Source: a virus. From it: DNA of 41,462 nucleotides. The position numbers and the translations under genes were made by a program. The stretch is taken from IMG/VR virus record IMGVR_UViG_3300025646_000101, positions 1 through 41,462 of that record. One strand, 5' to 3'. The notes below the pieces were generated by a model, which was not told where the DNA came from, did no database searches, and was given only the letters and a program-made list of their open reading frames with translations. Position 1 is the stretch's first letter. Each line of letters opens with the position of its first letter. Of the stretch, positions 1-41,462 are shown piece after piece.

Positions 1-189
1 TTTGGGTAACAGATGGTACTAGCGTATGGTATTCTGCAAATGCTGAAAGTTGGACAGAAATTGATAGTACAGTTAATGGTGCTACAGATAATTTTACTGG
101 AATAGCTACATTTGGAAATAGTTTATATCTTACTACTAAAGATGGAACATCAAGTTCACAGTTAATATATTATAACGGTAGTACTTGGA
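1..189. repeat. Left copy of the assembly-overlap (circle-closing) repeat
   Basis: These 189 bases match 41274-41462 except at position 39 (A here, G at 41312) and 63 (G here, A at 41336). The same tail gene reads in frame through both copies, so this is best read as the overlap of a circular or circularly permuted genome of about 41,273 bp rather than a true terminal repeat. Both differences are first-codon-position changes that swap Asn and Asp. Confidence 0.9.
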
Positions 190-1550
190 CTGAATTAAAT
201 AATGCTCAAAGTACTAATGGTGGATTAACAGGTATATGGTTTGTAAAAAATACATTATGGATTACAGGGAATGATGGTACTGCAGAATATGTTTGGGATA
301 TTAATCCTTTTGATAGTTGGTCAGCATCTAATTTAGCTGTTGCTGATGCAATAATTGAAGTAGAACCTACACATAGAATAACAGACATTGTTGATGCAGG
401 AGCTGCAGTATTAGCTGCAAGCACTGATGGTAATATATATTCTTTTAAATTATCTAGTGGAATATTTGTTAATCAAGGACAATCAACTATACCTTTTGAA
501 GAAGTACATTCTCTTGCAGCATCTGAAGGAATAATATTTTTTGGTACAAAAGAAAATACTAGAAATATAGGACGTTTGTACAGAGCAGAACTTGTAGCAG
601 TCGATGATTTATATGTACTTGCTAACAGACAGTTAATAAAAGAATGGGCTATAGATAGTATAAATACAACACCTACATCTATGTTTACATCAAGAGATAG
701 TGTTTATATAGGTGTACAAGAAGGAACTAACGAAGCAAATTTGTGGCGATACTATTTACCAACAGGTGGTTTAGCTAGAGATTTGCAAACAACAGGAACA
801 GGTCAAATATGTGGAATTACACAAATAGGTGGAATGTTTGTAATGGTAAGTATGGGTTCTGACGTATATAAAGAACAATCTACATATGAATCTGAAGGTT
901 ATTTAATAACATCTGCTGCAGATTTTTTTACTGCAGAAAGTAAACAATTTGTTGGTGCAGAAATATCTACAGTAAATATGCCTACAAATACAGAAGTAGA
1001 ATTATTTTACTCAACCAAATTTGAAGCATTAAATAATCCTAATGATTCATCATTTGTTTCAGCATTAACACAAATATCTGGTACTGGAGATGTAGAAAAA
1101 CAAATAGCAGAAGTGTCAAGATATATTATTGGAAAAGTAGTTCTTAAAAGTACAAATAATGTGTCAACTCCTGAAGTCAAATCTTTACAGTTTCGTGCAT
1201 TAGCAAGACCAGAACTTGTAGTTGTACAAATACCTATCAATATATCTGATAGAGTAGAAAGACCTGGTAGAAAACCTATTAGAGTTAAAGGTCTTGGAGA
1301 TGCTTTATATAGAGCATTAAGAGATAAAGAAGGTACATCAGTAACATTAGAAATATTTCAACCAGAAGAAATTATACGTGGTGTTGTTGAGCAAATAAGT
1401 TATCCAATACAATCTAATGAAGTAGTTGGAAGTGATACACATTATGCTATCATTACAGTGCGTGGTACTAGACAACCATCTCTTGAAGATGTAACTTCTA
1501 TTAACACAGTAGGTATTGCAGCTTATGGTATTATGAGATTTGGAGCATAA
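3..1550 (+). CDS. Tail protein, beta-propeller-like (3' part; gene starts at 40838)
   Basis: The reading frame is open from the window edge and continues the gene that begins at 40838; closing the circle gives one 661-residue protein. The TTG at 576 is internal, not the start. The first ~190 residues here show repeated short blades rich in W, G and hydrophobics (for example LWITGNDG, GIIFFGTKENT), as in a beta-propeller; the C-terminal half is beta-rich with a conserved-looking stretch near RVERPGRKPIRVKGLG. It follows the neck-like gene at 39831 with a TAATG overlap and precedes tail-tip genes, a position like that of tail tubular/nozzle proteins of short-tailed phages. Role in tail tube or hub is inferred from position and fold style; no catalytic motif is seen. 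Confidence 0.75.
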   Translation, partial: WVTDGTSVWYSANAESWTEIDSTVNGATDNFTGIATFGNSLYLTTKDGTSSSQLIYYNGSTWTELNNAQSTNGGLTGIWFVKNTLWITGNDGTAEYVWDINPFDSWSASNLAVADAIIEVEPTHRITDIVDAGAAVLAASTDGNIYSFKLSSGIFVNQGQSTIPFEEVHSLAASEGIIFFGTKENTRNIGRLYRAELVAVDDLYVLANRQLIKEWAIDSINTTPTSMFTSRDSVYIGVQEGTNEANLWRYYLPTGGLARDLQTTGTGQICGITQIGGMFVMVSMGSDVYKEQSTYESEGYLITSAADFFTAESKQFVGAEISTVNMPTNTEVELFYSTKFEALNNPNDSSFVSALTQISGTGDVEKQIAEVSRYIIGKVVLKSTNNVSTPEVKSLQFRALARPELVVVQIPINISDRVERPGRKPIRVKGLGDALYRALRDKEGTSVTLEIFQPEEIIRGVVEQISYPIQSNEVVGSDTHYAIITVRGTRQPSLEDVTSINTVGIAAYGIMRFGA

Positions 1551-2066
1551 ATGGCGAATATAGAAAGTCAAATAGTAAACTTTTATGAGAGTACATTAGC
1601 AAGTTTGTTAGCTAGTGGTGCTACATCAACTACAGTTGCTACTGCACCTACAACTAATGGAAGTACAGTAATTAATGCTAGTGCAGGTAGTCCTATTTAT
1701 TTAGTATTAGACCCAGATAACTCTGGTAACAGAGAAGTTGTATCTGTTACATCATCATCAGGAACTTCGTTAAATACAATTACAAGAGATTTGGAAAACA
1801 GATATGGTGGTACTCCACCTGACCATCAAATTGGTACAACAATTCGTTTAGCAGTATTAGCTGAACATATGGAAGATTTAAATGACAGAGTTGATGCTGT
1901 ATCTACAGTAGCTAATGCTGCTATAGCTGTAGCAGATATACAAGATGATGATACATTTGCAAGTGCAACAGCAACAGATGTAGCTAGTTCAGAAAGTATT
2001 AAAGCGTATGTAGATACCCAAGTAGCAACAAAAGCTAGTCTTGGTCTTGTCATAGCGTTAGGATAA
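1551..2066 (+). CDS. Virion structural protein, probable tail adaptor
   Basis: 171 residues starting directly after the preceding stop (TAAATG), with GGAG upstream. The N-terminal ~50 residues are Ser/Thr/Ala-rich. Residues ~55-105 contain YLVLDPDNSGNREVV and an RDLENRYGG stretch, a small beta module that resembles one in the protein at 39831 (VGQELMYS...VRGARGT). After this comes a helical stretch (AEHMEDLNDRVDAV) and an Ala/Asp-rich tail, which would suit trimerisation and attachment of tail fibres. Family knowledge: such modules occur in phage tail connector and fibre-base proteins. The function is inferred from context only. Confidence 0.6.
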   Translation: MANIESQIVNFYESTLASLLASGATSTTVATAPTTNGSTVINASAGSPIYLVLDPDNSGNREVVSVTSSSGTSLNTITRDLENRYGGTPPDHQIGTTIRLAVLAEHMEDLNDRVDAVSTVANAAIAVADIQDDDTFASATATDVASSESIKAYVDTQVATKASLGLVIALG

Positions 2067-2068
2067 TT

Positions 2069-2269
2069 ATGGGTATATTATTAATGCTCAAAGAAGGTGG
2101 AAGTCTAGGAATAGACACTATTGGAAATAAGCCAATAGATGAAGATATAGATTTATTACCTGATACTGGTGGTGCAATATCACTAGCATTTAGGGAAATA
2201 ATGGAAGCACTTTCTGTTACTAACACGACAAGTACAAAGGCTCGTGCTATAGTAATGGGAAGCATATAA
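2069..2269 (+). CDS. Small conserved-looking virion-region protein
   Basis: 66 residues, start ATG at 2069 two bases after the preceding stop. The sequence is mostly polar with a DIDLLPDTGGAIS stretch and a C-terminal helix. There are no membrane segments or cysteines. It lies between two structural genes in the late operon, so a minor virion or assembly role is plausible. I do not recognise the family. Confidence 0.55.
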   Translation: MGILLMLKEGGSLGIDTIGNKPIDEDIDLLPDTGGAISLAFREIMEALSVTNTTSTKARAIVMGSI

Positions 2270-2290
2270 AAATATATGGAGATAAGATAA

Positions 2291-2638
2291 ATGGCAGAAG
2301 CATTTAACACAGCAAGTATAGCAGTTACTAGCTCTGAACAATTACTATATACTGCACCTTCAGCAAATGCTGCTGATGTTGCAATCATCATATCACTTCG
2401 TGTTACTAACATTGATGGTGCTACTGATGACACAGTAACTTGTACAATATATCAGAGTGATGGAACAACTAAAAAAGCTGAAATTGCACACACTATGACA
2501 GTTCCTGCAGATAGCTCTTTAGAGTTAGCAGGTACTTCTAAACTTGTTCTTGAAAGTGGAGAACAAATTAAAATAACAGGTGGTGCAGCTTCAGGAGATT
2601 TAGAAGCATATTTGTCTGCATTAGAAATCACAGTTTAA
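2291..2638 (+). CDS. Beta-rich virion protein, possible decoration or tail-tip protein
   Basis: 115 residues with a GGAGATA ribosome-binding site before the ATG at 2291. It alternates short hydrophobic strands with Asp/Gly/Thr turns (AIIISLRVTN, TVTCTIYQSDGT, EQIKITGG), predicting a single all-beta sandwich domain. In style it resembles the protein at 39490, although clear homology cannot be shown by eye. Placed just before the glycine-rich tail-tip cassettes, it is probably a virion component. Confidence 0.6.
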   Translation: MAEAFNTASIAVTSSEQLLYTAPSANAADVAIIISLRVTNIDGATDDTVTCTIYQSDGTTKKAEIAHTMTVPADSSLELAGTSKLVLESGEQIKITGGAASGDLEAYLSALEITV

Positions 2639-2650
2639 TAAGGAGTACCT

Positions 2651-3574
2651 ATGGCAAAATATGGCTACACAGGTGCTAAACCTACACAATCTAGTTCTGC
2701 CAATACTGGCGTATTTGGCGTTAATGATGTCGTTGAGTTACTTAATAAAGGTCAATATAAATTACAAATATTTAGTTTGCAATATTTAGTAGTTGCAGGT
2801 GGTGCATCAGGTGGTACAGGTTCAGGTTCTGACAGTGGTGGTGGTGGAGGAGGTGCAGGTGGCTATCGTTCATCTGTATCAGGAGAAGCTACTGGTGGAG
2901 GAGGAACATTAGAAAGTCCATTAACAATTACACCAGGAACTACATATCCAGTTGCCATTGGTGGAGGAGGTGCAGGTGGTGCTAGAGGAAATAACTCCAA
3001 AGGTGCAAATGGTGGAAATACTACATTTTCTACAATAACTTCTATTGGTGGTGGTGCAGGTGGAAATGAAGGTCAAAATGCTAATAGTGGTGGTTCAGGT
3101 GGTGCTACTTCGGGAACTCGAACAGGTGGCTATGGTGCAGGAACTGCTAATCAAGGCTACCGAGGTGGAGGTGGTGCAGGTGCTACAGGTGCTTATACAG
3201 GTGCAGGTGGTGGAGGTGGTGCTGCAGGTGTAGGAGGGACTGGTTCTCATAATCAATCTGCTAATGGTGGTCCAGGTATTTCATCTTCAATAACTGGTTC
3301 TGCTATTACTAGGTCAAGAGGTTCAGGTGGTAACGCAGGTGGTACTGGTGCAGGTAATGAAAGTGCAGGTCAAGCTAATTCAGGTAACAGTTCTCGTGGA
3401 ATTAATGTAAGCTCAGCTTCATTGTTATCAGGAGATAGTGGAGTAGTTATTCTTTTATATCCTGATGCATTTACAATAACTATTGGTGCAGGTTTAGTTG
3501 GAACAGAAACAGACAGAGGTGATGGTTTTAAATATGCAACTATTACTGGAGGTTCAGGAGATGTGAACTGGTAA
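2651..3574 (+). CDS. Glycine-rich tail-tip/adhesin protein, copy 1
   Basis: 307 residues, AAGGAG upstream of the ATG at 2651. The N-terminus (about residues 1-50, with QSSSANTG and NDVVELLNKGQYKLQ) is shared with the protein at 4045. Residues ~50-265 are a Gly-rich low-complexity region (GGGGGGAGGYRS, GGGAGGARG) and the C-terminus is a short beta module ending TGGSGDVNW. Gly-rich domains of this kind are common in the distal tail adhesins of marine and T-even-like phages, where polyglycine helices form receptor-binding loops. With the gene at 3577 it forms a two-gene cassette that is duplicated downstream. A receptor-binding role is inferred. Confidence 0.75.
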   Translation: MAKYGYTGAKPTQSSSANTGVFGVNDVVELLNKGQYKLQIFSLQYLVVAGGASGGTGSGSDSGGGGGGAGGYRSSVSGEATGGGGTLESPLTITPGTTYPVAIGGGGAGGARGNNSKGANGGNTTFSTITSIGGGAGGNEGQNANSGGSGGATSGTRTGGYGAGTANQGYRGGGGAGATGAYTGAGGGGGAAGVGGTGSHNQSANGGPGISSSITGSAITRSRGSGGNAGGTGAGNESAGQANSGNSSRGINVSSASLLSGDSGVVILLYPDAFTITIGAGLVGTETDRGDGFKYATITGGSGDVNW

Positions 3575-3576
3575 CT

Positions 3577-4041
3577 ATGGCTCATTACGCATACATAAAT
3601 TCAGATAATGAAGTAGTAGATGTTATTACAGGTGTTGATGAAAACGATACATCTAATTTACCTGCAGAATTTTCTTCGTGGGAAGAATTTTATGCTAATC
3701 AAAGAGAAGGACTAGATTGTAAAAGAACATCATACAATACTACAGGCAACACACATAGATTAGGTGGTACTCCTTTTAGAGGCAATTATGCTGACATTGG
3801 TGGAGTATATGACCCTGTAAATGATGTGTTTTATATGTCCCAACCTTTCCCTAGTTGGACCATATCTGCTGATACTAATTGGATATGGCAGTGTCCAGTA
3901 GAATTTCCTACAGATGCTAACCACGAATTTGATACATCATTACCAGTAAAAAATTATGTATGGAATGAAGAAAATTTAGAATGGGAAAATACTCATAGTT
4001 TAATATATAATACAGAAACAGAAATTTGGGAAGTAGAATAG
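3577..4041 (+). CDS. Tail-adhesin partner protein, copy 1
   Basis: 154 residues starting three bases after the glycine-rich gene. The N-terminal ~90 residues (MAHYAYINSDNEVVDVITG, then CKRTSYNT and GGTPFRGNYA) align with the protein at 5008, and the same pattern is known in many marine phages next to tail-fibre genes. It is about 45 residues longer than the second copy because of a C-terminal Trp-rich part (WIWQCPVEFP, YVWNEENLEWEN). A role as chaperone or capping subunit of the glycine-rich adhesin is inferred from the repeated pairing. Confidence 0.7.
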   Translation: MAHYAYINSDNEVVDVITGVDENDTSNLPAEFSSWEEFYANQREGLDCKRTSYNTTGNTHRLGGTPFRGNYADIGGVYDPVNDVFYMSQPFPSWTISADTNWIWQCPVEFPTDANHEFDTSLPVKNYVWNEENLEWENTHSLIYNTETEIWEVE

Positions 4042-4044
4042 ATT

Positions 4045-5001
4045 ATGGTAAATAAATCAAACGAATATGGATATATTCCTTCAAGTCCTACACAAAGCTC
4101 TAGTGCTAATACAGGTATATTTGAAGTAAATGATGTAGTAGATTTATTACAAGCTGGTCAATATAAATTACAAGTATTAAATGTAGAATATTTAGTTATT
4201 GCTGGTGGTGGTGGTGGTGGATATAATTTTGGTGATGGTGGTGGAGGTGGTGGTGGAGGTGCAGGTGGCTATCGTAATTCCTATGCTTCTGAAACTTCAG
4301 GTGCTAATTCTAGTACAGAAACACCTTTAACATTAAATTTGGGTACAACCTATACAGTAACAGTAGGTGCTGGTGGTAGTTTAAATGGAGATGGAAATGA
4401 TAGTGTTTTTTCTACAATAACTTCTATTGCTGGTGGTGGTGGTTCACAAGGTAACCCAGGTCGTACTGGAGGTTCAGGTTCAGGTGGTTCAGGAGATGGA
4501 GGTAATGAAGGTGGTGGTTCAGGTACAGCTAATCAAGGAACTGCTGGTGGACAAGGTGGTTCAGGTAATGGTTCAGGTGCAGGTGGTGGAGGTGGTGCTT
4601 CTGTTCAAGGTTCTGCTGCTGGAGGTAGTGGCGACCAAGATAATGGTGGTTCAGGTGGTGCAGGTTTAAGTTCATCTATTACTGGTTCTGCTGTAACTAG
4701 AGCTGGTGGTGGTGGAGGTGGTTCTGCTGATGTTTCTTCTGTAAATGGTGCTGGTGGTGCAGGTGGTGGTGGTGCTGCTGGAGTTGCAGGAACAGCTAAC
4801 ACAGGTGGTGGAGGTGGTGGTGGAGATAGAGGTGGTTCTCCTGATACTCCAGGTGCAGGTGGTAGTGGTGTAGTTATTTTAAGATATCCAAATACTAAAA
4901 CAGTTACTGTAGGTGCAGGTTTAACATCATCAACTGCAACTGATGGAGATTACAAAGTTACTACTTTTACTGCAGGAACAGATACAATTAGTTTTAGTTA
5001 G
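4045..5001 (+). CDS. Glycine-rich tail-tip/adhesin protein, copy 2
   Basis: 318 residues. The N-terminus (QSSSANTGIFEVNDVVDLL, YKLQVLNVEYLVIAGGGGGG) is a clear paralogue of the protein at 2651. The Gly-rich middle differs in its spacers and is longer in polyglycine runs, and the C-terminus keeps the SGVVILRYP...VTVGAGL beta module. The ATG at 4045 follows the preceding stop by three bases. The pattern of conserved ends with a divergent Gly-rich core fits diversification of receptor-binding loops; this is inference. Confidence 0.75.
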   Translation: MVNKSNEYGYIPSSPTQSSSANTGIFEVNDVVDLLQAGQYKLQVLNVEYLVIAGGGGGGYNFGDGGGGGGGGAGGYRNSYASETSGANSSTETPLTLNLGTTYTVTVGAGGSLNGDGNDSVFSTITSIAGGGGSQGNPGRTGGSGSGGSGDGGNEGGGSGTANQGTAGGQGGSGNGSGAGGGGGASVQGSAAGGSGDQDNGGSGGAGLSSSITGSAVTRAGGGGGGSADVSSVNGAGGAGGGGAAGVAGTANTGGGGGGGDRGGSPDTPGAGGSGVVILRYPNTKTVTVGAGLTSSTATDGDYKVTTFTAGTDTISFS

Positions 5002-5007
5002 GAAATT

Positions 5008-5334
5008 ATGGCACATTACGCATTTATTAAAAACAATATAGTAACAGAAGTGATTACTGGAAAAGATGAAACTGAAACAGCACCTGATGGTTTTGCTGAT
5101 TGGGAAGAATATTATCTAAACAAAAGACCAGGACAAGATGCTTGTAAAAGAACTTCTTACAATACAGTAGGTAATACACATACTGATGGAGGAACTCCTT
5201 TTAGAGGTAACTACGCAGGAGTTGGTTATAATTATGATAGTATTAATGATGTTTTTACTGCACCTCAACCAGTAATAGAAGGTAAAACATTTCAACTAAA
5301 CGAAACAACCTGGTTATGGGAAGAAATAGAATAG
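5008..5334 (+). CDS. Tail-adhesin partner protein, copy 2
   Basis: 108 residues, paralogue of the protein at 3577: both start MAHYA, share VITG.DE, the WEE.Y block, CKRTSYNT.GNTH and GGTPFRGNYAG. It ends in a Trp-rich stretch (TTWLWEEIE). It is the last gene of this late segment and is followed within 30 bases by a strong terminator. Function as for copy 1: an adhesin-associated protein, inferred from the repeated cassette arrangement. Confidence 0.7.
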   Translation: MAHYAFIKNNIVTEVITGKDETETAPDGFADWEEYYLNKRPGQDACKRTSYNTVGNTHTDGGTPFRGNYAGVGYNYDSINDVFTAPQPVIEGKTFQLNETTWLWEEIE

Positions 5335-5360
5335 CTTTTCCTGCCACCACAGGAAATAAA

Positions 5361-5389
5361 AGGGGAGTGCCACCACACTCCTCTTTTTG
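5361..5389 (+). terminator. Rho-independent terminator after the tail genes
   Basis: An eight-pair GC-rich stem (GGGGAGTG with CACTCCTC, one G-U pair) closes a short loop and is followed by TTTTT. It separates the tail genes from the micro-gene and lysis region. Confidence 0.8.
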
Positions 5390-5391
5390 TA

Positions 5392-5400
5392 TGATATAAT
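5392..5400 (+). promoter_or_regulatory. Extended -10 promoter for the micro-gene/lysis region
   Basis: TGATATAAT is a perfect TATAAT box with the TG extension. It lies immediately after the terminator and a few bases before the ATG at 5408. No good -35 box is visible. The short distance to the ATG would make the first gene nearly leaderless if this is used. Confidence 0.5.
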
Positions 5401-5407
5401 CCTGCTT

Positions 5408-5557
5408 ATGGATTTTATAATAGGTTTCTTAATAGGTTATTTTTTAAAAGAAATTAGTTCTTATCTTAAAAGATTAAGTAACTGGGATTGGGATAATCGT
5501 TCATCCTTTGATAAGGAATGGGATTTTATTTCACTTAGAGAGGATGACCTACCATAA
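5408..5557 (+). CDS. Small membrane-anchored protein
   Basis: 49 residues, not obvious from length alone but supported by tight packing: it sits right after the promoter and its stop overlaps the next start (TAATG). The N-terminus MDFIIGFLIGYFLKEI is a hydrophobic anchor, followed by a basic helix and an acidic, Trp-rich C-terminus (NWDWDN, EWDF). Membrane location is likely; a part in lysis or host-envelope interaction is a guess from its neighbour. Confidence 0.5.
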   Translation: MDFIIGFLIGYFLKEISSYLKRLSNWDWDNRSSFDKEWDFISLREDDLP

Positions 5558-5733
5558 TGTCTAACGAAAAATATAGTAATGGCTTCACACAGAAGGAATT
5601 AAATATAATGATATTAGAAAAGTTAGACAAGATAGAAAATCAATTAGATACAAAATTAGATAAGTCAGAGTTTCATAAGATACTAGGATTAGTAGGAACA
5701 GTAGCTGTAGTTATAGCAGCGTTTATAATGTAA
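5557..5733 (+). CDS. Coiled-coil protein with C-terminal membrane segment (XhlA-like)
   Basis: 58 residues joined to the previous gene by a TAATG overlap. Residues ~14-40 are a heptad-like helix (LDKIENQLDTKLDKSEF) and the last ~17 residues (LGLVGTVAVVIAAFIM) form a membrane segment. This architecture matches the small XhlA-type phage lysis proteins, which are membrane-associated partners of holins. The match is architectural only, so the lysis role is inferred. Confidence 0.55.
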   Translation: MSNEKYSNGFTQKELNIMILEKLDKIENQLDTKLDKSEFHKILGLVGTVAVVIAAFIM

Positions 5734-5735
5734 TT

Positions 5736-5822
5736 ATGTGCATAGTAGAAAAAAAAGAAGATGGTTCGTTTGTTCAAATTTGTAATTGTAAGCATGGCAG
5801 TGATAATTGCAGTAATAAATAG
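5736..5822 (+). CDS. 28-residue Cys-rich mini-protein
   Basis: ATG at 5736 to TAG at 5822 gives a 28-residue peptide with three cysteines (QICNCKHGSDNC), a possible metal-binding knuckle. It is directly downstream of the membrane protein gene. A different frame (5761) overlaps it, so only one of the two may be real. Confidence 0.35.
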   Translation: MCIVEKKEDGSFVQICNCKHGSDNCSNK

Positions 5823-5889
5823 CTTTACAAATCAGATATCATTATACTTAGTTAAACGAGAAAACAGGAGATATAATGGCAATACCTGA
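5761..5889 (+). CDS. Alternative overlapping membrane mini-protein
   Basis: In the +1 frame relative to the gene at 5736, an ATG preceded by AAGAAG opens a 42-residue ORF with basic N-terminus MVRLFK, a hydrophobic segment (FVIVSMAVIIAVI) and a basic tail. This looks like a small signal-anchor or holin-type protein. It overlaps both 5736-5822 and the start of the gene at 5876, which lowers confidence. Confidence 0.3.
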   Translation: MVRLFKFVIVSMAVIIAVINSFTNQISLYLVKRENRRYNGNT

Positions 5890-6169
5890 ACGTATTAAAA
5901 ACACAATGAAAAAAGAAGGTCTTAGTGGTGTTAATAAACCTAAACGTACACCTAGCCACAAAACTAAATCGCATGTTGTTATGGCTAAAGAAGGTAATAC
6001 ATACAAGTTAGTTAGATTTGGACAACAAGGCGTTAAAGGTGCTGGTAAAAATCCTAAAAGTAAAAAAGATAAAGCACGTAAAAAGTCTTATTATGCTAGA
6101 CATAATGCACAAGGTAAACCTACATCTAAGTTGTCTGCTAAGTATTGGTCACACAAGGTTAAGTGGTAA
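5876..6169 (+). CDS. Lys-rich conserved marine-phage protein
   Basis: 97 residues with AGGAG before the ATG at 5876. Very basic throughout (NKPKRTPSHKTKSH, KNPKSKKDKARKKS) with a hydrophobic core stretch YKLVRFGQQGVKGAG and the end KLSAKYWSHKVKW. From memory, proteins with this pattern recur in cyanophages and other marine phages, but I know of no proven function. High basicity suggests DNA or RNA contact, possibly a packaged protein. It is the first sizeable gene of the micro-gene cluster. Confidence 0.65.
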   Translation: MAIPERIKNTMKKEGLSGVNKPKRTPSHKTKSHVVMAKEGNTYKLVRFGQQGVKGAGKNPKSKKDKARKKSYYARHNAQGKPTSKLSAKYWSHKVKW

Positions 6170-6303
6170 ACAAGCGTACTAATTGTTTTTACTGTAGGAA
6201 AGATTTACAGTTCTTTGATACATATAAAATGTGTATTAATCTAGGTTGTACAGAGTATAATAAACATCTTAGGAGATATGATGGCAAACAAGAAGAAGAA
6301 TAG
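6163..6303 (+). CDS. Small zinc-knuckle protein (GTG start)
   Basis: A GTG at 6163 overlapping the previous stop opens 46 residues with four cysteines (NCFYC, then C...GC), spaced as in a small zinc ribbon, and ending in EEE. The reading frame overlaps the start of the next gene at 6281. The GTG start is a weak inference, but the Cys pattern argues for a real product. Confidence 0.45.
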   Translation: MVNKRTNCFYCRKDLQFFDTYKMCINLGCTEYNKHLRRYDGKQEEE

Positions 6304-6412
6304 TTTAGTAAATAATATTAATAGACGTAAAAAAGCTGGTACTTCTCGTTCAAAAAAGAACTCTACAATATCTAAAAAAGCTTATAAACAATTAAAACGT
6401 GGCTGGAAATAA
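6281..6412 (+). CDS. Small basic protein
   Basis: 43 residues, very rich in Lys/Arg/Asn/Ser (MANKKKNSLVNNINRRKK, KKAYKQLKRGWK), with AGGAGAT before the ATG. Its stop overlaps the next start (TAATG). No recognisable family; likely nucleic-acid-binding by charge. Confidence 0.55.
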   Translation: MANKKKNSLVNNINRRKKAGTSRSKKNSTISKKAYKQLKRGWK

Positions 6413-6567
6413 TGCCATTACCTGAAGCATATGTTAATAATACTTCTCAAATTGGTCAGTATTGTGGTAATTGTGAATACTATATTAATAATCATTGCAT
6501 TAAATTCAACGAACAAGTAGCATCATATGGTTGGTGTGCAGCATGGGAAAGTACAAATGAAGAATAA
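6412..6567 (+). CDS. Four-cysteine mini-protein (HiPIP/zinc-ribbon-like)
   Basis: 51 residues, start in a TAATG overlap at 6412. The pattern YCGNCEYY, C at NNHCIKF and C at GWCAAWE gives CxxC plus two single cysteines. This arrangement recurs in phage mini-proteins that resemble high-potential iron-sulfur or rubredoxin-like folds. It could bind Fe-S or zinc; function unknown. Confidence 0.55.
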   Translation: MPLPEAYVNNTSQIGQYCGNCEYYINNHCIKFNEQVASYGWCAAWESTNEE

Positions 6568-6742
6568 TAAATGGATACAAAAAGCAAATCTTAAAAAAGA
6601 TGCTTTTACTGCTAAAGCTAAAAAACGTGGTATGACAGCACAACAATTTGCAAGTAAAGTATTAGCTAGTCCTGCTAGATACGATAGTAAAACTGTTAAA
6701 CAAGCTAGATTAGCTAAGACATTTAAAAAAATGGCTAAGTGA
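6557..6742 (+). CDS. Small basic helical protein
   Basis: 61 residues from the ATG at 6557, which overlaps the previous gene by 11 bases; an in-frame earlier start at 6527 would lie deep in that gene and is less likely. The sequence is helical and basic (KKDAFTAKAKKRGMTAQQFASKVL), a style common in small marine-phage proteins of unknown role. No domain recognised. Confidence 0.6.
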   Translation: MKNNKWIQKANLKKDAFTAKAKKRGMTAQQFASKVLASPARYDSKTVKQARLAKTFKKMAK

Positions 6743-7119
6743 AATTAAATAACTCATTAATTATTAAATGGTTTTTAAAAAAATATTTACCAAGATATAA
6801 AATTAAAATTAAAATACAACGTAAATTACTAAAAGATAATTACGGAGAATTGTATATTGAAGATTATAATTACAAACCAAGGTCTTTTAAAATTTATATA
6901 GATAAAAATTTAAATAATAAAAAATATATAACTACTTTATTACATGAACTATGGCATATTTATCAATTTGTTGTTGGTAAAGTAAAAATTAGATATAATA
7001 AAACTTATTACAACAATATTGATGTTACAAATATTGATGATAAAAATAGATTATTCGAAATAGAAGCAGAAAAAATGGAGAAAATTTTATTAAATGAAAT
7101 ACGAAGTATTAAGAATTAG
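6739..7119 (+). CDS. HExxH zinc-metallopeptidase-like protein (GTG start)
   Basis: 126 residues beginning at GTG 6739, four bases inside the previous gene. Residues 69-73 are HELWH in a helix (TTLLHELWHIYQFV), and a downstream acidic helix (FEIEAEKMEK, ~106-115) could supply the third ligand, as in SprT-like and gluzincin-type peptidases. The N-terminal ~60 residues are basic and beta-rich. It overlaps the next gene by 26 bases. A protease acting on host or virion proteins is possible; the substrate is unknown. The fold class is inferred from the motif alone. Confidence 0.6.
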   Translation: MKLNNSLIIKWFLKKYLPRYKIKIKIQRKLLKDNYGELYIEDYNYKPRSFKIYIDKNLNNKKYITTLLHELWHIYQFVVGKVKIRYNKTYYNNIDVTNIDDKNRLFEIEAEKMEKILLNEIRSIKN

Positions 7120-7699
7120 TAGTCAAAAAGATTCTACATCTGGATTATTATTTGAAGTTGACAATGGTAAACGTACATTTCTTTGCTACACATTAGAAGA
7201 TGAACAACGTGATGTTAAAGTCTGGGGTGAAACACGTATACCTGCTGGTACTTATAAGCTAGGATTACGTACTGAAGGTGGATTTCATACTAAATACATT
7301 TCTAAGTTTGGTGCTGACTTTCATAAAGGCATGATATGGGTATTAGATGTACCAGGATTTGAATATATTTTATGGCATATAGGCAACACAGATGAAAATA
7401 CTGCTGGTTGTTTATTGCTAGGTGACTCGCAAGAAAGTAATCTTGTTAAAAAAGATGGGTTTGTAGGTTCAAGTACAAGTGCGTATAAACTTGTATATCC
7501 ACGTGTATTAGCAGCTATTCAGTCAGGTTTAAATGTAGAGGTTAAATATATAGATTATGATGGTAAGTTACCATTAGAAGCAAGTAATGCTAGTCCACCA
7601 GATTTAATTAGTTCTAAAGATGTTATGGAAAAATTACAAGAGATAAGTGGTGAAGTCCAATTATTATCTGCTAAACTAGATAGCAGAAAGATAGTATAA
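7094..7699 (+). CDS. DUF5675-family protein, candidate lysis or wall-active enzyme
   Basis: 201 residues. Residues ~1-120 match the DUF5675 pattern: an RIPAGTYKL stretch (48-56), HIGNTDENTAGCLLLG with His95 and Cys106, and aromatic-rich strands between. The fold is thought to resemble L,D-transpeptidase-type domains, where such His and Cys residues are catalytic; activity for this family is not established to my knowledge. Residues ~150-201 form a separate helical tail (MEKLQEISGEVQLLSAKL). It lies two genes before the holin-like gene, which supports a role in the cell wall, but it could also be virion-associated. Confidence 0.65.
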   Translation: MKYEVLRISSQKDSTSGLLFEVDNGKRTFLCYTLEDEQRDVKVWGETRIPAGTYKLGLRTEGGFHTKYISKFGADFHKGMIWVLDVPGFEYILWHIGNTDENTAGCLLLGDSQESNLVKKDGFVGSSTSAYKLVYPRVLAAIQSGLNVEVKYIDYDGKLPLEASNASPPDLISSKDVMEKLQEISGEVQLLSAKLDSRKIV

Positions 7700-9069
7700 T
7701 GTCAGACCCAATACAAGATTATATTGAAGAAATAGAAGGTAAAGGTGGTATGTCTAGTGGCAAAAAAGGTTCTGCTACACAAGGCCCATCTTCTGATTAT
7801 CTACAATATGCAACTACACAAGAAAGTTTATCTCAATCTACATTTGTAGAACGTGATATGTTGAAGTCTATTGATGAACAATTATTAAAAGCAAAAAAAG
7901 CAATTGAAACTTCTAAAGGTAGAGTTGCACCTCCACAACCTCGTAGTGCTGCTGGTGTTAAAAAAGCTGTTGATTATGAACAAAGTTTAATAGATACTTA
8001 TAATTTTTTAGAAGGTGAAAAAGCTGCTGTACAAAAATCATTAGATGCTAAATTAAAAGCATTAGGTACACCAGTAGAAGTAACAGCTCAAGAAGCTTTA
8101 GTTAAAGCTAGAACAACTGAAGGTCCAATGAAAGTTTCTTTTCAAGGTCAAAAAAAACCTCCTTATTTAACAACTGATGTTCCAAAAATAGAAGAAAGTA
8201 TAAGACTTGCTAGTGGCAAATATGGTGTAGTAAAAATTGACCCTAATTTACCTGGTAGTGCTGCAACTATTGGTCCAGAACCAGCACAATCTCCACAATC
8301 AGCTGCTAAAACTGTAAAACCAACAGCAGTTTCAGATATAACTGTATCAATGGAAACTAAAAAAACACCTGGTGGTTTAGAATATAAATCTCCTACTAAA
8401 TACAATGTTCCAGAAATGCGTATTGGTACTGAATTAGGAACAAATTTTAAAACTGGTGAACCAATATCAAAAGAACTCAAAGGTAAAATACCTGCAAGTC
8501 AATATATTTTAGAACGTGGTTTAAAATCTGATGCACAAATTGTAGAAGCATATAAAAAACAAGGTGCTGAATATGCAGCTCAAATAGCTGAAGAACAAAT
8601 ATCTATGAGTAAAAAAGAATTTGATTTTGAAACTGGCGAAGTTAAAAGTACTAGTATTGAAACAGTTATGGGAGTTAAAGGTCCTCGTCCAGAAGAAAAA
8701 CCTGACCTTACTGATGCTCAAAAGAAAGCATTACAAAAAAATTTACCTTATGTAGAACCTACTACAGGAGTTACTAATTATACACCTGGTGTACCATCTC
8801 CAGATGCAAAAATAATACAAGAAACAGGTACACCATTTAAAGTACAACCTCCTACAACAAAAGTTCCTGGTGGTGGAAGTGCAGGATTTGGTGATGTAGG
8901 TAAGCCAAAAGATTTACCTAAATTATCTGTATTTACAGCTGGTCCTTTATTAAAAGGATTATCTAGAACTTTCAAAGGTAAACAATTTGGTGGTATGGTA
9001 TTACCTAAGAAAACAGTAGAAGAAATGCTAGGCATGTTACCTGGCTATGGTAAAAAACCGGAGGCTTAA
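7699..9069 (+). CDS. Large unknown late protein, low-complexity
   Basis: 456 residues starting in a TAATG overlap with the DUF5675 gene. The sequence is Lys/Pro/Thr/Gly-rich and probably largely extended, with a helical section near residues 50-125 (AKKAIETSKGR, EKAAVQKSLDAKLKAL) and Pro-rich linkers (PPQPRS, QPPTTKVPGGGSAG). The end is a compact hydrophobic stretch GPLLKGLSRTFKGKQFGG. No membrane segments, cysteines or catalytic motif are seen. It directly precedes the holin-like gene. An internal virion or scaffold-like role is possible; I do not recognise it. Confidence 0.6.
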   Translation: MSDPIQDYIEEIEGKGGMSSGKKGSATQGPSSDYLQYATTQESLSQSTFVERDMLKSIDEQLLKAKKAIETSKGRVAPPQPRSAAGVKKAVDYEQSLIDTYNFLEGEKAAVQKSLDAKLKALGTPVEVTAQEALVKARTTEGPMKVSFQGQKKPPYLTTDVPKIEESIRLASGKYGVVKIDPNLPGSAATIGPEPAQSPQSAAKTVKPTAVSDITVSMETKKTPGGLEYKSPTKYNVPEMRIGTELGTNFKTGEPISKELKGKIPASQYILERGLKSDAQIVEAYKKQGAEYAAQIAEEQISMSKKEFDFETGEVKSTSIETVMGVKGPRPEEKPDLTDAQKKALQKNLPYVEPTTGVTNYTPGVPSPDAKIIQETGTPFKVQPPTTKVPGGGSAGFGDVGKPKDLPKLSVFTAGPLLKGLSRTFKGKQFGGMVLPKKTVEEMLGMLPGYGKKPEA

Positions 9070-9279
9070 ATGAAAGATGAATACAAAATAGTATTAGAAA
9101 AAACATTATGGACATTTGTTCAAGCATTTTTAGGTGCGTTAACAGTTGCTCCATTAGTAGGCGTAGATATTAATGCAATACAACTTGCTGCAATATCAGG
9201 TGCATCTGCTTCGTTAGTAGTAATAAAAGAGTTTGCTAAGAAACAATTAGCAGTCGTAGATAAGAAAGTGAGTAAATAA
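9070..9279 (+). CDS. Holin-like membrane protein
   Basis: 69 residues. A charged N-terminus (MKDEYKIVLEK) is followed by two hydrophobic segments (about 12-29, TFVQAFLGALTVAPLVG, and 35-52, IQLAAISGASASLVVI) and a Lys-rich C-terminus. This is the layout of small two-TM class II phage holins such as the r1t type, which form lethal inner-membrane holes to trigger lysis. Its start abuts the previous stop and its own stop overlaps the next start. Location in the late arm near a wall-active candidate supports the call. Confidence 0.75.
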   Translation: MKDEYKIVLEKTLWTFVQAFLGALTVAPLVGVDINAIQLAAISGASASLVVIKEFAKKQLAVVDKKVSK

Positions 9280-9509
9280 TGAGTAATGTACCTTTAATTG
9301 TAGGTGGTGGAGATTATCCTAGAAAAAAACTTAAACGTAGACCTGTTGCAAAAATAATGCCTAAACAACCTGAAAAAATGCCTTATTATCCTTCAACAGG
9401 TTCTAATAAATTACCTAATGCTATGTTTAAAGAAAATTTAAAAAATGCTTTAATTAAAGTATGGGAAGATAGAAATCAAGCTAATCAAGGAACAAAATTA
9501 AATCCATAA
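9279..9509 (+). CDS. Small Lys/Pro-rich late protein
   Basis: 76 residues coupled to the holin gene by TAATG. It is rich in Lys, Pro and Asn (GGGDYPRKKLKRRPVAK, KQPEKMPYYPSTGSNKLPN) with a short C-terminal helix around KENLKNALIKVWEDRNQ. No domain recognised. Its stop overlaps the start of the next gene, so the three are probably translated together. Confidence 0.6.
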   Translation: MSNVPLIVGGGDYPRKKLKRRPVAKIMPKQPEKMPYYPSTGSNKLPNAMFKENLKNALIKVWEDRNQANQGTKLNP

Positions 9510-9799
9510 TGAAATATATAGATGACCCTGAAAAAGTAATACAACAAAAAAAATCTTCTATATATTCTGATACAGCTTCTATGGGAAGATTAGAATCTGG
9601 TATGCGTGCTAAACAAAGTATGCATTTATCTAAGATGTTTGAAGCTAAAGCTGATAAATTCTTTGCTAAAGCTGCTGCAGCAACTAAAGAAGGTGCTTAT
9701 AAATACGCAGATACAATGTTTGCTAAAGGTTTACTTGCACAAGAAGAAGCTTTTAGAATGGGTTATAAAGGTATTAAACAAGAAAGAAAATCTAAATAA
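9509..9799 (+). CDS. Ala/Lys-rich helical late protein, end of the late arm
   Basis: 96 residues, start in a TAATG overlap. Predicted almost entirely helical, with Ala/Lys/Met-rich repeats (AKADKFFAKAAAATKEGAYK, YADTMFAKGLLAQEEAF). It is the last + strand gene; the oppositely oriented HNH gene ends 13 bases further on. Such helical proteins are sometimes packaged or internal virion proteins, but nothing proves that here. Confidence 0.6.
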   Translation: MKYIDDPEKVIQQKKSSIYSDTASMGRLESGMRAKQSMHLSKMFEAKADKFFAKAAAATKEGAYKYADTMFAKGLLAQEEAFRMGYKGIKQERKSK

Positions 9800-9800
9800 C

Positions 9801-9821
9801 CTTATTACGTGTTTATTGACG
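9801..9821. repeat. Diverged third copy of a 21-bp repeat
   Basis: About 16 of 21 bases agree with the repeat at 21872-21892. It sits at the junction where the two arms converge and overlaps the end of the HNH gene. The likeness may be chance. Confidence 0.25.
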
Positions 9822-10085
9822 CTCTCTTTTTAAAAAACCCATAAGTAAATCTCTATAAGCTCTTTTACTTCCATTAGGTCTACGACCATCATATATGTCG
9901 TGATGGTATTTACATAAGATAGCTACATTATTAATATCAAATTTACTTTGTTTATCTCTACCACCCATACCTATACCTAATATGTGTGCTAGTTCTAACC
10001 AATTTTTATCGCCACAATATGCCCACTCACAGGCATAATTAGCCCTTTTAAGAGCTTGTTCACGTAGTTCTGATAGATTGTTCAT
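9813..10085 (-). CDS. HNH endonuclease
   Basis: 90 residues. Zinc-binding pairs are Cys19/Cys24 and Cys58 with His61 or His62. The metal-centre motif reads LELAHILGIGMGG (His34), DINNVAILC and YHHDIYDG, a standard HNH arrangement. HNH nucleases nick or cut DNA; in HK97-type phages one next to the terminase helps packaging, but this one lies at the far end of the early arm, 13 kb from terL, so a role in recombination, host DNA damage or homing is equally possible. Its start overlaps the stop of the gene at 10085-10198. Confidence 0.85.
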   Translation of the reverse strand: MNNLSELREQALKRANYACEWAYCGDKNWLELAHILGIGMGGRDKQSKFDINNVAILCKYHHDIYDGRRPNGSKRAYRDLLMGFLKRERQ

Positions 10086-10198
10086 TAGTATTTTTTAACA
10101 GGTAATTTGTAAGTTTTATTTTGTATTTTTATTTTTTCATATTTAGTTGATTTACGAAACTTATATTTTAATTTAAGTATTTTGTATAATTTTTTCAT
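10085..10198 (-). CDS. Basic mini-protein
   Basis: 37 residues, very Lys/Tyr-rich (MKKLYKILKLKYKFRKS). Its ATG overlaps the stop of the SET gene (TAATG) and uses the GAGGAGGAA encoded in that gene's EEE tail as ribosome-binding site; its own stop overlaps the HNH start. The double coupling supports a real gene. Function unknown. Confidence 0.55.
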   Translation of the reverse strand: MKKLYKILKLKYKFRKSTKYEKIKIQNKTYKLPVKKY

Positions 10199-10500
10199 TA
10201 TTCCTCCTCTGGATTATACATAGTATATTTAAGTGTCAGTTCTGTATATGCTGGTATGTCTTCTGTTGTCCATAAGTAATTAAAACCATTAAGTTTACTT
10301 AATTTACAATTAGGTGTATTGCTATGATTGATAAAACCACCTAATGGTGTACGTATTATCTGTAATGTGCAGTCACAAAAGACATGAGTAAGTCCTATAT
10401 TTGTACCTTTAGAAATATCTTTAACAGTAAACAGACCTAATCCGTCTATAGAACTAGGTCTGATTGTTAAATATGCAGGTAATGGCCTGTATTTAGCCAT
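10198..10500 (-). CDS. SET-domain protein (putative lysine methyltransferase)
   Basis: 100 residues, a minimal SET domain. The N-terminal SAM-binding turn reads SSIDGLGLFTVKDISKG (16-32), the core has GGFINHSNTPNC (NHS at 58-60) and the C-terminal end reads DIPAYTELTLKY with the conserved Tyr92. In SET enzymes these build the S-adenosylmethionine and lysine pocket; targets are usually proteins. Residues that would form pre- and post-SET cysteine clusters are absent, as is usual in viral versions. The end NPEEE encodes the ribosome-binding site of the next gene. The target could be a host or phage protein; unknown. Confidence 0.8.
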   Translation of the reverse strand: MAKYRPLPAYLTIRPSSIDGLGLFTVKDISKGTNIGLTHVFCDCTLQIIRTPLGGFINHSNTPNCKLSKLNGFNYLWTTEDIPAYTELTLKYTMYNPEEE

Positions 10501-11041
10501 ACACTGTAAAGTATCGCCCTGATGGGAAGTCCCAAGCTTCTAATATGTCACGCCATCTAACTTTGTTTTGACCTAATCCCCATTTACCTTCGTAAATAGC
10601 GTTAGATACGTACATAAATAGTTGCGTACTACATCTACCTTCAACTCTACCTACTCCTTGTGGTAGGTCTATAAGCCGTTGTATGTATCGTAATGTATTA
10701 TGTGTTACTGCTCCTGTATCAGTAGCTCGTGCTTGCATCAAATCATTAGGTGCAACTTCATTTATACCTACTGTTACTCTTTTAGGTGCTAGTTCTACAA
10801 TACTATTTAAGTCATGTGTAGTTGATAGCTCTAAATTTAAAGTATCTCTGTCAATTTTATATGATACCCATACTTCAGTACCATTTGCATTTAAACCTAA
10901 GAACCTACGGCCACCAAAGACTTCAACATCTTTAGCTAACTTAACTAGTTCTTTAGTTTGTTCTCTAAATTTTATACGACTAATATCATTATGGTCGTAT
11001 TCAACATTATTTTTTGTACTATAATCTGTAAAATTATTCAC
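10493..11041 (-). CDS. Unknown early protein (GTG start)
   Basis: 182 residues from GTG at 11041, with AAGGA upstream inside the preceding mini-gene. The first part is charged and helical (RIKFREQTKELVKLAKDVEV), followed by beta-rich segments (RRFLGLNANGTEVWVSYKI, LNLELSTTHDL) and a C-terminal aromatic stretch (WRDILEAWDFPSGRYFTVYG). There are no catalytic motifs I can name. It overlaps the SET gene by 8 bases, suggesting joint translation. Confidence 0.6.
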   Translation of the reverse strand: MNNFTDYSTKNNVEYDHNDISRIKFREQTKELVKLAKDVEVFGGRRFLGLNANGTEVWVSYKIDRDTLNLELSTTHDLNSIVELAPKRVTVGINEVAPNDLMQARATDTGAVTHNTLRYIQRLIDLPQGVGRVEGRCSTQLFMYVSNAIYEGKWGLGQNKVRWRDILEAWDFPSGRYFTVYG

Positions 11042-11114
11042 AGCTATGTCCTTCCTCTATTTCTATTAAACAATCTTGACAAAAATATTCCATTCCTGGA
11101 ACTGGATGTGACAT
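11034..11114 (-). CDS. 26-residue CxxC mini-protein
   Basis: The ATG at 11114 lies in a TAATG overlap with the preceding gene. The product holds EYFCQDCLIEIEEGHSC, a CxxC plus His and Cys that could bind one zinc ion. Its end carries the ribosome-binding site of the GTG-start gene at 11041. It resembles the CEDC part of the protein at 11295, perhaps a reduced relative. Confidence 0.45.
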   Translation of the reverse strand: MSHPVPGMEYFCQDCLIEIEEGHSCE

Positions 11115-11311
11115 TATTCCTCCTCTAATTGTGATAAGTGCCAATTATAATCTTTAACAAATTTGTCCATAAGAAATCTTAATTTAATCATGTTAGGTGC
11201 TACATTAAAGGTATCACTACCACATGCTTGAACAAATTGGTTACCCCAAACTTTCATGAATTTAGGATTAGTAAATATATTTATTTTATCTATATCAATT
11301 TTCTCTTTCAT
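11114..11311 (-). CDS. Small unknown early protein
   Basis: 65 residues if begun at the ATG at 11311, chosen because AAGGACTTTG precedes it; an upstream in-frame ATG at 11368 lacks such a site. The sequence is mixed helical (VWGNQFVQACGSDTFN, MIKLRFLMDKFVKDYNWHL) and ends LEEE, which is the ribosome-binding site of the next gene. No family recognised. Confidence 0.55.
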   Translation of the reverse strand: MKEKIDIDKINIFTNPKFMKVWGNQFVQACGSDTFNVAPNMIKLRFLMDKFVKDYNWHLSQLEEE

Positions 11312-11477
11312 CAAAGTCCTTAAAGTAATTATCGTGACATTTCTCACATTTTTTATTCCAAGGTACATCTGTTACAAATGCACTTGAACAGTCTTCGCAA
11401 AGATAATTAAACAATTCCTCTAATGGTTTATTGAGTTGTTGTTTGTTCTTTAGATAACTGTATATATAATCGTTCAT
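11295..11477 (-). CDS. Small zinc-ribbon protein
   Basis: 60 residues from the ATG at 11477, preceded by AAAGGAAC; a longer in-frame start at 11555 would lie well inside the lysozyme-like gene. Two CxxC pairs (LCEDCSSAF and KCEKCHDN) form a classic four-cysteine zinc ribbon. The N-terminus overlaps the end of the lysozyme-like gene in another frame. Possibly a DNA- or protein-binding adaptor; unknown. Confidence 0.55.
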   Translation of the reverse strand: MNDYIYSYLKNKQQLNKPLEELFNYLCEDCSSAFVTDVPWNKKCEKCHDNYFKDFDEREN

Positions 11478-11883
11478 TGTTAGTTCCTTTCCAACATTGC
11501 TTACTGCTATTCCAATGATGCCAACCATCATTATATACCAACCACGCAGCGACAAAAGTAGCGGTGCGTGTGTTGGTCCTAGAATTAATTATACCAAGCT
11601 TAGGTTTTAACCAATACCAGGTGTCATCATTAAATTGCCAAAGACCAACATCTTTTGTGCCATTTGTATTTGTATTTATTGCGGTGGATATTCCTGTACT
11701 TTCACAATAAATAACACCTAAAGCACGTAAGATGTCTGGTTCTTCGAAATACTCAGCAACTAAAGGTGCATGATGTTCTACAACTTCTATGTTTTGTTTT
11801 ACATCATAACATTCAATTACTTCATTTAAGTTATCGGCTGTAAGTAACATAGGAAACAAACAGCCGACAATTACTTCTATCAT
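11428..11883 (-). CDS. Lysozyme-like/transglycosylase-fold protein, candidate endolysin
   Basis: 151 residues. Residues 1-16 are hydrophobic (MIEVIVGCLFPMLL) and could act as a signal or anchor. The lysozyme-fold core follows: ALGVIYCESTG with candidate catalytic Glu61, then NTNGTKDVGLWQFNDDTW (GLWQF at 80-84), and a C-terminal helix (ATFVAAWLVYNDGWHHW) ending KQCW. The E...GLxQ spacing matches SLT/lysozyme-like transglycosylases that cut peptidoglycan glycan strands; the W/HW/CW end recalls actinobacterial and actinophage versions. It sits in the leftward early arm, far from the holin, which is unusual for an endolysin. Confidence 0.7.
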   Translation of the reverse strand: MIEVIVGCLFPMLLTADNLNEVIECYDVKQNIEVVEHHAPLVAEYFEEPDILRALGVIYCESTGISTAINTNTNGTKDVGLWQFNDDTWYWLKPKLGIINSRTNTRTATFVAAWLVYNDGWHHWNSSKQCWKGTNNERLYIQLSKEQTTTQ

Positions 11884-12155
11884 TAGCTAATAGTAGCAGC
11901 TTTCTTTGAAGGAACTTTAGTACAATAGTAATGTACTAATCCTCTTTTTTTACTAGGTAAGGTAGTAATTTCATAACCTTCTGCTCTAAGATTATGTATT
12001 ATTCCACCAAACCTATGGCTATATAGCTCTGTAACAAATTCCCAATTACTAATTGGTTCATCATCCATAAACTCCTCAAATGCCCATGCAATAAGTTGAG
12101 ATTTTGATTTGATAAATGCAGGTACTTTAATACCTCTAAAGTATTCAGGTATCAT
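11883..12155 (-). CDS. Winged-helix-like phage protein
   Basis: 90 residues from the ATG at 12155 (in TAATG with the preceding stop, GGGG upstream); an ATG four codons earlier is possible. The segment SNWEFVTELYSHRFGGIIHNLRAEGYEITTLP fits the helix-turn-helix plus wing pattern of small phage HTH proteins (HxFxxxIxxLRxxGYxI), and GLVHYYC completes a beta hairpin. It probably binds DNA and may regulate or assist replication; this rests on pattern only. Confidence 0.55.
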   Translation of the reverse strand: MIPEYFRGIKVPAFIKSKSQLIAWAFEEFMDDEPISNWEFVTELYSHRFGGIIHNLRAEGYEITTLPSKKRGLVHYYCTKVPSKKAATIS

Positions 12156-12700
12156 TAAATACCCCATTCTGTAGGTAAATCACTGTTCTTTAACCACCAT
12201 GACTTACGCCATTTACCTGAATGTCCACCGCATATAGCTGGGTCATTTGTTGAACAAACAAAATCAGGTGATGCTTCACTTCTTTTGCTGTTACGATTAT
12301 CGTATACCATTTGTCCACAATAAGGACATTTAAGGTCATCACGATATTTTTTCTGTTCTTCCATTTTGTTTACTACTTTCTTTACTATTCCAGATAATTC
12401 TGGATTTGGAGTAATATCTTCTACTACACCAGCTTCAACAAGTGTTTTAACCTTATCATTTAATGACATTTGGTCTAAAGCACTAGGTATTTTAGCTTCA
12501 TCTGTACCAGATAATTTTTCAAGCATTTGTAAATAACTATCTAATTGTTCATTACTCCAAAACGTTTTATTATCAGGAAACTTTTTTAAACGTGCGTAGT
12601 CATTAGCTTGGCCAATGACTTTTTTACGCACATCTACATCTTTAATATGTTCAGTTATACCAGCAACAGTTGTTGCTATGAACTGTATATCTTGTTTCAT
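12155..12700 (-). CDS. Zinc-ribbon protein next to recombination genes
   Basis: 181 residues. The N-terminal ~115 residues are helical and charged (VRKKVIGQANDYARLKKFPD, QLDSYLQMLEKLSG). The C-terminal part has CPYCGQMV and two further cysteines (FVCSTNDPAICGG) in a WWLK-rich setting, a four-Cys zinc ribbon. It overlaps the next upstream gene (ATGA) and lies in the same operon as the Rad52-like gene, so a role in ssDNA handling or replication is plausible but unproven. Confidence 0.6.
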   Translation of the reverse strand: MKQDIQFIATTVAGITEHIKDVDVRKKVIGQANDYARLKKFPDNKTFWSNEQLDSYLQMLEKLSGTDEAKIPSALDQMSLNDKVKTLVEAGVVEDITPNPELSGIVKKVVNKMEEQKKYRDDLKCPYCGQMVYDNRNSKRSEASPDFVCSTNDPAICGGHSGKWRKSWWLKNSDLPTEWGI

Positions 12701-12987
12701 TTCAATAAACTAGTATTGAATCTACCTAAAAAGATTTGACTTGTTCCAGAAACAATTCTGGCAAATTCGAATCCTTTATTGTTGTATTTTTTATTGTAAT
12801 TTCTAACACGTGTATGAAATTTTGTATCAGTTCTATTACCTAATGTATCTAATACAACCCATTTATTTGGTTGTGCAGTTAATTTATTAGCATAATCATC
12901 AGTAATAAATACTGCTTTTTTCCAATTACCAGCATTATTTGCTGATTCTGGAAGTGCATCTAATACTTGACCAATTTTATATTCCAT
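12697..12987 (-). CDS. Paralogue pair member B, unknown early protein
   Basis: 96 residues from the ATG at 12987, chosen because AAAGAGAG precedes it and because it aligns with the start of the neighbour (MEYKIGQVLDALPES against MEYTIGQTFDTLPES). Shared landmarks are PNKWVVLDT, a basic middle (RVRNYNKKYNNKG) and the strand TSQIFLGRF. It is a tandem duplicate of the gene at 12977. The fold may be a small beta-rich domain; no function recognised. Confidence 0.65.
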   Translation of the reverse strand: MEYKIGQVLDALPESANNAGNWKKAVFITDDYANKLTAQPNKWVVLDTLGNRTDTKFHTRVRNYNKKYNNKGFEFARIVSGTSQIFLGRFNTSLLK

Positions 12988-13288
12988 TGATAACTCTCTT
13001 TCCAAACATAATAAACTGAGTTTCAGTTCTTATATTTTTAAATTCATAGTTAGGACCATGTTTATCAGTCCAACTTTTAACTCTATGGTAGTATTTACCA
13101 ACTTTATTAATATATTCAACGCTTTTTCTATCAATACCAGCTATATTTTCAATGTCCATAGCTACCCATTTATTAGGTGAAGCATCTAATTTATCTTTGT
13201 ATTGTTCTTCAAACAACAAAGCACTTGCTTTTTTAGGTGCAGCTGATTCTGGTAACGTATCAAACGTTTGACCAATTGTGTATTCCAT
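12977..13288 (-). CDS. Paralogue pair member A, unknown early protein
   Basis: 103 residues, ATG at 13288 just after the Rad52-like gene. It shares with the next gene the N-terminal MEY.IGQ..D.LPES signature, PNKWVAMD and the C-terminal TQFIMFGKR strand. The two genes overlap by 11 bases. Position between the annealing protein and the zinc-ribbon protein suggests a shared function with them, but no motif shows which. Confidence 0.65.
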   Translation of the reverse strand: MEYTIGQTFDTLPESAAPKKASALLFEEQYKDKLDASPNKWVAMDIENIAGIDRKSVEYINKVGKYYHRVKSWTDKHGPNYEFKNIRTETQFIMFGKRVINGI

Positions 13289-13290
13289 AG

Positions 13291-13851
13291 TTATTTATCT
13301 CCTTCTGAAGCATTTAGAATTTCATCCATAATTGCTTCCATATTTGCCAATGTTTCAGGACTTGGTTTATTTTCTTTTTTACGCATGTCTACTTTAGTTA
13401 CTATAACTGATGCATCTTTTGCAGCCATTTCTGGTGTATATTCATTAGATACATAAGATGTAGCTTCTTCTTCTGATTGAGTAGAACCAGACCAAAGTTC
13501 CACGCCTAAACCGAATCTCATACATGCACGTTTGAATGCATCAGATTCAGCATCTTTAAGGTTTGTACCGTCATTAAACTTTGAATTTGTTAATTTAAAT
13601 GTATCAACATCTCCAAAGCCATCATAACTTCCCATACCTTCAATAGTTATAGTGCCTTTAGCACCTACTATTCTTTTCTCACCGCCATGCATACCATAGA
13701 TTGGTTCACATGACCATGAATATTTGACACCACTATCACGTAATCTTTCTACATAATTAGCGTGTGGTACATAATCTCCAAACTTACCAGATGGTGCTTT
13801 ACGCACAAGTTCTGATGGGAATGGGGATAACAAGTCAACGTTATTAGTCAT
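13291..13851 (-). CDS. Rad52-family single-strand annealing protein
   Basis: 186 residues. Strand-rich N-terminal half with YVPHANYVERLRD and KYSWSCEP, then GTITIEGMGSYDGFGDVD and the signature DAESDAFKRACMRFGLGVELW region at 100-120, which matches the Rad52/Rad22 and phage Rad52-like annealing fold. These proteins form rings that anneal complementary ssDNA and drive phage recombination. The C-terminal ~60 residues are acidic and probably disordered, as often seen for the part that contacts SSB or partners. Preceded by AAGGAAGGAAG and by a perfect hairpin at 13873. No partner exonuclease is recognisable nearby. Confidence 0.75.
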   Translation of the reverse strand: MTNNVDLLSPFPSELVRKAPSGKFGDYVPHANYVERLRDSGVKYSWSCEPIYGMHGGEKRIVGAKGTITIEGMGSYDGFGDVDTFKLTNSKFNDGTNLKDAESDAFKRACMRFGLGVELWSGSTQSEEEATSYVSNEYTPEMAAKDASVIVTKVDMRKKENKPSPETLANMEAIMDEILNASEGDK

Positions 13852-13872
13852 AACTTCCTTCCTTTTTATAAA

Positions 13873-13903
13873 ATACGTTTCTTACGTAGGTAAAGAAACG
13901 TAT
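13873..13903 (-). promoter_or_regulatory. Leader hairpin before the Rad52-like gene
   Basis: Perfect ten-pair stem (ATACGTTTCT with AGAAACGTAT) around a loop that reads TTACCTACGTA on the transcript. Only TTTT follows, then the ribosome-binding site, so a leader element is more likely than a plain terminator. Confidence 0.65.
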
Positions 13904-13909
13904 GATATA

Positions 13910-14095
13910 TTATTCTTCTTCTTTATCTAGATTTAATGTCTTCCTTAGGTCTGTAACTCCACGACTAAGTGGTTGTAATTTGATGTTTCCCTCATCATCT
14001 GCAAGAATAAAATATGGTCTATCACCTAAACCACTGTATTCTATTCCAGTTACTTTCCAATTAGGTTTGACATTTATGTCATCCATAATATACAT
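13910..14095 (-). CDS. Small acidic early protein
   Basis: 61 residues, ATG at 14095 with AUAGGU upstream; a start three codons later is also possible. Acidic with a central beta-rich part (WKVTGIEYSGLGDRPYFIL, GNIKLQPLSRG) and an end reading DKEEE. The EEE tail looks like an encoded ribosome-binding site but no start follows it, only the hairpin at 13873, which may mark a lost downstream gene. No family recognised. Confidence 0.55.
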   Translation of the reverse strand: MYIMDDINVKPNWKVTGIEYSGLGDRPYFILADDEGNIKLQPLSRGVTDLRKTLNLDKEEE

Positions 14096-14109
14096 TATAC
14101 CTATATTTA

Positions 14110-15174
14110 TTACTTGTCGTTTAATTTAACAAGATACTCTGCTGTTACACCATGATTAGGTTTAGCGAATAGTAACCATTGACATGGTCTACCCATTGAC
14201 GCTAATTGTTCTAATGCATAAGTGTTATAGCTTTCAGTACTTCCATTAACCCAAACTCTTATGTCATTAACATACATTGTTGTAGGTGTATGAAAGTGTC
14301 CAGCAACTGCGTAATCAAAGTCTGGCATTAAGCCTCTTGATGCTAATGCTTTCCAACCTAGTAGTTTTTTACCAAATCCATACCATGGGAAACCACCATG
14401 TCCTCTAACATTATCACCATGCCATACAAAGAACTTACATCCTTTGCCAATATCAGCAATATCAAACCAATGATTATCGCCCTCAGAATCTGGAATAGTA
14501 AATGAAATTCGTTTATCTTTTTCATATATCATATCCATTATTTTGCCTAGCATTCTGTCTGCATTAGAGTCTGGATGATAATCTTTTCTAGCACGTCCAC
14601 CTAGTGAACCGTGATTACCTATTACCCAGTGTACTTCTACTTCCACAAAGTTAGCTAGTAATATGTCAAAGAATTGTGTCAATATTCTAGGTCCATCAAT
14701 TGTTACTTGGTTATATAACGAAGCATCAATTAAATGATGTTGACCTGGGAATATAAGTTCACCTTCAACTATATCTCCAGCTGCTAGGACTACACACTTA
14801 TTAACTGGATGTGCATATCTTTGAACATTTGTCAATTCAACTATTTTATTTGCATATTCAATGACACGTTTTTCAGCTACTTTTGTGTTATAATCTGGCG
14901 TTACTTTTGCTAATTGAACATCAGATAATATTGCTACTGCTACTTCTTCGTTTTTATTTGCTTTGTGTATTGTTGGTTTAGGAATAATTGGTTTATCCCA
15001 TGTACGAAGATTTGTAGATACAGCATCATAAACTGCATTTATCATATCAGCTTTTTTATTTTTAGCTTTCTCTAATAATTTAAGAAGTTTAAGATTATCT
15101 GCTTTTAGTTCTTGTATCTTAATAGACTCAGCCTCAGCTAATAACTTTTCTATTTCGTTATTATTCTTGGGCAT
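14110..15174 (-). CDS. Calcineurin-like metallophosphoesterase
   Basis: 354 residues. The N-terminal ~45 residues form a Leu/Lys-rich coiled coil. The phosphoesterase core follows in order: LSDVQ (Asp85), GDIVEG (Asp134), GNHG (Asn187, His188), WHGDN (His252) and GHFHT (His293, His295). These are the two-metal ligands of the Mre11/calcineurin superfamily; the first motif has Gln where His is usual, so one metal site may differ. Substrate could be DNA ends or a nucleotide/phosphoprotein. It overlaps the HTH gene upstream by 14 bases, implying joint action, perhaps sequence-directed nuclease activity. That last point is inference. Confidence 0.8.
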   Translation of the reverse strand: MPKNNNEIEKLLAEAESIKIQELKADNLKLLKLLEKAKNKKADMINAVYDAVSTNLRTWDKPIIPKPTIHKANKNEEVAVAILSDVQLAKVTPDYNTKVAEKRVIEYANKIVELTNVQRYAHPVNKCVVLAAGDIVEGELIFPGQHHLIDASLYNQVTIDGPRILTQFFDILLANFVEVEVHWVIGNHGSLGGRARKDYHPDSNADRMLGKIMDMIYEKDKRISFTIPDSEGDNHWFDIADIGKGCKFFVWHGDNVRGHGGFPWYGFGKKLLGWKALASRGLMPDFDYAVAGHFHTPTTMYVNDIRVWVNGSTESYNTYALEQLASMGRPCQWLLFAKPNHGVTAEYLVKLNDK

Positions 15175-15409
15175 TATCTACTAAGTTTTGAAAGTGATTG
15201 CGAATTGCACTTTCACTTATTTTGATACCATAATGTTCTTTAAGCAATCTGCTTACAACAAATGGTTTAATTGGTCTACCAGATAGAACTCTTGATTCTA
15301 TACCATCCCAAAATGGTTTGGCTTCATCAGTTATTCTTTCTGATATACGATTAACTTTTCCTGTTTCTGCTTCAGTCAACAGTTGTTCAATATCTATCAT
15401 AGGTTTCAT
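15161..15409 (-). CDS. Small HTH-like protein paired with the phosphoesterase
   Basis: 82 residues, AAAGGAATTATA before the ATG at 15409. The C-terminal half (KPFVVSRLLKEHYGIKISESAIRNHFQNLV) has the shape of a helix-turn-helix with the recognition helix ESAIRNHF; the N-terminal half is acidic and helical. Its end overlaps the phosphoesterase start. It may guide the phosphoesterase to DNA or regulate the operon. Confidence 0.6.
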   Translation of the reverse strand: MKPMIDIEQLLTEAETGKVNRISERITDEAKPFWDGIESRVLSGRPIKPFVVSRLLKEHYGIKISESAIRNHFQNLVDNAQE

Positions 15410-15750
15410 TATAATTCCTTTCTGTTTTAATACAAGTTTTTAAATTAATAATTAATTATGTGTGCTGCCTAGCACGGTACTCACACGCTTTTCATCTTCG
15501 CATCACATCGCATTAAATTTGTTAAATATTGATTTGCTAAAACAAGGTGATGCTTGATAAACGCTTTGTTCGTAACCATGCCCGGCATGCACAAATTAGG
15601 TGTAGTGGTGTTAACTATAGGATTGTTGTTGACATGACTAGAAAACCCTTGTTCGTAATTCTCTTACGACTCTATTCCACTACGTGAACATAGCTTAACT
15701 TGTGGAAAGGAGGTCACAAGCACCATTGCTGGTTTACTATGTTCCCTACA
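15410..15750 (-). ncRNA. 341-bp gene-free stretch with several hairpins (putative structured RNA)
   Basis: No ORF of useful length on either strand. In the sense of the flanking - strand genes the transcript can form stems at 15699-15720 (CTTGTG/CACAAG), around 15577-15589 (CATGCC/GGCATG) and at 15462-15475 (GTGCT/AGCAC), and TTACGAACAA occurs twice. The loop at 15699-15720 carries ACCUCCUUUC, the anti-Shine-Dalgarno sequence of 16S rRNA. Could be an operon leader, a processed small RNA, or a spacer with an origin; I cannot tell which. Confidence 0.5.
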
Positions 15751-17274
15751 CTATACCATATTAAGTTTTATAGCATGTTCCTTTACTTCATCTATATCTT
15801 TTAGATTAATAATTTTATTACTTGTACAAATTTGCAGTACATCACGCATTAAATTCATACCACTAGAATTTTTACCATGAATACCAAATACATGCATATC
15901 TGATACCCATATTCTTCTAGGTGGTTGTGATGCTAGCCATTCTAACGCTGGACCATCTATGACATTACCACGACCTTTATGCTTGTATAAATAATTTTGA
16001 TTTACACGCATACCATTTTTCGCAATAACTCGTAAGTCACCTGTATTGTAGCTGCCATTGTACATAGCAATATTAACTGCTGGTAGCAACTGCATAATTT
16101 CTAATAAATCATTTGCACTAAAGTTCATAGAACCTGATGCATCTATCAATATAGTTCCACCTAATACATGCTGTTTTTGTTTAAATATCTTTTTGTCAAT
16201 ACAATAACGATTTATGTATTTAGGATTGTAACCAAAATCAGCTGGTCTATATTGTCTACCATTTTTTAGTCTTGCTTGTAAATTATCAGTTAATGGTGGT
16301 TTATGAATAGTCATTGTTCCCCATTTACCAATACCAGAACTAGAATTATATTGCATTTCTTCTATCAAAGATTTACGCATACGTTCTTCTAGGTCTTTAA
16401 CAGTGTCACCAACACCAGATTTAGCATCTTGATTATTAGAATTTTCTCCTGATTCTTCAAGATTGTCTTGACTTGGTTGTTGATAAATACTTTCTTCTGG
16501 TTTATCCATAAAAGTATCTAGTACTAAAGATAATTCTTCAGCAATTTTTTGTACTTTACGATAGCTAATACTAGTAGAATTATTATGTCTAACTTTTATT
16601 AATTTACTATAAAAGTGATACATTTGATTATGTGCAAATTCTAATTCCGCTTGTCTTATTTGACTGACATTCGGCTCTGTTCTGAATTTAGCCATAATTT
16701 CTTTTAATGCAATAAATTCACTAGACCATTTATGATAACTTTCATATTGGGCTCTACGATATTTATCTTTTTTATAAAAACCGTTTGATGCCTCATATGG
16801 ATTAACATATTTATGGTCTTCATCTATTTCATTTGTTTTCCACATACAAGCTAAACCGTAAAGTATTATTTCTGCTATAGAACCTTTTTCTATAAGTTGT
16901 ATCAATTTCATCCTAAACATTTCTAAACACATAGTTGGTTCATTTATGCCTAGATTATTAATATACATTAAATAATTGACACGTATTTCTTCTAGAACTT
17001 CTACAGCTTCTTTACGTGTTTGTGGTGATAATTTGCCCATGGTTTTTGGTGACCATTTAACATGACCTAATTCGTGTCTACGAACCATACGACCATGATT
17101 ACAACCACAATATTCACATTCTCTATCCAAAGGAACAGTCATTTGATAATTCAAATTATCTGTACAAGCACCTTGACCATTTAATGTTTCTCTAACTTGC
17201 CATTCTGTACCTGTAATTATTTCTGGATAGGGATATGGTTTATTCTGCATCGACTTTAGATAACTGTATTGCAT
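15751..17274 (-). CDS. VWA-domain protein with HExxH metallopeptidase-like N-terminus
   Basis: 507 residues from ATG 17274; a later ATG at 17250 (11-base overlap with the ATPase gene) is equally possible. The N-terminal part has CEYCGC (53-58) and RRHELGHVKW with HExxH at 67-71 plus VLEEIRVN (95-100) as a possible third ligand, followed by a long helical region. Residues ~260-300 are Gln/Asn/Ser-rich linker. A von Willebrand A domain begins at ~370 with the MIDAS motif DASGS (378-382). This matches the metallopeptidase-like/VWA proteins (DUF2201 style, CobT-like) that act with MoxR ATPases, and the ATPase is encoded directly upstream. The pair probably remodels or inserts metal into a target complex; the target is unknown. 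Confidence 0.8.
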   Translation of the reverse strand: MQYSYLKSMQNKPYPYPEIITGTEWQVRETLNGQGACTDNLNYQMTVPLDRECEYCGCNHGRMVRRHELGHVKWSPKTMGKLSPQTRKEAVEVLEEIRVNYLMYINNLGINEPTMCLEMFRMKLIQLIEKGSIAEIILYGLACMWKTNEIDEDHKYVNPYEASNGFYKKDKYRRAQYESYHKWSSEFIALKEIMAKFRTEPNVSQIRQAELEFAHNQMYHFYSKLIKVRHNNSTSISYRKVQKIAEELSLVLDTFMDKPEESIYQQPSQDNLEESGENSNNQDAKSGVGDTVKDLEERMRKSLIEEMQYNSSSGIGKWGTMTIHKPPLTDNLQARLKNGRQYRPADFGYNPKYINRYCIDKKIFKQKQHVLGGTILIDASGSMNFSANDLLEIMQLLPAVNIAMYNGSYNTGDLRVIAKNGMRVNQNYLYKHKGRGNVIDGPALEWLASQPPRRIWVSDMHVFGIHGKNSSGMNLMRDVLQICTSNKIINLKDIDEVKEHAIKLNMV

Positions 17275-17965
17275 CAATTAATTCTTCGGCTTTATCACCA
17301 AATACTAATTTAGCTGCAGTTTCTATATCAAAATCATTCTTTTGTAAATCAAAGAATTCTTTCCATGAACGAACAGAAACACGAGATTCTGGGTCATCAA
17401 CAATAGATGTATCATTGATAGCCTTATGCCATTCATCTGGAAATTTTGCCATAGCTTTAGGATGTATCTTGTTAATATATATTTTAACTGGGAATCTATC
17501 CTTTAATGCTAATGGCAATGATTCTGGCGGACTGTTAGTTGTAGCTACAACTTGAAAACCTGGTTCTGGTTTAACAGTTTCCTTTGTATCGTTATTGATT
17601 GTTAATTGTGCTATTTCTTGGTCATCAAGAATAGCGTGAAGAAATGTCATTGCATCTGGTGATGCATGGTCTATCTCATTAATAACAAGACGACCGCCAT
17701 TTCTCCATGACTGTATTGCAATACCGTCATGCCATTCGAATGTACCGCTACTACTTGGCTTATAAAAGCCTTCTAAGTTAGCAGAAGCAGTATCTTCTGT
17801 CATAGTTACAGAAAACACATTAGGTTCTCCGTTTATATTTAATGGTGCATTTGTTTTAATTGCACTATATGATTTACCTGTACCTGGTGGTCCGTATAAT
17901 AAAATACGTCTTGATTTACCAAGTACAGCATTTACTAATTTCCAGCAGTCTGCTGTATTTTCCAT
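17240..17965 (-). CDS. MoxR-type AAA+ ATPase
   Basis: 241 residues. Walker A GPPGTGKS (25-32), Walker B RLVINEID (92-99, with Asn in place of the usual first Asp), sensor 1 ATTN (141-144) and an arginine-finger-like DRFPV (156-160) identify a MoxR/CbbQ-class AAA+ ATPase. The short C-terminal lid is present (SVRSWKEFFDLQ). MoxR proteins work as hexamers with VWA partners to remodel or activate protein complexes (RavA/ViaA, CbbQ/CbbO, NorQ/NorD). The VWA gene overlaps this one's 3' end, giving strong context support. AGAAAGGAAA precedes the start. Confidence 0.88.
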   Translation of the reverse strand: MENTADCWKLVNAVLGKSRRILLYGPPGTGKSYSAIKTNAPLNINGEPNVFSVTMTEDTASANLEGFYKPSSSGTFEWHDGIAIQSWRNGGRLVINEIDHASPDAMTFLHAILDDQEIAQLTINNDTKETVKPEPGFQVVATTNSPPESLPLALKDRFPVKIYINKIHPKAMAKFPDEWHKAINDTSIVDDPESRVSVRSWKEFFDLQKNDFDIETAAKLVFGDKAEELIDAIQLSKVDAE

Positions 17966-17980
17966 AGTATTTCCTTTCTA

Positions 17981-18289
17981 TTATTCTTCTTCATCAGAAG
18001 ATTTTTGAATAAAGCGACAATAAATGTCAACTTTACCTTCGTTGTTTTTTCTTTGTTGTATCTCAAACTTACCTTTATCTTTAAGATGAGATATATTTGC
18101 TTGTGTCATAGACTCTATATTTGCCTTGACACCGCTAATCCACTTATCACGAGTACCAATATTAAACCATTGGCCTGGCATAGATAACAAGACTTTAACC
18201 TTAACATCTGTCAATAATGTAGGTTTTTTACCTGTTCTATTACCAAATGGTGTTGGTGGATTTTCTAATTTCATATCTTCTGGAAACAT
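17981..18289 (-). CDS. Unknown protein upstream of the MoxR ATPase
   Basis: 102 residues. Start in a TAATG overlap with GGGGG upstream. The N-terminus is Pro/Gly/Lys-rich (NPPTPFGNRTGKKP), the rest beta/helical (VKVKVLLSMPGQWFNIG, KDKGKFEIQQRKN). It ends SDEEE, an encoded ribosome-binding site with no start overlapping it; the ATPase start follows 15 bases later with its own site. Conserved placement suggests it may belong to the MoxR/VWA unit, perhaps as a substrate or adaptor. Confidence 0.6.
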   Translation of the reverse strand: MFPEDMKLENPPTPFGNRTGKKPTLLTDVKVKVLLSMPGQWFNIGTRDKWISGVKANIESMTQANISHLKDKGKFEIQQRKNNEGKVDIYCRFIQKSSDEEE

Positions 18290-18741
18290 TATTCCCCCTG
18301 TTCCTCTAGATATGTTTTAATGTCATTAATCATATTTTCATTAACTTCTTCACGATATTGATAAATAGATTGTTCTGTAAGTCTAAATAATTCATTTTTA
18401 TTACCTTTAACATAACATTGAACACTTGTAGGATTATCTAACATAAAATCTTTTAGATAATCTTTTATATCTACTTCTGAATGATTTTCTGTAATATGTT
18501 CTGCATTTTCTTTTGAAAAACCATAAAAGCTTAACGCTTTTTCAGTCATTAATATTTCATATGCAGTATTAATTGCAGTTATATTTGAAACAGCTTTGAC
18601 TTCAATTGAAAACAACAAATTAATAGAATCTGTTGAATCTATATCTTGGTTTTCATCAAAATCATTTATAAAAGCAAATTCAACTACATAATTTTGTTGT
18701 GGTCTAGATTTTGCAATTATATTTGTACCATTTATTTTCAT
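18289..18741 (-). CDS. Unknown acidic early protein, first gene of the MoxR operon
   Basis: 150 residues from the ATG at 18741, chosen because AAAGGAGAATA lies just upstream; an in-frame ATG at 18786 would place the start within a leader hairpin. Acidic and Asn-rich with mixed strands and helices (VVEFAFINDFDENQDID, LLFSIEVKAVSNITAINTAY, a repeated ENAEHITENHSEVD-type acidic stretch). No motif recognised. It leads the operon 18289-17981-17240-15751. Confidence 0.6.
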   Translation of the reverse strand: MKINGTNIIAKSRPQQNYVVEFAFINDFDENQDIDSTDSINLLFSIEVKAVSNITAINTAYEILMTEKALSFYGFSKENAEHITENHSEVDIKDYLKDFMLDNPTSVQCYVKGNKNELFRLTEQSIYQYREEVNENMINDIKTYLEEQGE

Positions 18742-18758
18742 TATTCTCCTTTCATATA

Positions 18759-18786
18759 GTGTCGTGGCGTACATAGGTAACGACAC
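18759..18786 (-). promoter_or_regulatory. Leader hairpin before the MoxR operon
   Basis: Seven-pair stem (GTGTCGT with ACGACAC) around a loop reading UUACCUAUGUACG on the transcript, close to the loop at 13873. It ends about ten bases before the AAAGGAG site of the gene at 18741. Confidence 0.6.
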
Positions 18787-19028
18787 GACACATATACTTT
18801 TATTTTTTACTTTTGAGTGCTATATAAATAGCTTGTAACACATAGTTAGCGAACCAAACAGGAATTACATTGTTTATATGGTTGTTTTAATCTCTAGTGC
18901 TAGGCTAGAGTTTCCTACCTTATGCGTTCCTATGTGCTACAAGCTACCTACATACTTTGGTCTAACGGCTAGCAAGGGAAAGGTATGAATGACCTTATAA
19001 ACTAGCAGTATGTTGATAGCTTTGATGT
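18787..19028 (-). ncRNA. Folded leader or small RNA with a 17-bp closing stem
   Basis: A gene-free stretch. In the sense of the flanking genes, 18930-18946 pairs with 18829-18845 over 17 positions with a single G-U wobble. Inside lies a perfect six-pair hairpin (18892-18910, CTCTAG/CTAGAG). On the 5' side GCTAG/CTAGC and a nested AAGGT/ACCTT form another stem. Multi-branched folding of this kind suggests a riboswitch-like leader or a processed RNA. No ligand class recognised. Confidence 0.5.
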
Positions 19029-19250
19029 TTATTTAATTGTATCAGCTAAATCACTATATTGATAAATACTATATACACTATGCTCATGTGATAATATTTT
19101 TATATTTTCATTATTATCTGCTAGTTGAACTAAATCATCAATAGTTTTCATTGCTTCATCTGGTGTCATATCTGATGGCACTTGAAAATGTACAGTAATT
19201 TCATTAACATTTTCTTTAATACTTGTATCTACAAATATATACATACTCAT
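19029..19250 (-). CDS. Small early protein, possible ferredoxin-like fold
   Basis: 73 residues, AAAAGGAGATGAAGT before the ATG at 19250, which overlaps the previous stop by ATGA. Alternating strand/helix pattern (MYIFVDTSIKENVNEITVHF, DEAMKTIDDLVQLADN, NIKILSHEHSVYSI) suggests a small alpha/beta fold shared in style with the next two genes. No function known. Confidence 0.6.
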   Translation of the reverse strand: MSMYIFVDTSIKENVNEITVHFQVPSDMTPDEAMKTIDDLVQLADNNENIKILSHEHSVYSIYQYSDLADTIK

Positions 19251-19402
19251 ACTTCATCTCCTTTTCTAATTGACATACCAGTAATACTGATATTATTTGG
19301 TATAATTACAAGTTTTTCATCAGCTAATTCAAAAGCTTTTTCTTCTGAATCAGCAACAACTGAAAACTCTACATTAGCTGTAATTTCATATCTATTTAAC
19401 AT
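19247..19402 (-). CDS. Small alpha/beta early protein
   Basis: 51 residues between two overlapping genes: ATG at 19402 in TAATG, stop overlapping the next ATG. Pattern YEITANVEFSVVADSEEKAF is typical of small phage proteins with one strand-helix-strand unit. The overlaps at both ends and the strong site in the preceding EEE codons support it. Confidence 0.6.
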   Translation of the reverse strand: MLNRYEITANVEFSVVADSEEKAFELADEKLVIIPNNISITGMSIRKGDEV

Positions 19403-19515
19403 TATTCTTCCTCCATTTCACTTATCCAATCTTTTATATACATATTTTCAACAACGCTAACAGCGTCATCCCAATCTTCAGCATCAAATCTGACAAGTAT
19501 TTTATAAGTTGGCAT
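19402..19515 (-). CDS. 37-residue early protein
   Basis: ATG at 19515 in a TAATG overlap, ribosome-binding site GGAGGAA supplied by the preceding gene's MEEE tail, and its own end is again MEEE. Sequence MPTYKILVRFDAEDWDDA then an amphipathic helix; same strand-helix style as its neighbours. Unknown role. Confidence 0.6.
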   Translation of the reverse strand: MPTYKILVRFDAEDWDDAVSVVENMYIKDWISEMEEE

Positions 19516-19694
19516 TATTCTTCCTCCATAGGTTGTTGTTTAATTTGTTGTATAGCAACTAACCAAATAGCTTGTTGTTCTGGTGTCATAATTTTAAAAG
19601 CTGCATCATTTTGTTTACGCAAAACATCTATAACTTTTAATAATTGTGTAATACTTTTACTTAAACTTTTTGCTAATTTTAAATTAACACTCAT
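19515..19694 (-). CDS. Small helical early protein, paralogue A
   Basis: 59 residues, TAATG-coupled at both ends and ending MEEE. The helical core LLKVIDVLRKQNDAAFKIMT with PEQQAIWLVAIQQI aligns with the next gene (VLRRQIDVAFELLTPEQQAYFLTAI), so the two are tandem duplicates. Possibly a small regulator or host-takeover factor; no motif shows it. Confidence 0.6.
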   Translation of the reverse strand: MSVNLKLAKSLSKSITQLLKVIDVLRKQNDAAFKIMTPEQQAIWLVAIQQIKQQPMEEE

Positions 19695-19843
19695 TATTCT
19701 TCCTCCATATATGGTTCGCCAATAGTTTTAATAGCAGTTAAAAAATATGCCTGTTGTTCAGGTGTTAATAATTCAAATGCTACATCTATTTGTCTGCGTA
19801 ATACATTTATAATTGCTACTAGTTTTTTAACGTCTGTAATCAT
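19694..19843 (-). CDS. Small helical early protein, paralogue B
   Basis: 49 residues, ATG at 19843 in TAATG with the preceding EEE tail as ribosome-binding site; ends MEEE. Shares the VLR.Q.D.AF..LTPEQQA motif with paralogue A and lacks A's N-terminal ten residues. Function unknown. Confidence 0.6.
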   Translation of the reverse strand: MITDVKKLVAIINVLRRQIDVAFELLTPEQQAYFLTAIKTIGEPYMEEE

Positions 19844-20190
19844 TATTCTTCCTCATTAAATAAAATATTTTTCCATTGTTCTTTTGTAATACCAGTCATT
19901 GCTAGTTTTAAAGCAGAAAATGTTTTCATTAAATCATCAAAGAAAATATCATTAACTGTTTGTTCTCCTTTTTCATCAGTATGAAATGTAATGTCAAACA
20001 TATCTCCCCATGTGTGATGTACTGTAACTGTCATAATTTTTTTATTGTAATTAGGAAATTTAATTTTTAAACCACCTCTTGATTTATCGCTTTCCTTAAT
20101 TTCAATTACCTCATCACATTTGGATAAGTCAAAATTAACTTCTTCTGCATAAGCTTTGATAGCGTCTGCACTATCTGTATATTGTCGCAT
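19843..20190 (-). CDS. Unknown early protein
   Basis: 115 residues, start in a TAATG overlap at 20190, ending NEEE. Mixed alpha/beta: an N-terminal helix (DSADAIKAYAEEVNFDL), strands with RGGLKIKFPNYNKKIMTVTV and HHTWGDMFDITFHTDEKG, then a C-terminal helix MKTFSALKLAMTGIT. His-rich HHTWGD is notable but no metal site is clear. Member of the coupled micro-gene run. Confidence 0.6.
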   Translation of the reverse strand: MRQYTDSADAIKAYAEEVNFDLSKCDEVIEIKESDKSRGGLKIKFPNYNKKIMTVTVHHTWGDMFDITFHTDEKGEQTVNDIFFDDLMKTFSALKLAMTGITKEQWKNILFNEEE

Positions 20191-20384
20191 TATTCCTCCT
20201 CTTGATTTTTATAGTGTTTATTAATTTGATATTTAATTGCTTCATATTGCATTGCATTATGTTGACGAATTGTTTCTATAACTCTGTCATTGGTAGACCA
20301 ATTAAGAGTATCACGCAACATAAACAATATAATTGTACGTAATTGTTTTTTAGTTAATTGATTTAATTTTATTATTTCATCCAT
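20190..20384 (-). CDS. Small helical early protein
   Basis: 64 residues, AGAAAGGAAAATT before the ATG at 20384. Mostly helical and basic (LTKKQLRTIILFMLRDTL, RQHNAMQYEAIKYQINKH) and ends NQEEE, which is the ribosome-binding site for the next gene. Preceded by the hairpin at 20398. No family recognised. Confidence 0.6.
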   Translation of the reverse strand: MDEIIKLNQLTKKQLRTIILFMLRDTLNWSTNDRVIETIRQHNAMQYEAIKYQINKHYKNQEEE

Positions 20385-20397
20385 AATTTTCCTTTCT

Positions 20398-20429
20398 AGT
20401 TAGTGCCTACTATTCAGTAGACACTAACT
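20398..20429 (-). promoter_or_regulatory. Stable hairpin overlapping the end of the gene at 20410
   Basis: Fourteen-pair stem (13 Watson-Crick and one G-U) with a four-base loop. No U-run follows in the - sense; instead AGAAAGGAAAA and the next start follow. It may be an intercistronic processing or mRNA-stability element. Confidence 0.65.
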
Positions 20430-20634
20430 CTTGATTGTCAACAACTGATACAGATTTCTTAGCTTTGTAAGTTGGTGATTGTCTATGTAAATCACGTACT
20501 GCATCAATGTCAAGATACAATGGAATGGTTTTAAGTTCCCCATTTATGTATCTGCTTATCCAAGTTCTTTTATTCCATGGCACTGGTTTACCAGTAATAC
20601 CGCAGATAGGTAACTCGTATTGATTTTCTTCCAT
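20410..20634 (-). CDS. Small unknown early protein
   Basis: 74 residues from the ATG at 20634, chosen because GAAAGGAGTAATC precedes it; the longer in-frame start at 20718 lies inside the big hairpin. Sequence has ELPICGITGKPVPWNKRTW, a possible beta turn region with one Cys, then INGELKTIPLYLDIDAVRD. No domain recognised. Confidence 0.6.
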   Translation of the reverse strand: MEENQYELPICGITGKPVPWNKRTWISRYINGELKTIPLYLDIDAVRDLHRQSPTYKAKKSVSVVDNQELVSTE

Positions 20635-20658
20635 AACGATTACTCCTTTCGTTTTGCT

Positions 20659-20732
20659 GTATATACAGCTAGTAGCATACAAATTGTGAAAACTCGAACA
20701 CAAAAACAATTCATACACTACCAGCTATATAC
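20659..20732 (-). promoter_or_regulatory. Long leader hairpin (27-29-nt arms)
   Basis: Arms 20706-20732 and 20659-20687 pair along their length with one two-base bulge. On the - transcript all the mismatches of the DNA arms become G-U or U-G wobbles, which argues that RNA folding is what is conserved. The loop is ~18 nt. It lies between the 21-bp repeat and the AAAGGAG site of the gene at 20634. Confidence 0.65.
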
Positions 20733-20733
20733 A

Positions 20734-20754
20734 CTTATCAAGTGTTTGTTAATA
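20734..20754 (-). promoter_or_regulatory. 21-bp repeat, candidate phage early promoter or operator
   Basis: Twenty of 21 bases match 21872-21892. On the - strand it reads TATTAACAAACACTTGATAAG. Both copies lie just after a terminator and just before a leader hairpin. TTAACA spaced 17 bases from TATAGC could be a promoter. CACTTGATAAGTG is a dyad that could instead bind a regulator. Confidence 0.5.
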
Positions 20755-20761
20755 ATCAACT

Positions 20762-20802
20762 AAAAAAATGGAAAGTGCTGTGCAAAAGCAACAGCACTCT
20801 CC
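20762..20802 (-). terminator. Rho-independent terminator after the gene at 20814
   Basis: On the - strand a 12-pair stem (GGAGAGTGCTGT with ACAGCACTTTCC) closes a nine-base loop and is followed two bases later by seven Ts. Confidence 0.85.
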
Positions 20803-20813
20803 AAAGGAATATA

Positions 20814-21026
20814 TTAAAATGGTATATCGCCAAAATCAGATGAATCAACATCTAATTTCATATCTACATTTAGAACTTTTAAATCAGCTCTATATCTAGA
20901 TTCTGCTTTATCTTCATGATAATCAATAACTGCTTGGCCAACTAAATTTTTTACTTGGTCTAATTGATAGTCATTAAGAATAGTTCCTAATGTTGTAATT
21001 GCTTTATCTATTTCTACTATATTCAT
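20814..21026 (-). CDS. Small unknown early protein
   Basis: 70 residues, AAAAAAGGAGAAACT before the ATG at 21026. Helical first half (VEIDKAITTLGTILNDYQLD, QAVIDYHEDKAESRYRAD) and an acidic end (DVDSSDFGDIPF). The short DFGDIPF end resembles the acidic aromatic tails of SSB-like proteins, but the protein lacks an OB-fold-sized domain, so this is only a loose likeness. Transcribed as its own unit between a leader hairpin and a terminator. Confidence 0.6.
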   Translation of the reverse strand: MNIVEIDKAITTLGTILNDYQLDQVKNLVGQAVIDYHEDKAESRYRADLKVLNVDMKLDVDSSDFGDIPF

Positions 21027-21065
21027 AGTTTCTCCTTTTTTATTAGTATATATTTATATATACCA

Positions 21066-21095
21066 TAGAGTGTACATAAGGGGATATACACTCTA
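21066..21095 (-). promoter_or_regulatory. Leader hairpin before the gene at 21026
   Basis: Nine-pair perfect stem (TAGAGTGTA/TACACTCTA) with a 12-base loop, followed by AT-rich sequence and the AAGGAG site. Confidence 0.6.
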
Positions 21096-21103
21096 GCTAT
21101 ATA

Positions 21104-21370
21104 TTATATTTTAAGTTTACTTTGTTCGTAAATTACTTCATCTATTTCTACTTCTTTTTTAAGTTCTATAGGTGTAATAATTACATTAGTTCTTTGCTTA
21201 CCTAAATTATGAAATGTCCAAATATTTTCGTTCATCTCAAATATTTTTACTCCGCATGAACTATGAACAAACAATGGATATTTAGCGTTAGTCTTTTTAG
21301 AAAAATACCAATATCTATCTCTCATAGTTTCTACATCTTGCGAACAATATCCGCATACAACAGTCTTCAT
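21104..21370 (-). CDS. Small Cys-containing early protein
   Basis: 88 residues from the ATG at 21370, preceded by GAAAGGAGATTAT; the in-frame ATG 15 bases upstream would put the ribosome-binding site inside the gene. CGYCSQDV near the N-terminus and a later Cys (HSSCGVKIF) make a possible zinc site (CxxC...HxxC). The rest is alpha/beta and the end acidic. Possible small zinc-binding regulator; not recognised. Confidence 0.6.
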   Translation of the reverse strand: MKTVVCGYCSQDVETMRDRYWYFSKKTNAKYPLFVHSSCGVKIFEMNENIWTFHNLGKQRTNVIITPIELKKEVEIDEVIYEQSKLKI

Positions 21371-21390
21371 ATAATCTCCTTTCATGAAAA

Positions 21391-21419
21391 GTTGTCGTAT
21401 TCAAAAGATATACGACAAC
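21391..21419 (-). promoter_or_regulatory. Leader hairpin before the gene at 21370
   Basis: Perfect ten-pair stem (GTTGTCGTAT/ATACGACAAC). The nine-base loop contains AUCUUUU, which can pair with GGAGAU of the downstream ribosome-binding site, a possible pseudoknot. Confidence 0.6.
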
Positions 21420-21428
21420 GATATACTG

Positions 21429-21530
21429 TTATTCTTTACTAAATAGCCATACAAGTATGACAATAGCTGTAAACATTAGTCCTAGTGTCAACCATTTAGC
21501 ACTAATAGTCATTAGTCCTAATATATCCAT
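21429..21530 (-). CDS. 33-residue single-span membrane protein
   Basis: ATG at 21530 in a TAATG overlap with the previous gene. The product is nearly all hydrophobic with one membrane span (WLTLGLMFTAIVILVWLF) ending SKE. A tiny early membrane protein could modify the host envelope or exclude other phages; this is a guess. Confidence 0.55.
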   Translation of the reverse strand: MDILGLMTISAKWLTLGLMFTAIVILVWLFSKE

Positions 21531-21820
21531 TATTTATTCCTACTTTCTAATATCATACTAATATCTTCTTCTATTGAATCCCAAAAAATAGCTCCTACTA
21601 TGTAATCGCCATGCAACATTTCAAGTTCTTCTTCTGTAAAATCAGTTTTAAATTCTTTATTAAACTTGATAGTAAATTGTTTTAAGCTATCTTTTCCCAT
21701 ACTTATGTATTTTTTATCTATAATTCGCCATAAATATTTATATACATAATTATAATACAAATAGCTTTTCCAATTAATCTCTAAAAAGCTCTTTCTAATT
21801 TGCTTAAATTTATTATTCAT
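21530..21820 (-). CDS. Small unknown early protein
   Basis: 96 residues, ATAGGAGGAATA before the ATG at 21820. The N-terminal 40 residues are basic and aromatic (NWKSYLYYNYVYKYLWRII), the rest acidic and helical (FNKEFKTDFTEEELEML, WDSIEEDISMILESRNK). No family recognised. Preceded by a leader hairpin and coupled to the membrane mini-protein. Confidence 0.6.
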   Translation of the reverse strand: MNNKFKQIRKSFLEINWKSYLYYNYVYKYLWRIIDKKYISMGKDSLKQFTIKFNKEFKTDFTEEELEMLHGDYIVGAIFWDSIEEDISMILESRNK

Positions 21821-21835
21821 TATTCCTCCTATATA

Positions 21836-21869
21836 GATATAACGCTTACGTAAGTAAAAGCGTTGTATC
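21836..21869 (-). promoter_or_regulatory. Leader hairpin before the gene at 21820
   Basis: Twelve-position stem (GATACAACGCTT with AAGCGTTATATC on the - strand, one wobble) and loop UUACUUACGU, similar to the loops at 13873 and 18759. Confidence 0.6.
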
Positions 21870-21871
21870 GA

Positions 21872-21892
21872 CTTATCACGTGTTTGTTAATA
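21872..21892 (-). promoter_or_regulatory. 21-bp repeat, second copy
   Basis: Differs from 20734-20754 at one base. It occupies the same place: after a terminator, before a hairpin and a short early gene. A promoter or operator role is inferred from this repeated placement. Confidence 0.5.
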
Positions 21893-21901
21893 GTTCCATA
21901 T

Positions 21902-21943
21902 AAAAAAAACAGAAGGCTGGGATATTTAATCCCAACCTCCTGT
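21902..21943 (-). terminator. Rho-independent terminator after the gene at 21956
   Basis: On the - strand a 15-position stem (two G-U pairs) around a short AT loop is followed by eight Ts. Confidence 0.85.
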
Positions 21944-21955
21944 AATACAGACCTA

Positions 21956-22192
21956 TTATTTCTGAGCTTCTAATAGGATATTTTGACCGCAAGGCTTGCA
22001 TAAATTACGATACCAAAACTCGTAATTAACATAATTATTACCTTGTTTTTTACTTCGGCTTTCTCTAAAGTTAAAACCTAATTTAACTTGTCTATCGCCT
22101 TCATGATTAGAAGCCTTGCACTCAAAAGTCTTAGCTTCAGTATTTGTTTCTTTAGCTGTAGTATCTACAACTTCTTCTTTTATTTCTAGCAT
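21956..22192 (-). CDS. First gene of the early arm, small Cys-pair protein
   Basis: 78 residues, AAAGGAGATTAA before the ATG at 22192. An acidic N-terminus (LEIKEEVVDTTAKETNTEAK) is followed by two Cys-containing segments (FECKASNHEGDRQVKLG and RNLCKPCGQNIL), together a CxnCxxC zinc-like pattern. It is the first gene left of the control region and has its own terminator, so it is probably expressed immediately after infection. Possible early regulator; not recognised. Confidence 0.65.
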   Translation of the reverse strand: MLEIKEEVVDTTAKETNTEAKTFECKASNHEGDRQVKLGFNFRESRSKKQGNNYVNYEFWYRNLCKPCGQNILLEAQK

Positions 22193-22390
22193 TTAATCTC
22201 CTTTATAGTTAACTAGAGAAACAAACAGTATGTCTGTTCCGCAAGGATAACAGACATACAGACCTTGAAGTTCAGTACTCATTTAAGTAACTTTCTTTTG
22301 AACTTATTATTCTAGAAGTATGGACTTACATTATCCTTCAAGGCATATCATTTAACTACCATAGGTCTGTATTTAAATTTATATACTGGT
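22193..22390 (-). promoter_or_regulatory. Structured leader upstream of the first early gene
   Basis: No ORF. A perfect eleven-pair hairpin lies at 22228-22259 (loop AUCCUUGCGG on the transcript). Just upstream, 22257-22270 can pair in two pieces with 22335-22343 (CCTTCAAGG) and 22364-22371 (GGTCTGTA), enclosing further small stems (AAGTTCA/TGAACTT). The nested pairing suggests a folded 5' leader of early mRNA. Confidence 0.5.
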
Positions 22391-22504
22391 CATATGTAGG
22401 TACTATATGTATATACAGATACAGTATACATATACAGTACAAAATAAAATACATTACCTACTCAAAAAGAATACTGTATCTGTATATCCTTTGACCTACA
22501 TATG
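22391..22504. repeat. Long imperfect inverted repeat in the control region
   Basis: The left arm 22391-22427 and right arm 22471-22504 match as CATATGTAGGT...TATACAGATACAGTAT and its complement, with 7-10 unmatched bases inside each arm and ~43 bases between. It is centred between the two divergent arms. Candidate operator pair, bidirectional regulatory site or replication origin element. Confidence 0.6.
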
Positions 22505-22741
22505 TTAATCTTGACGTTGCATATATGTTATGTATGTCTAAAAAAATATCCTGGTAATTTTTTATCTAGAAACCCCAGTAATTTCAGGCATGAGCGGGCA
22601 TAGAGATTATTGATGCTAATTAAACCTGTTCTAGTGTTCTTGGGTACTGCCTTTGCCTTTCTAGTGTACAGTATTACCTGTCAGCAGCTTTTGATGTCCC
22701 GGTCACCGCTTTACCTGTTACAAAATACTATGGTTTAATGT
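22505..22741. other. Gene-free control region, right half
   Basis: No credible ORF. It contains two copies of TTACCTGT (22674-22681, 22711-22718) with a variant AAACCTGT near 22622, two copies of TTCTAGTG, and a local rise in GC around 22680-22715. These short iterations could be iteron-like or regulator sites, or chance. Confidence 0.35.
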
Positions 22742-22770
22742 TTGTAATTAACAGAACTATAGCATATAAT
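22742..22770 (+). promoter_or_regulatory. Sigma70-like promoter of the late arm
   Basis: TTGTAA, a spacer of exactly 17 bases, then TATAAT. It lies 38 bases before the terminase ATG, with GGAGGAA between. Confidence 0.65.
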
Positions 22771-22808
22771 TCACACTATACAAACATCTACGGAGGAATA
22801 GTTAAAAC

Positions 22809-24728
22809 ATGGTAGATACTAAACATAATGTTGTTTGCATAGCAAATGGATGTAGAAAAAAACTTAAAGGCAAGCAACGTAAATTTTGTTCTCCTACCTG
22901 CCAAAAACGACAGTTTGCAGCCGACAAACGGCACAATGATAGAATTGTAAAACCAATTAATATAGAACGTAATTCTGATGAGGGTGATTACGCTTCTGTA
23001 CGAAGGGGTCAGCATTACCGAGCTTTCGTAAGCGAAGGTATAGCTGATGCAGTTGCAACTGGCGAGATGGCAGTAGCTGAGGCGGCTTCCCTCCTTGGCT
23101 GTTCTTCAGCTACTGTCAGCAGAATGATGGCAGCATACAAAATAGATTTACGCAACGAAGTTGCAGCAGAAGATTGGGAACTATCCGCTGAAGCTGAAGC
23201 TGCATTAGAAAATTTTTCGAGCTTTCGCTCTAGATACTTTAGAACAGAACTGGGCAAAAAATATGAAACTGCACCATTCCATGTCAATTGGATAAATAAT
23301 ATAATTGATTCTATAAACAACGGTAAAGAATTATTAATACTGTCACCCCCACGACATGGAAAGACTGAACTGTTAATACACTTTGCTGTATATCAGATAT
23401 GCAAAAACCCTAACGTACGTATTATGTGGGTAGGTGGTAACGAAGATATAGCTAAAAATGCGTTATCTGCTGTACTTGATGTACTAGATACAAATGAAGA
23501 ATTAAGAGATGACTTCTGTCCTCCAGGCATGTCATTTAAACCTGATAATAGGTCAGGTAAAAACTGGTCACAAAATCAATTTACTGTAGGTACTAGAACA
23601 GTTGCAGGTATTAAATCACCTACAATGGTTGCTGTAGGTAAAGGTGGAAAGATATTATCACGTGACTGTGACATAATTATTGCAGACGACATTGAAGACC
23701 ACCAAACTACAATGCAACCTGGTGCAAGAGAAAGTACAAGACAATGGTGGACTACAACATTATCATCTCGTAAAGAGGAACATACTGCTGTAGTAGTAAT
23801 TGGTTCACGTCAGCATCCTGATGATTTGTATAATCATTTACTTGAATCAGATAATTTTACAAGCATAGTAGAAACTGCACATTCATTAGATTGTGCTATA
23901 CCAGAACACGAAGAAGATATGCATACTGATTGTATGTTATGGCCTACTAAACGTACTTTTAAATGGTTAATGTCTAGATTACATTCTGCAGAAAGTACAG
24001 GTGGTAGGCAAACATTTGAAATGGTATATTACAATCAAGCATATGTAGAAGGTACACAAATCTTTACTATGAATATTATTGACCAATGTATGCGACCTGA
24101 TTTAGTACTAGGTCAAGTTTATAAAAATTTATATTTAGTTGCTGGACTAGACCCTGCATCATCTGGTTATCAAGCTGCTGTACTTTGGGGTATTGACCAA
24201 TATCGTGGAGAATTATATTTAATTGATTTAGAAAATAATCAAGGTGGCGGTATTAGAGCAGCACTTGACCAGATGGCTGTATGGTTACGTGATTACGATT
24301 GTAGACATTGGATAGTAGAAGAAAACGGATTTCAGTCTGCAATTCGTATGGACGAAGGTATAAAAGAATTTACTTTACGTACAGGTATTACAGTACAAGG
24401 ACATCTTACAGGTAAAAATAAACATGACCCACTTTATGGTGTAGGTGCTATGGCAGATTTATTTGAAGATAGAAGAATACACTTACCTGTAGGTGATGGT
24501 ATGTCAAATGCAAAAGTACAGCAATATAGGCAACAACTGTTATACTTTGATGGTAAGCCTGTTTCAAAGCGAAACAAGTCAAAAACTGATATAGTTATGG
24601 CTAGTTGGTTTCCTATGAAGGTTTTCAGACGTATGCAAAAAGAGCATGCTGCTGATATAGGATTAGATTACAATCCTAGTTATGGAGATTACAAAATGAC
24701 GGAGATGAATAACGCACCATGGGCATAG
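22809..24728 (+). CDS. terL: Terminase large subunit with N-terminal zinc ribbon and HTH
   Basis: 639 residues. The N-terminus holds a zinc ribbon (Cys10, Cys15, Cys27, Cys31) followed by a helix-turn-helix (about 84-112, MAVAEAASLLGCSSATVSRM). The packaging ATPase follows: Walker A SPPRHGKTEL (179-188) and Walker B DIIIADDIED (288-297). The RNase H-like nuclease begins with AGLDPASSG (Asp448) and later has VEENGFQ. TerL pumps DNA through the portal and cuts concatemers. The extra ~140 N-terminal residues look like the DNA-recognition part normally found in the small subunit, and no separate terS is seen nearby. GGAGGAA lies 10 bases before the ATG. It overlaps the portal gene by 10 bases. 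Confidence 0.92.
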   Translation: MVDTKHNVVCIANGCRKKLKGKQRKFCSPTCQKRQFAADKRHNDRIVKPINIERNSDEGDYASVRRGQHYRAFVSEGIADAVATGEMAVAEAASLLGCSSATVSRMMAAYKIDLRNEVAAEDWELSAEAEAALENFSSFRSRYFRTELGKKYETAPFHVNWINNIIDSINNGKELLILSPPRHGKTELLIHFAVYQICKNPNVRIMWVGGNEDIAKNALSAVLDVLDTNEELRDDFCPPGMSFKPDNRSGKNWSQNQFTVGTRTVAGIKSPTMVAVGKGGKILSRDCDIIIADDIEDHQTTMQPGARESTRQWWTTTLSSRKEEHTAVVVIGSRQHPDDLYNHLLESDNFTSIVETAHSLDCAIPEHEEDMHTDCMLWPTKRTFKWLMSRLHSAESTGGRQTFEMVYYNQAYVEGTQIFTMNIIDQCMRPDLVLGQVYKNLYLVAGLDPASSGYQAAVLWGIDQYRGELYLIDLENNQGGGIRAALDQMAVWLRDYDCRHWIVEENGFQSAIRMDEGIKEFTLRTGITVQGHLTGKNKHDPLYGVGAMADLFEDRRIHLPVGDGMSNAKVQQYRQQLLYFDGKPVSKRNKSKTDIVMASWFPMKVFRRMQKEHAADIGLDYNPSYGDYKMTEMNNAPWA

Positions 24729-26503
24729 AAAATTTAGATGTTAAGTCATACAAAGAAGTTTTAGCTAATGCAGCTAATTTAACTTCTGGTAAAAATGTTC
24801 AATCTAGACAAATAAGCAAAGCTAGAATAAAAGCTATTTTAAATGGTGGACCAGATGGTATTAAAGCATTACTTGGTGAAACAATGGAAACATCAGATGC
24901 TGATTTATTACCAGCTCCTAACATGTTGCAGTCTGGTATTGATAGACTTGCACAAAAAATATCTGGCGTACCTAATGTACGTGTAGATATTCCTAATGAT
25001 GTAGATTCTGCTAGAGCAAAAAATAGAGCAGAAAAACTTGAACGCATTGTTACAAGTTATGATGAAAAACAAAATTTAAGTTTACAATTAGCACAAGCTT
25101 CTAGATGGTTACCAGGTTACGGTTATTGTGCTTGGGTAATTACAACTAAAAGAGATAAAAATGGTTTTTATTATCCTAGTGCTGAACTACGTGACCCATT
25201 TGATACATTCCCAGGTAACTTTGGTCCAGACCAAAAACCTAGAGAACTTGCTGTTGTGCGTAGAGTACCTAGATATAAACTTGCACAGATATATCCAGAA
25301 TTTGCAGAACAAATTTTAAAACAAGATGATGATGATGAAACAGGACAAGAATATCAAGATTATGCTACACCATTTATGTCATATGATACTAACCGTGAAC
25401 AACAATGGGAAGATAATACTTCTCAAGGTGTACGAGTTATTGAATATTATGACCAAGGTGGAACATACATAATATTTCCTGAACGTAGATTAATACTAGA
25501 TTTTATACCTAACGTACTATCAACACCACCATTTGTATTTGTTAAAAGAGTATCTTTTGACATGCTTAAAGGACAATACGACCATGTTATTGGCTTGATG
25601 GCTATGATGGCAAAAATAAATATTATGTCAGCAATAGCTATGGAAGATTCTGTGTTTACAGAAACTAACATATCAGGTGAGATAGAATCTGGACAATATA
25701 GAAAAGGTAGATTTGCAGTAAATTATCTTGCACCTGGTACACAAGTTTCTAAACCACAAAACAATATGCCATATCAATTGTTCCAACAAATTGATAGGTT
25801 AGAGCGTCAACTTAGATTAGTAGGTGGTTATCCAGTTACTGATGACGCACAGTCACCTAATAGTTTTGTTACTGGAGCTGGACTTCAAGAACTTAATGGT
25901 GCTATGTCATTAATGATTAATGAGTATAGAGAAATCATTAAACATGGTCTTATTGAAATGGATTCTAAGAGATTAGAAATGGATACTGTTTTGTCTTACT
26001 CACAAGCTATAGGTAAAAAACCTATGGCTGGTTATCTAAACGGAACAGCATTTTCTGAAAACTATAATCCGCTACAAGATATTGGTGGAGATTATAGAAC
26101 AAGACGTGTCTATGGTGTTATGGCTGGATTTGATGAACCACAAAAAATTGTAACTGGTTTGCAATTATTACAAGCTGGTGTTATAGACGTAGAAACTTTA
26201 CAAGATAATATTGATGGTTTAGAAAATATACAAAAAGTTCAAGAACGTATTCGTAAAAATAAAGCAGAAAACGTTTTATTTGATGCTTTATTACAAAGGT
26301 CTGCACAAGGTGATGTACAAGCAACTATGGCTGCTATAGCTGTTTATGAAAATCCAGCTGCTATATTAGATATATTTAGACAGTTCTATACACCACAAGA
26401 ACCACAGATGACACCTGAGCAAATGGCTATGATTGAACAACAAATGATGCAACAACAAATGGGACAACAACCTCCTAGTATTGCTGCTGCGTTTGGAATG
26501 TAA
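24719..26503 (+). CDS. Portal protein
   Basis: 594 residues, typical portal length. Evidence is position directly after terL with a 10-base overlap, and portal-like features: an N-terminal stem region (MLQSGIDRLAQKISGVPNV), the wing pattern YGYCAWVITT then RDPFDTFPGNFG, and a long clip/crown C-terminal part ending in a Met/Gln-rich tail (QQMMQQQMGQQ). Portals form the dodecameric DNA gate at one capsid vertex and dock TerL. The sequence style recalls portals of actinophages, but no alignment was possible. Confidence 0.85.
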   Translation: MGIENLDVKSYKEVLANAANLTSGKNVQSRQISKARIKAILNGGPDGIKALLGETMETSDADLLPAPNMLQSGIDRLAQKISGVPNVRVDIPNDVDSARAKNRAEKLERIVTSYDEKQNLSLQLAQASRWLPGYGYCAWVITTKRDKNGFYYPSAELRDPFDTFPGNFGPDQKPRELAVVRRVPRYKLAQIYPEFAEQILKQDDDDETGQEYQDYATPFMSYDTNREQQWEDNTSQGVRVIEYYDQGGTYIIFPERRLILDFIPNVLSTPPFVFVKRVSFDMLKGQYDHVIGLMAMMAKINIMSAIAMEDSVFTETNISGEIESGQYRKGRFAVNYLAPGTQVSKPQNNMPYQLFQQIDRLERQLRLVGGYPVTDDAQSPNSFVTGAGLQELNGAMSLMINEYREIIKHGLIEMDSKRLEMDTVLSYSQAIGKKPMAGYLNGTAFSENYNPLQDIGGDYRTRRVYGVMAGFDEPQKIVTGLQLLQAGVIDVETLQDNIDGLENIQKVQERIRKNKAENVLFDALLQRSAQGDVQATMAAIAVYENPAAILDIFRQFYTPQEPQMTPEQMAMIEQQMMQQQMGQQPPSIAAAFGM

Positions 26504-26507
26504 TGAG

Positions 26508-26675
26508 ATGGATGAATTTTACGAAGGTGAATTTTGGGAAATGGTTTACCAAGAGTATGGAGTTGTAGACGAACTAGACATTCTTTCTGAGAATGTTATA
26601 GAAATTATACAACCTCAACCAGGTATAATTATTTTAATAACAAAGGATATGTATGGGGAACAAGAAACGGACTAA
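26508..26675 (+). CDS. Small acidic protein after the portal
   Basis: 55 residues from the ATG at 26508, four bases after the portal stop; an in-frame upstream start inside the portal gene is less likely. Very acidic (MDEFYEGEFWEMVYQEYG) with a hydrophobic strand (GIIILITKDM). It overlaps the next gene by 23 bases. Unknown; possibly a small assembly factor. Confidence 0.5.
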   Translation: MDEFYEGEFWEMVYQEYGVVDELDILSENVIEIIQPQPGIIILITKDMYGEQETD

Positions 26676-27123
26676 TAGAGGTGGCTACAGACAACCAGCT
26701 GAACCTGCTTATGTAAAAGCTGCTGGACCTGGTGCTAGAGCTGGAGCTAACAGAACTGATGGTGGAGCTGCTAGTCTTAAACAACCTATTAGAAGATTAC
26801 CTGATGCAGGTTATCAAGAAAATAAAGCATTTGTTGCTGCTCAAGAAGCTGTAAATGGCTTACCTAAAGCTGCACCTACACCTGCTCAAATAGTTAAATC
26901 AGCTGGTGGTAGTAAACCACAAGTTTTTACAGGAACAGAGTTACCTGGACAAGACCCTAGAGCTGGTGGTGCAACTGGTCAAAGTATTGGTGTTGAAGCT
27001 ATAGCATCTGCACAAGATGATGTATATGTTTTATTAGATGTACTTGATTCAAGAAATCCTAACAATCCTTTAATACAACAACTTAAAAATACAAGAGCAG
27101 TACAAAAATATAATAAAATATAA
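26653..27123 (+). CDS. Ala/Gly/Pro-rich late protein
   Basis: 156 residues. A basic N-terminus (GNKKRTNRGGYRQPAEPAY) and an Ala/Gly/Pro-rich, probably disordered body are followed by a C-terminal helix (DVYVLLDVLDSRNPNNPLIQ). It precedes the 1982-residue gene with a TAATG overlap. The disorder plus helix would suit a packaged or scaffold-like minor protein. No family recognised. Confidence 0.6.
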   Translation: MGNKKRTNRGGYRQPAEPAYVKAAGPGARAGANRTDGGAASLKQPIRRLPDAGYQENKAFVAAQEAVNGLPKAAPTPAQIVKSAGGSKPQVFTGTELPGQDPRAGGATGQSIGVEAIASAQDDVYVLLDVLDSRNPNNPLIQQLKNTRAVQKYNKI

Positions 27124-30100
27124 TGCTTAACGATATATACGATATAAGCAATTTAGGTAATCAAAGTCAACGTTTAAAATCACGTTATAAACAAATGAAT
27201 GATTATATTGCATTAAATCCTGCATTTGAACAAAGATATTTAGCATTAACAGAACGTTATAATTTTCCTCCTGAATTATTAAAACCATTAGCTGAACAAG
27301 AAGATATACCTGTAGATGCAAAAGCATTACAAGAATTAAGCGATATGTGGGTTATGGAAAAAGCTGTACAAGCTGCTAATGACTGGGCTGATGTTTCAAA
27401 AGAATATAAATCTCGTGGTTACAACGATGATATGCAAATGAATATGTTACAAGTATTTGGTATTGGTTATGGAATTGATAATGCTTTATGGATGCTTAGA
27501 AAAGGTGTAGAAGCAGTTACACCAATTGAATTTGATGAATCATTTGGAGAAATTGATATACCAGGATTTGGCCATTTAGATTTAACTCCGGAAGATTTTG
27601 TTGGACCAGTTAAAATGGCTAAAAATTTGTCTTTATGGACAATGGCTACATTTGATGCAATATCTGAATTATATGTAAAATATTCTCCAAGTTATCGTTC
27701 ATCTATTGAAAAACCATATTTAGATAAACAAACAAATAAATTAATTTATCCAGAAGAATATGAAAAATTAAGTCCAATTAAAAAACATATAATGCAATAT
27801 CCAGGTTTGAATTTATTATTACCAGAAAATAAAGCTTTATTTAATGGACGTGTATGGGCATATGCTCAACAAATGAATGCTATGGATGAATATTTAGAAA
27901 AAGGATATACTCAACAATATGCACAACAATTTATTCCTATTGATTTATCTAAAACAGAAGTTAAAGGTTTAGGTAAAAAAGGTAGTTGGTTACAAGAAAC
28001 CAAAGATTGGATTAAATTTGCACAAGAAGCAAAAAAACAAGGTGGTAGTCCATATTTATTTGATATGCTTAATCAAGTACGTTCAGGTCAAGCAGTAAAC
28101 TACAATAGAGAAAATATTGTTAGTGTTGAAAGTTTAATGGCTAAAGATAGTCAAGGAAATTATAAACCTGAAATATTAGAATTAATACAACGTGGTTGGT
28201 CTGATAAAGATGCTGAAACAATTTGGTATGCATACAATGGAAAACCTATTGTATTACCAAATGAAAATGGAACAATTAATTGGACTTCAATTCAAAGACC
28301 ACAGCAAATAGAAGCTTTTGCTGGTAGAAAATTTATATATAATCCTGATTTAGCACAAGAATATGCTGAAAATAAACAAACTAATTTAAATGAAGCATTA
28401 GGTATTGAAATACCATATTCATCTGGAAGATATCAAGCATCATTAAAGTTTGATGTTGGTACTGATGAATATAACAATTTATCTGGTTGGATTGATGGAT
28501 ACGAAAGAATAGTACCTGAACTTTTTGGTGGAGGTGCTATTAAATTTTTAAAGAAAAGTAAAAAATTATTAACAACATTAAATAAACTTGATAGATTTAG
28601 TGATGCTGAATTATATAGTCCAATTAAGAAAAAAGAAATAATTACAGATTGGATTAAGTCAAATAAAGCTAATCCATTAAATGGTAATTCAATAGATAAT
28701 GTTGATGAGTTTATTGATACTTTTGATTACACTATTAGCTCTAAAAAATTAATTAAAGAATTATCAAACGATTTAAAATTAGCTCGTCAACAAACTGCTA
28801 AATTACGTAAAGAGTGGGGTTTATTTGGCGGTAGAGCTACTGGTATGTTTAATACTACAACTGAAAAAGTTGTTAAAAATTTAACTGATAGCGGTTTATT
28901 ACAAAAACTTGTTAAAAATCAAAGTCCTGATGTTTTAATTAATAATCCTTGGACTAAAAATATGCCTGAACAGATACATCAATTGTTGTTAGAAACTGAC
29001 AATTTAGATAGTATGCAAAAAATATTTACTAAAATTTATAGTGACCAAGGTTTGAAATTGCCTGGTATGAATCAATTATTTAAATTAGATACTTTACCAA
29101 AAGGTCAATCTAATTTATTAAGTGCAGCTTTAACTAAAGCAACAGGTACTCCTGTAACAGTTCCTTCTTTAGGAAGTTTAACTGGTAGAGTTGCTAACAG
29201 AACTCTTAAAGCAATAGATAGTGTTGGTAATATACCTAGACAATTTAATTCTGGTGGATTAAAAATGATTAAACCTAAAATTCTTGATGGTAAAAGAGTT
29301 CTTAACAAAGAAGAATTTTATCGTTGGACTAGAACTGGAGATGAAAGTTTAGGTAGAAATTTAGGTTTTTATTCTGAATTTACTAATGGCATGTCACCTC
29401 AATGGCAAAAGTTATTTGGTAAACAACCTACACAATCTTTAAATTATTACAATAGAGGCAAAGCTTATGAAACATTGATTAGGCATTTAAAAACTACAGG
29501 TTATGGTTCAGCTAAAATTGATGTTATATTAAAAGATTTTTACAATATTGATAAATGGACTGTTACAAATGTTAATGATTTTGCAAAAAGATTAAGAGAT
29601 GCTGACTTATCATTAATAAGAGAAAGAGTTGGTGAAAGTAGAGCTAATATCTTAAAAAGAAGAATGGATGCTTTATATGCTGATGAAACTCAACTTAAAG
29701 GTTACATGGCTGACCCTGAAGGAAGATTGGTTAATGATTCATACACACCAAGAATTGTTGACCCAAATACTGGTAAAACTGCATTTGTTCACTCTCCAAC
29801 TTTAATATCTGAAGCTGCTGACCAAGGTGCATCATTAACTAACAATAGGTTAATGAATAGATTACTTGGTAGATTTTATACTGAAATAGAACCATTAATG
29901 TCTGGTAGAGGATTTATAAGCAATTCTTTAGACAATATGAAAAAATTAATAAAAGAAAATGGTTTTTTTGCAGGAATTAAAATACCTACAACAAAAATTG
30001 AAAATGATGCGTTAACACAAGTATTAGATTTTTGGACACAATCTTATTTTAAACCTAAAGCTATAGGAAAACCTGCATTAACTCAAAGAGTTATATTTGA

Positions 30101-33071
30101 AGAACAACTTGCATTTTTAGTACATCCTGATTTAACAAGTTTTCTTGACCATCCAATACAAGCATTGCAATGGCAATTTAGTTATGGTCAATTACCAAAA
30201 CGTTCTTTTATAGCAAAAATAATGAAAAAAATTATTGATTCAGGTGAAGATATAAATGGTATTACAGCATCAACTATATACCATGATGCTTTGCAAGCTA
30301 ATTTTACTTATAGTGGTATGAATTATAAAAACATAAATTCAAAATTAATTAATTACGTACCAGTTTCATCAAAAAATCCTAAAGCATTAGAAGGTTATAT
30401 ATTTCAATATCATAAATTAAGAAATGATAAATTTGCTAAAAAAATTGTTGAACTAGGTTGGGATACACCAGAATTAATAGCTTGGACAAAAACTAATGAA
30501 GCAGCAAAAATGGTTGATGAATATATAGATACATTTGGTCCTCAAATGGAATATTTAAGAACAGAACAAGGATTAATGGAACATTTAAATAAAGTTGAAG
30601 CAAATATTCGTATGCGTACTGGTATGCCTATGAAAGATGGTGTTCATTATGGTATTTATGAATCAGGACCAAAACAAGGCATGCATTGGTTTGATAATTC
30701 ATTTGATGATTTAGGTAACCCTGCTTTAAGGCAAGGTATATTATCAGGTAGTGTAGAAACAACAATTGGTGATGAAATAATTAAATTTAATTTAGCACCA
30801 GATATTTCTAATCCTTTTGCAAGATATAGCTCAAAAGAAGAAAAAGCTATGCAAGTAGGTTTTCAAAAAATTGTTAATTTAGAAGAATTAAATTTTGGTA
30901 AAGTTTTAATAAAAGACCCTAAAATAATTGACAAACCATTAGCTAGAGCAAATGAAAAATTAGATTATGCATTAGATTCTATTTTTAATTTTTTATTATC
31001 AGAACCATTAGCTAGATTACATCGTTCACCTAAATTTAAAGAATTTAGATGGTTGTATTTAACTGGTTCATTTGATACTTTTACTAAAAAATTACAAAAA
31101 GAATATATTGCAGAAGCTATAGCAGCAAAAATACCTAATAGTGTTATTAATGAATTAAAAGGTATTTCTTTATTAAAATCAGGAAAAATAGATAACTATC
31201 AAATGACAAGTGATATGGCATCTAGTTATGCTTTAACAAATCTTAAAGAGTTATTATACGATACTAAAACAAAACATAGAATATCTGAAATATCAAGAAA
31301 CATATTTCCATTCCCAGAAGTTTTCTTTGAAATGGGAAGAAGATGGTCTAAATTGTACACAATGAATCCTTACTTTGTAAGGCAAGGTGCTATATCTTAT
31401 AAAGGAGCTAGAGCAGCTGGAAATGTATATGCATATGAAAATCAAGGTACTTTTGTAAAAGACCCAGATACTGGTGAAGATATGTTTATTATGCCGTTTA
31501 ATGCTAAAATGAATAACTTGTTATTTGGTCAAGATAGTAACTTTAAAATGATTGCAAAGGGTTATTTATCTGGTGTAAACATGATAAGTTCTCAAGTATT
31601 TCCAGCACAAACTCCATTAGCTGCTTGGAATATTAAATTTTTATTTGATAAAGTTGGTGTAAAACAAGAATTAGCAGATGACTTTTTTGGTGCATTTCCT
31701 CCACCAGATAACTTTGTAGAAACACTTGCTGGTGGTAGATTAACATTTTTAGATAAACTTAGAGCTAGTTTAGGTGGTGCTAAAGGCGGTATAGATTTAG
31801 TTAGAGAAGCTTTATCAGAAACATATGTTGACCCAGATAATAATTTTGAACGATGGGAAATGGATTCTAAAGTCGAACATATGCGTGCAGAAGCATCAAT
31901 TGATGTTTGGGATGCAATTAAAGGTAGCCATGATGAAGAAAGATTATTATATTCAGGTGAGTTAGATAAATATATTTATAGTATTTATCCAGAATGGGAT
32001 GGTAAAAGAGTGTTGGTTAATTTAGAAGAATTAACTAATGCATATTTAGATAATAATAATTTACCAATTGATTTGCCTAAAGGAGTATTATCTCCTGCAA
32101 TATTAGATTTAGCTTTAATGAGATACTCTGCTCATAAAGGACGTTGGCTAAATTTATATAGATTTTTATCACAATTTGGTTTTATAACAGGTGCAGTATT
32201 TAAATCTGCAATAAAAGATAAATCAGGTAAATGGTGGATGACAGCTGTACTTGCTAATGAATATCAACTTTTATTAGATGAATTTGGTGGTGATGATGTA
32301 GCAGCTGCTAATGCATTTTATGCTAAACATGGTTTTGAACATGCTTATGTAACAACATCATCAAGAGAAAGAGATGTTAGAGCTAGAACATTTAATGCTA
32401 GTGTTAAAACTTGGAAAGATAAAAATGCTGATAATCTTGTTAGATTTAAAACAACTTATCAATTTTTAAACTTTGATAATCCAGAAATAGAACGTTCATA
32501 TGCAGATATGATTGCACAAGCAACATTAAATCCAGCTGATTACATGTTATATGCTAATGATACAGCTGCTGGAGTACACTATAAAAAATTTAGTAGAGAT
32601 ATTGATGATAATCCTAACTTGTCATCTGCGGAAAAAGATATGTACAAAAAAGCATTTAGGCTTGCATTAATGGATATTAAACCAGGTTTCTTATCTGCTT
32701 ATGGTCAAACTGATACACCTACATCACAAGTTAGATTTGATGAAATGCGAACAGAATGGCTTACAAGTGATTATGCATTAAATACAGAAGCTGGAAAAGG
32801 ATTTGCAGAATTTTATGAAGGATGGAAAGATGCAGAAGAACTGTCAGTATCTTTAGGAAATAGTAGTACATGGTGGCGTAATTCTAAAGACCCTGTAGCA
32901 TTTACAATAAGAAGTCAAGTAGCTGCATATGCATTTAGTGTTATTGCAGATTATCCTGATTTTTATCCAATATGGCAAAATGTAATTATTAGGTTAATGT
33001 CTAGTGATAGAGAATTTATGAAGTATAATACAGCATTAGAACAGAGAAAAAGAAAAGTTGGTACTAAGTAA
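27123..33071 (+). CDS. Giant unknown protein (1982 aa), putative internal/ejection protein
   Basis: The largest gene, 14 percent of the genome. The N-terminus is helical and Gln/Tyr-rich (NQSQRLKSRYKQMNDYIALN); the rest alternates helical and Asn/Lys-rich segments with no signal peptide and no cysteine pattern. I searched by eye for phage RNA polymerase motifs, protease and lysozyme motifs and saw none. It is joined to its neighbours by TAATG overlaps on both sides. Size, lack of enzymatic motifs and place between portal and scaffold suggest an internal core protein ejected into the host; not proven. It could equally be a large polyvalent protein. Confidence 0.6.
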   Translation: MLNDIYDISNLGNQSQRLKSRYKQMNDYIALNPAFEQRYLALTERYNFPPELLKPLAEQEDIPVDAKALQELSDMWVMEKAVQAANDWADVSKEYKSRGYNDDMQMNMLQVFGIGYGIDNALWMLRKGVEAVTPIEFDESFGEIDIPGFGHLDLTPEDFVGPVKMAKNLSLWTMATFDAISELYVKYSPSYRSSIEKPYLDKQTNKLIYPEEYEKLSPIKKHIMQYPGLNLLLPENKALFNGRVWAYAQQMNAMDEYLEKGYTQQYAQQFIPIDLSKTEVKGLGKKGSWLQETKDWIKFAQEAKKQGGSPYLFDMLNQVRSGQAVNYNRENIVSVESLMAKDSQGNYKPEILELIQRGWSDKDAETIWYAYNGKPIVLPNENGTINWTSIQRPQQIEAFAGRKFIYNPDLAQEYAENKQTNLNEALGIEIPYSSGRYQASLKFDVGTDEYNNLSGWIDGYERIVPELFGGGAIKFLKKSKKLLTTLNKLDRFSDAELYSPIKKKEIITDWIKSNKANPLNGNSIDNVDEFIDTFDYTISSKKLIKELSNDLKLARQQTAKLRKEWGLFGGRATGMFNTTTEKVVKNLTDSGLLQKLVKNQSPDVLINNPWTKNMPEQIHQLLLETDNLDSMQKIFTKIYSDQGLKLPGMNQLFKLDTLPKGQSNLLSAALTKATGTPVTVPSLGSLTGRVANRTLKAIDSVGNIPRQFNSGGLKMIKPKILDGKRVLNKEEFYRWTRTGDESLGRNLGFYSEFTNGMSPQWQKLFGKQPTQSLNYYNRGKAYETLIRHLKTTGYGSAKIDVILKDFYNIDKWTVTNVNDFAKRLRDADLSLIRERVGESRANILKRRMDALYADETQLKGYMADPEGRLVNDSYTPRIVDPNTGKTAFVHSPTLISEAADQGASLTNNRLMNRLLGRFYTEIEPLMSGRGFISNSLDNMKKLIKENGFFAGIKIPTTKIENDALTQVLDFWTQSYFKPKAIGKPALTQRVIFEEQLAFLVHPDLTSFLDHPIQALQWQFSYGQLPKRSFIAKIMKKIIDSGEDINGITASTIYHDALQANFTYSGMNYKNINSKLINYVPVSSKNPKALEGYIFQYHKLRNDKFAKKIVELGWDTPELIAWTKTNEAAKMVDEYIDTFGPQMEYLRTEQGLMEHLNKVEANIRMRTGMPMKDGVHYGIYESGPKQGMHWFDNSFDDLGNPALRQGILSGSVETTIGDEIIKFNLAPDISNPFARYSSKEEKAMQVGFQKIVNLEELNFGKVLIKDPKIIDKPLARANEKLDYALDSIFNFLLSEPLARLHRSPKFKEFRWLYLTGSFDTFTKKLQKEYIAEAIAAKIPNSVINELKGISLLKSGKIDNYQMTSDMASSYALTNLKELLYDTKTKHRISEISRNIFPFPEVFFEMGRRWSKLYTMNPYFVRQGAISYKGARAAGNVYAYENQGTFVKDPDTGEDMFIMPFNAKMNNLLFGQDSNFKMIAKGYLSGVNMISSQVFPAQTPLAAWNIKFLFDKVGVKQELADDFFGAFPPPDNFVETLAGGRLTFLDKLRASLGGAKGGIDLVREALSETYVDPDNNFERWEMDSKVEHMRAEASIDVWDAIKGSHDEERLLYSGELDKYIYSIYPEWDGKRVLVNLEELTNAYLDNNNLPIDLPKGVLSPAILDLALMRYSAHKGRWLNLYRFLSQFGFITGAVFKSAIKDKSGKWWMTAVLANEYQLLLDEFGGDDVAAANAFYAKHGFEHAYVTTSSRERDVRARTFNASVKTWKDKNADNLVRFKTTYQFLNFDNPEIERSYADMIAQATLNPADYMLYANDTAAGVHYKKFSRDIDDNPNLSSAEKDMYKKAFRLALMDIKPGFLSAYGQTDTPTSQVRFDEMRTEWLTSDYALNTEAGKGFAEFYEGWKDAEELSVSLGNSSTWWRNSKDPVAFTIRSQVAAYAFSVIADYPDFYPIWQNVIIRLMSSDREFMKYNTALEQRKRKVGTK

Positions 33072-34330
33072 TGGCATTGTCACCAGAAAAAGTAAAAGAA
33101 TTAGAAACATTAATTGCAGAAAATTTAGGTTTAGAAGAATTTTCATTTGCAGCATTTATGACAAATCCAGGTGATTATGGTGCAACAGTTGCTGATGCAG
33201 ATTTATTAAAATATTATATTAATGATGATGTTGATAATCAAAAGTTTATATCATTATTTGATAGGATAAAAGTTAATGCTGTTAATTCTGGATTACCTGA
33301 TGTTTCATTTGACGAAAGTGGAAATGTTATAGTAGGTGCTGGTATATCTAATGTACAAAATAAAAGATTTATAGTTGTAAAAGACGCTTCTGGTAATGTA
33401 GTTTATGATGAAAATGGTAATCCAAAAACTGTAGAAGTAGATTTAGAAAAAGGTATTTTTCCTGCAGAAAATTTTGTACAAACATTTGTTCAAACTTTAA
33501 ATCAATCAGATGTACTTAAAATACAAGATTTAGCTGTAAATATGGGATATTTAGATGAAGAAGATTTAGGTGCTGAAATAAATGGAAATATGGGTATTGT
33601 TACAGAAAACTTTATATACCAAGTATTAGATTATGCAAATAAAGAATACGATGGTTGGTACGAAGGTTCTTCTGAACGTAATACTTTTTTAACTGAAGAA
33701 GAAGACGCAAGAAATAATAATAAATTAGCTTTAAACATTAATTCATTTTTTGGTGGTATAGATTATAGAAAAACTCAAATGAATGCAAATCAAGTATTAT
33801 CTAGAGAAATATTTAGTAATGCTTTACAAGAATTTTTAACTAATACACAATCTGTTAGAGAAGGTGAAGAAGCTAAAATAGATAAAGCAAAAGCTGCACA
33901 AATTAGAGCAGCTAATATTAAACCTGATAGATTAACTTTAGAAGAAGAACTTAGCGATTATTGGTTGTCATTAACAGGTGACAAATTAAGTGACAGTAGA
34001 AAAGCAGATTTAGCATTAGAAATTATGCGTAACTGGAATCCATATGTTGAAGCATTGATTGCACAAGATAAAAGTTTACGTGCTGGAGAAGTTATGAATA
34101 AATTTACTGGTACACAAGCTTGGGAAAAAATGGGATTTGACCAGCCACAAATGGGCGGTTATGTTACATTTGAAGAAATTAAACCTGAGTTTTTAGCTGA
34201 AGACCCTAGACAAGTTGCTATAGAAGGTTTACAAGCACAAGCTAAAAAACAATCTGAATTATCTGATGAAGCTAATTTAATTGCTGAAACTCAAGCTGAG
34301 TATCTTAAATTTCTTATGGGAGGTAAATAA
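33071..34330 (+). CDS. Putative internal virion protein
   Basis: 419 residues, TAATG-coupled at both ends. Helical and acidic at the start (SPEKVKELETLIAENLGLEEF), a beta-rich middle (FIVVKDASGNVVYDENGNPK) and a helix-rich C-terminal third with LSDYWLSLTGDKLSDS. The stretch LNQSDVLKIQDLAVNMGYLD resembles the small helical peptidoglycan-binding-like repeats sometimes found in virion proteins, a loose likeness only. Belongs to the 27123-37593 block. Confidence 0.55.
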   Translation: MALSPEKVKELETLIAENLGLEEFSFAAFMTNPGDYGATVADADLLKYYINDDVDNQKFISLFDRIKVNAVNSGLPDVSFDESGNVIVGAGISNVQNKRFIVVKDASGNVVYDENGNPKTVEVDLEKGIFPAENFVQTFVQTLNQSDVLKIQDLAVNMGYLDEEDLGAEINGNMGIVTENFIYQVLDYANKEYDGWYEGSSERNTFLTEEEDARNNNKLALNINSFFGGIDYRKTQMNANQVLSREIFSNALQEFLTNTQSVREGEEAKIDKAKAAQIRAANIKPDRLTLEEELSDYWLSLTGDKLSDSRKADLALEIMRNWNPYVEALIAQDKSLRAGEVMNKFTGTQAWEKMGFDQPQMGGYVTFEEIKPEFLAEDPRQVAIEGLQAQAKKQSELSDEANLIAETQAEYLKFLMGGK

Positions 34331-35460
34331 TGGCTGAAATAGAAAAACCAGACACACCTACAAATGTAGTAGATGATAAACTTTCTACATTTGATACTAC
34401 TTTAAATTCAGCAGATGGAAATGTAGAATTTTATATTAAGCATCAAGGAAAACAAGTATTAGCTAATGACATTAAATATAATCCTAACTTAGGAAGTGGT
34501 ACTGAAAAATTTATTCCTGGTTTTTATGGAGAACCAGTTGGTGATGTATCTGCTGAAACTATGGGTATTAAAATTCAAGACAATCCTGTTAGTAATTATT
34601 ATAAAGTACAAGTAAATACTAATAATCTTTTAATTACACAACCTGATGGTTTTTTAGGAAATCAAATTGATAAAGTAGATTGGAATATATTTGCTAAAGA
34701 AACTGGTATATCATTATCAGATATAAAAAATCCAAAAACACAAAATGTAAATAGTTTAATTAATGAATTAAAACAATTAGGTTTAGATGATGGAACCATA
34801 GCAGAAGGATTTAGAAAATCAGGTATAGAAGGATTTGTAGAATTAAAAGGTGATTGGAGAGAAGTTGTTTTAATAGACCCTAATGATAATTTAGGTATAG
34901 GAAGTAAATTAAATATTGAAGATGCAACAGAAGTAGAATTTTTAAATAATCAAAGTAAAGTAAATCAAATAGATGAATTAATTATAAAACCTACAAATAT
35001 AGTAGATATGAAAAATAATAATATAGATTTATTAAACGATATTGAAAAACAAAATAATTTACCAAAAGGTAGTTTTTCTAAACTAGGTGCAATACTTGAC
35101 CCTATATCAGAAGGTTTAGAACTTGCATTAAAAGCTGCAGGTTTAGGAAAAATTGCTAATTGGTGGATTAAAGCAGAAGCAGCAAACTTTTTAGCTGGTA
35201 TTATGCGTGCTGGTGCAGGTGGTTTAGCACAAGCACAATTAGGTCAATCAGCTGCATTAATGGGTGAAAAAGATATTGTAAGTCAAACTGAAGAAAATAT
35301 ACTTAGTACTGCTGGTCAAATATTTAGTCAACAAATGAAACTTTCTCCTAGTGTGTGGTTAGAAAGTAAATATGCAAAAAGTAGTTTAGGTGAAGGTAAA
35401 ACTCCTACTGAACAAATGTATAACAAAGTAGTAGAAGCATTAAAATTAGGCGGTAAATAA
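34330..35460 (+). CDS. Putative internal virion protein
   Basis: 376 residues, TAATG-coupled. First two thirds Asn/Asp-rich and beta-like (NVEFYIKHQGKQVLANDIKY). The C-terminal third is more hydrophobic and Ala/Gly-rich (ELALKAAGLGKIANWWIKAE, GIMRAGAGGLAQAQLGQSAA), compatible with a membrane-interacting amphipathic helix as in ejection proteins. No named family. Confidence 0.55.
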   Translation: MAEIEKPDTPTNVVDDKLSTFDTTLNSADGNVEFYIKHQGKQVLANDIKYNPNLGSGTEKFIPGFYGEPVGDVSAETMGIKIQDNPVSNYYKVQVNTNNLLITQPDGFLGNQIDKVDWNIFAKETGISLSDIKNPKTQNVNSLINELKQLGLDDGTIAEGFRKSGIEGFVELKGDWREVVLIDPNDNLGIGSKLNIEDATEVEFLNNQSKVNQIDELIIKPTNIVDMKNNNIDLLNDIEKQNNLPKGSFSKLGAILDPISEGLELALKAAGLGKIANWWIKAEAANFLAGIMRAGAGGLAQAQLGQSAALMGEKDIVSQTEENILSTAGQIFSQQMKLSPSVWLESKYAKSSLGEGKTPTEQMYNKVVEALKLGGK

Positions 35461-36653
35461 TGGCATATAAAGTAAATTATGGACCATCTGGAACTACATT
35501 AGTACAAGTAGGTACAAAATTTTATTTAGTGTATGAATCTGATGGTAGAAAATTATATTGGGAAATTAGTCAATCAGATTTAGAAAAAATAACAGATGCA
35601 CCTAAATTAACATTTAATGAATCAGGAATGTTGGTTACTGATATAGAAGGTTTTAAATTTATATCTCCTAGTGTTTGGAGTAATTATCAAACTAATGGAC
35701 AAGTATTTTTTGCAGGTTCTATTAATGAAATACAAAATAATGAGTTTGTTATTGATACTGCAGTCGCTGCTATTAAAAAAGCTAATCAAGATATGCCTTG
35801 GTCAAACGATATTGATTACTTAAATTTAATAACTGAATATTTAATTGAAGATAAAGAAAATTGGACAACTAATTTAACATTAGACCCTGAAGGTAGATTT
35901 GAAGCTGTACTTACTAAGTATGGTTATGATACCAATATGTATAACAGATTTATGTTATATAAAAACAATGAATTAGGTAGACAAAAATTAGTTGAAGATT
36001 CAGTTAATAAAGTTAAAGGAATGTTACAAACATTAGAAGGTAATTTAGATAATGATACTATTGAATGGGTGGCAAATAAATATGCTAGTGCTAGTTGGTC
36101 GGATGATAAATTACTAGACCAATTAACTGCAGCTACACAAAAATATTCTATTTATGAACTTGATGATGAATTTAAAAAAGTATTAGAAGAAGGTGTTGTT
36201 ACTTTTTCTAATAAAGGTGTAGAAGAAGTTAAAACATTAATTGAAACTTGGTTACCAAAAGATTTACAACAACCTTATTTAGATGATTTACAAAATCTTG
36301 CTGGTAAATATTTATCTGATGCAACATTTGCTGATACATTTACTGAACAATTAAAAAATGAAAGATATGCTTTTAACTCTAATTGGGATAAAGAAATACC
36401 TTGGTTAAATATTAAAAACAATGCTATAGCATTAGCACAATCAGTTTGGGGCGTAAGACCTGAAGAAACAGATGCTACATTACAACAAATTATGGGTATT
36501 AATGATGTTAATGAAAGAAAAAAAATATTACGTAAAGAAGGTTTAGCAAGAGGTTATGATGGTGTTATATCTGATTTGTATGGTGCTATGTCAAAATCTT
36601 TTGGTACTGGTATTGTCAAGTCAATAGATTATGGATTAAACCCAGGAGGATAA
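35460..36653 (+). CDS. Putative internal virion protein
   Basis: 397 residues, TAATG-coupled to the preceding gene. N-terminal ~80 residues look like a beta domain (GTKFYLVYESDGRKLYWEIS); the remainder is helical with repeated acidic/aromatic heptads (VKGMLQTLEGNLDNDTIEWV, LIETWLPKDLQQPYLDDLQN). It ends SIDYGLNPGG followed at once by the next gene's GGAGGATA site. Function unknown; part of the block between portal and scaffold. Confidence 0.55.
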   Translation: MAYKVNYGPSGTTLVQVGTKFYLVYESDGRKLYWEISQSDLEKITDAPKLTFNESGMLVTDIEGFKFISPSVWSNYQTNGQVFFAGSINEIQNNEFVIDTAVAAIKKANQDMPWSNDIDYLNLITEYLIEDKENWTTNLTLDPEGRFEAVLTKYGYDTNMYNRFMLYKNNELGRQKLVEDSVNKVKGMLQTLEGNLDNDTIEWVANKYASASWSDDKLLDQLTAATQKYSIYELDDEFKKVLEEGVVTFSNKGVEEVKTLIETWLPKDLQQPYLDDLQNLAGKYLSDATFADTFTEQLKNERYAFNSNWDKEIPWLNIKNNAIALAQSVWGVRPEETDATLQQIMGINDVNERKKILRKEGLARGYDGVISDLYGAMSKSFGTGIVKSIDYGLNPGG

Positions 36654-36654
36654 T

Positions 36655-37593
36655 ATGGCTGATTTAGTTAAAGTATATAGAAAAGATTTAGAAGGTTTTT
36701 ATGAAGTATCTGAAGCTAGAGCTGCTGAATTAGAAGCCGTTGGTTATAGTCGTAATCCTGTTTCTTATGATGTAGGCGGTAGTAGCAATAGCGTTTATAG
36801 TAGAAGCGAAGGTTTATCTAAAGCAAAGTCATTGTTTAGTTTTTTTAATCAAGATTTATTAGATGAGTATGCAGATGCATGGACACAATATGGTGATGCA
36901 GATACAGCTATAGCAGTTACAAGACAATCTAAAACTTGGGATAAAGAATTTGGTTATTTAAAAAGAGATGATGGAACTATGATTATGTCTGAATTAGATG
37001 CTTTATCTAATATTGCTTCATATAAAAATACATTATATGAATACAATATTAAAGATTTTACTTTATTTGAAGATAAGTTTAAAGATTTAATTAGAACTGA
37101 AGTTGCACCGTTAGAGTTTCAAAACCGAATTGATTTAGTTTATAACCAAGTTATTGATGATATTCCTGCTGTTAAGAATTTATTTGCTAGAGAATATGGT
37201 ATAGAAGCTACTGATGATGCTATATTTGGTGCATTAATTAATGATGATGTAGAGCAAGGGTTACTTGCAAATCAAATTACAACATTACAAATAGAGGCTG
37301 AAGCAGCATCTGCTGGCTTTCAAACTACATTTAGTAGGTTTGAATCATTAAGACAAGCAGGATTAACTAGACAAAAAGCTAGACAATTGTATCAATCTGC
37401 TGGAGATATTATGCAAGCCGCTAAAACAGTTGGTAGAGATTTAGATTTAGCTACACTTGAAGAAGCAGCAATTGGTGATGTCACAGCTCAAAAACGTATA
37501 CAACGTACAGAAGCTGACATTAAAGCTCAACAAGGAGTTACATTAGGTGCTGCTAAAAAAGATAAACAAGTTAGTGGACTTTTAGAATTTTAA
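36655..37593 (+). CDS. Putative internal virion protein, last gene before the capsid leader
   Basis: 312 residues, start at 36655 one base after the previous stop. Mostly helical (SYKNTLYEYNIKDFTLFEDK, LFAREYGIEATDDAIFGALI, AEAASAGFQTTFSRFESLR) and ends with a charged Gln/Lys-rich segment (DIKAQQGVTLGAAKKDK). Such all-helical proteins upstream of scaffold are often internal or portal-associated. No family recognised. Confidence 0.55.
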   Translation: MADLVKVYRKDLEGFYEVSEARAAELEAVGYSRNPVSYDVGGSSNSVYSRSEGLSKAKSLFSFFNQDLLDEYADAWTQYGDADTAIAVTRQSKTWDKEFGYLKRDDGTMIMSELDALSNIASYKNTLYEYNIKDFTLFEDKFKDLIRTEVAPLEFQNRIDLVYNQVIDDIPAVKNLFAREYGIEATDDAIFGALINDDVEQGLLANQITTLQIEAEAASAGFQTTFSRFESLRQAGLTRQKARQLYQSAGDIMQAAKTVGRDLDLATLEEAAIGDVTAQKRIQRTEADIKAQQGVTLGAAKKDKQVSGLLEF

Positions 37594-37595
37594 GG

Positions 37596-37601
37596 TATAA
37601 T
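37596..37601 (+). promoter_or_regulatory. Candidate -10 box of the capsid promoter
   Basis: A perfect TATAAT just after the stop at 37593, followed by a 200-bp leader. The best upstream -35-like sequence (TGGACT, 15-16 bases away) is poor. A separate promoter for scaffold and capsid would fit their high expression. Confidence 0.5.
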
Positions 37602-37804
37602 ATATATTAAGCGTTGCGTGGTCCGCATACAAATAGACCTGCACTCAGCTTTCAAAGCCTACGTAGAAAGCTCGTATTAAAAACCGTAGAGTAATGGACT
37701 TATAGCTTTTAGCTACCAGAGATATAAGTCAAGTGGTAAAGGTAGCACCACGGCAAGATGCCTATGGTCTTGTCTGATAGGTTAACACATAGTGGAGGTA
37801 CAAG
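37602..37804 (+). promoter_or_regulatory. Structured leader of the scaffold/capsid genes
   Basis: About 200 gene-free bases hold four successive hairpins: 37647-37672 (AGCTTTC/GAAAGCT, loop with CCTACGTA), 37697-37730 (GACTTATA/TATAAGTC), 37733-37751 (GTGGT/ACCAC) and 37754-37772 (CAAGA/TCTTG). Then a TGGAGGTACAAG ribosome-binding site precedes the scaffold ATG. A leader this long is exceptional in such a compact genome. Confidence 0.5.
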
Positions 37805-38266
37805 ATGGAAGAATTTGATGCACCAACAGAACATGGTGTAAAACAAATGAGAGAAACAATTGATAGAAAAGATGATACTATCAAAAAACTTGAGGCAGAG
37901 TTAGCTTCTTATAAAGATAAAGAAATTAATAATGTCTTCGGAAAATTAGGATTATCTACTGACAAAGGTTTCGGTAAAGCGTTGAAACAAGTGTATGATG
38001 GACCTGTAGATTTAGAGTCTATCGCACAGTTTGCTAAGGACGAATATGGTTTTGAAGCCAGTGGTCAAGTTGAGTCACAACCACAATCTCAACCTGCACC
38101 TATGGTACAAGATGATGCTCGTGCTAGAGTAGCTGCACTTGATGCAAATTCTAGTTCAGATGTACCAAAAAGCTTGGACGAACAGTTAGCTAATGTTATA
38201 AGAAATGGTTCTGTAAAGGACAGTCTTAGAGCTAGGTTAACAATAATGGACCAAGACAAAAAATAA
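37805..38266 (+). CDS. Capsid scaffolding protein
   Basis: 153 residues immediately before the capsid gene, the usual position of a scaffold. The N-terminal half is a charged coiled coil (TIDRKDDTIKKLEAELASYK), the middle is Gln/Pro/Ser-rich (QPQSQPAPMVQ) and the C-terminus a small basic helix (LRARLTIMDQDKK), the layout of scaffolds whose C-terminal helix binds capsid subunits. Scaffolds guide procapsid assembly and are lost before packaging. Assignment rests on position and architecture. Confidence 0.75.
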   Translation: MEEFDAPTEHGVKQMRETIDRKDDTIKKLEAELASYKDKEINNVFGKLGLSTDKGFGKALKQVYDGPVDLESIAQFAKDEYGFEASGQVESQPQSQPAPMVQDDARARVAALDANSSSDVPKSLDEQLANVIRNGSVKDSLRARLTIMDQDKK

Positions 38267-38304
38267 GTAATAGAAATTAATACGATTATATACGGAGGTT
38301 TATT

Positions 38305-39423
38305 ATGGCAAGCATAAGCTTGACAGGTAACACAATTTATTCTCAGAATATTAATAACTTTTCTGGGGAATTATTCCGTGTAGGTGGTCAAAGAACACCA
38401 TTCCTTTCTGCAACTGGAGGATTAAACGGAGGTAAGGTTATTCAATCTACTTTCTGGCAAATCCAAGCTGCAGATAGTGCTGTAGTATCTTCAGAGCCAA
38501 CAAAGGCACAAGAAGGTGCAGCACCTACAGAATATCTTGGTAGAGATAGAGTAGCTTACACAAGCGTTACTCAAATCTTCCATAAAGGTGTAAAGATGAC
38601 CTACACAGCTATGGCAACATATCAACATCAAAATCCATTTACATTATCAGCAGCTGCTGTTAATCAATCAGATGGAGATGGAACTGTAACAGCAGGAACT
38701 GAATTAGGTCTTGCTAACAGCAACCCAATTGTTGATGAATTTGCAGAGCAAATGTCTTTAGCTCTTGAAAAAGTAGCTAGAGAAGTTGAATGGTTTGCAT
38801 TCAATGGTACTTTCTCTGACGGTGCTAATGTCACTCCAGGAGCTGGTACTAGAGAAATGCGTGGTCTTTCCGAGTGGTGTGCATTAAATGCTAATGCTAA
38901 CAACTCTGCTGCTCCAACATTTGTTGGTGGTAACGTATACTACAACGATACAGCTGGAGATGGTTCTGGAACAGACCAAGTACTTTCTTGGGATGCAATT
39001 GCTAATGCTCTTAAAAGATTATATGACGCACATGCTCCAATGCAACAACCAGTACTTTGCGTAAGTCCAAAGCAATTGCTTGACTTAAACAAAGAATTAC
39101 TAGAAGGTAACGTTGGAATTACAGGTGCTATTCTTCCTAGAGATAGAGCTATTGCTGGTATTGATATTGACACAGTTGTTACACCATTTGGTTCAATTGG
39201 TCTTATGGTCATTGACCCTAATATCTTACCTGCAAATACAGCATTCGTCTTAGACTTTGCTTTCATACAGCCAGTCTTTACAAATATCCCTGGATACGGA
39301 ACAGTATTCGTAAGAGATATTGACCAAGATGATAGTGCTAAAATTGCAAAAGCAATCTATATGGAAATGGGATATGACTTCGGTCCTCCATCCTATCACC
39401 TAAAGATTACTGACGTAGCTTAG
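38305..39423 (+). CDS. Major capsid protein, SU10/DUF5309-like HK97 fold
   Basis: 372 residues with GGAGG upstream of the ATG. Evidence: position after scaffold; a loop-rich N-terminus; the helix EFAEQMSLALEKVAREVEWFAFNGTFSDG, matching in style the SU10-type (DUF5309) capsid pattern; later strands GSIGLMVIDPNILPANTAF and IPGYGTVFVRDID. By eye, codons end in C more often than in neighbours (AAC, GAC, TTC, ATC), as expected for the most highly expressed gene. It builds the icosahedral head. A terminator follows within 20 bases. Confidence 0.82.
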   Translation: MASISLTGNTIYSQNINNFSGELFRVGGQRTPFLSATGGLNGGKVIQSTFWQIQAADSAVVSSEPTKAQEGAAPTEYLGRDRVAYTSVTQIFHKGVKMTYTAMATYQHQNPFTLSAAAVNQSDGDGTVTAGTELGLANSNPIVDEFAEQMSLALEKVAREVEWFAFNGTFSDGANVTPGAGTREMRGLSEWCALNANANNSAAPTFVGGNVYYNDTAGDGSGTDQVLSWDAIANALKRLYDAHAPMQQPVLCVSPKQLLDLNKELLEGNVGITGAILPRDRAIAGIDIDTVVTPFGSIGLMVIDPNILPANTAFVLDFAFIQPVFTNIPGYGTVFVRDIDQDDSAKIAKAIYMEMGYDFGPPSYHLKITDVA

Positions 39424-39441
39424 TAAAAAATTTGAAGATTT

Positions 39442-39470
39442 GGGGGGAATCCACCTTCCTCCCATTTCTT
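39442..39470 (+). terminator. Terminator after the capsid gene
   Basis: Eight-pair stem (GGGGGGAA/TTCCTCCC, one G-U) with a six-base loop, followed by a T-rich tract (ATTTCTTCT). It probably limits read-through from the strongly expressed capsid gene. A TATAGT sequence just after it may restart transcription. Confidence 0.7.
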
Positions 39471-39489
39471 CTGCTATAGTAAGGACAAT

Positions 39490-39822
39490 ATGCAAATATC
39501 AAAAAAAGTTTTAATTGACGTTTCAGCAGATGCTAGTAACTCTACAGGCGTACAAACAGATGGTTTATTATTATCTGGTATAGTATGGCCAGCAGCAATG
39601 ACAGGTGCTAATGTAACATTTGATTTTTCATTCGATGGTGCTACTTGGGTTGATGTTGTAGAAACTGATAATACAGAAGTTACTTATGTTGTATCAGCAG
39701 GAAATGTAACAAGAGTTGACCCTAGTGGATGGGCTTTTGCTACACCTGGTTTTTTAAGAATTACATCTGATGGAACTGAAGTAGCAGATAGAAATATACA
39801 ATTAATATTTAAGTCTAGTTAG
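39490..39822 (+). CDS. Beta-sandwich virion protein, possible head decoration or neck protein
   Basis: 110 residues, AAGGA before the ATG. All-beta pattern (KKVLIDVSADASNSTGVQ, ANVTFDFSFDGATWVDVVE, RNIQLIFKSS). Placed directly after the capsid gene where decoration or head-completion proteins usually lie. No specific family; similar in style to the protein at 2291. Confidence 0.6.
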   Translation: MQISKKVLIDVSADASNSTGVQTDGLLLSGIVWPAAMTGANVTFDFSFDGATWVDVVETDNTEVTYVVSAGNVTRVDPSGWAFATPGFLRITSDGTEVADRNIQLIFKSS

Positions 39823-39830
39823 GAGTCAAT

Positions 39831-40838
39831 GTGAGTATCACAGTAGGCGACTTAGTAGATAGGGTCTTTAGAGAATATCTAGAACCAGCAGATAGCGTTG
39901 AATCATATTCTTATTTGACTGGTGGTATATCAAATTCAGCAACAACATTAGGTTATGCAAATGACATGTTTTCAGTTGAAGAAGAAGATGCTTTAGATGC
40001 AGGTGCAATTATTGAAGTAGGTCAAGAATTAATGTATTCTACTGCATTAAATACTGTTACTAATGAAATAACTGTAGTTAGAGGTGCTAGAGGTACTACT
40101 GCTGCAGCTCATAGTGCTGGTGATTTAATTAAAATAACTCCTTCTTTTGCACGTAAAAATGTATACGATGCAATTTGTGACCAAATAGAAAACTTATATC
40201 CAACATTATTTGCTGTTAATACTCAAACATTTACATCTGGAACAGGTTATAGAATTATTGGAACTTATGGCTCTGACGTAGATTCTAATAATTATTTAGT
40301 AGCTCCATTAAAAGCATTATCACAGTATACAGATTTTGCTGCAGGTACAGATGAAACAGGTCTTAAATTTATAGGTGTAGCCGTTGAAATGGTCGATTTA
40401 CCGAATGGTTTTACTTGGACTGATGAAAGTGGCACAGAACGTACTAAAACTTATACAACAGGTCCACAAGTAGTACATGCGTTGCAATTTCAAGGTATAT
40501 CATCTGGTTATGAAATTTATGTAACTTTTAAAAAGAAGTTTGTTCCACCTACATCTGAAGCAACAACTCTTAGTTCTATTGGTTTAGAAACTGAATATGA
40601 ACCTATTATTATGGCTGGTGTAGCTGCTCAAATGATAGCTGGTAAAGATATTAAAAACATTGATGCTAGATATATTACAGAACAAATGGCTGCACAAAAT
40701 TATCCTGTAGGTAGTTCTAACAATATTAGAAATTCATTACTTCAATATCAACAGTTATTAATACAACAAGCTAGAAAAAATCTTAGAGCTAAATATCCAG
40801 AACCAGTACAACTTAATAGTATTAATTATCCGACCTAA
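39831..40838 (+). CDS. Neck/tail protein (adaptor or tail tube A-like)
   Basis: 335 residues, GTG at 39831 with TTAGGAG upstream. The N-terminus SITVGDLVDRVFREYLEPAD resembles head-tail adaptor starts. Next comes a beta module (AIIEVGQELMYSTALN, TVVRGARGTTAAAHSAGDLI), likely related to the one in the protein at 1551. The C-terminal part has YEIYVTFKKKFVPPTSEATT and a helix-rich end. Position between capsid-region genes and the large tail protein suggests an adaptor or tail-tube (gp11-like) role, inferred. Its stop overlaps the next ATG. Confidence 0.65.
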   Translation: MSITVGDLVDRVFREYLEPADSVESYSYLTGGISNSATTLGYANDMFSVEEEDALDAGAIIEVGQELMYSTALNTVTNEITVVRGARGTTAAAHSAGDLIKITPSFARKNVYDAICDQIENLYPTLFAVNTQTFTSGTGYRIIGTYGSDVDSNNYLVAPLKALSQYTDFAAGTDETGLKFIGVAVEMVDLPNGFTWTDESGTERTKTYTTGPQVVHALQFQGISSGYEIYVTFKKKFVPPTSEATTLSSIGLETEYEPIIMAGVAAQMIAGKDIKNIDARYITEQMAAQNYPVGSSNNIRNSLLQYQQLLIQQARKNLRAKYPEPVQLNSINYPT

Positions 40839-41462
40839 TGCCTAGAGTAGCTAATACCACCAGCATTAAAAATCCTAAACGATATGGATATGATTTACAG
40901 TTAGATAATATTTATTTACGTACAGCTGTAGGTCCTGGTCGTGAAATGACTATACAATCATCTGACGTACAAGCAGGACAACAAGTTAATGTTAAACAAA
41001 ATCCTGAAGACTTTACATCTAACTTAGGTCGTATATATTCAAGAAACAAATTTGATGCAGGTCAAGGATTAGATACAGCACATAGAAGTGATGGTAAACC
41101 AGATGATGTAAATAGATTTTGGGATAGCAAAGGTATTGATGTATTTCACGGAGATGATGAAACAGCTTACAATATACATTTATTACATCAAACTGCTGAC
41201 ATGAATGTTAGAGGAGCTAGTACATCTTTTGTTAGTGATAATAATTATTTAGCACAAACTACAAATGGAACTATTTGGGTAACAGATGGTACTAGCGTAT
41301 GGTATTCTGCAGATGCTGAAAGTTGGACAGAAATTAATAGTACAGTTAATGGTGCTACAGATAATTTTACTGGAATAGCTACATTTGGAAATAGTTTATA
41401 TCTTACTACTAAAGATGGAACATCAAGTTCACAGTTAATATATTATAACGGTAGTACTTGGA
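40838..41462 (+). CDS. Tail protein, beta-propeller-like (5' part; continues at 3-1550)
   Basis: 208 codons to the window edge, start in a TAATG overlap. N-terminal ~30 residues (MPRVANTTSIKNPKRYG) are basic; then LQLDNIYLRTAVGPGREM and the beginning of the propeller-like repeats (TNGTIWVTDGTSVWYS, NSLYLTTKDGTSSS). The last 189 bases duplicate the first 189 of the window, so the two CDS entries describe one 661-residue gene. Here residues read SADAES and EINST; at the left edge they read SANAES and EIDST. Confidence 0.75.
   Translation, partial: MPRVANTTSIKNPKRYGYDLQLDNIYLRTAVGPGREMTIQSSDVQAGQQVNVKQNPEDFTSNLGRIYSRNKFDAGQGLDTAHRSDGKPDDVNRFWDSKGIDVFHGDDETAYNIHLLHQTADMNVRGASTSFVSDNNYLAQTTNGTIWVTDGTSVWYSADAESWTEINSTVNGATDNFTGIATFGNSLYLTTKDGTSSSQLIYYNGSTW
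41274..41462. repeat. Right copy of the assembly-overlap repeat
   Basis: Matches 1-189 with two differences (41312 and 41336). See the left copy; closure here gives a circle of about 41,273 bp. Confidence 0.9.

Follow-up and report, generated by a model that had tools for sequence, protein, structure and literature searches.

Our analysis has identified a conserved, structured RNA on the minus strand of an uncultured phage, in a 41,462-nucleotide stretch of DNA (IMG/VR record IMGVR_UViG_3300025646_000101, positions 1 to 41,462; hereafter the window). In the loop of its hairpin H2, CCUUUC alone is invariant, and the exact reverse complement of this sequence, GAAAGG, is enriched at the ribosome-binding sites of genes on the RNA's own strand, an association that recurs in a second phage group. 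On balance we favour, if narrowly, the view that this is an antisense RNA element whose CCUUUC loop pairs with the GAAAGG(A) ribosome-binding sites of early genes. H2 would be the recognition arm of a phage-encoded RNA of at least 155 nt, and its loop of 7-10 nt would offer CCUUUC to the GAAAGG(A) sites of early and replication genes, among them the CobS-like gene, the gene for a recombinase-like single-strand annealing protein (SSAP) and others. The open loop would pair over 6-8 bases with such a site, either in cis on its own mRNA or in trans, competing with the ribosome. As the RNA accumulated, early sites would be covered and early-gene translation would fall; in most relatives the late structural genes, with their AGGAG/GGAGGT sites, would be unaffected. 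From the sequence we infer that the RNA is transcribed, that its loop pairs with these sites and that pairing represses. The features discussed are collected in Table 1.

Table 1. Features of the RNA locus and candidate target sites in the window.
Feature	Position	Strand	Remarks and basis
Conserved RNA core (hexamer, P0, domain 1, domain 2)	15597..15755	-	A4 alignment, consensus fold, P0 analysis
Hexamer UAUAGU (TAnnnT)	15750..15755	-	Near-invariant; overlaps TAG stop of CobT-like ORF
P0 helix, 5' strand UAGG	15745..15748	-	Pairs with 15597-15600
P0 helix, 3' strand CCUA	15597..15600	-	P0 analysis
Domain 1, three-way junction	15686..15744	-	Closed by GAACAUAG (15744-15737) and CUAUGUUC (15693-15686); fold
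Hairpin H1, GCAA (GNRA-type) loop	15722..15733	-	Compensatory stem changes
Hairpin H2 (found by the first-pass annotation)	15698..15721	-	6/6 pairs with double changes; covariation
H2 loop ACCUCCUUUC	15705..15714	-	Invariant part CCUUUC, 15705-15710; loops of 47 relatives, per-position conservation
Domain 2	15600..15685	-	GGAAUAGAGU, GAGAA-loop hairpin, AAC, P3, UUAACAC; covariance model R1
Variable structured 3' region	15423..15596	-	About 65 to 670 nt from domain 2 to next gene in relatives
Predicted promoter of next gene, TTGTAT...TATAAT	15408..15435	-	Just after RNA; pattern in relatives and inspection
CobT-like ORF (phrog_33218)	15751..17277	-	RNA always downstream of its stop
82-aa ORF	15161..15409	-	Directly after RNA
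phrog_284 exonuclease	14110..15174	-	Second gene after RNA
GAAAGGA upstream of 82-aa ORF, candidate target	15416..15422	-	Complement of loop
GAAAGGA site of CobS-like gene (17240-17965, -), candidate target	17972..17978	-	Kept in 30/49 relatives
GAAAGGA site of ORF 20190-20384 (-), candidate target	20390..20396	-	Sequence match

The hairpin was noticed in a first-pass annotation of the window, and it forms on the minus strand as given there: CUUGUG (15720-15715), the loop ACCUCCUUUC (15714-15705) and CACAAG (15704-15699). An additional G.U pair (15721/15698) brings the H2 stem to seven pairs. The annotation placed the hairpin in a gene-free stretch and in the direction of flanking transcription, and this is correct on both counts: the 341 bases between the CobT-like ORF and the 82-aa ORF hold zero ORFs of at least 50 aa, and the neighbouring genes are all on the minus strand. 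The loop 10-mer occurs once in the window, counting both strands, where 0.04 occurrences are expected from dinucleotide content. Folding of the gap was compared with that of shuffled sequences and gave z -5.2 on the minus strand and z -2.4 on the plus strand. The H2 loop is predicted to be unpaired (P 0.94-1.0).

Related loci were collected from IMG/VR by three routes, yielding 16 with the 82-aa gene, 38 with the conserved RNA piece and 80 by the CobT-like protein alone; neither DNA nor protein comparison gave an isolate-phage relative of the window phage. Wherever these loci cover the stretch, the order is CobT-like stop codon, RNA, next gene. An exonuclease of the phrog_284 family comes after the RNA both in the window and in L155 and L239, two phage groups that otherwise differ. 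The locus is also present in L136 (PBPX01000048.1) and L137 (PAEL01000115.1), which belong to MAGs labelled Actinomycetota and Gammaproteobacteria and are probably phage contigs that were binned with their hosts or by error. Among relatives, H2 has 31 distinct stem sequences, with 93.5% of cells paired and a covariation of 1.07 versus 0.25 when shuffled; for this alignment each stem was joined to the invariant loop hexamer, and a one-base offset in the cutting of one stem could reduce the score but not raise it. G.U pairs occupy 25 of the 174 paired cells on the minus strand and would be C.A mismatches on the plus strand, an indication that the RNA is read from the minus strand. These results bear out the proposal of a structured minus-strand RNA, as the related phages keep the H2 stem through compensatory changes and CCUUUC without change.

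Conservation of the loop itself is concentrated at its 3' end, where CCUUUC abuts the 3' stem in 46/46 sequences. The base before it is U in 41; farther upstream, both the sequence and the length of the loop vary. The same six bases recur in loci fetched by protein similarity only, with the loop not used in selection: 56/56 distinct phage loci have CCTTTC at most 100 nt from the CobT-like stop codon, compared with 0.37 expected by shuffling, and the four members of the protein-chosen set that lack it are distant homologues in cellular MAGs. In contrast, the anti-Shine-Dalgarno core CCUCC is kept in 5/47 representatives, roughly a tenth of the members; what is conserved in the loop is thus not a copy of the 16S tail. 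The first-pass annotation, which had equated the whole loop with the 16S anti-Shine-Dalgarno segment, thus met one of the few members with a full match. Of the loop conservation that it anticipated, the CCUUUC half is invariant and the full match is not kept; full anti-Shine-Dalgarno mimicry was rejected as a conserved feature, most members being without CCUCC.

The sites complementary to CCUUUC are distributed unevenly between strands. In the window, genes classed as early (minus strand) tend toward sites such as AGAAAGGA and those classed as late (plus strand) toward GGAGG, the classes being assigned from strand and gene content. The SSAP gene of relatives has GAAAGG in 24 of 33 cases and AGGAG or GGAGG in none, and GAAAGGAG precedes the CobS-like gene of L136, in which domain 1 stands alone. 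In an unbiased hexamer scan of 12 family genomes, GAAAGG ranked first by enrichment in front of ORFs on the RNA strand (68 versus 3.0 expected, 22x); it was not among the enriched hexamers listed for the opposite, structural-gene strand. Sites of the GAAAGG class and of the GGAGG/AGGAG class numbered 45 versus 31 on the RNA strand and 4 versus 87 on the other, with base composition nearly equal on both. By Fisher's test, the dependence of site class on strand gave p 1e-15 (p 3e-15 with starts chosen by an anti-Shine-Dalgarno sequence lacking UUUC), values that overstate independence because the family genomes share ancestry and that apply to genes called by a simple ORF rule, not a trained caller. 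The annotation's suggestion that the loop could capture Shine-Dalgarno sites therefore holds as a prediction, CCUUUC being complementary to the phages' own GAAAGG class.

Duplex predictions differed between loop forms. With the common loop UUCCUUUC, duplexes of -7 kcal/mol or lower were predicted at 6/18 early versus 0/16 late sites of the window, and with the window's own longer loop at 12/18 versus 7/16. Because this longer loop is predicted to bind both early and late sites, selectivity may be weaker in the window phage. Matched pairs of loop and CobS site were no better paired than permuted ones (p 0.64; loop variation is small), and thus there is no fine co-evolution of loop variants and CobS sites. 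This is to be expected if the loop serves a whole class of sites, but true co-evolution would have made the case stronger. The loop and the GAAAGG sites could each reflect the host 16S tail independently.

A related explanation is that the RNA is a general mimic of the 16S tail, whose loop binds any Shine-Dalgarno site, in host or phage mRNAs, or else a factor specific for the 16S tail, with broad interference in host translation. The full anti-Shine-Dalgarno loop ACCUCCUUUC of the window, the few relatives that keep CCUCC and the 7-nt piece of the 16S tail (UCCUUUC) held even by UUCCUUUC all speak for such a role. We nevertheless regard it as unlikely, given that about 90% of members lack the CCUCC core and none lacks CCUUUC, that in most sequences (33/46) the tail match extends beyond CCUUUC by one upstream base only, and that the half of the loop that is kept is the one that separates early from late phage sites.

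A second phage group carries the CCUUUC element at another place in the RNA, inside P3 of domain 2 (for example UAGAU-ACUCCUUUC-AUCUA and GGCU-ACCUUUC-GGCU). On the RNA strand of these phages GAAAGG again ranks first (16 versus 0.9 expected), and it is not among the hexamers listed for the other strand. The signal is strongest in the L158-like phages; in the L298-like members, it is doubtful whether CCUUUC forms part of a hairpin loop. Phages that have domain 2 without a CCUUUC element served as a negative control, and in these GAAAGG was near background (10 versus 5.1, rank 190). In five control genomes the counts were 5/165 and 0/53. GAAAGG is thus enriched together with CCUUUC and not in phages with domain 2 only, so the association follows the loop and not domain 2. 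With more doubt than confidence, we advance a broader reading, in which two uncultured lineages would combine a private class of early ribosome-binding site, GAAAGG, with an antisense loop into an RNA-only, class-wide switch from early to late genes, and domain 2 would be a new module shared across unrelated phages. If true, one RNA loop would control a whole class of the phage's own genes, early/late timing would be achieved by RNA only, and the differing ribosome-binding sites of early and late genes would be explained.

The RNA in which H2 is embedded has the layout hexamer UAnnnU, P0, domain 1, domain 2 and P0'. The A4 alignment (46 sequences) and its fold gave 18 pairs, 16 with compensatory changes, the alignments of domain 1 being partly approximate. 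Domain 1 occurs without domain 2 in L136, of all phage-like relatives the most distant (CobT-like protein 40% identical). P0 has a covariation score of 13.1 versus a permutation maximum of 11.3, with variants such as GGUAUG/CAUACC, AGAAAG/CUUUCU and AAAUAGC/GCUAUUU in relatives; because P0 covaries, the RNA must include the 5' strand of this helix. The key positions of the hexamer (A 46/46, T 44/46, T 42/42) are kept independently of the place and frame of the stop codon. TG often precedes it, as in an extended -10. The hexamer is possibly a -10 element or a flank of the RNA. A reading of TAnnnT as a -10 with a start inside domain 1 was retained as no more than a possibility, since a start 7 nt downstream would cut the covarying P0.

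Downstream of the RNA, most of 51 relatives have the pattern TTGnnn ... TATAATG(N6-7)ATG before the next gene. The 82-aa gene is apparently leaderless, its transcription predicted from this pattern to start at or near a second ATG, 6-7 nt past the -10. Given this promoter between the RNA and the next gene, the RNA probably either forms the 3' end of a CobS-CobT mRNA or is transcribed on its own. Long extensions 3' of domain 2 (L010, L019, L028, L036, L048) contain GAAAGGATAA(A)CATG and then a stop codon (TAA, TGA or TAG), that is, a Shine-Dalgarno site with a start-stop mini-ORF, and another structured stretch follows. Long-range pairing of the loop with a downstream GAAAGGA in the same RNA was considered and rejected; AAAGGA is present there in 14/51 members, mostly those with a long 3' extension.

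Domain 2 is far more widespread than the rest of the RNA. It consists of P1 (in the window, 15683-15677 / 15608-15602), GAAUAGAGU, a 5-bp hairpin with a GAGAR loop, RAC, a variable P3, UUGAACAC and P1', with UUGAACAC replaced in some copies by GUGAACAC, GUUAACAC or UUUAACAC. It is found in well over 100 viral contigs of up to 347 kb, many of them uncultured and unrelated to the window phage, and 37 diverse copies have a covariation of 0.94 versus 0.24 when shuffled, with 174 double-changed cells. The covariance model R1 detects one copy in the window (69.6 bits, E 7e-15), one in most phages and two in two large ones. L237 (2324 and 2579) and L246 each have two copies, about 0.26 and 2.2 kb apart. 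In Rfam 15, neither the gathering score nor, for short stretches, a cutoff of E <= 5 to 10 gave the RNA a match beyond chance level (SNORD126, a CRISPR repeat). The motif was undetected in isolate phages, and its pattern was present in 0/398 and 0/396 sampled cellular genomes, where the covariance model matched only a phage contig in a MAG. With compensatory changes across diverse sequences, the two-domain, CobT-associated RNA and the widespread domain 2 appear to constitute a new RNA family. Domain 2 occurs in many other phages that have no CCUUUC loop, and it may form a module of its own that serves stability, processing or the binding of proteins. With approximately 25 unpaired nucleotides that are fixed, it lends itself to studies of antitermination, ribozyme activity and protein binding.

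Copies of domain 2 are intergenic and sense to their neighbours, close past the upstream stop and often just ahead of the next start; neighbouring genes include T7-like RNA polymerases, exonucleases, a ParB-methyltransferase and an AAA ATPase. At five loci (L152, L159, L180, L234, L255) it lies at the transcript start of a T7-like RNA polymerase gene (phrog_414, 776-802 aa), with a sigma-70-like promoter immediately before it, and the gene is without a clear Shine-Dalgarno site. Terminator-like hairpins abut its 3' end in L226, L195, L164 and L184, the stem in L226 being an extension of P1. Such recurrence between genes of unrelated phages, just past promoters and in the sense orientation, ahead of RNA polymerase, exonuclease and methyltransferase genes and sometimes with an adjoining terminator, would fit a cis-acting transcript element centred on domain 2 (a put-like antiterminator, a ribozyme, a riboswitch or a stabiliser of the mRNA end), to which the hairpin is accessory. 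We consider this improbable as the function of the RNA: there is no likeness to the HK022 put RNAs and no match to an Rfam ribozyme or riboswitch even at lenient thresholds, the next gene in the window family has its own promoter past the RNA, and the association of CCUUUC with GAAAGG is left unexplained.

A structural role for the loop is, in our estimate, a slightly poorer prospect still. CCUUUC would dock inside the RNA, either with the AAGGA stretch between P0 and P1a or with domain 2, and the GAAAGG sites would be coincidental. An invariant loop that has GNRA and GAGAR loops as neighbours, as CCUUUC does, is commonly a mark of tertiary contacts, and AAGGA, which is complementary to UCCUU, lies just 5' of domain 1 in many relatives. 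However, this purine stretch is absent or changed in several members that keep CCUUUC (for example L102, L112 and L130), the second group has CCUUUC elsewhere in the RNA and GAAAGG enriched again, and coincidence leaves the negative control unexplained. The annotation's alternative, a Shine-Dalgarno decoy with a GAAAGGAGGU loop on the plus strand, where a complementary hairpin exists by symmetry, is highly improbable in view of the C.A mismatches that the 25/174 G.U cells would become, the poorer plus-strand fold (z -2.4 versus -5.2), the flanking genes, all on the minus strand, and the orientation of domain 2 with its neighbours.

We return to the favoured reading, an antisense loop directed at early ribosome-binding sites, in comparing the RNA with known systems. 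The HK022 putL and putR antitermination RNAs lie near promoters, between operons, with about 70 nt per unit (PMC9378689). Domain 2 is comparable in size and position; however, put RNAs have two stem-loops and domain 2 is a three-way junction. The conserved words of domain 2 do not occur together in HK022 (AF069308) and are absent from its put regions examined. Homology to put was rejected, as its sequence elements were not found. The L17 downstream element is described, in the part of the account drawn on here, as a conserved, structured 3'-UTR RNA with a proposed feedback on the upstream gene (PMC2864571). The phage RNA resembles it in being structured, conserved and located past the stop codon of a gene; sequence and host are unrelated, and that part of the L17 account has no loop complementary to a ribosome-binding site.

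Two systems are closer in principle. The alpha-r14 or 'cuckoo' sRNAs of Rhizobiales (NfeR1, SmelA075) are bacterial trans-encoded sRNAs with at least three hairpins, each with CCUCCUCCC; their anti-Shine-Dalgarno-type loops, the predicted contact sites for target mRNAs, are conserved, and their stems vary freely (PMC3927594, PMC10746234). The phage RNA shares the conserved loop and variable stem. Unlike these sRNAs, it has one CCUUUC hairpin in a two-domain RNA, without multiple CCUCCUCCC hairpins, and its loop fits one class of ribosome-binding site of the phage's own early genes. The c4 antisense RNA of phages P1 and P7 (RF01695) blocks translation through complementary stretches, probably in loops, around the ribosome-binding site; it has a single target, ant, and serves immunity (PMC12197685, PMC2864571). 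Like c4, the RNA described here is phage-encoded and structured, with a loop complementary to phage ribosome-binding sites (CCUUUC versus GAAAGG). In contrast to c4, it gave no match to the RF01695 covariance model, and its loop fits a site class across many early genes and not one target. Because loop sequence, number of hairpins and the Rfam result differ, the phage RNA belongs to neither the alpha-r14/cuckoo sRNAs nor c4. Set against the open-access full-text literature, both the class-wide match of one phage RNA loop to a private variant of early ribosome-binding site and the domain 2 family appear to be new.
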